Source: a virus. From it: a stretch of 33,908 nucleotides of DNA. The notes under the pieces are model-generated. The model searched no databases. It was not told the origin of the DNA and saw only the letters and a list, made by a program, of their open reading frames with translations. The DNA is taken from the IMG/VR virus record IMGVR_UViG_3300047312_000118, positions 1 to 33,908 of that record; one strand, 5' to 3'. The position numbers and the translations under genes were made by a program. Shown here piece by piece: positions 1 through 33,908 of the stretch (the stretch's first letter is position 1; every line of letters begins with the position of its first letter).

Positions 1-466
1 TATCTTAAATGTCCCAAGAACTCTTGTCTAACTTATTATGCTGGAACGAATACCCTCCGAATGGCGATTCTCTGGCGCGCGCGCGTAGCCAGAAACGTGC
101 CAGCCGGCGGAGAGCCCCATGGTTCACCGTGTTCTGGCAGGTTGGCCAGTGGCTTAGCTGATAGACGAGCGATCTGGTAGGCATTGAGCGTTAAGGAAGT
201 TCCAGCGAGCTTAGTTGGATATGATGCGTTATGTGCACTGTCGTGAGCGCCATAACTCTCGACAGACTTTTGCCATTAAAACTCCACTAAGCGGTGCGGA
301 ATGAGCGAGCTGGAGCTTGATCGCATGCCGCTTCCGGAGGAGCTGAAACTGACGCGGAGCTGCCCCCTGCTTTACGCCGTTCGGGATTGGTGATAGGGGC
401 GCTCGGCAACTGGGCATAGCTGGAGCGCGCCGCGTTGACGGCGTCGAGGTCGAGGGGTTCCGGCGG
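1..466. other. Gene-poor leader upstream of terminase
   Basis: No convincing gene is seen on either strand. The first 60 bases and about 180-300 are clearly AT-richer than the rest of the window. Short perfect inverted repeats occur: TCTGGC at 71-76 with GCCAGA at 88-93, CTGGC at 134-138 with GCCAG at 145-149, and CTGTCG at 238-243 with CGACAG at 260-265. A stretch of alternating G and C lies at about 75-85. Packaging sites (cos or pac) often lie beside the small terminase gene, so this is a reasonable place to look for one. The sequence alone does not show a cos site, and no good sigma70 promoter could be assigned. Confidence 0.6.
238..272 (+). terminator. Terminator-like hairpin in the leader
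   Basis: CTGTCGTGAG (238-247) pairs with CTCTCGACAG (256-265) over ten positions with one T-T mismatch, leaving an eight-base loop. A short T-run (CTTTT, 267-271) follows on the + strand. This resembles a weak intrinsic terminator that would stop transcription arriving from the left before the terminase operon. A competing pairing, GTTATG (228-233) with CATAAC (251-256), interlocks with it, so other folds are possible. Confidence 0.4.
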
Positions 467-1096
467 TTGCCTATCCTCAACAATCCGCGTCACGAGCGCC
501 TGGCTCAGGAGCTGGCCAAGGGCGTGCCGGCCGTTCATGCCTACGTGACTGCAGGCTTCAAGCCCAACGGGAAGGACCGGCATCGCCATCGGGCGGCTGA
601 ACTCGCCCGCTCCGCCCCCATAAAGTCACGAGTCCATGAAATACTCGGCCGGCACATCGAGTCCGACGACCTGGCAGTTGAGCGGGCTCTCCGCGCCGGC
701 GCCATGAACCGGGCCGAGGTCCTGCTGGAGCTGAGCGCTATCGGTCGCAGCAACCTCTACGACCTCCTGGTGGAGGACGCGTTTGGCCAGATGCGGCTGG
801 ACCTTACCCGTCTTACCCGGCTGCAGGCTTCCGCGATAGAGTCCGTGGAGATTATTGAGGGCGTGGACCCGCTGGACGATCAGGCGACGGTCCGCCGCAC
901 CAGGGTCAAGTTTCATTCCAAGCTGGACGCGCTGGACAAGCTCCTCCGCGTCATGGGCGCTTACCAGGACAAGCTCAAGGTCACCTTTGGGCTGGACGAG
1001 ATTGACGAGGCGATCGCCCGCATGGAGGAGCGTCTGGCTGGACGCCCTCCGCAGATTGAGCATCGGCCGGAGCAGCTTGCCGAGGTGGAGAGCTGA
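467..1096 (+). CDS. terS: Terminase small subunit
   Basis: This 209-residue protein is called a small terminase, the DNA-recognition part of the packaging motor. Residues about 7-62 read like the helical N-terminal domain of this family (an 'LAQELAKG...AYVTAGF' pattern followed by 'AAELAR...IKSRVHEI'). The charged C-terminus would contact the large subunit or portal. The start is TTG at 467, preceded by a GAGGGG sequence about 9 nt upstream. The frame is open back to 353 but contains no ATG or GTG there. It lies two genes before the large terminase, the usual order, and its stop directly abuts the next ATG. The family is inferred from pattern and position, so moderate certainty. Confidence 0.75.
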   Translation: MPILNNPRHERLAQELAKGVPAVHAYVTAGFKPNGKDRHRHRAAELARSAPIKSRVHEILGRHIESDDLAVERALRAGAMNRAEVLLELSAIGRSNLYDLLVEDAFGQMRLDLTRLTRLQASAIESVEIIEGVDPLDDQATVRRTRVKFHSKLDALDKLLRVMGAYQDKLKVTFGLDEIDEAIARMEERLAGRPPQIEHRPEQLAEVES

Positions 1097-1327
1097 ATGG
1101 CTCACCTCAACCCCACGGTCCGCGATCACGGCATGATGATCCTGGGAGACGTTCTCCCGCGGCTAGACGATCAGCAGGTGCAGGCGCTGGTCATGATCGC
1201 TGTGGCCTTCGAGGATGGTGATCACTTCAGCTTCGTGAACTACAGCGAGCGGGCCAGGAACCGGGCCGAGCAAATCGCCATGCGCTCGCTCGTTCGCGCG
1301 CTGGAACCCGTGCGAGGGCTTGGCTGA
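1097..1327 (+). CDS. Unknown small protein between terminase subunits
   Basis: A 76-residue protein of unknown function. Its ATG directly follows the small terminase stop, and its TGA shares one base with the ATG of the large terminase (TGATG). The three genes are therefore translationally coupled and probably expressed at similar levels. It is predicted mainly helical and contains no cysteine or membrane segment. The position suggests a packaging accessory, but no motif supports that. Confidence 0.7.
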   Translation: MAHLNPTVRDHGMMILGDVLPRLDDQQVQALVMIAVAFEDGDHFSFVNYSERARNRAEQIAMRSLVRALEPVRGLG

Positions 1328-2838
1328 TGCTGGCCTTTGACCTGGAGCCTACGCCGGAGAACCTCGCTAAGCTGAAGAAGCTGCGCGAGCTTCGGCAGGC
1401 CGAGATGGCCGGCGCGAGCCTGGACGCCGTGTCGCGATACCTCAAGTACAGCGCGGACCCGTGCGGCTTCGTTCAGGCCATTGGCGGCTTCGTCTGGTCG
1501 CGTCAGCGGGAGATTGCGGAGAGCGTGCGCGACAACCGGCGCACCGCGGTCCCGAGCTGCCATGACGTTGGCAAGAGCGCGATCGCCGGCCGCATCGCGG
1601 CGTGGTGGCTCTCCTCACACCTGCCGGGTGAGGCATTTGTAGTTACGACGGCGCCCACGTGGCGGCAGGTTCGCAACATTCTCTGGCGTGAGATTGGCCG
1701 CGTTCATCGCAAGTCTCAGCTGCCTGGCCGCGTGAACCAGACCGAGTGGTACATCGAGGAGGAGATTGTCGCGTTCGGCGTCTCGCCGGCTGACGCCGAT
1801 CCCGCGGCCATGCAGGGCATTCATGCGCGCTACGTTCTGGTGATCCTGGATGAGGCCTGCGGCGTGGCGAAGGCGCTCTGGGCAGCCGCTGACTCCCTGG
1901 TGGCCAACGACGACTCGCGGATGCTGGCGATCGGCAACCCCGACGATCCCACGGCGGAGTTCGCCGAGGTGTGCAAGCCGGGATCGGGCTGGAACGTCAT
2001 TCACATCTCCGCCTTCATGTCACCGAACTTTACCGGCGAGGTCATTCCGGACTGGCTCAAGCCGCTTTTGGTCGGCAAGACCTGGGTGGAGGAGAAGCGC
2101 CGCTCGTGGGGCGAGGAGTCGCCGCTCTACAAGACCAAGGTTCTTGGCGAGTTCCCTGATCAGGCGCTGGATGGCGTGATCATCTACTCTACGCTCCGCG
2201 CCGCCGTGCTGCGCTCTCTTGAGCCGCTTGGCGTCAGTGAGCTTGGTGTGGACGTGGCGCGCTTCGGCACCGACAACTCCGTCTGCTATCATCGGGCTGG
2301 CCCCGTGGCGCGCCGGAAGTGGAAGGTCAACGGGAACGACACGACCTGGGTGGCGGAGCGGACGATCAAGACCCAGCAGGAGACCAATGCCTCCGCGATC
2401 AAGGTGGATGACAACGGCGTGGGTGGCGGCGTTACCGATCAGCTCCGCAAGGCGCAGCGCGACGGCATTGTGATCGCTGGCCAGATCATGAAGCTGTCGC
2501 CGACTGTGAAGATCGTTCCCATCAACTTCGGCGAGGGCTGCGAGCAGCCGAACGACATTGAGCAGTTTGCCAACGTGAAGGCCAAGTATTACTGGGGCAT
2601 TCGCACGCAGCTCCAGGACGGCGACATGGACATTGAGGAGGACGACGACCTGCTCGCGCAGGCTTCGTGCGTGCGCTACTCGCTGAACAGCCGCGGACAG
2701 ATCGCCATTGAAACCAAGGAGGAGATACGGAAGCGTGGGCTCCCATCTCCCGATGACTTCGAGGCGCTGCTGCTGGCCTTCGTCAAGCCGAACGTAAAGA
2801 GCAGCGGCTGGCGCGATTTGATCCGCTCTGAAACCTGA
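1327..2838 (+). CDS. terL: Terminase large subunit (ATPase-nuclease)
   Basis: This 503-residue motor protein pumps DNA into the prohead and cuts the concatemer. The N-terminal ATPase has a Walker A-like loop SCHDVGKS at residues 77-84, in which a conventional P-loop glycine is replaced. Walker B is YVLVILDEA at 169-177, with D175/E176. A coupling motif AIGNPD lies at 201-206. The C-terminal RNase H-like nuclease shows GVDVARFGTD (D309), the acidic pair D361/D362 in KVDDNGVGGG, and D476/D477 in SPDDFEALLLAF, the three expected acidic clusters. Length is normal for the family. The start ATG at 1327 overlaps the preceding stop by one base. Confidence 0.95.
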   Translation: MLAFDLEPTPENLAKLKKLRELRQAEMAGASLDAVSRYLKYSADPCGFVQAIGGFVWSRQREIAESVRDNRRTAVPSCHDVGKSAIAGRIAAWWLSSHLPGEAFVVTTAPTWRQVRNILWREIGRVHRKSQLPGRVNQTEWYIEEEIVAFGVSPADADPAAMQGIHARYVLVILDEACGVAKALWAAADSLVANDDSRMLAIGNPDDPTAEFAEVCKPGSGWNVIHISAFMSPNFTGEVIPDWLKPLLVGKTWVEEKRRSWGEESPLYKTKVLGEFPDQALDGVIIYSTLRAAVLRSLEPLGVSELGVDVARFGTDNSVCYHRAGPVARRKWKVNGNDTTWVAERTIKTQQETNASAIKVDDNGVGGGVTDQLRKAQRDGIVIAGQIMKLSPTVKIVPINFGEGCEQPNDIEQFANVKAKYYWGIRTQLQDGDMDIEEDDDLLAQASCVRYSLNSRGQIAIETKEEIRKRGLPSPDDFEALLLAFVKPNVKSSGWRDLIRSET

Positions 2839-2853
2839 AGGAGACGTTACGCC

Positions 2854-3564
2854 ATGAACATGCGATCACCAAACCCGTATCAGAGCTTCGAGGCGCTGAG
2901 CGGCAACACCTACCAGTCCAACCAGTACGGCATCATCAGCAATGTGGCCTCCGGCGACGTGGTCAGCCTCCTGAACATGGGCTGTACGCCCTCCACGCTG
3001 AAGACGCGGCTGCTCGCCGCCGGCGCAGTCCTGACGGCCTCGCTGACGGGGATCATCTCCAACGTCGCGCTGACCAACCTCACGCTGACGATCGCGGCAC
3101 AGCCGGACGTTCCGCGTCAGCTCGTTCTTACCATGGCTCCTGGCGCGGCGGCGGTTACCGCTGGCCAGGCTCTCATCACCTACGTCGCCGCCGATGGCTC
3201 GGTGCAGGTGGAGACCGCCTCCCTGATCACGGGCTCGGGCGTCACGGTGACCTACAAGACGGTCAAGGCCGTGGCAGAGCTGACCTCGGTGGTGACCTCC
3301 GGCGTCGTCGGCGGCAGCTCGCCGACCATCGAGATGGGAACCAACGGCGTTATCGGCCTGCCGGCCGAGCAGGGCGCCATCGGCTTCTCCGTCTTCAAGG
3401 AGACGTACACGACCGTCTCCGCCAACATCACCACGGGCGTCATCACGCCGGTCATCACGGATCAGGGGACGCTCGGCGCGGTGGACGCGATCAACGGCCT
3501 CTACACGCCGACGACGGCGCCGAACACCGCCAAGCAGATCAACGTCTGGTTCAACTATAACTGA
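2854..3564 (+). CDS. Unknown beta-rich head-module protein
   Basis: A 236-residue protein of unknown function with a good ribosome site (AAGGAG, about 10 nt before the ATG). It is rich in Thr, Val, Ala and Gly with alternating hydrophobic residues, as in beta-structured phage coat or decoration proteins. No signal peptide, cysteine pairs or catalytic motif are visible. It sits between the large terminase and the portal, so a virion or head-assembly role is likely. It could be a decoration protein, but no family was recognised. Confidence 0.7.
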   Translation: MNMRSPNPYQSFEALSGNTYQSNQYGIISNVASGDVVSLLNMGCTPSTLKTRLLAAGAVLTASLTGIISNVALTNLTLTIAAQPDVPRQLVLTMAPGAAAVTAGQALITYVAADGSVQVETASLITGSGVTVTYKTVKAVAELTSVVTSGVVGGSSPTIEMGTNGVIGLPAEQGAIGFSVFKETYTTVSANITTGVITPVITDQGTLGAVDAINGLYTPTTAPNTAKQINVWFNYN

Positions 3565-3575
3565 GCATAGCGGAG

Positions 3576-6077
3576 ATGGGCGCAGCCAAGCCGTTGCCGA
3601 ACGATCCTGATACCTCAATGTACATGAGCAATCAGGAGCTGGCGCAGTTCAGCGCAGGACGGAGTACGCCCATCGCTCCGTCCTTCTTCTCGCGCCTCGG
3701 CCAGGCGGCGCGCTACGTCATCACCGGCGCGACCGAGGCGTGGTTCGGTCCGCTTCAGCCGCTGGCCCCGATCCCGCCGCAGATAGAGAGCGCTCAGGTC
3801 AAGGGGCGCCGGCGCGACTACCAGGCCGGCGAGAACCTCAATCAGCGGCCGCGCGGCTACGAGCCGGTTACCTTCGACGACCTTCGCGGCCTCAGCCGCA
3901 CCTGCGACGTGATGCGGCTCGTGATCCAGACCCGTCTGGATCAGATGAGCGCGCTGGACTGGCAGATACGGGTCAGGCGCGATCCGGAGGACGCCAACAA
4001 GAAGTCCACCATGAGCCAGGACCAGCGAAACCGGGTCAAGGCAATCACCGAGTTCATGCAGCAGCCGGACCAGGAGCACGACTATCGTCAGTGGACGCGG
4101 ATGTTCCTGGAGGATCACTTCGTCATTGACGCGGTCGCCGTCTACAAGCGCCCGACGCGCGCCGGGAAGCTCTACTCGCTGGACCTCATCGACGGTGGCT
4201 CCATCACGCCGAAGCTGGATGGCTACGGCCGGCGCCCGTTCCCGCCCGACGTGGCCTATCAGCAAATCCTCAAGGGCGTTCCCGCGGTTGACTACACCAG
4301 CGATGAGCTGTACTACGTCGTGGAGAACCCGACGACCAACCACCTCTACGGCTACTCGCGGGTGGAGCAGGTTCTGCTGACGGCCAACATCGCCGTGCGG
4401 CGCGCGCTCTTTCAGCTGGAGTATTACACCAAGGGCTCTCAGCCAGACGCCTTCCTGGCGCTTCCCGAGACCTGGGACGTGGACACGATCAAGGACTTTC
4501 AGACGTGGCTGGACTCCCTCAAGCAGCAGCGCCGCGCGCTGCGCGTCATTCCTGGAGCCGGCGCGGGCCAGCGCTACATCCCGACGAAGGAGCCGGTGCT
4601 CAAGGACGAGTACGACGACTACCTGAACCGGCTGATCTGCTTCGCCTTCTCCGTTGCGCCCACCGCGCTCGTGAAGATGATGAACCGAGCGCAGAGCGAG
4701 ACGCAGCACGATCAGGCGCTGGAGGAGGGCCTTGGCCCCACCATGCGCTTCTACACCGGCTTCTGGAACCGGGTCATCCGCACCGAGTTCAACTCTCCGG
4801 ACCTGGAGTACGCCTACGTTGAGGAGACGGCCGTGGACCCGCAGGTTCAGGCCACCATTGACGCAGCGCTGGCCGGCGCCGGCATCTACACGATTGATGA
4901 AATCAGGTCGCGGCGCGGCGATGATGCGTTCGGTGGCGCGGCCGCGCTCCCGATGGTCAAGACCGCGACCGGCTACGTCACGGTGGGCGCGAACGTGCCC
5001 GAGGAGGATGGCGGCGACCTGGAGGAACCTGACCCCGCCACGCAGGCGCCGATGCTGGACGCCAGCGGCAAGCCGGTTCCGCACGACTCCACCGGCAAGC
5101 CGCTCAGTCCGCCGGCCAAGCCGAACGACAAGAACCCGCAGGCCAATCAGCAGGGCAAGAACCCCGAGGGCCCGGGCAAGCCGGCGAAGACGCAGAACGG
5201 GCCAGGCGCTGCGGAGCAGGTCAAGAAGCTCGCCAAGCGCGACAAGTTCAAGGGCCGGAAGGTTCTGGCCGTGCGTGGAGCGCCGGCGCGCGTCCGCCGC
5301 GCAGCGGTAGCCAAGCTGACCAGGAAGATCGCGCCACTGCTCAAGGAGCTGGGCAAGCACGTCGCCCACCAGGCGAGTGTCAAGCTGTTCAAGGGAGAGC
5401 TGACGCGCAAGCTGCGGAAGTCGGAGGAGGACTATCGCGACTTCATTGACGGGCTGGACCTCAGCTCGCTGGCGATCGTCGCCGCGACCACCAGCCCCGA
5501 GGTTCAGGAGATTGCGCAGGCCGCTGGAATGTCGGCGCTGGCCGTGCTCGGGGTGGACGACAACTCCGAACTCGTGGGTCAGGTCAGTCAGGATGCCGTG
5601 GACTACGCCAAGCAACGCGCGGCATATCTCGTGGGCAAGCGCATTCTGGATGACGGCTCAATCGTTGACAACCCGAACGCCGAGTACCAGATCGACGACA
5701 CCACGCGGGACATGCTGCGCAGCCTGATAACCGACAGCCTCGGCAGCTCGGACACGGCGCAAGCGCTCATCGACAAGATAGAGGAGGGCTTCCCCTTCAG
5801 CGATGATCGCGCGCGCATGATAGCGTACACGGAGATTGGCAACGCCAACGCGACCGGCACGCTCAATGGCTTCATGGCCGCGCGCGATGCCGGCGTGGAG
5901 AACGAGAAGGCGTGGATGACCTCGGGTGGCGACGGCTGCTGTGACGACTGCACTGCGAACGAGGATCAGGGCCCGATCCCGCTCGATGAGGACTTTCAAT
6001 CCGGCGATGATGCCCCCCTGGCTCACCCGAACTGCCAGTGCGTGCTCGTTTCCGTGGTTGCCGGTGAGGAGGACTGA
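3576..6077 (+). CDS. Portal protein fused to MuF-type head morphogenesis domain
   Basis: An 833-residue fusion. The N-terminal half (about 40-450) looks like a portal: 'MSALDWQIRV' near residue 120 and an 'IPGAGAG' loop. A Pro/Lys/Gln-rich linker covers about 514-560. The C-terminal part is a Mu gpF/SPP1 gp7-like domain: 'ARMIAYTEIGNANATG' near 745, then a paired-cysteine 'GCCDDC' near 787 and the closing 'HPNCQC' near 818, the family's signature Cys/His pattern. Portals form the DNA entry ring; MuF proteins are minor head proteins. The ATG at 3576 has CGGAG directly against it, which is poor spacing, so ATG at 3618 or 3624 remains possible. Confidence 0.88.
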   Translation: MGAAKPLPNDPDTSMYMSNQELAQFSAGRSTPIAPSFFSRLGQAARYVITGATEAWFGPLQPLAPIPPQIESAQVKGRRRDYQAGENLNQRPRGYEPVTFDDLRGLSRTCDVMRLVIQTRLDQMSALDWQIRVRRDPEDANKKSTMSQDQRNRVKAITEFMQQPDQEHDYRQWTRMFLEDHFVIDAVAVYKRPTRAGKLYSLDLIDGGSITPKLDGYGRRPFPPDVAYQQILKGVPAVDYTSDELYYVVENPTTNHLYGYSRVEQVLLTANIAVRRALFQLEYYTKGSQPDAFLALPETWDVDTIKDFQTWLDSLKQQRRALRVIPGAGAGQRYIPTKEPVLKDEYDDYLNRLICFAFSVAPTALVKMMNRAQSETQHDQALEEGLGPTMRFYTGFWNRVIRTEFNSPDLEYAYVEETAVDPQVQATIDAALAGAGIYTIDEIRSRRGDDAFGGAAALPMVKTATGYVTVGANVPEEDGGDLEEPDPATQAPMLDASGKPVPHDSTGKPLSPPAKPNDKNPQANQQGKNPEGPGKPAKTQNGPGAAEQVKKLAKRDKFKGRKVLAVRGAPARVRRAAVAKLTRKIAPLLKELGKHVAHQASVKLFKGELTRKLRKSEEDYRDFIDGLDLSSLAIVAATTSPEVQEIAQAAGMSALAVLGVDDNSELVGQVSQDAVDYAKQRAAYLVGKRILDDGSIVDNPNAEYQIDDTTRDMLRSLITDSLGSSDTAQALIDKIEEGFPFSDDRARMIAYTEIGNANATGTLNGFMAARDAGVENEKAWMTSGGDGCCDDCTANEDQGPIPLDEDFQSGDDAPLAHPNCQCVLVSVVAGEED

Positions 6078-6623
6078 ATGATCATCTACATGCTCGCGCC
6101 CGGACCCAACATGGTCTTCACGTCCACGCCCTCGGGCTCGGTCTACACGGCCGACGGCAACGGGCTCATCACCATTCTCTCGGGAAGCGTGGCGGATCAG
6201 GCCGCGCTCCAGCTGGCCGGCTGCTACACGCTGAATGCGGTTCCGAACGTGCGCTTTCTCGGCAAGCTGATTGGTGCCAACTTCAACGTCACCACCGACC
6301 AGCAGATATTGATTACCGCGTCGGGCTCCTGGCGCTTCCGGATCAAGGCCATCACGGCGGAGAATACCAGCGTTCCTGGAATGAGCACGGCCGCGGGCGG
6401 CATCTATCCTGCGGCGGGCAAGAGCGGTACGGCGATCGTCGCCGCGGGTCAGGTCTATACGGGCATGACCAATGCGGACACGGCGCTGGACCTGACGCTG
6501 GCCGTGCCGAACCAGATATACGAGCCGGCGGTGGCCAACACCGTCTTCTTCAGCCTTACCACGCCGCAGGGTGCGGCCGCGACGGCTGACCTCTACGCGT
6601 GGGGAGACGTGTACACATCATGA
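6078..6623 (+). CDS. Unknown beta-rich structural protein
   Basis: A 181-residue protein of unknown function whose ATG directly follows the portal fusion's stop. It is rich in Thr, Ala, Gly and Val with short hydrophobic strands, and the last third ('ALDLTLAVPNQIYEP', 'TVFFSLTTP') reads like a beta-sandwich. There is no catalytic motif or membrane helix. The context between portal and prohead protease suggests a minor virion or decoration protein; that is inference only. Confidence 0.7.
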   Translation: MIIYMLAPGPNMVFTSTPSGSVYTADGNGLITILSGSVADQAALQLAGCYTLNAVPNVRFLGKLIGANFNVTTDQQILITASGSWRFRIKAITAENTSVPGMSTAAGGIYPAAGKSGTAIVAAGQVYTGMTNADTALDLTLAVPNQIYEPAVANTVFFSLTTPQGAAATADLYAWGDVYTS

Positions 6624-7006
6624 GCGAGCAGAGCATCTGGCCAGGGGACCTCGTGCGCGAGAATCGCGCCGGATCGCCGCGTCACCGCGTCTCTAAGGTG
6701 GAGGGCGGCATCATCTTCTCCGACGGCGGCGCGCGGCTGACGCTGGCGAAGGTTGTCGTGGTGGAGCGCGGCCCGGTGAGCGTTGCGCTCCGCAAGGCGC
6801 GTGAGCAGGATGGCAGCTATACCGGCAGGAAGTTTAAGCCAGGGGACAAGGTCAAGGTGACGGGCCAGGTTCCGACGAAGGGCAAGAAGGGCACCGTCGC
6901 CATGATCAACGGCCAGCATCACGTGGTGACCCACGCGGATGGTAGTCACGGAGACTATGAGGAGAAGCACCTCAGCCACGACACGGAAAGGGAAACCAAG
7001 TCATGA
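6620..7006 (+). CDS. Small KOW/SH3-like domain protein
   Basis: A 128-residue protein. The start is ATG 6620, which overlaps the previous stop (ATGA); a TTG-type start further upstream would overlap the preceding gene more. Residues about 73-105 carry a KOW-like pattern, 'FKPGDKVKVTGQ...KGKKGTVAMINGQHHVV', which folds as a small SH3-like barrel and in ribosomal and NusG proteins binds RNA or protein. The N-terminus has a similar 'WPGDLVRENR' segment, so there may be two barrels. It overlaps the protease gene by 4 nt. Its role in a head module is unclear. Confidence 0.75.
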   Translation: MSEQSIWPGDLVRENRAGSPRHRVSKVEGGIIFSDGGARLTLAKVVVVERGPVSVALRKAREQDGSYTGRKFKPGDKVKVTGQVPTKGKKGTVAMINGQHHVVTHADGSHGDYEEKHLSHDTERETKS

Positions 7007-9078
7007 GCAAGCAAAACATTTTCATCCCGCTGACGAAGGTCGACGAGGAGAAGCGCCTGGTGTTCGGCCTCGTTGCCGGTCAGGTAAGGGACAAGTCCGG
7101 GGAGATTATGCACTATGGGCTCTCCAAGCCGAACTTTGTGACGTGGTCCGGCGCGATGGAGAAGGCGAGCAACGGTCAGTCCGTGGGCAACCTGCGCGCC
7201 ATGCACAAGAGCGTGGCGGCCGGCAAGATCACCTCGCTGACGTTCGACGACGAGAACCAGCGCATTGAGTGCTGCGGCAAGGTCGTGGACGACGCCGAGT
7301 GGAACAAGGTTCTGGAGGGCGTCTACACGGGCTTCAGCGTGGGAGGCGACTACGGCAAGCGCTGGAAGGACCCGAAGGACCCCGGCACCACGTGGTACGT
7401 CGCGGTTCCGAACGAGATTAGCCTCGTGGACAACCCGTGCATCACTCAGGCCACCTTCGAGGTGGTCAAGTCCGATGGCACCAAGGAGCTGCGCAAGTTT
7501 CATCAGCCCACCGAGGCGGAGAGGCTGGAGACGCGAGCAAGGGAGCTGTGCAAGGCCGCTGGCCATGATCCCGATGAGCAGGTTGCGCCGGAGAAGAAGC
7601 TGGACGACAAGCTCGTGCCAGCCGTTCTCAAGTGGCATGGCTTCATCGAGAACGCACGGCGCGAGGCCACGGCCGACCAGAACGATCTGGGCCTGGTTCA
7701 GAAGTGGGTGGCGCCCGACGGCACGGCCTTCGAGAAGAAGGACGAGGCCCGCGCCCACGTCCTGGCCAAGGGCGCTGAGGCCGCGTTCAAGCCGGTCACC
7801 GACGTGCTGGACGCGATTGACAACGCGCTGACCGCGCGCGAGGGTGCCGCCGAGGCGGAACTCACCGAAGCGGACCTGACCAAGATCAGCAAGAGCACGG
7901 GCCTGACGGGAGACTCGCTCCAGAAGTTCATGGCCACGGCGAGCCACGACGTGATCGCGGTGATCCTGGCGAAGAAGGAGTTTACCGACAAGGAGCGCGG
8001 CAAGCTGGCGGACGCCGGCAAGGCGCTCCCGGACGGCTCGTTCCCGATCGAGAACGTCGCGGACCTGAAGAACGCCGTCAAGGCCTATGGCCGCGCCAAG
8101 GACAAGCCCAAGGCGAAGGCGCACATCATCGCTCGCGCCAAGTCGCTCAAGGCCACGGCCGAGCTGCCGGAGGACTGGGACGGCTCAACCGCCGACAAGG
8201 CGGCGAAGACCGTCACCACCGGCCTGCTCCGCAAGGGAATGAGGACGGTGGCGCGCCTGGCCGGGCTCCTGGAGGAGCTGAACTGGCTGCGCGAGGAAGT
8301 TCTCATGGAGCAGAAGATGGAGGGTGACAACTCCACGCTTCCGTCGGAGCTGGCCGAGGACATTGCCAACCTCTGCAAGACGCTCTGCTCCATGACGGAG
8401 GAGGAGACCGGCGAGCTGGTCACGCGAGGACTTGATCCCGACGACGTGTGCGAGATGGAGGACATGCTGGCCGCGTGTCACTCAACTGGCGCGCTGAGGA
8501 AGTTCCTCGGCGACCGACCGGCGCTGGCCAAGATCGCCACGGGCGTGGAGAAGGCCGCCGCGCGTCACGACAAGGAGACCGCCGATCACATCCAGGCCGC
8601 TCACGATCACGTCGCCGCAGCCTGCGACGGCGAGACCTGCGATGGCGGCGGCGAGGCCGACAAGGCCGTGGCCGGCGGGCGCGACAAGCAGCGCCTCTCC
8701 AAGGCTCATGGCCTCATGAAGGAACTGGGCGCCGACTGTGGCGCTGGAATGAACAAGCGGGCTCCGGCCGGGGACGGTCAGGTCAGCCTTGCGTTGGCGG
8801 AGAACGTACAGCTCCGCAAGCTGGCAGGTGAGATGAAGGATCGTCTCGCCAGCGTTCTTGACCGGGTGGAGAAGCTGGAGGCGCAGCCCGCGCCCTCGAA
8901 GGGCCACCTCGGACGAGGACTGACCAAGAACCAGGACAACGGCGGCCTGGGTGGCGGAACCGGGGACGGAGACGCAACCGACCAGCTGGCCAAGATTCTG
9001 GAGAGCATGACGCCGGAGGAGCGGTCAATGGCCTTGATGAAGGCCGCGATGCGCAACGGCCGAGTGCTTGCCGAGTAA
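7003..9078 (+). CDS. Prohead protease with DUF6582 domain and long scaffold-like tail
   Basis: A 691-residue protein. Residues 1-155 resemble XkdF/S78-type prohead proteases: a likely catalytic His68 in 'RAMHKS' and Ser112 in 'GFSVGGDYG', with 'NEISLVDNPC' (138-146) as in the family. Residues about 323-392 match the DUF6582 pattern ('GKALPDGSFPI', 'KAYGRAK', 'HIIARAKSL', 'LPEDW'). The remainder is highly charged and helical, ending in a coiled coil near 585-625. This fits a protease joined to its scaffold, which is cleaved during capsid maturation. It lies directly before the capsid gene. The start ATG overlaps the previous stop and has AAGGGA upstream. Confidence 0.85.
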   Translation: MSKQNIFIPLTKVDEEKRLVFGLVAGQVRDKSGEIMHYGLSKPNFVTWSGAMEKASNGQSVGNLRAMHKSVAAGKITSLTFDDENQRIECCGKVVDDAEWNKVLEGVYTGFSVGGDYGKRWKDPKDPGTTWYVAVPNEISLVDNPCITQATFEVVKSDGTKELRKFHQPTEAERLETRARELCKAAGHDPDEQVAPEKKLDDKLVPAVLKWHGFIENARREATADQNDLGLVQKWVAPDGTAFEKKDEARAHVLAKGAEAAFKPVTDVLDAIDNALTAREGAAEAELTEADLTKISKSTGLTGDSLQKFMATASHDVIAVILAKKEFTDKERGKLADAGKALPDGSFPIENVADLKNAVKAYGRAKDKPKAKAHIIARAKSLKATAELPEDWDGSTADKAAKTVTTGLLRKGMRTVARLAGLLEELNWLREEVLMEQKMEGDNSTLPSELAEDIANLCKTLCSMTEEETGELVTRGLDPDDVCEMEDMLAACHSTGALRKFLGDRPALAKIATGVEKAAARHDKETADHIQAAHDHVAAACDGETCDGGGEADKAVAGGRDKQRLSKAHGLMKELGADCGAGMNKRAPAGDGQVSLALAENVQLRKLAGEMKDRLASVLDRVEKLEAQPAPSKGHLGRGLTKNQDNGGLGGGTGDGDATDQLAKILESMTPEERSMALMKAAMRNGRVLAE

Positions 9079-9118
9079 AGCACACCCACCCCGAAACCCG
9101 ACAGAAGGACCTGAAATC

Positions 9119-10642
9119 ATGGAACCCGTATCCGGTGTCACCCTTACCAGGGAGACCCTTGACCTCATGAAGAACGCGCTCGGATCGCCGTATGATCAGC
9201 GCGGAAACAAGCTGGCGAAGACCGTCAGCATCTCAACCGGCCTCACGTACTACGACCTCATGGCGCCGGCCAAGATGCTCTACCCGACGATCACGCCACT
9301 GCGCAACGCCATCCCGCGCGTAAGCCGTCCCAACCCGGGTGACGCAGCCCACTGGAAGCAGATCAGTCAACTGATTGGTTCCGGCTATGACGCAATGGGA
9401 TGGGTGCCGGAAGGCCAGCGCTCCGGCCGCATGAGCTATGTGACCGCCAACAAGGCGCTCACCTACGTTACGCTCGGCGAGGAAGATAGCCTGACGTTCG
9501 AAGCCGAGAGCGCTGCTCAGGGCTTCGAAGACGAGAACGCGTTGGTCAGCTTCCGCCTCCTGCAGAAGATGATGCGCAAGGAGGAAATCGGCATTCTCGC
9601 CGGCAACGCCACCCTGCAGCTTGGCGTCCCCTCTCAGCCGACGTTGTCAGCCTCGGGATCGGGCGGCACGCTGCCGGCGTTGAACCCGTACTCTGTGATC
9701 GCCGTGGCGCTGACGCTGGAGGGCTACAAGAACTCGTCGCTCTCCGCCGGCGTCGCCACGACGAAGAACATCACGGGGGCAGATGGCAACACGTTCACGC
9801 TGAACGGGGGCAGCTCCAACAAGAGCCCCAACAACACGCAGGCCGTCACGCTCGGGCAGACCCTGTTCGCCTCCGTTCCGGTGGTTCAGGGTGCGGTCGC
9901 CTACGCGTGGTTCGTCGGCGCGGTCGGCAGCGAGACGCTGCAGGCCATCACCACGATCAACAGCGTCTCCTTCTCCGCTCCACTCGCGGGCGGTCAGCAG
10001 GCGGCGACGGCGATCACCCAGGACAGCTCGGCCAATCCCAACTACGCGTTCGATGGACTTCTCACCACCGCGCTGAAGCCCGGCAACCTGGCATACCTCA
10101 ACCTGCTCGCCACGGGCACGGCGGGAACGGGAACGATCCTCACGGCCTCTGGCCGCGGGTCGGTCAATGAGGTGGACGAGCTGCTCCAGAAGATGTGGGA
10201 CGGGTTCAATCTCGGCCCGACGGTTCTCTGGGTCAACTCACAGCAGCAGAAGGACATGACCACGCTCTGCCTGACCAACACGTCAGGCCCGCTGCTCCGC
10301 TACGACGTGCCCACCACGCCTGGTCAGGCCTACGGCATCGTCGCCAACGGCGTGATTGACTTCTACTACAACCCGTACACCAACGAGAAGATTCCGGTCA
10401 AGGTCCATCCGGACGCTACGCCGGGAACGATCATGGGGTACTGCGAGAAGTTGCCGGCCTGGTATCAGAGCAATAACGTCCCCAACGTCGCCGAGATGCT
10501 CTGCCGGCGAGACTACTACCGGATGGACTGGCCGCTTCGCACCCGCCAGCGTGAGTACGGGGTGTACGCGGAGGAGGTCCTTGCGGTGTACGCCACGTTC
10601 GCGATGGCCGTCATCGGGAACATCGCCGCCGGCGCCGCCTAA
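9119..10642 (+). CDS. Major capsid protein, HK97-like, with inserted beta domain
   Basis: A 507-residue capsid subunit. ATG 9119 is chosen because GAAGGA lies about 10 nt upstream. Residues 1-165 and about 310-507 look like an HK97-fold coat protein ('ISTGLTYYDLMAPA', 'MGWVPEGQRSG', 'MRKEEIGILAGN', C-terminal 'REYGVYAEEVLAVYATFAMAVI'). Between them, about 175-300, is an Ala/Thr/Ser/Gly-rich beta segment with 'VQGAVAYAWFVG' (near 256-267), like an Ig or FN3-type domain that could project from the capsid surface. It follows the protease gene. Hairpins just after the stop may lower downstream expression, as expected for the most abundant virion protein. Confidence 0.92.
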   Translation: MEPVSGVTLTRETLDLMKNALGSPYDQRGNKLAKTVSISTGLTYYDLMAPAKMLYPTITPLRNAIPRVSRPNPGDAAHWKQISQLIGSGYDAMGWVPEGQRSGRMSYVTANKALTYVTLGEEDSLTFEAESAAQGFEDENALVSFRLLQKMMRKEEIGILAGNATLQLGVPSQPTLSASGSGGTLPALNPYSVIAVALTLEGYKNSSLSAGVATTKNITGADGNTFTLNGGSSNKSPNNTQAVTLGQTLFASVPVVQGAVAYAWFVGAVGSETLQAITTINSVSFSAPLAGGQQAATAITQDSSANPNYAFDGLLTTALKPGNLAYLNLLATGTAGTGTILTASGRGSVNEVDELLQKMWDGFNLGPTVLWVNSQQQKDMTTLCLTNTSGPLLRYDVPTTPGQAYGIVANGVIDFYYNPYTNEKIPVKVHPDATPGTIMGYCEKLPAWYQSNNVPNVAEMLCRRDYYRMDWPLRTRQREYGVYAEEVLAVYATFAMAVIGNIAAGAA

Positions 10643-10648
10643 GCATTG

Positions 10649-10671
10649 GACCGGGCGCCCCCTCCCCGGTC
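10649..10671 (+). terminator. First hairpin after capsid gene
   Basis: GACCGGG at 10649-10655 pairs perfectly with CCCGGTC at 10665-10671 around a nine-base C-rich loop, six bases after the capsid stop codon. There is no T-run. It could shield the capsid mRNA 3' end or assist the larger hairpin that follows. Confidence 0.4.
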
Positions 10672-10689
10672 AGGGCAGCGTCAGCAAAT

Positions 10690-10737
10690 GGACGGGGACC
10701 TGAGAGCTGTGGCTCAGGTCTCCGTCCTCCCACAGCT
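10690..10737 (+). terminator. Large hairpin after capsid gene with complementary loop
   Basis: A 15-base stem (10690-10704 with 10713-10727) has only one G-U wobble. Its eight-base loop AGCTGTGG (10705-10712) is fully complementary to CCACAGCT at 10730-10737, two bases past the stem. The two pairings cannot easily form fully together, so they may be alternatives. With no T-run, it may be a partial terminator, an RNA stability element or a switch between capsid and neck genes. Confidence 0.55.
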
Positions 10738-10760
10738 AACCACAGAAGGGAATAGCTATC

Positions 10761-11252
10761 ATGGCAGTCAAAGGAGAACGATTGAGAATGAAAGCGCCCG
10801 CGAACTCGGGCGGCATCTCAATCGGCGTAGACGAGTATGTTCCGGACAAGCAGGGGATCGTGCTCGTCCCCCTGTCACAAGTCGCCATGGCCAAGAGCCA
10901 CGGCTTCATCTCGCTGGACCCGGAACCAGCCGAGACCCGTGGACCGCGGCGCGACCCGAACGTGCGCCGCGCGTCGGACAGCGAGCCCGTCCGTCTCGTG
11001 CCGGCCAGGCTCACCGACTCCGAGAAGGAGGCCATCATCAAGGCTGGTGGCGCACCTCCTCCCGAGCCGGCGCCGAAGACCGAGAAGGAGTCAGCTCCTC
11101 GCGACAAGGAGGGCAAGCGGCTGGACGGCCCGACGCTCGCCGAGTGGGTCAAGGCTGGTTACGCGGAGGACGCCTACCCTCCCGACGGCTACTCGGACCG
11201 GCGCACGCCGGAGGAGCTGGCCGACGCGGACAAGAAGAAGGTCAAGAAGTAA
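10761..11252 (+). CDS. Conserved phage protein of unknown function (neck region)
   Basis: A 163-residue hydrophilic protein of unknown function between the capsid and the connector. ATG 10761 follows GAAGGGA; ATG 10788 follows AAAGGAGA and is equally plausible, giving 154 residues. The centre is Pro/Glu/Lys-rich and probably disordered. The C-terminus carries 'LAEWVKAGYAEDAYPPDGY', which resembles a motif seen in small phage neck-region proteins. No enzyme motif is seen. A head-tail joining accessory role is inferred from position. Confidence 0.65.
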   Translation: MAVKGERLRMKAPANSGGISIGVDEYVPDKQGIVLVPLSQVAMAKSHGFISLDPEPAETRGPRRDPNVRRASDSEPVRLVPARLTDSEKEAIIKAGGAPPPEPAPKTEKESAPRDKEGKRLDGPTLAEWVKAGYAEDAYPPDGYSDRRTPEELADADKKKVKK

Positions 11253-11257
11253 CGGCC

Positions 11258-12109
11258 ATGATCGGCGACCTGACAACCCTGGCCAATGTGAACGCGTGGT
11301 GCAACTACACGACCACTAACGTGGACCGTGACAAGATCACCACGCGCACGATCAGCCAGGTTAGTCAGGTCGTCCGCTCCTATCTTCGCCGGCAGTCGCT
11401 CCTGCTGACGAGCTACGCCGAGACCTACGACGGCAACAACGTGGACACCATGCTGCTGAGGCAGTGGCCCGTGTCCTCGGTGAGCGCGCTGGCGATCGGT
11501 GCTCAGTCCATCGTGCCCGGAACGTATGGTCTCAACGGCACGCCCTCTCAGATGGGGTACTTCTTCGACCAGTGGGACGGTCAGCCGCCGGGAAGAATGA
11601 GCCGGCTGTCGCTTCTCGGTTACGCGTTCTGCCAGGGCACCAGCAACGTCAGCGTTACCTACAGGGCCGGCTACGCCATCTTCAACGAGGCGCAGACCGT
11701 GCCGGGAACGCCCTACCAGATCACGCCGGCGGCGCCGCTCGGGAGCTGGGCGGCCGACAACGGCGTCACCTACGCCGGCACGGGCGTGGCGCTGCAGGCG
11801 ATCGCCAGCGGAACGCCGAGCCTCGGGCAGTACGTTCCGCCGCAGCCCTACGCCAGCTCCGTAGTTCCATACTATCAGTTCTCTGCCGCCGACCAGAACG
11901 CCAACGTGCTGCTGACCTACTCCTTCACGCCCGCGGACCTGGAGCAGGCCATCATTGAGATGATCCAGGAGCGGCTAAGCTACCGGGCGCGGCCAGGCGA
12001 GCGAACTCACTCCACTGGGGGCGTGGTCACGGCCAGCTTCAACATCGTGGACCTCACGCCGTGGATCAAGCTCGTTCTTGAGCCCTACCGGCGGAAGGTG
12101 CCCGTCTGA
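11258..12109 (+). CDS. Head-tail connector, gp6-like, with inserted beta module
   Basis: A 283-residue protein starting at ATG 11258, just after the previous stop. Residues 1-140 look like gp6-type adaptors that bind beneath the portal ('ITTRTISQVSQVVRSYLRR', 'DTMLLRQWPVSSVSALAI', 'VSVTYRAGYA'), and the family's C-terminal helix resumes at 224 ('TPADLEQAIIEMIQERLSYR'). Typical gp6 proteins are about 100 residues. Here residues about 147-223 form an insertion that ends 'YQFSAADQNANVLLTYSF'. A closely similar segment is found inside the tail tube protein at 13417-13617. An open frame extends upstream but has no coding character there. Confidence 0.8.
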   Translation: MIGDLTTLANVNAWCNYTTTNVDRDKITTRTISQVSQVVRSYLRRQSLLLTSYAETYDGNNVDTMLLRQWPVSSVSALAIGAQSIVPGTYGLNGTPSQMGYFFDQWDGQPPGRMSRLSLLGYAFCQGTSNVSVTYRAGYAIFNEAQTVPGTPYQITPAAPLGSWAADNGVTYAGTGVALQAIASGTPSLGQYVPPQPYASSVVPYYQFSAADQNANVLLTYSFTPADLEQAIIEMIQERLSYRARPGERTHSTGGVVTASFNIVDLTPWIKLVLEPYRRKVPV

Positions 12110-12621
12110 TGCTGCAGGTACGGATCATCGGCAAGGAGGAGGTGATAGCCCACATCCTGGGCGCGCCCGAGAGCGTGCGCTCGGCCCTCGTGACGATGAT
12201 GTACCGGCTCGTTCTACTCGTGCAGCGCAACGTGGTGGAGGGTCATCTCTCGGGGCCGACCGGCGAGCATTCGCTCTCCGTCGGCACGCAACCCGGCGAG
12301 CCGCACGGTAAGCTGAGGCGCTCCGTCCAGACCTCGGTGACCAGCGGCGAGACGCTCATCGCCGGCAAGATATTCTACACGGGGGACGTTCCCTACGCGG
12401 CCATTCATGAGTTCGGCGGCGTCATTCATGTTCCGGAGATTGTGCCCAGCAAGGCGCAGGCGCTTCACTTCATGTACGCTGGCAAGGAGATATTCGCGCG
12501 CCGGGTGAGAGCCCACGACGTTCACATGCCGGAGCGTGCGCCGCTGCGCACGGGTTTCGCCGAGATGTTCGACCAGATACAGGCGGGAATGCGTGAAGCC
12601 GTCAGCGAGGGCTGGAAATGA
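12109..12621 (+). CDS. HK97 gp10-like neck/tail protein
   Basis: A 170-residue protein matching HK97 gp10/minor-tail neck proteins: an N-terminal helix, 'DVPYAAIHEFGGVIHVP' (near 88-104), 'PSKAQALHFMYAG' (near 107-119) and 'PERAPLRTGFAEM' near the end. These proteins help join or complete the tail at the neck. The start ATG shares one base with the connector's stop (TGATG), and the gene overlaps the next by 4 nt. Order connector, gp10-like, tail terminator, tail tube is standard. Confidence 0.85.
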   Translation: MLQVRIIGKEEVIAHILGAPESVRSALVTMMYRLVLLVQRNVVEGHLSGPTGEHSLSVGTQPGEPHGKLRRSVQTSVTSGETLIAGKIFYTGDVPYAAIHEFGGVIHVPEIVPSKAQALHFMYAGKEIFARRVRAHDVHMPERAPLRTGFAEMFDQIQAGMREAVSEGWK

Positions 12622-13100
12622 CCCCGGGCCGCGAGAACGTGGCCGCGGCGCTGGCCGCGCTGTTCGCCACGCTGAACTCCGACGGCACGTGGACGGTGAG
12701 CGCTGCTTCCCTCATCGCGGCCGGCTTCAAGACGTTCAACCGCCGCGTCCAGCTCTGGACCAAGGTGGACGCCAACGACAAGCCGGCGCTGTTCCTGGTC
12801 AACTACGACGAGGATCACGACCGCAAGTCCATCATCGGCCCCGACAAGAACACCATGCACTTTGAGCTGGTGATCTACGACGACGTGTCGGACCCGTCCG
12901 TTATTCCATCCCAGCGAATGAACAACTTGCTGGACGCTATTGATACCGTGCTGCTCCAGGCTACCAATCAGCTTGTTGGCAGGGCTACCCTCGGCGGTAT
13001 CGTACATCACGTGTGGGTAGAGGGATCAGCGAAGGTCGCACCGGGCGACCTCGACAACCAGAGCGTGGCGACCTATCCGCTGCGCGTGCTTGTTCCGTAA
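12618..13100 (+). CDS. Tail terminator-like protein
   Basis: A 160-residue protein placed where siphoviruses encode the tail terminator, which caps the tail tube before joining to the head. It has an N-terminal helix ('GRENVAAALAALFATL'), a central strand region 'KPALFLVNYDEDH' and 'HFELVIYDDV', then the helix 'MNNLLDAIDTVL', a layout common in the gpU/gp17-like fold. The family call rests mainly on gene order. ATG overlaps the preceding stop (ATGA). Confidence 0.7.
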   Translation: MTPGRENVAAALAALFATLNSDGTWTVSAASLIAAGFKTFNRRVQLWTKVDANDKPALFLVNYDEDHDRKSIIGPDKNTMHFELVIYDDVSDPSVIPSQRMNNLLDAIDTVLLQATNQLVGRATLGGIVHHVWVEGSAKVAPGDLDNQSVATYPLRVLVP

Positions 13101-13113
13101 GGAGGAACCAATC

Positions 13114-13869
13114 ATGCAGTACAACTTTGGATCGGGCACGGTGGTTGCGACGCGCACCGACGTGGCCAACGCTCAGCCGACCTTCTTCGGCGTGCTCCAG
13201 GACATCGAGCTGGACCTGGATGAGACGCTCAAGGAGCTGAAGGGCCAGTACAAGATGGCCGTGGACGTAGCACCTGCCGACTTCAAGATTACCTTCAAGG
13301 CCAAGTTCGCGAAGATTCAGGCCAACGCGCTTAACAACCTGATGCTCGGCGATACCTACACGGCCGCCGCCGGTTTCAACATGGCAGTGGCTGAGCCGCA
13401 GAACATTCCAGCGACCGGACCCTACACGGTAACCACGAACAACGCGGCTCACTTCACGGCTGATCGCGGCGTCTTCTACGCGAGCAACTACAAGCAGTTC
13501 ACCCCCGTGGCGGCTTCTCCAGCCGTTGCTCAGTACACGGTGAACCCGGCCACTGGCATCTACACCTTCGCCGCGGCGGATGAGGGCGTAGCCGTCCTGA
13601 TCTACTACGACTTCACCGTCACCAACATGAACCAGATCACGGGAACCAACAACCTCATGGGAACGGGGCCAGCCTTCTCGCTCTCCATGATGGAGCAGTA
13701 CACGAACAACGCGGGCGTTACGGGGCAGATGTACGTCAAGCTCAACGCGTGCCGCGCCAGCAAGATCACCCTGCCGATGAAGAACAACGACTACACCGTG
13801 CAGGAGATTGACGGTCAGGCCTTCCCGGACCCGTCGGGGACGTGGGGCTACCTGGCCACCACCGACTAA
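13114..13869 (+). CDS. Major tail tube protein
   Basis: A 251-residue protein that likely stacks as hexamers to form the tail tube. ATG 13114 is chosen for its very strong ribosome site, TAAGGAGG, which overlaps the preceding stop; such a site fits an abundant protein. The tube-like fold appears split: residues 1-98 ('VLQDIELDLDETLKELKGQ', 'DFKITFKAKFAKI') and 170-251, with an inserted beta segment at about 100-168 ending 'YTFAAADEGVAVLIYYDF'. The same kind of module is inserted in the connector at 11705-11926. It lies directly before the tail chaperone genes. Confidence 0.85.
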   Translation: MQYNFGSGTVVATRTDVANAQPTFFGVLQDIELDLDETLKELKGQYKMAVDVAPADFKITFKAKFAKIQANALNNLMLGDTYTAAAGFNMAVAEPQNIPATGPYTVTTNNAAHFTADRGVFYASNYKQFTPVAASPAVAQYTVNPATGIYTFAAADEGVAVLIYYDFTVTNMNQITGTNNLMGTGPAFSLSMMEQYTNNAGVTGQMYVKLNACRASKITLPMKNNDYTVQEIDGQAFPDPSGTWGYLATTD

Positions 13870-13922
13870 CGCGGCGGGCGCCCACAGCTCCCCCTGCCTC
13901 AACCATCAGAGGAGAACCCACA

Positions 13923-14408
13923 GTGAAGATTGAACCCAACGCTGAGCTGCTCAGCGACAAAACCATTCCCACCATTGAACTGGCCGGCAAGCGCTGGCCC
14001 ATTCCGTTTCTCGCGCCCAAGCAGAACCGGATCGTGGTGCCGGCGCTTCTGCGCGTAACGCCGAAGATACTGAGGGGAGCCCCGCACGTGGCGGGCGTTC
14101 CCACCGAGGCCAAGGCGAAGGCGAACACCAGCCGGCTTGCCGACGACCTGGAGCGTCTGGCCGAGGGCCTTACCAAGGAGGGCTTTGACGACCTCCTGGA
14201 CGCGTGCTTCTGGGCCATTCAGCGTGGGCACCCCGAGGTGGACCGGATGGACTTTGAGGACTGGCCCATCGGCGTGCTGGACATGATCGCTGCGTCGCTG
14301 ATCATCGCGAGGCAGACGGGAGTGATCAAGACCACCAAGGTGGGGGAGGCTGGCGCCGCCAAGCCGGGGGAAGCGACGGCGGGGACCTCCCGGACTGGGA
14401 CGCAATAG
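13923..14408 (+). CDS. Tail assembly chaperone (G-type, zero frame)
   Basis: A 161-residue protein between the tail tube and tape measure genes, where lambda-like phages encode gpG. The start is GTG 13923, with GAGGAGA about 8 nt upstream; longer readings lack a ribosome site. The N-terminus is a small domain ('TIELAGKRWPIPFLAPKQNR'), then helices, with an Ala/Gly/Thr-rich tail after the proposed shift site. Chaperones of this kind coat the tape measure during tail assembly and are absent from the finished virion. A second product is probably made by -1 frameshifting near the end of this gene. Confidence 0.8.
   Translation: MKIEPNAELLSDKTIPTIELAGKRWPIPFLAPKQNRIVVPALLRVTPKILRGAPHVAGVPTEAKAKANTSRLADDLERLAEGLTKEGFDDLLDACFWAIQRGHPEVDRMDFEDWPIGVLDMIAASLIIARQTGVIKTTKVGEAGAAKPGEATAGTSRTGTQ
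14366..14372 (+). promoter_or_regulatory. Candidate -1 frameshift site
   Basis: The heptamer GGGGGAA reads G GGG GAA in the zero frame. Slipping back one base re-pairs GGG perfectly, and the glutamate tRNA would meet GGA with a G-U pair at position two. The -1 frame is then open to 14635 and encodes a plausible chaperone extension. A second candidate, GGGGGAG at 14342-14348, fits the tRNAs less well. Neither is a textbook slippery sequence. Confidence 0.5.
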
Positions 14409-14635
14409 TAGCGCGCGTCTGTGACCGAACCGGGTGGAGTTGGGAGTACGTCAACGAAACCCTGGAGATGCCTCGCCTTGACGCGCTGGAGCAGCAGTGG
14501 ATTGAGGAGCCGCCGGTCAACGTACTGGTGGCCGCGCTCCTCGGCCGACGACGCCCCAGCAGGAAGAAGCAACAGAAGGGAACCCTGGCGCAGCTTGCGG
14601 CCAAGTTCCCAAGCGGCCGGATAGCGTTGAACTGA
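14372..14635 (+). CDS. Tail assembly chaperone C-terminal extension (T-type, -1 frame)
   Basis: This -1-frame segment would give the longer GT-type chaperone of about 237 residues if ribosomes slip near 14366. Its 87 residues look truly coding: 'LPDWDAIVARVCDRTGW', 'WEYVNETLEMPRLDALEQQW', 'VNVLVAALLGRR', with ordinary composition, whereas the other frames are arginine- and serine-rich. The stop at 14633-14635 lies one base before the tape measure ATG. No convincing separate start exists near its beginning. In lambda, the T part contacts the tail tube protein while G holds the tape measure; the same division is inferred here. Confidence 0.72.
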   Translation, partial: SDGGDLPDWDAIVARVCDRTGWSWEYVNETLEMPRLDALEQQWIEEPPVNVLVAALLGRRRPSRKKQQKGTLAQLAAKFPSGRIALN

Positions 14636-14636
14636 G

Positions 14637-17051
14637 ATGGACGACCAGATTCAAGTCCAGCTGATTGCCTCCATCGACCAGCTCCGGTCGGAGATGAACA
14701 ACGCCGTATCCGTGATCCAGGGCACGGCGGACAAGATCACAGACGGCTTCAAGGGGGCCAGCGAGTCCGCCGAGGGCTTTGGCAGCGGGCTCAGGACCGC
14801 GCTCAACCTCGGCATCTTCCTGGAGATGGAGCAGGTCGCCTCGCAGGCCATGAACGGCGTGCGCGAGGCCTTTGAGATGACGATCGGGAAGGCCGAGGAG
14901 TTTGGCCTCTCCAACGCCAAGTTCGCCCGCGTGATCGGAACCACGGCCGATGAGGCTGCGGGGCTCTCTCAGTCACTGGAGGGAGTTGGCGTCTCCACCG
15001 AGTCCTACGAGAACATGGCGCTGCGACTGGGTCAGCGCATGGGCGCGCAGGAGGCTCAGTTCAAGTCCCTCGGCGTGGCGACCCGCGACAGCTCGGACAA
15101 GCTCCTCGGCGGCAAGGCGGCGATGGACGCCGTCTTCGAGGCCATGCAGAAGAACCCGGCGCAGGAGAACGCGATCGCGTGGGAGGCCTTCGGGCGCCGC
15201 GCCGTCGTGGCCTTCGACATCATGCGCGCCGGCAACGAGGACGTTCAGACCAATCTCGGGCTGATGCAGGCGATGGGCGTCCAGACGGGCGACACCTCCA
15301 CGGCCTCGGCTGACCTGGAACGGAACCTGAATCAGCTCCGGGTGATGTGGGACTCCGTCTGGATAGCTCTCGGCCAGCGCCTCATGCCAGTGGTGGACGA
15401 GTTCGTCAAGTACATCGAGGGACCAGGACAGGGGGGTCTTCACGCGTTTGGCGCCGTGCTGGTCTTCACCGCCGACATTGTCGTTGGGCTGGGAACGGCC
15501 TTCCTGGAGACGGGAACTATCATCGGCGGCGTGGTCGCCGAGGCCGTGGACATTCTTGGTGGGCTTGGGAGGGCCATCTATGACGGGCTGACGGGCAACT
15601 GGAGCGCCATCAAGGGTGACGTGACCGCCACGTGGCACGACATGGAGAGCACCTTCCAGAAGACCATCGAAAGCATGAAGGCGGAGGCGGCGGGAGGGCA
15701 GGCCGTCATTGACGCGCTGGCCGGCAAGGGCAATCAGCTCGCCGCTGAGAAGTCCGGCGCCTATGGGCAGCTTGGCGGGGGCGTGCAGGGCAACGCGCCG
15801 CCGGCCAAGAAGGACGACAGCGCGCAGAAGATGCAGGATGAGAAGCTCCAGGCCGCCGAGAAGGAGGCGCTGGAGGAGGTTACCATTGAGAAGCAGAAGA
15901 ACGAGTCCCTGCTCGCTCTTGGCAAGGAGACGCTCGCCGCCTACACGGCCGAGGAGGAGAAGGAGGAGAACGAGCGCTACGGCATTCAGAAGCACTACCT
16001 GGAGCAGCGCGCGATCGCTGACAAGGGCAACGTCGTCGCGCACCAGCGGGACCTGGACGAGCTGGCGGAGCTTGAGATAGCGCACCAGGCCGCGGTCGAC
16101 AAGATACATCAGACGGCCGCGGAAAAGCAGCGTCAGCTGGACGATCAGGCCATAGCGGAGTCCATCCAGGCCAACAACGACCAGCTCAAGGATCAGATCG
16201 CGACGGTGGAGGAGGAGTACAAAACCCACCAGATCAGCGCCGAGCAGCGCGCCAACTCCGAGCGTACCCTGACGCAGGTCATCCTCGGCGAGTCCCTCAA
16301 GCAGCTTGACGCCGAGATGTCCACGCTGCAGAAGGGGACGGCTGCGTGGAACGCAGCGTACAAGCAGCGCATGCAGGTTGCCCAGCAGATGACCAAGGGC
16401 GTTGAGCAGATCAACAATCAGCTGGCGGAGCAGGAGCAGCAGAAGTGGACCACGCTCGGCAACTCCATCCGCAGCTCGTTCAACTCCTCCCTGAACGGCA
16501 TGATCCTCGGCACGGAGAGCTGGAAGCAGGCAGTCGGCAGCTTGATCAACGGCGTGGCCAGCGCCTTCCTGGACATGGGCGAGAAGATTCTGGAGGACTG
16601 GATTGAGCAGATGATCATGCGGGAGGTCCTCGGCAACTCCACGCAGGAGTCCATGCAGGTGGCAACCGTGACCTCCAACGCTGAGATTGCAGCCTCGGGC
16701 GCAATGGCCGCCATCTCGGCCATCCCGTACGTGGGGCCGTTCATCGCGCCGGAGGTCGCAGCCGCAACGCTGTCGGGAACGATGGCCTTCGCCGCGCAGG
16801 GAATGGAGCTTGACCAGGACCGCCTGGTGTTCGCGCACAAGGACGAGCAGGTCCTGCCGGCGGACCTCTCCCGCGGCTTCCGCAGCATGATCAAGAACGG
16901 CGGCCAGTCCGGCGACATAAACCTGAACTACAACCCGACAGTTCACGGTGAGCAAAAGTCCTTTAGCGAGCAGCTGGAGGAGAACTCAGACAACATGATC
17001 GCGTTCCTCTACGCCAGGCAGCGCGACGGCTCCCTGAAGCTGGGAGGCTAG
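14637..17051 (+). CDS. Tape measure protein
   Basis: An 804-residue protein that sets tail length and passes through the tail during DNA injection. Residues 1-60 are helical, and 'SNAKFARVIGTTADEAAGLSQSLEGVGVS' is split across about 92-122, a pattern seen in phage tape measures. Hydrophobic Gly/Ala-rich stretches occur near 268-315 and again at 680-720. A long charged coiled coil spans about 395-620. By the usual rule of roughly 0.15 nm per residue, the tail would be near 120 nm (inference). No lytic transglycosylase or peptidase domain is recognised. The ATG is one base after the chaperone stop and lacks a ribosome site, so it is probably coupled. Confidence 0.92.
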   Translation: MDDQIQVQLIASIDQLRSEMNNAVSVIQGTADKITDGFKGASESAEGFGSGLRTALNLGIFLEMEQVASQAMNGVREAFEMTIGKAEEFGLSNAKFARVIGTTADEAAGLSQSLEGVGVSTESYENMALRLGQRMGAQEAQFKSLGVATRDSSDKLLGGKAAMDAVFEAMQKNPAQENAIAWEAFGRRAVVAFDIMRAGNEDVQTNLGLMQAMGVQTGDTSTASADLERNLNQLRVMWDSVWIALGQRLMPVVDEFVKYIEGPGQGGLHAFGAVLVFTADIVVGLGTAFLETGTIIGGVVAEAVDILGGLGRAIYDGLTGNWSAIKGDVTATWHDMESTFQKTIESMKAEAAGGQAVIDALAGKGNQLAAEKSGAYGQLGGGVQGNAPPAKKDDSAQKMQDEKLQAAEKEALEEVTIEKQKNESLLALGKETLAAYTAEEEKEENERYGIQKHYLEQRAIADKGNVVAHQRDLDELAELEIAHQAAVDKIHQTAAEKQRQLDDQAIAESIQANNDQLKDQIATVEEEYKTHQISAEQRANSERTLTQVILGESLKQLDAEMSTLQKGTAAWNAAYKQRMQVAQQMTKGVEQINNQLAEQEQQKWTTLGNSIRSSFNSSLNGMILGTESWKQAVGSLINGVASAFLDMGEKILEDWIEQMIMREVLGNSTQESMQVATVTSNAEIAASGAMAAISAIPYVGPFIAPEVAAATLSGTMAFAAQGMELDQDRLVFAHKDEQVLPADLSRGFRSMIKNGGQSGDINLNYNPTVHGEQKSFSEQLEENSDNMIAFLYARQRDGSLKLGG

Positions 17052-17054
17052 ACG

Positions 17055-18143
17055 ATGACCATCAAGATATGGGATGGTCTGGATCACTACAACACGGGCG
17101 CGGACTTTCTCACGCGTTCTGGTTTCCTGCAGTATAATTCCACGGATGCGCTGGCAAATAATGTCACGTTCTCTACGGCCACGCGGAGTGGCAGTGGCAA
17201 GTGCGCAATCGTCTCTAGCGCTGATACACCTGGAAACCTGATCCAGCTGGTCTTCGGGCAGCGGGTAGCCTCAGCCTTCATCGGCTTTGCCGTGAAAATG
17301 CCGCAGGGCGGCAATGGATACGGGTACAGCTTCTGGGACTCGGTAAACTTCAAGAACCAATGCACGGTATGGTTCCGTGGGGACAACTACTCCATTCAAA
17401 TCTATCGTGGGAATGCGCCGCCATGGACTGAGGACGGAACGGTAACGGGGACGCTCCTCTATACGTCCCCCAACAATGCGTGGACGCCAGACACCTGGTT
17501 CTTCCTGGAGCTGTGGGCGACGATTGATCCGAGCGCCGGCGCGGTCAAGGTCTACATTAACAACATACTCACAGCCTCGGTGACTGGAGTCAACACCCAG
17601 GTCTCTACCGCTTCGCAGTGGGACGTGTCTCACTGGCACACGGCGAACTCCAGCATGCAGTTTGATGACTTCTACTATGGCGACACGACGACGGGACCTG
17701 GAACCTATCCTGGCAACGTGCCGCTAGGCGACTGCGGAACGTACACGCTGTTCCCGGTCGGCAACGACGCAGTTCAGTTTACGCCACTGGCGCTGACGAA
17801 CTGGCAGGAGGTCTCTGAGACCGCTATGGACGGCGACACCTCCTACAACTTTGACGACACCGTCGGGCAGGAGGACCTTCTCAACCTGCAGGCGCTTCCC
17901 GCCGGCGTGGTCCTTATCTATGGCGTCCAGGTGACGGGGGCCTATCGGAAGGATGACACTGGAGCGCGCGCCGTCAAGCAGGCGCTCAAATCCGGAGCTA
18001 CGGAGCAGTACGGCGCGTCCTATTCGCTGCCGCAGACGTATGTGTACTACACGGACCCGTGGATACTTGACCCCAACACGAGCGCCAACTGGACCGTCAC
18101 CGCGGTCAATGGCGTGGCGGCGGGCTACAATGTCGCGAGTTGA
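17055..18143 (+). CDS. Tail protein with LamG-like lectin fold
   Basis: A 362-residue protein after the tape measure, with GGGAGG 6 nt before its ATG. Residues about 1-210 resemble a concanavalin/LamG-like jelly roll found in phage tail appendages ('FIGFAVKMP', 'WFFLELWATIDP', 'GAVKVYINN', closing 'MQFDDFYYGD'). The second part (about 228-362) has the partner pattern 'TLFPVGNDAVQFTP', 'NWQEVSETAMDGDTSYNFDDTVGQEDLLNL' (split across 249-278) and 'VQVTGAYRKDD'. It may bind host-surface sugars or build the tail tip. GC content is lower here than in the neighbouring tape measure gene, suggesting module exchange. Confidence 0.7.
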   Translation: MTIKIWDGLDHYNTGADFLTRSGFLQYNSTDALANNVTFSTATRSGSGKCAIVSSADTPGNLIQLVFGQRVASAFIGFAVKMPQGGNGYGYSFWDSVNFKNQCTVWFRGDNYSIQIYRGNAPPWTEDGTVTGTLLYTSPNNAWTPDTWFFLELWATIDPSAGAVKVYINNILTASVTGVNTQVSTASQWDVSHWHTANSSMQFDDFYYGDTTTGPGTYPGNVPLGDCGTYTLFPVGNDAVQFTPLALTNWQEVSETAMDGDTSYNFDDTVGQEDLLNLQALPAGVVLIYGVQVTGAYRKDDTGARAVKQALKSGATEQYGASYSLPQTYVYYTDPWILDPNTSANWTVTAVNGVAAGYNVAS

Positions 18144-18145
18144 TC

Positions 18146-19072
18146 ATGACGCAGGTCCGCTCCTCACAGCTCATCGGAGAGGTCATCTCCACCGGCTCGC
18201 CGGACGTTCGCGTCTCGCAGCTGGTGGGCGAGCCGCTGGTCACCGGCACGCCACGCGTCCGGGTTTCGCAGCTGATTCTCGAGCCTCTCGCCGCCGGCAT
18301 GCCGCGCGTGCGCGCTTCGCAGCTGGTTGGCGAGACGCTCCTAAGAGGAGGACCACGGGCTCGTCCTTCTCAGCTAATGCTGGAGGTCCTGTGCCTGATT
18401 CTGGAGACCAAGATGCTGCCGATCTATCCTGACCTCCCCGGCCTTGGCTTCAACGTCAAGTGGACGCCTACCTTCTTCACCAGCACGGATACCACCGCGG
18501 CCGGCGCTGATATTGACCTCTCGCTCGCCGCGGCCCCCATCCACGTCTTCGAGCTGGTCTACGAGTTCCTGCACGACAGCTGGCGGCCGAACTTCCGGAA
18601 CGGGATGCAGATGACCAACGAGTTCCGCGCGCTGGCCGGGTTCTTCCTGAACCTAGGCGGCTCGGTGGGGCGCTTCGTGTTCAAGTGGGACGTGGACCAT
18701 CGCGTCACGGCGCAGCCGCAGTTCACCACCGACGGCGTCAGCTCGCTGTTCGGCCCCCTGGCCCGTACGTTCGGCGCCAATGGAAACTTCCAGACGGAGG
18801 CCGTGGGCGTGGTGGATACCACCAAGCCCTTCAACCTCTACCTCAATGGCGCGCTCCAGAACCCTTCAACCTACCAGCTCCTGACGGGAACGCCGCTCAA
18901 CCAGCAGATCAAATTCTTGAACACGCCAGTGGCCGATCTCGCTGCTACGACGGACATGGACTACTTCTACTACTGCAAGTTCCAGGACAGCAACAACACG
19001 TTTGAAAAGTTCATGGACCGGCTGCATCTAATATCCAAGATCGCCATCAAGTCCTGCCGACCGGGAGCGTGA
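18146..19072 (+). CDS. DUF2460-type distal tail protein with N-terminal repeats
   Basis: A 308-residue protein. The start is ATG 18146, two bases after the previous stop. Residues 4-83 hold five 17-residue tandem repeats of a 'VRVSQLVGEPL' type. Residues about 90-308 look like DUF2460, the family of Rhodobacter GTA gp12 ('IYPDLPGLGFNVKWTPTF', 'IHVFELVYEFLHD', 'LAGFFLNLGGSVGRFVF', 'FQTEAVG'), which forms the ring at the tail end. It is the first gene of a GTA-like tip cassette. The repeat region is unusual for GTA gp12 and may connect to a fibre or adhesin. Confidence 0.8.
   Translation: MTQVRSSQLIGEVISTGSPDVRVSQLVGEPLVTGTPRVRVSQLILEPLAAGMPRVRASQLVGETLLRGGPRARPSQLMLEVLCLILETKMLPIYPDLPGLGFNVKWTPTFFTSTDTTAAGADIDLSLAAAPIHVFELVYEFLHDSWRPNFRNGMQMTNEFRALAGFFLNLGGSVGRFVFKWDVDHRVTAQPQFTTDGVSSLFGPLARTFGANGNFQTEAVGVVDTTKPFNLYLNGALQNPSTYQLLTGTPLNQQIKFLNTPVADLAATTDMDYFYYCKFQDSNNTFEKFMDRLHLISKIAIKSCRPGA
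18155..18394 (+). repeat. 51-bp tandem coding repeat (17 residues, about 4.7 copies)
   Basis: Within the DUF2460 gene, units of 17 codons repeat: 'VRSSQLIGEVISTGSPD', 'VRVSQLVGEPLVTGTPR', 'VRVSQLILEPLAAGMPR', 'VRASQLVGETLLRGGPR' and a shortened 'ARPSQLMLEVLC'. The core is R-x-S-Q-L with an L or I every few residues, and a Gly/Pro turn ends each unit. This suggests a repeated beta-strand or beta-hairpin structure. Confidence 0.9.
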
Positions 19073-19076
19073 GGCC

Positions 19077-19970
19077 ATGTCCATCCTCCGTGATTGCCCG
19101 GCGCCGCTGGCGCTCGCTCTTGATGGTGGAGTGGAGCTGGCCTACGCGGACCTGTTCAAATTCGTGCTTGTGGACGGCGTCACCACCTACTACTGGACCT
19201 CCTATGACCAGGACCTGACCGTCAGCGGTCAGCTGTACAGCTCCAAGAAACCGTGGCTCCAGATGACCAAGTGGAACCTGGTCAACACCATGCAGGTTCC
19301 ATCGATGGGCGTGGACCTTCGCGCGCTCAATGATAGCTTCAGCGGCGGTGCGCAGGTCAAGCAGCAGATATACTCTGGCCTGTTTGACCTTGCCGTGTGC
19401 GACTATGGCCAGGTCTTCATGGAACCAGGCTCCGTTGATACTACCATCTTTGGCGGGGAAATGGCCGTTTTCAATGGCGTCTGCGCGGCCATCGACATGC
19501 AGGCCACCAAGGCCTCCATCACGGTCGCCGGCAAGAACAACCTGCTGGATCAGTTCTTTCCGCGAAACGTCTACCAGAAAACCTGTCTCCACGCCTTCTG
19601 CGATTCCGGCTGCACGCTCAGCCGGGCAACCTTCACCACGACCTATACGCTCGGATCAGGGGGGACCAGGAGCTTCCTGCCGTGGAGCGGGTCTCCTCCT
19701 CCCAATGCGGCGCTCTACGCGCTCGGAACGGTTGCCTTCACGACGGGCGCCGCGGCGGGCAACCGCCGGACGGTGGCCTTCGGCGACTCAACCGGCCTGA
19801 CGCTGGTAACGCCGCTGATCTACCTGCCGAGCGCCGGCGATCAGTTCACGGCGTTCCAGGGTTGCGACAAGTCGCTGGACTCGGGCTCGGGCCAGAGCTG
19901 CACGGCCTACGCCAACACGCAGAACTGGCGCGCCTTCCGGTTCACGCCAACTCCCAACGCGGCCTTCTGA
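19077..19970 (+). CDS. DUF2163/BR0599 baseplate hub protein (GTA gp13-like)
   Basis: A 297-residue hub protein that closes the tail tube. The N-terminal half has DUF2163 features ('DLTVSGQLYSS', 'TKWNLVNTMQVPSMGVDL', 'GLFDLAVCDYG'). The C-terminal half has the BR0599 cysteine pattern: C170, C175 and C179 in 'CLHAFCDSGCTLSRATF', then C263 in 'GCDKS' and C275, followed by 'YANTQNWRAFRF'. In the RcGTA structure the homologous hub binds an iron-sulphur cluster through conserved cysteines, so C170, C179, C263 and C275 are candidate ligands (inference). A GGGAG site lies before the ATG, and the gene overlaps the next by one base. Confidence 0.85.
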   Translation: MSILRDCPAPLALALDGGVELAYADLFKFVLVDGVTTYYWTSYDQDLTVSGQLYSSKKPWLQMTKWNLVNTMQVPSMGVDLRALNDSFSGGAQVKQQIYSGLFDLAVCDYGQVFMEPGSVDTTIFGGEMAVFNGVCAAIDMQATKASITVAGKNNLLDQFFPRNVYQKTCLHAFCDSGCTLSRATFTTTYTLGSGGTRSFLPWSGSPPPNAALYALGTVAFTTGAAAGNRRTVAFGDSTGLTLVTPLIYLPSAGDQFTAFQGCDKSLDSGSGQSCTAYANTQNWRAFRFTPTPNAAF

Positions 19971-20533
19971 TGGTCATAGTCCAGCAGACGGTGAGCGTCA
20001 GCGGCCGGGAGGTTACGGTCCAGCGCTATCATCAGGCCGCGGAGGTCCACACCTTCCCGAGCGCGGAGGAGGCAGCTGGTCGCGCCGCGATCGTGCGCGA
20101 GGGCCTGGAGTGGGTAGGAACGCCGTTCATCAACTGCGCGGACGTGAAGGGGCGCGCTGGCGGGGTGGATTGCGCCATGCTCATGGTGCGTTGCTACGTG
20201 GACACGGGAAAACTGCCCGCGTTTGACCCGCGGCCGTACTCGGCGACGTGGATGCAGAGCCGGGGCGAGGAGAAGTTTCTGGAGTGGGTGGAGACGAAGC
20301 TCGGCGCGCGCCGGGTGGAGAAGCCACAGCTCGCCGACCTGGTCATCTGGATGTGGGGGCGCTGCTACAGCCACGGCGGCCTGCTGATCAACTCGCGGGA
20401 GGTTGTCCACGCCTTCGGGCCCGCGGACTGTTGCCTGATAAGCCGGATGGACGAGGAGCCGATCAAGTACGTTCCGTACAGGTCCACCAACTTCCTCCGG
20501 CCCGTCCGCTACTACGACGTGTGGAGCGGCTGA
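19970..20533 (+). CDS. NlpC/P60-like tail peptidase (GTA gp14-like)
   Basis: A 187-residue protein of the type that cuts peptidoglycan stem peptides as the tail enters the wall. Candidate catalytic residues are C68 in 'GVDCAMLM', H135 in 'CYSHGGLLI' and H147 in 'VVHAFG', the expected order for NlpC/P60. 'REGLEWVGTPFIN' precedes the cysteine, as in the family. Its start ATG 19970 shares one base with the hub gene's stop (TGATG). It lies between hub and tip protein, the same place as gp14 in the Rhodobacter GTA. Confidence 0.88.
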   Translation: MVIVQQTVSVSGREVTVQRYHQAAEVHTFPSAEEAAGRAAIVREGLEWVGTPFINCADVKGRAGGVDCAMLMVRCYVDTGKLPAFDPRPYSATWMQSRGEEKFLEWVETKLGARRVEKPQLADLVIWMWGRCYSHGGLLINSREVVHAFGPADCCLISRMDEEPIKYVPYRSTNFLRPVRYYDVWSG

Positions 20534-20534
20534 G

Positions 20535-23249
20535 ATGGCAGCGTACCTCGGTCTCGGCAACCAGACGAACACCCAGGCAGTCGTCAAGTATGGCTCGCTG
20601 CAGGTTGGCACGTCGCAGATTGACATTCCGATCCCGTACCTGCTAGGCCAGCGCCGCATCAACTACAACTGCGTCTGGTTCAATCACTTCGTCGCCACGC
20701 CGGCGAACGCCAAGGGCAAGGGCGGCTCCACGAAGGGGGAGCAGCAGTACACCTACACGGCCGCAGTGGTTCTGGCCGCCGGCGAGGGAGAGGTTGACTC
20801 CATCCTGAACGTGTGGTCCGGTGGATCAACTACCAACACGACTACGCTCTCCAAGCTGAACCTCACCTTCTACAACGGCTCGGCGACGCAGACGCCCCCA
20901 CCATACATCACAACCAACTACCCGGATGAGGCGCTCTCCTACGCGCTGACCGCGTTCTTCTTCAGCCCTAAGTTCAGCCTCGGGTCCTCGGCTACCGTCC
21001 CGGACAACGCCTTCGAGGCCATCCGGGCCAATGGCTTTACGGACACGCTAACCACGGACGGCTGGACGAACCCGATCACGCTGGTCAACACGCCTGGCAC
21101 CGACTTCAACATGGCCGATATTATTCCGGACGTGCTGACGAACGTGCAGTACGGCATGGGCTTCCAGAGCGGGGACCTTCCGGACCTCACCGTGTTCCGC
21201 GCCTATCAGCGTGCACAGGGCTTGTTCTTCTCGGTGCATCAGGTCAACCAGGAGAAGGCCACCGACCTTATTGACCGCTACGCGAAGTGGGCCAACTGCT
21301 TCATCTACTGGGGCGGCGCCGGCTTCGTGATCGTGCCGCTCGGCGACAGCGCGCTGAGCGCGAACGGCGCCACGTACACGCCGGACCTCACTCCCGCCTA
21401 CAACCTTGACCTCCTGGACTACGTGGGCAGCGACGGACTCAAGGTCACGGTCACGGACCCGGCGGACGCCTCCTCCCGCACGCGACTGGAGTTCTGCGAC
21501 CGGACGCTCTGCTACTCCACCAACACGGCCGAGTACACGGACACGACGCTGCGCGATGAGGTTGGGCTCCGCGACGACTCCAGCACGCAGGCCGATGAGA
21601 TTTGCGCGCCGCAGGTTGCGCAGGTCGTCGTTCAGCTGATTGGGAAGCGCCTCGCGTGGATCAGGCGACAGTTCACGTTCAAGACCTCCTATCGCCGCAT
21701 CCGCCTGGTTCCCGGCTCCATCATCACAGTGACGGACACCAACCAGGGGATCAATGCGGTTCCCGTCCGCATTCTCACGGTGTCCCAGGACGCCAACCAC
21801 ACGCTCAGCTTCACGGCCGAGGAGCTGGTGCAGGGAACGGGCACCTACGTTCCGATCGCGATGGACACGGTCCCCATCACCACGCTGCCGAGCCAAACGG
21901 TGGACCCGGGCAACGTCAACACACCGGCGATCGTTGAGCCGAACTCCTCCTACACGGGGAACAAGCCGCAGCTACTCATCTCAGCCTCGGGCAACCCCGC
22001 GACGTGGGGCGGCTGCCTCACGTTCGTCAGCTTCGATGGCACTGACTACCAGCAGGTGGGGACGATCAACGCGCCGGCCTACCAGGGCGTTCTGACGGCG
22101 CCGCTCGCGGCCTACGGCGGGACCAACCCGGACACGGGCGACACGCTGGCCGTTGATTTAGCCGAGAGCGGAGGCATACCCGGTCCAGTCACCAACCAGG
22201 ACGCGCAGCAGTGGCGCACGCTCTCGCTGATAGCGACGCAGCCAACCCCGAGCGGCGGCTTTGAGGTCGTGCCCTCCAACGGCGAGCTGCTGGCCTTCGG
22301 CAACGTCGCCACGACTGGAACTCATACGGCTGACCTGACCTACCTGTATCGTGGCGGCTACGGGACCGCGGCGGGCGCCCACTCCACCGGCGATCAGTTC
22401 ACGCTGCTGGACGTGTCGGGCTCCAAGGGCACCACGGTCATCTTTGACCTCCCGGCGCAGTACGTCGGCCAGCCGCTATACGTCAAGTTCGCCTCCTTCA
22501 ACATCTTCGGCCAGGAGACCCAGGACCTGGCCGCCTGCACGGCCTATCAGTACACGCCCTCGGGCGCCGGCTACGGCGGCGGTACTGGCGGCGTCCCCCT
22601 GGTTCCTACCGGTCTGACAGCGAGCGCTGGGACGGGCCAGAACGTGATCACGTGGAACGCCAACGCGTCCACTGACAACGTGACGTTCTACAGGCTCTAT
22701 GCGGCGAGCGGGCTCAGTCAACCGTTTGGGAGCGCCATTCTGATCTGGTCGGGCCTGGCGACCAACTATGTTCATACCGGGCTCGTTAGCGGCGCGGAGT
22801 TCACCTACTTTCTCTCCGCGGATAACGTGATCGGGGATTCCGGGCCCACGGCTGGCGTCAATTGTACGTCTGGAACCTTCATGCCAGCATCGTCGGCGTC
22901 GCTCACCGTGTGGATGGAGGGGCTCGGTCTTGACAATGAGATGCTGGGTGAGACAGTCACCACACAGAATATAACCTTCACCGGCTATCGCTTCGCCTGT
23001 CACGCAGACGTGCCGCCAGTCAGCGATGCTACCTTCAACCTGTGGTACAGGTCATTCATGCCAGGCACGCCCGTCAAGTTTGCGACTGTATTGGTTCCGG
23101 CCGGCTCCTACACCGGGAGCATCACGTTCATTCCAAGCTCGGCAGTGGTTATTCCGGTGAACTCACTCATCTCTGTCAACGCACCGTCACCGGCCGATGT
23201 GTCGCTCGCCAATGTCTCCTTCTCGTTCACCGCGGAGCCCTCCCCATGA
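20535..23249 (+). CDS. Large tail tip / host-specificity protein with FN3-like domain
   Basis: A 904-residue protein in the position of GTA gp15 or lambda gpJ. The N-terminus opens 'GSLQVGTSQIDIPIPYLLGQRRI', followed by a hub-like core ('GFTDTLTTDGWTNPITLVN', 'YAKWANCFIYWGGAGFVIVP', 'RRIRLVPGSIITVTD'). Residues about 690-775 form an FN3-like domain ('VPTGLTASAGTGQNVITWN', 'YRLYAAS', 'FTYFLSADNVIGDSG'). The last 120 residues form another beta-rich domain. No GTA-type TIM-barrel glycosidase is obvious. It should bridge the hub to host-binding parts. ATG is one base after the previous stop; the C-terminal third is lower in GC. Confidence 0.82.
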   Translation: MAAYLGLGNQTNTQAVVKYGSLQVGTSQIDIPIPYLLGQRRINYNCVWFNHFVATPANAKGKGGSTKGEQQYTYTAAVVLAAGEGEVDSILNVWSGGSTTNTTTLSKLNLTFYNGSATQTPPPYITTNYPDEALSYALTAFFFSPKFSLGSSATVPDNAFEAIRANGFTDTLTTDGWTNPITLVNTPGTDFNMADIIPDVLTNVQYGMGFQSGDLPDLTVFRAYQRAQGLFFSVHQVNQEKATDLIDRYAKWANCFIYWGGAGFVIVPLGDSALSANGATYTPDLTPAYNLDLLDYVGSDGLKVTVTDPADASSRTRLEFCDRTLCYSTNTAEYTDTTLRDEVGLRDDSSTQADEICAPQVAQVVVQLIGKRLAWIRRQFTFKTSYRRIRLVPGSIITVTDTNQGINAVPVRILTVSQDANHTLSFTAEELVQGTGTYVPIAMDTVPITTLPSQTVDPGNVNTPAIVEPNSSYTGNKPQLLISASGNPATWGGCLTFVSFDGTDYQQVGTINAPAYQGVLTAPLAAYGGTNPDTGDTLAVDLAESGGIPGPVTNQDAQQWRTLSLIATQPTPSGGFEVVPSNGELLAFGNVATTGTHTADLTYLYRGGYGTAAGAHSTGDQFTLLDVSGSKGTTVIFDLPAQYVGQPLYVKFASFNIFGQETQDLAACTAYQYTPSGAGYGGGTGGVPLVPTGLTASAGTGQNVITWNANASTDNVTFYRLYAASGLSQPFGSAILIWSGLATNYVHTGLVSGAEFTYFLSADNVIGDSGPTAGVNCTSGTFMPASSASLTVWMEGLGLDNEMLGETVTTQNITFTGYRFACHADVPPVSDATFNLWYRSFMPGTPVKFATVLVPAGSYTGSITFIPSSAVVIPVNSLISVNAPSPADVSLANVSFSFTAEPSP

Positions 23250-24883
23250 GCATGCTGCCGGTACAGACGAGCCTCGCGATCCACGGGGCGAGCGTGCCCG
23301 GGAGCATCACGCTCGGCGCGGCGCCGACAGTCGGCAATCTCCTCATCGCCTTCGTCGGCTGTGCGATCGGTTTTAGCAGCATCACCATCGGAAGCGGCTG
23401 GACGCTGTTTCAATATGTCATGGACGTGAACGCTCAGACCGTCATGACTGCGATGTATCGTTATGTGCAGGCCGGCGACACGGCCGCGCTTCCGGCCTTC
23501 TGGACAGCCGGTTCGACCTACTGGACGCACGATGTTTACGAGGTGCCTAACGTCTCTGGAACGTGGGCTAATGACTTCCTCTGTGCTATCCCGATGTGTG
23601 ATTCGCTAACGACGGCGAACCTCCCTCCGTTCCCAGTCATCGCCAATGGCCTGGCGATCACCAGCGTGGCGCGCTATGACGGCAGCGCGAACTGGTCCAT
23701 CTCCGGCTCATGGACGCTCGACAACACGGCGAACAACGCCGGCAATTATGGATCGGCGGGCGGCGCGAGCCGCGTCATTTCGAGCGGGCAGACGATAGAC
23801 GGCGCCTGGTCCGGAGGCGGCACATCTTCGCCTTTCGGCGGCCTCATGGTTATGCTAACTACGAGTCAACCATCTGGCGGCGTTTATCCTCGCAACGTGT
23901 TTCAATCAAGCGGCTCCGGCATTCCGGGAAGCGTAACCGTTCCGTGGGTGCCGAAGGTTGGCTCGCTCCTCCTGGCTTATCTGTACTGGTCGAACGGTTC
24001 GGCAACTAACCCGACCGTCAACACTAGCAAGTGGACAGATCAGGCCGACGCGACACTCACGACGAAGGCTCAGCTCCTGCTATACAGGTATGTGCAGATC
24101 GGAGATACGTCCGCTCTGCCGGCGCTCGCAACGGCAGGGAGTAGCAACTGGGCTGTTATATTTGTTGAGCTGGTAGGCGGCAGTGGTACGTTCGGCAGCG
24201 ATCACGTCTCCGACAAGGTAGGTGCCCAGGCGAACGGTGCGACGCTCACATCCACCGCCGATACCACGACGGCCAACAATCAGTTTGGGTTGCTATCATT
24301 CGGGAACTACGATGGCAACGGACTGATGAGTACCACCGGGTTCTCCGGTTACCTGGACTCATACTACAACTTCGGCAACTACGGCTCGTACTTCGTCGCC
24401 TTCAAGTTCTTCCCGACCTCCGGCAGCACCGTCCAGGGGACGATGACGCCGAACAATAGCAGTGAGCCTCAATCTTACATTCAATCCATCTTCAACCAGG
24501 GCGCCGGCGAGACGCTCGGAACTGTCGCGCAGACGCTTTTCAAGATCAGCCAGGCGGCAGTGGGCGCAGATGTTCAATATGATGGGACGGTCCACCAGAC
24601 GCTCGGCCTTCTGAAGCAGTCTGCTGTCGGCAATGTCGCACAGACTGAGGGCCACGTATCGCAGATGCTGTTCCGTGTCACGCAGGCCCTCGTCGGTGGA
24701 GATGTGGCCTATGATGGCGTGATCCGGCAAACATTGTTCAAGATCAGCCAGCGGGCAGAGGCTACTGGCGATGTCATCGGGACCTCAACTCAGGTTCTGT
24801 TCAAGGTATCAATGTCCGTGCGGGGAATCGTACCAAAGCCCGCCGGAACCGGCAACAGGTACGTGGTAGGCTCTGGAATATGA
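23246..24883 (+). CDS. Tail fibre-like protein with duplicated domain and C-terminal repeats
   Basis: A 545-residue protein beginning at ATG 23246, which overlaps the tip protein stop (ATGA). Two beta-rich domains of about 209 residues are duplicated: 'VGNLLIAFV' (29-37) and 'YRYVQAGDTAALPAF' (71-85) correspond to 'VGSLLLAYL' (238-246) and 'YRYVQIGDTSALPAL' (280-294). Residues 425-527 hold 22-residue repeats. No coiled coil, enzyme motif or chaperone tail was seen. Lower GC than the head genes and its position after the tip protein suggest a receptor-binding or fibre role, but the family is not identified. Confidence 0.75.
   Translation: MSMLPVQTSLAIHGASVPGSITLGAAPTVGNLLIAFVGCAIGFSSITIGSGWTLFQYVMDVNAQTVMTAMYRYVQAGDTAALPAFWTAGSTYWTHDVYEVPNVSGTWANDFLCAIPMCDSLTTANLPPFPVIANGLAITSVARYDGSANWSISGSWTLDNTANNAGNYGSAGGASRVISSGQTIDGAWSGGGTSSPFGGLMVMLTTSQPSGGVYPRNVFQSSGSGIPGSVTVPWVPKVGSLLLAYLYWSNGSATNPTVNTSKWTDQADATLTTKAQLLLYRYVQIGDTSALPALATAGSSNWAVIFVELVGGSGTFGSDHVSDKVGAQANGATLTSTADTTTANNQFGLLSFGNYDGNGLMSTTGFSGYLDSYYNFGNYGSYFVAFKFFPTSGSTVQGTMTPNNSSEPQSYIQSIFNQGAGETLGTVAQTLFKISQAAVGADVQYDGTVHQTLGLLKQSAVGNVAQTEGHVSQMLFRVTQALVGGDVAYDGVIRQTLFKISQRAEATGDVIGTSTQVLFKVSMSVRGIVPKPAGTGNRYVVGSGI
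24518..24826 (+). repeat. 66-bp tandem coding repeat (22 residues, about 4.7 copies)
   Basis: Near the end of the preceding tail gene, 22-codon units repeat: they begin 'GTVAQTLFKISQAAVG', 'GTVHQTLGLLKQSAVG', 'GHVSQMLFRVTQALVG', 'GVIRQTLFKISQRAEA', and a partial 'TSTQVLFKVSMSVRG'. The shared pattern is x-x-Q-x-L-F-K-I-x-Q. It recalls the S-Q-L pattern of the repeats at 18155-18394. Confidence 0.9.
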
Positions 24884-24902
24884 GCCAGAAGGAGAACTGA
24901 CA

Positions 24903-25352
24903 ATGGCTACAAATCCAATGATTTCCATGGGCTCTGCGCAGGCAGGGCTGGACGCTATCCTAGCGAAGTTGAACGTCGGCGGCGCAGGATCAATCAAGAT
25001 ATTCACGGGCTCCATGCCCGTGACCTGTGAAACAGCCGATACCGGCACGCTCCTCTCGTCTGGGATGAACCTCTCCTCGACCGCCTTTGCGGCATCCACC
25101 GACAACGGTGACGGGACCGCCAAGGCAATGGCCAACGCAATCTCCACCGACACGAACGCGGCTGGAACAGGGACCGCTGGCTATTTCCGGGCGTATCCGC
25201 ATACTCCCACCACGACGAATGCGGTGATCCAGGGCACAGTCGGCACATCCTCTGCCGATATGATCTTGAACTCCACAAGTATCGTGGCCGGTGGCGAGGT
25301 GTCCATCACAAGCTGGACCGTGCAGCTTCCAGACGGCTCAGGTGCAGATTAG
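24903..25352 (+). CDS. Unknown small structural-like protein
   Basis: A 149-residue protein of unknown function with a strong ribosome site (AAGGAG) about 9 nt before the ATG. It is rich in Ala, Thr, Ser and Gly, with 'GSIKIFTGSMP' and a closing 'VAGGEVSITSWTVQLP', typical of beta-structured phage virion proteins. It has no signal peptide or membrane helix. It lies between the fibre-like gene and the lysis region and is most likely a tail-associated protein. Confidence 0.7.
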   Translation: MATNPMISMGSAQAGLDAILAKLNVGGAGSIKIFTGSMPVTCETADTGTLLSSGMNLSSTAFAASTDNGDGTAKAMANAISTDTNAAGTGTAGYFRAYPHTPTTTNAVIQGTVGTSSADMILNSTSIVAGGEVSITSWTVQLPDGSGAD

Positions 25353-25394
25353 TGGCAGCGCGTCTGATAGTATAACTGGAGAGGGACCTAACAA

Positions 25395-26018
25395 ATGGCA
25401 CAGAAGTCCATCACCAGGGGGCCGCGCGTAATGGCCAGCAAGACGCAACTTGAGATAGCAGCCCAGCTCGGTGGGATCAACGAGGCGCTGAAGCACGGCG
25501 AGCAGGACCGCGAGGAGTTCAAGGCAGAGATACGGGAACTAGCAACGGTGATTACTGGCGTGCGCGAGGAGCTGGCGGGCCTGCGCCAGAACGTCCAGTC
25601 CAGCACCACGGCCATCACCGCGCTGGCCGCGGCCAAGCTGGACGAGCGCGTCAAATTGATTGAAAGCGACTGGGCCAGGTTCAAGCTGGAGGCGATCACC
25701 GAGGACCGCAGCCGCATCGCCGCGATGGAGCAGGACTGGAAGCAGCTCAAGGGCGACGATCCGCGCTCGCCGCGGGAGCGTCTGGACCTCATCGAGGCGA
25801 CGGCGCTGGACTACCAGAACGTCAAGAAGGCCGTCCTGAAGTACGTTCTGCTCGGGCTGGTCGCCTCCACCATCTCCGGCGGCCTCGGCTACGGCATCGC
25901 CAACGTCGTCGCCTCGGCAATGGGCGTCGGCCTGATCGGCAGGCCAGGAACTACCGTCAACGTGGAGCCGGTGGTGCCGGCGCCCCTCCCGCAGCTGAAG
26001 TCACCACCTGGCAAGTAG
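25395..26018 (+). CDS. Membrane-anchored coiled-coil protein (possible lysis accessory)
   Basis: A 207-residue protein with a GGAGAGGG site before ATG 25395; ATG 25431 is a later option. Residues about 16-118 are strongly charged and helical, probably a coiled coil. A hydrophobic stretch at about 147-182 ('VLKYVLLGLVASTISGGLGY') looks membrane-spanning, and the tail is Pro-rich. The order coiled coil then membrane helix recalls XhlA-type haemolysin proteins that work with phage holins, though XhlA is much shorter. It is the first gene of the lysis region, which supports but does not prove that role. Confidence 0.65.
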   Translation: MAQKSITRGPRVMASKTQLEIAAQLGGINEALKHGEQDREEFKAEIRELATVITGVREELAGLRQNVQSSTTAITALAAAKLDERVKLIESDWARFKLEAITEDRSRIAAMEQDWKQLKGDDPRSPRERLDLIEATALDYQNVKKAVLKYVLLGLVASTISGGLGYGIANVVASAMGVGLIGRPGTTVNVEPVVPAPLPQLKSPPGK

Positions 26019-26029
26019 AGGAGAAGAAC

Positions 26030-26185
26030 ATGCTTGGAACCATTCTCATCATCGTGCTCGTCCTGCTTCTGATCGGCGCGCTTCCGACGTGGCCGCACAG
26101 TCAGGGTTGGGGTCCATACCCGAGTAGCCTGCTCACGGCCATGATCGTCATCGTCGTGATCCTTCTGCTGCTTGGACGGATTTGA
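26030..26185 (+). CDS. DUF3309 small membrane protein
   Basis: A 51-residue protein, easily missed because it is short. GAGGAG lies 6 nt before the ATG at 26030. The sequence is a typical DUF3309 protein: an N-terminal hydrophobic helix 'MLGTILIIVLVLLLIG', the family hallmark 'ALPTWPHSQGWG', then a second hydrophobic stretch ending 'LLLLGRI'. DUF3309 proteins are short, of unknown function, and known mostly from proteobacteria, which bears on the host. Sitting among lysis genes, a two-helix protein of this size could act as a holin or membrane accessory (inference). Confidence 0.88.
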   Translation: MLGTILIIVLVLLLIGALPTWPHSQGWGPYPSSLLTAMIVIVVILLLLGRI

Positions 26186-26361
26186 GCGAGTACGGCGAGT
26201 GGTGCGAGCGGAAGGGCGTGGAGCACGGTCACTGTCCCGATGGGTGCGACCATCCGCAGCCGGCGCTCGGCGATGACGGCGAGGCCTACTGCATGGTCTG
26301 CTGGTTCACGGCCAAGAAGATCAGCCGAATGATCCCGTGTACGCCGGAGGTTTGCCGTTGA
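26182..26361 (+). CDS. Small Cys-rich protein, possible zinc finger
   Basis: A 59-residue protein starting at TTG 26182, overlapping the DUF3309 stop by 4 nt (TTGA). It contains seven cysteines: 'WCERKG', 'GHCPDGCDHPQP', 'YCMVCWF' and 'IPCTPEVC'. The pairs CPDGC and CMVC could hold a zinc ion. The composition is not random and the overlaps on both ends are tight, so it is judged real despite the non-ATG start and a weak ribosome site. Function unknown; it is likely coupled to the next gene, which also carries a CxxC pair. Confidence 0.7.
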   Translation: MSEYGEWCERKGVEHGHCPDGCDHPQPALGDDGEAYCMVCWFTAKKISRMIPCTPEVCR

Positions 26362-26831
26362 CCCACTTTCCGCTGAGCCAACTTGAAGCCAAGTTGTACA
26401 AGGTCGTCACCGTCACGACGACGGAGATTGAGCAGGACGACGAGTCCAAGGGGATGTACGTCTTCAGGGACAAGGATGGGGCTAAGTTCCTGTGGAGCCC
26501 GCGCCCCTATAGCTATGAGGACCATCGCGTGCAGACGGTCGCCGAGGCCGATGAAATCATGTTTCTGTGCCCGCTGTGCTTCGCGAGGAACGGCGGCGCC
26601 GTGGACACCCATCAGGTGCTGGTGACGTTCGCCGGCCGCAACATCCCCGAGGAGGCGGGCAGCCGCGACGCCGATGGCAAGCCCTCGCGCTGGACGGCCA
26701 GCGGGACCTCCCTCGACGACCTGGTGCTGACGCCGTCAATCCTCCTTGACGCCAAGCGCAAGGCCGAGGACGGCTGTCACTGGCACGGCTTCGTCGGCTC
26801 CAGTGGAATCCCGCCGGGTCACGCCGGCTAA
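26358..26831 (+). CDS. DUF6527-like putative metal-binding protein
   Basis: A 157-residue protein. TTG 26358 is preferred because GGAGG lies 7 nt upstream and the TTGA overlap repeats the arrangement of the previous gene; GTG 26337 is the longer option. Landmarks are 'MFLCPLCFARNGG' with a CxxC pair near 70, 'HQVLVTFAGRN', 'RWTASGTSLDDLVLTPSILL' and a closing 'GCHWHGFVGSSG'. The CxxC plus late Cys/His resembles DUF6527-type phage proteins of unknown function. It directly precedes the endolysin. Confidence 0.75.
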   Translation: MTHFPLSQLEAKLYKVVTVTTTEIEQDDESKGMYVFRDKDGAKFLWSPRPYSYEDHRVQTVAEADEIMFLCPLCFARNGGAVDTHQVLVTFAGRNIPEEAGSRDADGKPSRWTASGTSLDDLVLTPSILLDAKRKAEDGCHWHGFVGSSGIPPGHAG

Positions 26832-26850
26832 CCCAGCAAGGAACGCTCCC

Positions 26851-27363
26851 ATGCCCATCTTCGGCCTCGCCGCCTTTCAGCTCGCCGTCCCGATCATCCT
26901 GGACGTGGAGGGACGGCTCAATGATCATCCCACCACGGACCCCGACGGGGGCGTCACCAACTTCGGGATCAGCCAGAAGCAGAACCCGGACGTGGACGTG
27001 CCCCACCTCACGCGCGCCACCGCGCTCACCATCTATGAGGTGAAATACTGGCGCCCGTGCGGCGCCGACTCCACCCCCTGGCCCCTGTGCGCCGTTCTGT
27101 TTGACGCGGCGGTGAACCAGGGGGTAGGGGAGGCGATCGTGCTGGCGCAGCGCGCCTGCAAGCTCCGGGAGGACGGGGTGCTCGGTCCGGTGACGCTGGC
27201 CGCCCTTCTGGCCGGGGAGCCGTGGGACCTGGCCGCGCGGCTGGCGTCTGTTCGGCTTCGGGCGTACCTGCTAGACCGGGAGTTCCAGCAGGACGGCGCC
27301 GGGTGGTTCTACCGCGTGGCGCGCGTCCTCCTAGCCGCCGGCCACGCGGCCGGCTCAACCTGA
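26851..27363 (+). CDS. Endolysin, GH108-type lysozyme
   Basis: A 170-residue enzyme that cleaves the glycan strands of peptidoglycan. ATG 26851 has AAGGAA about 8 nt upstream. The catalytic motif is at residues 19-35: E20 in 'VEGRLNDHP' then 'DPDGGVTNFGIS'. Most GH108 proteins read E-G-G; here the second glycine is arginine. 'FDAAVNQG' (84-91) and the C-terminal 'LREDGVLGPVTLAALL' peptidoglycan-binding-like part match the family, and length is normal. There is no signal peptide, so it needs the holin for release. Holin and lipoprotein genes follow. Confidence 0.92.
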   Translation: MPIFGLAAFQLAVPIILDVEGRLNDHPTTDPDGGVTNFGISQKQNPDVDVPHLTRATALTIYEVKYWRPCGADSTPWPLCAVLFDAAVNQGVGEAIVLAQRACKLREDGVLGPVTLAALLAGEPWDLAARLASVRLRAYLLDREFQQDGAGWFYRVARVLLAAGHAAGST

Positions 27364-27377
27364 AGGGGTCATTGGTA

Positions 27378-27590
27378 ATGAGCAGCAACAGCCCATCATC
27401 TCCTGTAACGTCCATTGGCATGAGCGTGGTCCGCTCGGGCGTCAAGCTCGGTGGCGCGTGGCTCGTGCATCACGGCTTTCAGACGCAGTCGCAGGCTACC
27501 TTCTGGAGCGGCTTTGCGGTGGTCGCCGTGGGCGTTCTCTGGTCCGCGTGGACCGCGTATCGGAAGCAGCATCAGATTCTCGGCCACTGA
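27378..27590 (+). CDS. Holin-like protein (Pam3 gp28-type)
   Basis: A 70-residue protein starting at ATG 27378 with GAAGGGG upstream. It has one weakly hydrophobic segment ('SGVKLGGAWLVHHGF', about 19-33) and a stronger helix ('FWSGFAVVAVGVLWSAW', about 41-57), then a basic tail. This pattern matches the small Pam3 gp28-type phage holins. Holins open the inner membrane to let the endolysin out. The call is strengthened by its position 14 nt after the endolysin gene. Confidence 0.78.
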   Translation: MSSNSPSSPVTSIGMSVVRSGVKLGGAWLVHHGFQTQSQATFWSGFAVVAVGVLWSAWTAYRKQHQILGH

Positions 27591-27656
27591 AGAAGGGGCG
27601 AGAGCCGGGGCGGCCCTCCCGTGCCACGGGTCAAACTGTAGAGGAGTGTCACAGCT

Positions 27657-28097
27657 ATGAGAACCTTCAGAACCTTGTTTGTGGCCGGCGCGCTGGCGGC
27701 CGGCCTGGCGCTGGCCGGGTGTCAGTCCGGGGGCGCCGGCGGAGGCATCACGATCGGAGGGCCGGGCACGGTGGAGGGAGACGCGGTCTCCTTCACGCTG
27801 AGCGACATGGCCAAGGTGGACGCGATCGCCGAGGCCAACCCGACGGGGGAGCTGGCGCCGCAGATCATCCAGTGCTACCCGGCGGCCAAGGCGTGGCTGC
27901 TCAGCCTTCCCGGCGCGTCCGCCGGCATTCAGGTCTCCGGCCTGCTGAGCTTCGCCTACAACGGCCTGCTGGTGGTCAACACCGTGCAGCAGGGCATCCC
28001 GGACGGCGTCTACAACGCGTGCGGGCCGCTCTACTTCAAGGCGCACACCAAGTTCCTGGCCGTCCTCGCCAGGGGCGCGGCCATCCTGCACCCCTGA
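27657..28097 (+). CDS. Putative lipoprotein, lysis region
   Basis: A 146-residue protein with a clear lipoprotein signal peptide: basic start 'MRTFRT', a hydrophobic core and lipobox 'LALAGC' with Cys22 as the lipid site. GAGGAG precedes the ATG. The mature part is Gly-rich at first ('QSGGAGGGITIGG'), then helical, with no enzyme motif. As the last gene of the lysis cassette it could be an outer-membrane spanin, but it is larger and less Pro-rich than most spanins and no inner-membrane partner was identified. It might instead alter the host surface. Confidence 0.78.
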   Translation: MRTFRTLFVAGALAAGLALAGCQSGGAGGGITIGGPGTVEGDAVSFTLSDMAKVDAIAEANPTGELAPQIIQCYPAAKAWLLSLPGASAGIQVSGLLSFAYNGLLVVNTVQQGIPDGVYNACGPLYFKAHTKFLAVLARGAAILHP

Positions 28098-28124
28098 AGC
28101 GCGAACGCGCGCAGGGACGACAAC

Positions 28125-28161
28125 GGCCGGCGCGAGGAACGATCCCACGCGCCGGCCTTTT
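28125..28161 (+). terminator. Rho-independent terminator after lysis cassette
   Basis: GGCCGGCGCG at 28125-28134 pairs perfectly over ten bases with CGCGCCGGCC at 28148-28157 across a 13-base loop. It is followed by TTTTCATTT on the + strand. This is the strongest terminator in the window and separates the structural-lysis operon from the patatin gene. Confidence 0.88.
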
Positions 28162-28184
28162 CATTTGTGGAAAGGGCTGGGATC

Positions 28185-29147
28185 ATGAAACGGTACATTC
28201 TCACGATTGACGGCGGCGGGATTCGCGGGCTTCTCCCGGCGATGCTGCTGCAGCAGGTGGAGATTCGCCTGAACGCTACGCTTCGCAAGCGGTTCTCCAT
28301 GATCGCCGGGACCTCCACCGGCGGCATCCTGGCCTGCGGGCTCTACGCCGGCGTCTACACCGGCAAGCTCGTTGACCTCTACGACGAGCGCGGGCCGGCG
28401 ATCTTTCAAAGATCGCTCCTTCGTAGCTTCATGACCGGGTTCGGGCTGTGGGCGCCGCGCTACTCGGCCGCCAGCCTGGAGCGGGAGCTGCTCCAGGTTC
28501 TTGGCCCGATGCTGCTGGGAACCCTCAGCCCGACGGAGCTGCTGGTGCCCACCTACTGCGTCCGGCTCCCCACGTGCGAGGACACGGACGGCGACGGGGT
28601 GGTGGAGGGCCGGGCCACGCTGTTCTTCAAGTCATGGGAGGCGCGGACGGACCCGGCGCTGAACTTCATGCTCAGGGACGTGGCCCGCGCCACCAGTGCG
28701 GCGCCAGTCTACTTCCCGGCCGCCGAGATTCGCAACCTCAAGGGCGAGCCCTTCCTCTGCGTGGACGGCGGGACCTACGCCAACAACCCGGCGATGGACG
28801 CCGCGGCGGACGCGCGCCGGCTGTGGCCGGACGACGAGCTGGTGGTGATCAGTCTCGGCACCGGCTCGCTGATCAAGGCCGTGCCGGGTTCCGGGAACTG
28901 GGGCGCCGCGCAGTGGCTCCCCACGATCAGCAACGTCTTCATTGACGGCGCGGCGGACGTGGTCAGCTACCAGATGACCCACGTCGCCAAGCTGGACCCC
29001 CGGGTGACCTTTCTTCGCTGCGAGACGGCGATCACCGGCGCGTCGGAGCAGATGGACGCGACCGGGCCGGCCGACATGGCTCAGCTTCGTCTTCTGGCCG
29101 GGAGGTACGTCAATGCGCACCTCCCGCGGGTGCTGGCCCTGTTCTAG
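28185..29147 (+). CDS. Patatin-like phospholipase
   Basis: A 320-residue putative lipid acyl hydrolase. All key patatin parts are visible: the oxyanion 'DGGGIRG' at 9-15, the nucleophile elbow 'GTSTGG' at 42-47 with Ser44, and the second catalytic residue in 'DGGTYANNP' with Asp194. Length matches small bacterial patatins and CapV-type effectors. ATG 28185 follows AAAGGG by 8 nt. There is no signal peptide or membrane helix, so it should act from the cytoplasm. An odd acidic 'CEDTDGDGVVEG' loop lies at 131-142. It lies just after a strong terminator. No cyclase or sensor gene of a CBASS system accompanies it. Confidence 0.9.
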   Translation: MKRYILTIDGGGIRGLLPAMLLQQVEIRLNATLRKRFSMIAGTSTGGILACGLYAGVYTGKLVDLYDERGPAIFQRSLLRSFMTGFGLWAPRYSAASLERELLQVLGPMLLGTLSPTELLVPTYCVRLPTCEDTDGDGVVEGRATLFFKSWEARTDPALNFMLRDVARATSAAPVYFPAAEIRNLKGEPFLCVDGGTYANNPAMDAAADARRLWPDDELVVISLGTGSLIKAVPGSGNWGAAQWLPTISNVFIDGAADVVSYQMTHVAKLDPRVTFLRCETAITGASEQMDATGPADMAQLRLLAGRYVNAHLPRVLALF

Positions 29148-29170
29148 TTCGCCTCCGCCGGGAGCGGAAC
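29147..29170. terminator. Weak hairpin between convergent operons
   Basis: GTTC (29147-29150) pairs with GAAC (29167-29170), and CTCC (29153-29156) with GGAG (29161-29164), around a four-base loop with a two-base internal mismatch. It lies exactly between two convergent stop codons about 30 nt apart, where a bidirectional terminator would be useful. There is no good T-run on either side. Confidence 0.3.
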
Positions 29171-29176
29171 CATTAT

Positions 29177-29422
29177 CTAGTCGATGCGCTCGAAGATCAT
29201 GAGCGCCTTGAGGGGCGCCCCCACTAGGGCCGAGGGCTTCAGGGGAATGGCCGTGTGGAGGCGGAAGCCGGCGGGCGGCTCAAAGTCGGCGATGTGCACC
29301 ATCGTGTCGGTGACGTTCGCGTCCGGCGGTATCTTGGCGGTCACGATCTGGTAGCGGGCCTTCATGACTACCACGTGGCCGCGCTTGGCCTCGGCGGCCG
29401 TTTCATTGTCCTGAGTGCTCAT
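29177..29422 (-). CDS. Unknown small protein
   Basis: An 81-residue protein of unknown function, the last gene of the leftward operon. A GGAGA site lies before its ATG. It has a hydrophilic start and then a probable small beta-rich fold ('VVVMKARYQIVTAKIPPD', 'VHIADFEPPAGF', 'LKALMIFERID'). There are no cysteines or membrane segment. Confidence 0.65.
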   Translation of the reverse strand: MSTQDNETAAEAKRGHVVVMKARYQIVTAKIPPDANVTDTMVHIADFEPPAGFRLHTAIPLKPSALVGAPLKALMIFERID

Positions 29423-29440
29423 GTTTTCTCCGTGTGGGGA

Positions 29441-29635
29441 TCAGATGAGGGCGTGGCGCTCGGCAATCCACTCCAGCAGCGTCACGTCGGCTATCATGGG
29501 AGGACCCTCGTCGACGAGCCGAAAGCCGCCGAGGTCCTTCTTGACTAGGTTGGTCCGGCTGTCCGGGTTGTTGTCCAGCGAGACGTGGACCTGCGTGCCG
29601 TCGTCCAGCCAGACGTAGAGCCGGAGCGTGATCAT
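29441..29635 (-). CDS. Unknown small protein
   Basis: A 64-residue protein of unknown function. ATG at 29635 is preferred because it follows the upstream gene's stop by 4 nt with a GGTGGT stretch before it; an earlier ATG at 29650 would lie inside that gene. It contains 'ITLRLYVWLDDGTQVHVSLD' and 'DVTLLEWIAERHALI', a likely beta-hairpin followed by a helix. Confidence 0.6.
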   Translation of the reverse strand: MITLRLYVWLDDGTQVHVSLDNNPDSRTNLVKKDLGGFRLVDEGPPMIADVTLLEWIAERHALI

Positions 29636-29639
29636 GTGC

Positions 29640-30023
29640 TTACCACCCATGGGAGGCCATCGTCATGAGAACCACGATGCCGGCCAGCGTCAGGACGCCG
29701 ACGACCCCGGCGGCGAGGCGTTCCCGCCAGCGCGGGTTCCCGGCGATCGGGGGCGGGGGTTCGGCCGTCACCATCAGGTCGTGCGGGTGCGGCCAGTGGC
29801 TCTTGAGGTAGGAGCCGTTCGGCTCCCAAGTTGAGAAAATGCAGTGGGGCGTAAAGCGCCCGACGATCCCGGTGGGGAGAACCTCAATCACGCGAACGGA
29901 GTGACCGTCCCGCGTGCGCACCACGTCCTCGGGCGCCAGCTTGCGCCAGCTTCCCGTCACCACTACTCCCAGGATCGCGGACGGCGTGTCCGGGAGCGCC
30001 TCGTAGTTGAACAAGTCGGTCAT
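29640..30023 (-). CDS. Unknown protein with C-terminal membrane helix
   Basis: A 127-residue protein of unknown function with AAGGGA 7 nt before its ATG. The N-terminal part is soluble and partly beta ('DVVRTRDGHSVRVIEVLP'); 'HPHDLMVTAEPPPPIAG' is a Pro-rich linker. A hydrophobic helix ('LAAGVVGVLTLAGIVVLMTM', about 103-122) ends the protein, making it a likely tail-anchored membrane protein with its main domain in the cytoplasm. It overlaps the upstream gene by 4 nt. Confidence 0.7.
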   Translation of the reverse strand: MTDLFNYEALPDTPSAILGVVVTGSWRKLAPEDVVRTRDGHSVRVIEVLPTGIVGRFTPHCIFSTWEPNGSYLKSHWPHPHDLMVTAEPPPPIAGNPRWRERLAAGVVGVLTLAGIVVLMTMASHGW

Positions 30024-30370
30024 AGCTTAATCCCTTCCAGGTGGTGACGATCGCCGCAGTGCGGACACTGGCAGACAACCATTAAGGACTGGCTGACGGC
30101 CTCGCCATCCTCCTCCGGCTCGTCGTCGGGGTCGCCGTCCAGCTCGTCCAGCAGGCGGACGTAGGGCGCCGCGTCCTCGTGGTAGCCGGCGGCGATCATC
30201 TCCTCCACCAGCGCCTCCAGCTGGAGCCGCAGCGCGATCACCTCGGCCGCGTGGCTGGCCCGCGCGCTGGAGAAGGGGCCGGTGATCATCCTCCGGCCGG
30301 CGAAGGGGAACGACACCCACCACCCGGGCAGCCCCGTGACCTGGATGGTCTCAGTCTCGTAGTCGCTCAT
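30020..30370 (-). CDS. Unknown protein with C-terminal Cys/His motif
   Basis: A 116-residue protein of unknown function, overlapping both neighbours by 4 nt. The middle is a charged helix ('EVIALRLQLEALVEEMIAAG') and an acidic stretch ('DELDGDPDDEPEEDGE'). The end has 'VCQCPHCGDRHHLEG', with three cysteines and two histidines, which could bind zinc. It immediately follows the TOPRIM protein gene and is likely co-translated with it. Confidence 0.7.
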   Translation of the reverse strand: MSDYETETIQVTGLPGWWVSFPFAGRRMITGPFSSARASHAAEVIALRLQLEALVEEMIAAGYHEDAAPYVRLLDELDGDPDDEPEEDGEAVSQSLMVVCQCPHCGDRHHLEGIKL

Positions 30371-31272
30371 TCTTCATTACCTCCCATGTCCTCTAGCACG
30401 CGGTCCAGCTCGTCCTTGTCGGCGGCCTCCTGGGCGAGCGCCTCGCTCCACAGGGTCTCGTCGCGCACCTTCCGGACGGCGTCGCTGATCAGCTCGGCGA
30501 TCGCGTCGGGAGGGAGGGCGTCCAGCTCCCACGAGGAGGAGCCGTGCTCGGCCACGTAGGCGGTCGCGCGGGCGTCCGAGAGCTTGGCCGGGTTCGGCGG
30601 CATCCTGTACCTGTCCACCTGCGGCCGGTTGAGCGCGAGGCGAACCACCTGAACGTCCACGCCGGCGAACATGGAGAGGCGCTCCCGGTTGTCCCGCGTC
30701 ATGTCCAGCCCCGACGGGTCGTGGTCGCCGAGGTGGAACAGGATCGGGCGCTGGCCGTCGCGAACGGAGCCGGCGAGCTGCTGGCCGAGGCGCCACTGCT
30801 GGGACTGCGAGGAGTAGCCGCGGAAGGAGCAGAACGGGACGCGGAGGTCGTGGCAGACGTTGCCGATCACCCCGATCATGGCGTCCTTCTCCACGCCGAC
30901 GACCGGACGGAACGGCTGACCGCGCCAGAGGTCAACCTTGTAGCCGGCGCGCGCCGAGGCGACCGCGTGCGTCGGCGAGCTGTACATGACGTTGTCCCGC
31001 GTGTAGCGCGTCCGGTCCTCGATGGCCCTCCAGCTCACCAGTCCGGCCAGCCGGCCGTCGCTGATCAAGGTTCCGAGCCGGTCGTAGGCGCGGTCCTCGT
31101 TGGGGATCACGTTGCGCGTCACCAGCTGGTAGTAGAGCTGGCGCAGCGTCATGGAGTAGCCCTTTCCCTCATACTCGTGGATGATTTCGTTGGCGCGGCC
31201 CAGCAGGATCATCGCGTCCGCGCCAAACTTCTTCGGGACGTAGCAGCGGTAGTGGCCGGGGTCCTCGCTCAC
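30367..31272 (-). CDS. TOPRIM protein resembling Spo11/topoisomerase VI subunit A
   Basis: A 301-residue protein. Residues 40-90 look like a winged-helix domain with paired tyrosines Y47/Y48 in 'MTLRQLYYQLVTRNVIPN', then 'YDRLGTLISDGRLAGLV' and 'WRAIEDRTR'. A TOPRIM metal-binding domain follows: E128 in 'VVGVEKDAM' and D183/D185 in 'ILFHLGDHDPSGLD'. Winged helix with tyrosine followed by TOPRIM is the plan of Spo11 and topo VI A, which cut DNA through the tyrosine. Stand-alone homologues ('Mini-A') are known in mobile elements. No B subunit is seen. GTG start overlaps the upstream stop (GTGA). A primase-like or non-cutting role is also possible. Confidence 0.75.
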   Translation of the reverse strand: MSEDPGHYRCYVPKKFGADAMILLGRANEIIHEYEGKGYSMTLRQLYYQLVTRNVIPNEDRAYDRLGTLISDGRLAGLVSWRAIEDRTRYTRDNVMYSSPTHAVASARAGYKVDLWRGQPFRPVVGVEKDAMIGVIGNVCHDLRVPFCSFRGYSSQSQQWRLGQQLAGSVRDGQRPILFHLGDHDPSGLDMTRDNRERLSMFAGVDVQVVRLALNRPQVDRYRMPPNPAKLSDARATAYVAEHGSSSWELDALPPDAIAELISDAVRKVRDETLWSEALAQEAADKDELDRVLEDMGGNEE

Positions 31273-32312
31273 GAGCGACCGATCCTGGGCGCGTGCGAGG
31301 CGCCCCCGTCAACCTGGCGGTCCAGCTTGATCTTCTCGGCCACGTCGTAGCCGCTCCAGTAGGCGGACTTGTCGGTGGTGTCCCGCGGACCGTTGCCGGA
31401 GCGGCGGCCGCCCCGCCGGCGGCTCCAGTACGCCCGGTCCTCCGCCGCCTCCCTTTCGGCCTTGGCCCGCGCCTCCTCGGGGTTGGCCTTCGCCCATCGG
31501 GTGTGCGCCTCCTCGGCCTCCCGCCGCCGGCGGGCGTCCTCCGCCCGCTGAGCGGCGCGCTTGGCCGTCCAGCCCTCGCCGTGGAGGAAGTCGTCGTTGG
31601 CCTCCTTCTCCCGCTGCTCGTGATCGGCGAGCGTCAGCGCCGTCGCGGTGGAGACCCCGGCGCGCTTCGCTCGCGCCGCGTCCCGCCGCGCCCGCTCGGC
31701 CTCCTTGAGCCTCATCTGCTCGCGCCGGTCCTCCACCTGCTCGATGATCCTGGCGGCGCAGCCCTTGCGGAAGCTCACGGCCCAGTTGGAGAAGCGCACC
31801 GCGTTGGCGCTGCCCGAGTAGACGTAGCCGAGGTTGACGCGCTCGCCGAGGCGCTCCAGGGTAACGCGCTCAATGGCCTCCTCAAGATACTGCGCCAGCG
31901 CGATCGTGGCCCGCGTGTTGACGATGCGGCCGACGAGGCGATGGCGCTTCTTGTTGACGTGGCCCTCGGTCGTGTAGCGGTCGCGCCCCGTCCCGACGCG
32001 CTTGGACCTCGTGAAGACCCGGTAGTCCTGCGTCCAGTAGAGGCAGAAGTTCAGCTTGGCGACGGAGTCCCACAGCTCGCGCTGGTAGGAGTAGAAGCCG
32101 CCGTCCACCTTGGCCTCCTCCCGCTTGCCATCCTTGACGGCCGCGGAGTTCTCCACCGTGGCGGCGTCGAGGTTGTAGCGCGCCAGCAGCTCCTGCGCCT
32201 TGGCCGCGGCGCTCGCCGCCTCGTTCTCGTTGGGGTTCTTCGCCGCGAGGTTGAGGAGCTTCTTGATGCGCTCCAGAACCTCGTCCTCGGGCAGCTGGCC
32301 AGCGGCGCTCAT
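31269..32312 (-). CDS. DUF2786 domain protein
   Basis: A 347-residue protein. Residues about 9-55 match DUF2786 ('VLERIKKLLNLAAKNPNENEA' in part, then 'AQELLARYNLDAATV'), a domain of unknown function common in phages. The middle (about 70-190) resembles the DUF7168-type partner ('WDSVAKLNFCLYW', 'RLVGRIVNTRATIALAQYLEEAIERV' in part). The last third is very rich in Arg, Glu and Ala and probably a long helix, with 'SAYWSGYDVAEKIKLDRQV' near the end. It overlaps genes on both sides, so it belongs to the same operon as the TOPRIM protein and helicase. Its function is unknown. Confidence 0.85.
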   Translation of the reverse strand: MSAAGQLPEDEVLERIKKLLNLAAKNPNENEAASAAAKAQELLARYNLDAATVENSAAVKDGKREEAKVDGGFYSYQRELWDSVAKLNFCLYWTQDYRVFTRSKRVGTGRDRYTTEGHVNKKRHRLVGRIVNTRATIALAQYLEEAIERVTLERLGERVNLGYVYSGSANAVRFSNWAVSFRKGCAARIIEQVEDRREQMRLKEAERARRDAARAKRAGVSTATALTLADHEQREKEANDDFLHGEGWTAKRAAQRAEDARRRREAEEAHTRWAKANPEEARAKAEREAAEDRAYWSRRRGGRRSGNGPRDTTDKSAYWSGYDVAEKIKLDRQVDGGASHAPRIGRS

Positions 32313-32515
32313 GGCAGAATCCTAAAGGAGAAGCTCCGCCCAGCGTTGGCTTGCAGCAACCGGCTCATCATAACGACGGCTTCATCCCGGTTGGAGAACC
32401 GGCGCGCGTCTATCACCTTCGCGCTAAAGCGGTCACCATTGGTATAGTAGCGCGGCCTTTTCCAATCCGGATGGGTAACCTGAATCATAATTATGCTGAC
32501 CTTGTAGGTAGTCAT
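32309..32515 (-). CDS. Unknown small protein
   Basis: A 68-residue basic protein of unknown function. ATG at 32515 has AGGAG about 8 nt upstream and is preferred to TTG at 32521. It reads 'VSIIMIQVTHPDWKRPRYY', then 'FSAKVIDARRFSNRDEAV', a likely strand-helix-strand fold. Its base composition is less GC-rich than its neighbours, which may mean recent acquisition. It overlaps the DUF2786 gene by 4 nt. Confidence 0.7.
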   Translation of the reverse strand: MTTYKVSIIMIQVTHPDWKRPRYYTNGDRFSAKVIDARRFSNRDEAVVMMSRLLQANAGRSFSFRILP

Positions 32516-32538
32516 ATTCAATTCTCCTGCTATGGGTC

Positions 32539-33908
32539 CTATTCATCGCCGGCGATGAAGATCAGCGTCTTCATCGCCCGCGTCCACGCGACGTACTGGA
32601 GGTTCAGCTCCTGCTGGTACTGATGCTCCTGCCGGGCCCACTTGGAGGGGCACAGCTCGGGCCGGTAGATGCCGACGACGTTCCACTCCCGGCCCTTGGC
32701 CTTGTGCATCGTGGAGAGCGTCAGCACGCCGTTGGCGTCCGAGAACAGACCCTCCAGCCGGGCGACCAGCTTGGGGATGGTCCGCTCGTTCTCGTTTAGG
32801 CTCCCGATGACGGTCAGGATGCAGGCCACGCGATCGGAGACGGCCTCCGCCTTCCCCTCCTCGCCCTTGGCCGTGAACTTGGCCACCTCGCGCGAGCGGA
32901 ACGCCTCCAGCTTGCCGAGGAGGTTATCAATGCCGCGCGCCCGCTGGCGATGGATCAGCTGGACGAGGCCGGCGCCAATCTCCTTGCCGAGAACCACGCA
33001 GCCCACGCCCTCGGCGATGAGCTTGAACGCGAGACTGATCAGCGGTGAGGTGTTGCGGCAGAGGATGGCGTCGTGGGCCCCGAGCTGCTTGAGGGCGTCC
33101 TTGAGCCCGAGGTTCAAAACCTCCCCCTGCTCCGCCGCCGGCGCCACCTCGAAGTATGGGACGAGGGAGCGCGCCAGTTCGCCGACCGCCTTGGGGCAGC
33201 GGTAGCTGACGGTCAGGGGGAGTTCCACGCAGTTGAACTCGTGCTGGATCAGGTCCATCGCGTCGTGGCTCGCGCCGGTGAAGCCGTAGATGGCCTGCCG
33301 CGGGTCGCCGACGGCGATCAGCCGGCCGCCGGGGCGGAGCGCCAGCTTGGCCAGCGCGCGCCGCACGGGGTTGGTGTCCTGCGCCTCGTCAATTATGACG
33401 TAGTCGTTTTGCCACAGCCGCAGCCGCCACAGGAGCGGGAGGTAGAGCTGGTCGTCAAAGTCAATCATGCCCTTCTCGGCGCGGCGGTTGGACTCGGTCA
33501 GCACCTTGCGGGCCAGCTCCACGGCGCGGGCCTCGGTGGCCTCCTCGTCGTCTAGGAACAGGTCGTGGTGCTGGATCAGGTCGTACCAGCGCTCATCGGT
33601 GTCGGGGACGAGGCAGCCGATGCCCTCTCCCTTGGCGAGGCCGACGAGCTTGCAGACGAAGTCCGCGTACATCTCGTGGTCCTCGGGAATCATGCGGTCA
33701 TGGCAGATGGTCCGCACCTTGGAGGAGGTGTTCTCCACCTCGGCCGGCTTCTTGCCGAGGCGCCTGCAGACGGCGTTGAACCCGACGGAGTGAAAGGTGG
33801 AGGCCCGCACGTTCTTGAAGGGCCGGTTCAGCTCCTCGCCGAGCGCTGCAATCTTGGCCTTCATCTCCTTGGCTATGGCCGTGTTGAAGGCGAAGACCTG
33901 AACGGAGG
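32539..33908 (-). CDS. UvrD/PcrA-like superfamily 1 helicase (partial)
   Basis: The gene runs off the right edge; at least 456 residues are present and the Walker A part lies outside. Visible superfamily 1A motifs, in order: Ia ('VFAFNTAIAKEM', at the edge), 'RASTFHSVGFNAV' (Ib region), II 'YVIIDEAQDTN', III 'LIAVGDPRQAIYGFTGA', IV 'LTVSYRCP', V 'LSTMHKAKGREWNVV' and VI 'LNLQYVAWTRAM'. Such enzymes unwind DNA 3' to 5' in replication or recombination. The 2B region is short, nearer compact phage helicases than PcrA. It is probably the upstream gene of this leftward operon's visible part. Confidence 0.92.
   Translation of the reverse strand, partial: SVQVFAFNTAIAKEMKAKIAALGEELNRPFKNVRASTFHSVGFNAVCRRLGKKPAEVENTSSKVRTICHDRMIPEDHEMYADFVCKLVGLAKGEGIGCLVPDTDERWYDLIQHHDLFLDDEEATEARAVELARKVLTESNRRAEKGMIDFDDQLYLPLLWRLRLWQNDYVIIDEAQDTNPVRRALAKLALRPGGRLIAVGDPRQAIYGFTGASHDAMDLIQHEFNCVELPLTVSYRCPKAVGELARSLVPYFEVAPAAEQGEVLNLGLKDALKQLGAHDAILCRNTSPLISLAFKLIAEGVGCVVLGKEIGAGLVQLIHRQRARGIDNLLGKLEAFRSREVAKFTAKGEEGKAEAVSDRVACILTVIGSLNENERTIPKLVARLEGLFSDANGVLTLSTMHKAKGREWNVVGIYRPELCPSKWARQEHQYQQELNLQYVAWTRAMKTLIFIAGDE

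Follow-up and report, generated by a model that had tools for sequence, protein, structure and literature searches.

A predicted beta-sandwich module common to the tail tube and the head-tail connector of environmental phages

Ig-like domains of phages are reportedly promiscuous, as Fraser et al. are said to have described in 2006, and the module considered here resembles them in that Ig-like units occur on several virion proteins, but it has no confident match among the Pfam Ig families. The closest described systems are tail tubes with an outer domain. Domain 2 of the YSD1 tail tube is described as a latch that wraps adjacent subunits (PMC7385642), and the decoration domain of JBD30 (residues 88-175, after a helix at 77-83) is Ig-like and protrudes tangentially (PMC11445458). 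Like domain 2 of YSD1/chi, the domain of JBD30 and D2 of SPR (PMC10981675), the tube module described below would be a beta-sandwich inserted in the tail-tube fold after a peripheral helix, while it differs from those tubes in that sequence searches link it to no solved chain. The available parts of the YSD1, JBD30 and SPR papers do not mention such a domain in an adaptor, and removing outer Ig domains has effects that vary by phage, according to a review.

Beta domains are also known from neck adaptors. Those of RcGTA and phage 812 contact the capsid (PMC7296036, PMC12886913) and that of the R4C adaptor is called Ig-like. The connector studied here shares with gp6/gp15-type adaptors (phrog_442; T5 head completion protein, RcGTA Rcc01688) a plan of helix, attachment domain, helix and hook and belongs to the same sequence family, whereas the T5, RcGTA and Mycofy1 adaptors, with 167-194 aa, are too short for an 80-residue insert. 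In the neck of phage 812 the adaptor beta-sandwich lies at the capsid and an external stopper beta-sandwich is absent from E217 and Pa193 (PMC12886913), which is a likeness in that outer beta-sandwiches on neck proteins are optional, but 812 is a myophage with other proteins and the likeness is structural. Lactococcal 936 phages have carbohydrate-binding modules on proteins of the neck and the distal tail and on the major tail protein (PMC6669499), and so carry one kind of accessory domain at several virion sites, neck included, but theirs are other domains (BppA-like among them), some added by frameshift extension, and binding has been shown for 936. Tail-tube outer domains, adaptors with beta domains and modular phage Ig domains are already known; what is new is the sequence link between tube and adaptor and the comings and goings of the module in the neck. 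A literature search over partial texts, with subscription journals thinly covered, found no recognised report of one domain family in both a tail tube and a head-tail adaptor.

The window, meaning the whole stretch of DNA that was analysed, comprises the 33,908 bases of an environmental virus record. Its genes follow the order terminase, portal, capsid, connector, two neck/tail-completion genes, tail tube, one gene, tape measure, DUF2460 and more tail genes, several of these names being read from the frames. The connector and tube genes are separated by two genes (12109-12621 and 12618-13100), and a scan of the window with the module profile found two copies of the module only:

11258..12109 (+): head-tail connector (adaptor) gene, 283 aa; ATG at 11258, stop at 12109
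11687..11947 (+): module within the connector, residues 144-230 (module profile, E 7e-22)
12109..12621 (+): intervening gene, tail completion/Neck1-like, without the module (phrog_26, E 2e-5)
12618..13100 (+): intervening gene, function unknown, without the module (phrog_8150, E 1e-16)
13114..13869 (+): tail tube gene, 251 aa; ATG at 13114, stop at 13869 (phrog_8234, E 5e-40)
13393..13632 (+): module within the tube, residues 94-173 (module profile, E 3e-32)

The product of 12109..12621 also matches PF05069 at E 0.008, under that family's cut-off. Elsewhere in the window, the N-terminal part of the DUF2460 protein (18140-18400) consists of about five tandem repeats of about 17 residues each (RVSQL..EPL..G.P), as read from the translation, and an ORF beyond the tail genes (28167-29147) reads like a patatin-type lipase (GGGIRG ... 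GTSTGG).

Homology and predicted structure of the two segments

The first-pass annotation of this DNA had claimed a pattern common to connector residues about 150-223 and tube residues about 102-168, and read it as one module in two virion proteins. The matches it quoted are real, its segments stand with slightly wider profile limits (11687-11947 and 13393-13632), and the idea of one module in two proteins is borne out by the homology of connector residues 144-230 and tube residues 94-173, which is confirmed at the level of sequence. BLASTP of the whole proteins gave E 3e-7 and 32% identity over 88 columns, and the two module copies of the window are 35% identical. The Smith-Waterman score of the whole proteins was 101 against shuffled means of 36.6-36.7, above every one of 10,000 shuffles (maxima 77 in 5000 tube shuffles and 70 in 5000 connector shuffles), and that of the segments alone was 93 against a maximum of 69 among 20,000 shuffles. 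The 24 other window proteins, compared with either segment, gave no outlier (top z 2.1). The family of the tube, phrog_8234, also matches connector residues 145-224 (E 0.001), by its module columns alone.

Circularity was avoided by separate profiles, one of tube copies only (163) and one of connector copies only (98). The tube-only profile matched the window connector at E 1.2e-14 and, at E < 1e-5, 120/120 module-bearing connector ORFs and 0/63 of the other connector ORFs, while the connector-only profile matched the window tube at E 1e-17 and 194/194 module-bearing tubes; since the module-bearing sets had been defined with a mixed profile, these counts are not blind. The best shuffled decoys reached E 1.6 (of 3660) and E 0.1 (of 4060), and the best of 386 reversed proteins E 21. 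When the tube and connector module profiles were aligned with each other by hhalign, the probability was 99.8 (E 2e-29, 76 columns), against a probability of 0.1 for each module with the core of the other protein. Some two dozen core positions are common to 112 tube and 79 connector copies, G, Y, F and D of the fold core being the most conserved residues, and F114 is specific to tubes and W164 to connectors. Similar hairpins are common in tail proteins, and the two segments might have come independently by a commonplace phage hairpin motif (G-Y-F ... AAD-G ... Y), a view to which the DUF2460 alignments, breaking where two phages have the module, could be added; but the similarity spans all 76-80 columns, including the linker E..x.P, and together with the profile-profile E value and its control this makes such convergence highly improbable.

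The input to AlphaFold2 was one alignment of 49 tube sequences and another of 24 connector sequences. The tube model has a mean pLDDT of 87.0 (about 95 in the module) and a pTM of 0.65, and the connector model a mean pLDDT of 86.1 (mostly 81-97 by 10-residue block in the module) and a pTM of 0.78. Both modules are thus predicted with high confidence and have their elements and strands in the same order (DSSP), so that the two segments do not appear structurally unrelated; a DE-variant Ig-like topology of two three-stranded sheets would fit both the DSSP order and the superposition of the connector module on the SPR tail tube. The tube model has the tail-tube fold (SPR tail tube 8ygm_A, Z 14.5, 228/241 residues, 3.7 A), with whole-length matches to the YSD1/chi, JBD30 and SPR tubes at Z 13.2-14.5, those to JBD30, YSD1 and chi with a shifted domain (rmsd about 9). 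In this model the peripheral helix 70-78 is followed by the module (94-173) and then by the rest of the core strands, and the position of the module corresponds to those of the JBD30 decoration domain and YSD1 domain 2.

The connector belongs to the head-tail adaptors of phrog_442 (E 4e-16 over residues 4-141); to Pfam Phage_connect_1 the window protein scores E 0.11, under the cut-off, and its relative in locus L044 E 1e-8. The best solved match of its model is 8hqo_P, the T5/DT57C head completion protein (Z 11.3, 166/170 residues), further matches are 9ilp_a (Z 11.1) and 6tba_2A (Z 8.8), and the solved adaptors matched include those of Mycofy1, 812 and RcGTA. Connector residues 139-225 alone align to the insertion domain of the SPR tail tube (89-155; 2.4 A, 65 residues) at Z 6.0, under the tool's caution line of 8; a Z of about 6 is weak by itself and is consistent with the sequence homology beside it. 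The same residues matched domains of several baseplate proteins in the structure search, as well as residues 100-169 of 8qkh_G from the neck of phage 812 (Z 5.7), a chain that we guess to be the stopper.

Sequence searches with each of the two complete proteins found no solved relatives up to E 10, and the module profile met, among solved chains, nothing but interleukin-12 at chance level (E 1.1 and worse). Of 72 module copies compared with Pfam, the best match was DUF11 at E 0.003, far from certain; the Ig-type families Big_2, I-set and FN3 did not appear at E up to 0.1, and the sole Ig-type matches within that limit were one copy to Big_9 (E 0.028) and one copy to Fn3_arc (E 0.072).

Occurrence in connectors, tubes and other virion proteins

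In the connector the module starts after the strand ending AGY (137-139) and stops at the helix starting PADLEQ (P225), and in module-free relatives AGY leads to the same helix directly or via about 20 residues. Judged by these relatives, which lack the module at exactly that site, the connector module is a real insertion. The earlier statement that the module interrupts both folds is accordingly correct for the connector, and in the tube the module is rather an inserted domain common to all complete relatives.

The insertion site is spanned by 179 of 183 connector ORFs, 118 with the module and 61 without, counts that include repeats and similarity-chosen sets. Among distinct connectors, the module is present in 33/87 from loci fetched only by the tube module and in 72/72 from loci fetched by a module-bearing connector query, an alignment of seven connectors that favours module-bearing connectors. 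This query had 481 confirmed relatives in environmental phages, of which the best 80 were taken into the analysis, and on the evidence of such matches connectors with the module are a common feature of environmental phages. In a tree built from 103 connector cores, with the module columns omitted, module presence needs at least 8 changes (bootstrap range 8-9), 6 of them forced by well-supported branches, and these counts do not distinguish gain from loss; gain or loss in the connector is, by this tree, a repeated event.

The connector site can also hold other material. In L044 (3186-4460) a module-free connector has a 233-residue insert at the module site, for which the only Pfam lead was Laminin_G_3 (E 0.11, under the cut-off) and which had no relatives among the other loci gathered; we take the insert, also from a reading of its letters, to look lectin-like. 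In four distinct connectors (L018 3575-4678, L032/L033 2614-3732, L038 3523-4647 and L056 3675-4703) an insert of about 60 residues is nested in the module, following its first linker (E.QTVP) and preceding the strand after it, and a weak relative of it (E 0.009) occurs in the tube ORF L149 4573-5118. An apparent resemblance of the nested insert to a chitin-binding type motif was not borne out by Pfam, where the four that were scanned gave no such match at E up to 1. A further connector relative, L008 2727-3782, has about 120 extra residues elsewhere, ahead of the module site.

In the tail tube the module is constant: all of the 163 complete distinct tubes carry it, a result that rests on loci found by the module or the connector and escapes that bias only for the 59 tubes from connector-query loci, which were not chosen for their tube (59/59 with the module). 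The tube ORFs that lack a module match (9/203) are all short or frame-broken pieces. Two unusual arrangements were seen, a tube protein with two tandem modules (L117 5425-6465) and three adjacent ORFs that each match the tube family with the module (L163 8097-10808).

A search of other phage proteins, as proposed in the first-pass annotation, found the module in hub, DUF2460 distal-tail and tip proteins. Thirteen ORFs outside the connector and tube families carry it, one of which (L151) is a frame-broken tube piece. Eight of the thirteen were scanned with Pfam and PHROGs, and these are four hub proteins (L045, L091, L009 and L006; PF09931), the DUF2460 protein of Brevundimonas phage Polewnik (L001) and three tail-tip proteins (L064, L036 and L114; phrog_1101). 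The remaining four resemble some of these: L002, from phage Strzyga, has the length and place of L001, L092 and L097 are like L091, and L070 has the length and scores of L064. One tip protein has the module twice in tandem. In the Polewnik DUF2460 protein (L001 14015-16465) a long glycine-rich N-terminus (PF12810) and repeats precede the module-bearing DUF2460 part.

The cultured Brevundimonas phages Polewnik and Strzyga, whose host is B. pondensis LVF1, have the module in connector, tube and distal-tail protein, and other cultured or named phages with the module are the Acinetobacter phages 5W, vB_AbaSI_5 and two MD-2021a records, and Pseudomonas phage KT1. Among uncultured phages the module is common, a core-motif scan of them having given at least 600 stretches, 555 of them confirmed among the matches listed. 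The arrangement in the window had been called unusual, which holds in part, the tube copy being a known kind of outer domain and module-bearing connectors being common.

Age and descent of the two copies

The connector and tube copies are less similar to each other than to their own kind, the median relative scores being 0.42 for connector-connector, 0.43 for tube-tube and 0.27 for connector-tube pairs. With near-identical copies excluded, the nearest neighbour of 96/98 connector copies is a connector copy. Modules in the connectors of other phages come closest to the window connector module (relative score 0.62), for which the module of its own tube ranks 95th of 163; in none of the 85 loci with both copies is the nearest tube module that of the same locus, the local tube having a median rank of 83 among 163. 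Since connector modules are nearest those of other connectors, and never chiefly that of their own tube, the copies are, by these scores, old and do not stem from a recent duplication.

On one side of a tree of 136 module copies stand 56 from connectors and 5 others, on the other side 65 from tubes, 6 from connectors and 4 others; with just 82 columns the tree has few firm branches. Starred sets of 4, 8 and 9 rows that consist of connectors only include the window connector. The two window copies lie less than 2 kb apart in one genome, as they would if a recent duplication or gene conversion within the phage had copied the tube module to the connector, but their identity of 35%, the rank of the own tube in the window and in the 85 loci, and the place of the window connector in those all-connector sets leave such an event with very little probability. 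Of the first-pass wording, "mobile or duplicated", the former part is upheld in that the module is an independent unit found also in other virion proteins, and duplication within this phage is not.

The six connector copies on the tube side of the module tree (L016, L117, L018, L032, L038 and L056) suggest independent insertions into connectors, which the one-clade test does not uphold, as connector modules constrained to one clade were not rejected (p 0.897; quick tree, 127 rows, 82 columns). Movement of the module between connector and tube looks old and rare on this evidence. An alternative is that ancestral connectors always had the module and that the short connectors are deletions, with no insertion within the family. 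This would agree with the single clade that was not rejected, with tree counts that cannot separate gain from loss and with the presence of the module in most connectors of one tree half; against it, the solved outside adaptors (T5, RcGTA and Mycofy1; 167-194 aa) are too short, which implies insertion at some time, and the six copies on the tube side would fit extra insertions. It is a serious alternative, but one that we consider somewhat improbable.

A possible outer domain of neck and tail

The reading that is preferred, with a probability of roughly 0.6, is that an Ig-like outer domain was spliced into the adaptor and that it braces or girds the rings of neck and tail from outside. The module would be one Ig-like beta-sandwich, the one that siphophage tail tubes carry on their outside as "domain 2" or decoration domain, and a divergent relative of the tube domain would have been spliced into the adaptor between the capsid-facing attachment domain and the ring-forming helix. 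Each ring of the tube would have six copies outside the DNA channel, where each may latch the neighbouring subunit and gird the ring, as in YSD1. The adaptor copies, twelve if solved adaptors are a guide, would form a peripheral collar under the portal vertex that may brace the ring or its capsid contact and would enlarge the exposed surface of the neck. We infer the copy numbers, the outward position, the bracing and any adhesion, position and bracing by analogy, and likewise the decoration of neck and tail that the first-pass annotation had suggested.

A bracing or covering role is favoured because of the latch of YSD1, the protrusion of JBD30 and the beta domains of RcGTA and 812 at the capsid. 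With a pTM of 0.65 for the tube model, the orientation of the module on the tube is unsure. The copy in the neck comes and goes, which implies that it is not needed for assembly in many phages.

The nested or lectin-like inserts at the connector site hint at surface binding rather than bracing. The module could serve adhesion, with weak binding of host glycans from neck, tube, distal tail, hub and tip raising avidity, as in 936 phages, which give the precedent (PMC6669499). Its presence in hub, DUF2460 distal-tail and tip proteins, the tandem copies in one tip protein and one tube, and the 233-residue insert (Laminin_G_3 at E 0.11, weak) or nested insert at the connector site would all suit this role. 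However, no carbohydrate-binding family was matched by the module (72 copies against Pfam; best DUF11, E 0.003), its most conserved residues belong to the fold core and not to an evident binding patch, and a structural role is ascribed to the YSD1 domain in the corresponding position. Adhesion is possible on this evidence, but we think it unlikely. Also tentative, and to be doubted to a similar degree, is the wider proposal that the adaptor loop between attachment domain and ring helix is an exchange slot, either empty or filled by the module, the module with a nested domain or a lectin-like domain, and that the module along the virion would give many-point host contact, with the neck as a second adhesion collar.

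Whether it would brace, as preferred here, or bind, the module bears on how outer Ig-like domains of phage tails are regarded, which are usually treated protein by protein, as horizontal arrivals. A single sequence family joins the proteins of tail tube, neck adaptor, distal tail, hub and tip. Its presence in the neck varies over the tree and its tube copy is fixed, which offers a natural comparison, between related phages that have the neck copy and those that lack it, for testing the function of such domains. The module profile lets module-bearing forms be found in uncultured phages, and since the cultured phages Polewnik and Strzyga carry the module, the question is open to bench work. Across related phages, many of which have, lack or exchange the neck copy, the virion surface seems to be built in part from one reused part.

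Follow-up and report, generated by a model that had tools for sequence, protein, structure and literature searches.

Spo11 cuts chromosomes and thereby starts meiotic recombination. Unlike the viral Mini-A proteins, it belongs to eukaryotic meiosis and has a Top6B-like partner; it provides a type IIB DNA-cleaving core without strand passage, as is proposed below for Mini-A. The primary paper on the Mini-A family is reportedly that of Takahashi et al. 2020. Mini-A proteins are truncated Top6A homologues of archaeal viruses and phages (PMC7614492). The family has also been described elsewhere (PMC8185306), was regarded in a 2024 paper as an ancient viral homologue of Topo VI-A/Spo11 (PMC11302465), and had its function given as unknown in one review (PMC8084294). 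A 2021 review illustrates the domains of Mini-A with the protein of Pseudomonas phage NP1 (PMC7614492).

In M. mazei Top6, Y106 is the catalytic residue, whereas E202, D254, and D256 bind metal, and a salt bridge between R102 and E342 acts as a clasp that holds the tyrosine back and controls cleavage (PMC13040014). Mouse SPO11 needs no partners to cut DNA: it acts as a dimer and remains covalently linked to the DNA (PMC11922746). A missing B subunit is therefore no bar to cleavage. Topo VIII, like Mini-A, is a type IIB family residing on mobile elements. It is a full type IIB topoisomerase including an ATPase part (PMC7614492), which the protein studied here lacks. The Topo VIII enzymes tested showed weak activity, and many appear partly inactivated (PMC7614492).

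The window analyzed in this study, a virus record 33,908 bases long, is probably a fragment of a genome. The following genes, all on the minus strand, form the locus of interest:

30020–30370 (-): small ORF, 116 aa, from the ORF call
30367–31272 (-): Mini-A gene, 301 aa with a GTG start, from the ORF call; PHROG 6247 'DNA topoisomerase', E = 2.3e-92
31269–32312 (-): DUF2786 gene, 347 aa; PF10979, E = 1.2e-14
32539–33906 (-): UvrD-family helicase; PF00580, E = 2.3e-18, and PHROG 1967; its 5' end is cut at the window edge

The original prediction had described a linkage of the central gene by overlaps to a DUF2786 gene and small unknown proteins, and a UvrD-like helicase close by, and this layout was confirmed. 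The Mini-A start shares 4 bp (GTGA) with the stop of the upstream DUF2786 gene, and its stop shares another 4 bp (ATGA) with the downstream small ORF. The small ORF had no significant Pfam or PHROG match and, when the ORFs of 89 loci were clustered, occurred only in the window and in the near-identical contig L002, in which the UvrD-type helicase is 503 aa long. The remaining window forms a region for the structure and lysis functions of a tailed phage, with terminase, portal, tape measure, tail proteins, and endolysin. Within this region, the C-terminal part (705–832) of the 833-aa portal protein (3576–6077, plus strand) matches minor head and head morphogenesis proteins, which suggests a fused portal. 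A patatin-like phospholipase (28167–29147, plus strand; PF01734, E = 2.3e-26) closes the tail and lysis region and adjoins the early genes.

The window protein is not new; it belongs to the known but poorly studied Mini-A family of stand-alone Topo VI-A/Spo11 relatives, and we regard this family identity as virtually certain. In tblastn searches, the NP1 protein (gp49) was 42.6% identical to it over query residues 15–277 (E = 1e-62), and both were placed in one supported family on a 119-row tree. The two proteins have the same length, the same two-domain plan, and the same tyrosine and TOPRIM residues, and both are encoded by phages, with no B subunit found. They differ in their surroundings: NP1 Mini-A adjoins a Sak4-like annealing gene, whereas the clade of the window is coupled to a DUF2786 gene instead. 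Tblastn detected relatives in 74 phage records, whose hosts span several bacterial phyla; the best matches were those of Pseudanabaena phage Pam3 (58%) and Rhizobium phage RHph_TM26 (52%). The viral collection yielded at least 543 relatives, and 187 more came from scanning bacterial and archaeal genomes, a few archaeal MAGs included.

General models were less informative. No Pfam, NCBIfam, or PADLOC model named the window protein, and neither TP6A_N nor the Top6A TOPRIM model of Pfam matched it significantly. A PDB sequence search with the protein alone returned chance matches only, and a search with a 16-row profile returned no match at E ≤ 10.

Some members of the family are unusual in themselves. 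Mini-A of Clavibacter phage 33 (L016:6016–7005) carries a tandem copy of a ~37-residue TOPRIM segment, possibly an assembly artefact. In Paenibacillus durus, a Mini-A gene lies on a circular 15-kb plasmid (L205:2564–6008) that also encodes a Zot-domain ATPase, and this element may be a small non-tailed phage. On Streptomyces mirabilis plasmid pI (L206:3980–8840), a divergent homologue (31% identical) is immediately followed by a Gabija-like pair of genes, one for an OLD-like TOPRIM ATPase and one for an ATP-dependent helicase.

Homology to Topo VI-A was further explored with AlphaFold2 models, which gave two domains:

31009–31224 (-): winged-helix domain, aa 17–88, from the AlphaFold2 model of aa 1–114 alone
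30466–30936 (-): TOPRIM domain, aa 113–269, from the AlphaFold2 model (pLDDT 89) and VIA-align

The model of the whole protein reached a pLDDT of 89 and a pTM of 0.82. In VIA-align comparisons with the PDB, Top6A (1d3y) was the top match both for the whole model (Z 8.6, residues 103–269) and for the winged helix modelled alone (pLDDT 88), in which residues 17–88 superposed on 72–143 of 1d3y (Z 7.6, rmsd 2.3 over 69 residues); as both Z values are only middling by VIA-align's own note, it is the agreement of both domains and of the motifs on which the likeness to Top6A rests. If the superposed winged-helix stretch is ungapped, Y48 falls on residue 103 of 1d3y. For the TOPRIM region, MksG (8b7f, Z 8.2) and JetD (7til, Z 7.8) were tied with Top6A, and neither OLD nuclease nor DnaG-type primase folds were among the matches listed. 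Foldseek found M. mazei Top6A as the only PDB match at E ≤ 0.001. The whole-chain overlay on this structure was poor (rmsd 16), which could result from a differing orientation of the domains.

When profiles of 71 Mini-A proteins and 13 archaeal Top6A sequences were aligned, they were collinear over 208 columns (hhalign P = 7e-4, but a modest probability of 26%). The alignment paired TLRQLYY with TLRELYY, VEK with the metal-site glutamate of Top6A, and GDHDP with DGDPW. The numbering of M. mazei was derived from a PDB sequence match, and the equivalent residues (window = M. mazei) are R44 = R102, Y48 = Y106, E128 = E202, D183 = D254, and D185 = D256. No Top6A was found in three archaeal MAGs, and the Top6A sequences were obtained from an archaeal phylum sample. 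Some genomes of this sample (G062, G072, and G082) encode a second, divergent Top6A-like protein of ~430 aa (E ~1e-25). The putative active-site residues are encoded as follows:

31129–31131 (-): Y48 codon, predicted catalytic tyrosine, equivalent to M. mazei Y106; invariant, from the profile alignment
30889–30891 (-): E128 codon, predicted metal site, equivalent to M. mazei E202; 71/71 and 81/81, from the profile alignment
30718–30726 (-): D183-H184-D185 codons within GDHDPSG, equivalent to D254/D256; invariant, from the profile alignment
30526–30528 (-): E249 codon in the SWELDAL motif; invariant

Because TLRQLYY48 aligns with M. mazei TLRELYY106, the predicted catalytic tyrosine is Y48 and not Y47. 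Conservation was assessed in two sets of relatives. Among 71 viral relatives, Y48 was conserved in all and Y47 in 69, and E128, D183, D185, and E249 were invariant; the tyrosine counts of this set are biased, since the scan pattern contained RQ[LV]YYQ. The second set, comprising 80 relatives from bacterial and archaeal genomes plus the query, is free of this bias because its search motifs lay elsewhere in the protein. Here, Y48, E128, D183, D185, and E249 were invariant (81/81) and Y47 was present in 80 of 81 sequences. R44, conserved in both sets, precedes Y48 by four residues, the same spacing as for R102 in Top6A. In plasmid homologues from Streptomyces and Rubrobacter (~28–31% identical), the motif reads WY or FY; Y47 is replaced and the equivalent of Y48 is kept. 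E249 is probably the counterpart of the clasp glutamate E342 (KAEQQAF), judged by motif and position and not by the local profile alignment; by eye, this position appears as Q in two divergent plasmid homologues. The assignment of Y48 as the predicted catalytic tyrosine and the conservation of the putative clasp arginine R44 are new points for Mini-A.

Thus, Y47, Y48, E128, D183, and D185, which the original prediction had picked from a single sequence, were confirmed in position and are conserved in both sets. The Spo11/Topo VI-A plan that it had read from them gained support from this conservation, from the profile alignment, and from two structure models, with both domains matching Top6A best when modelled and compared separately. 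The outcomes named in the original prediction as refuting it were not observed: the tyrosine is conserved, and the best structural matches listed included no OLD nuclease or primase. Altogether, the window protein shares with Topo VI-A from M. mazei and M. jannaschii the TLRxLYY winged helix, the TOPRIM E/DxD residues, the position of the clasp arginine, and both domain folds. It is shorter (~300 aa vs ~370 aa), and a B subunit was not found for its relatives.

Specifically, Topo-VIb_trans (PF09239) was absent from 16 complete relative phages and from 50 viral contigs, and HATPase_c was absent from the 16 complete phages; the control genomes were positive. Measured against Topoisomerase VI, the tyrosine and the TOPRIM acids of the A-subunit are present, and the GHKL/transducer B-subunit is absent from 16 complete relative genomes. 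The proposed lack of a B subunit was thereby borne out among the relatives; for the phage of the window itself we infer it, because the window genome is incomplete.

The gene neighbourhood was analyzed for further partners. The DUF2786 gene precedes Mini-A in all eight members of the window's clade (the window and seven relatives), and the two genes usually overlap or are adjacent. This clade has a support of 100/98, and the coupling corresponds to one change on the 119-row tree; the same arrangement is seen in Pam3, RHph_TM26, and the locus L020. This coupling, a new point, arose once in the window's clade and has been kept there, and it offers a lead to a partner. DUF2786 was rejected as a family-wide partner, as it is restricted to the near clade: it was present in Pam3 and TM26 and absent from the other 14 of 16 phage records searched.

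Clustering the ORFs of 89 loci revealed no constant neighbour. The commonest were an SNF2-type helicase (16 loci), UvrD (9), and DUF2786 (7), the last count being too low because a shadow ORF displaced DUF2786 in the window. An apparently conserved 354-aa neighbour was discarded as an antisense shadow of Mini-A itself. Sak4, considered as a constant recombination partner, was also rejected, with solid matches in 2 of 15 complete phages. In NP1 and PaMx25, Mini-A lies beside a Sak4 annealing protein and a DNA ligase, and other members lie beside a Cas4 exonuclease, a DNA polymerase, SSB, or helicases. For many members, these neighbours fit a replication and recombination setting, in which no recombination gene is constant.

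Taken as a whole, we consider it reasonably probable that Mini-A acts as a homodimer that breaks both strands of phage DNA in the course of replication or recombination and stays linked to the ends. Two copies would dimerize, and their TOPRIM domains would shape a DNA channel. In a composite site, Y48 of one subunit would attack the backbone held by the metal site (E128/D183/D185) of the other, resulting in a double-strand break whose 5' ends carry the protein through a tyrosyl link. From the example of Top6 and Spo11, such tyrosine-mediated cleavage by Mini-A is likely, and strand passage would not take place, given that there is no ATP-driven B subunit. Access of Y48 to the DNA would probably be limited by an R44–E249 salt bridge, by DNA bending, and by weak dimerization and, in the window's clade, possibly also by the translationally coupled DUF2786 protein. 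The literature searched contained no cleavage assay for Mini-A.

Such breaks would most likely serve to cut replication intermediates of the phage, so that recombination or replication can start or tangled DNA can be resolved. We see the odds of a role on the phage's own replicating DNA as about even. The recombination-dependent replication suggested in the original prediction may apply: replication or recombination genes stand beside many members, but UvrD is close by in some relatives only. As UvrD and the recombination genes are not constant partners, and Sak4 was solid in so few complete phages, we infer this role from the general context.

Alternatively, Mini-A could be a topoisomerase DNA gate that cleaves reversibly and relaxes or decatenates DNA. 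The driving role of Topo VI-B would then fall to an unrecognised partner from the phage or the host, for example a helicase, a host ATPase, or the DUF2786 protein. Conservation of R44 and probably of E249, the pair corresponding to the clasp that restrains Top6 cleavage, is consistent with such a gate, as are the translational coupling of DUF2786 in the window's clade and the ATP-independent relaxation of DNA by M. marina Topo VIII (PMC7614492). However, the 16 complete relative genomes encode no GHKL/transducer protein, the 89 loci share no constant neighbour, and DUF2786 is missing from most of the phage records searched, which makes this explanation rather unlikely. In a more specific version, the DUF2786 protein of the clade would stand in for Topo VI-B as a dedicated partner without GHKL character, bind Mini-A cotranslationally, and control dimerization, DNA choice, or cleavage. 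We consider this a long shot; if true, the DUF2786-controlled Mini-A would be a type IIB cutter whose regulation differs from that of both Topo VI and Spo11.

A further possibility is a hydrolytic, metal-dependent TOPRIM nuclease like JetD/MksG, the Wadjet nuclease, in which the winged-helix tyrosine would be merely structural. The window protein has the TOPRIM fold and the metal-binding acids in common with these proteins, the Z values of MksG and JetD lie within 1 of that of Top6A, and some family members gave weak DUF2399/JetD profile matches (best E 1.5e-4 and 4e-4). Nevertheless, Y48 and R44 are invariant and aligned to Y106 and R102 of Top6A, the winged helix alone retrieved Top6A first, and the window protein itself had no JetD/DUF2399 match in PADLOC or Pfam. 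In contrast, MksG acts with an SMC complex and has neither a winged-helix catalytic tyrosine nor a tyrosine candidate in its 5Y-CAP-like domain (PMC10123090). A purely hydrolytic enzyme is thus very improbable.

An attack on the host chromosome or on rival mobile elements, also raised in the original prediction, found no specific support and is similarly improbable: distant TOPRIM relatives act in Wadjet and Gabija defence (PMC13040014) and one divergent plasmid homologue precedes the OLD-like ATPase and helicase described above, but this pair does not adjoin the three other Streptomyces plasmid homologues checked, the members lie among replication, nucleotide, and packaging genes and not in accessory loci, and the window protein had no PADLOC match.

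If Mini-A cuts DNA without a B subunit, as in the break-making homodimer that we favor, it would show, in a tractable phage, how a topoisomerase gate can serve simply to make breaks. The clade-specific coupling to DUF2786 provides a concrete candidate partner, and because the family is so large in the viral collection, the question of what Mini-A does reaches well beyond this window.
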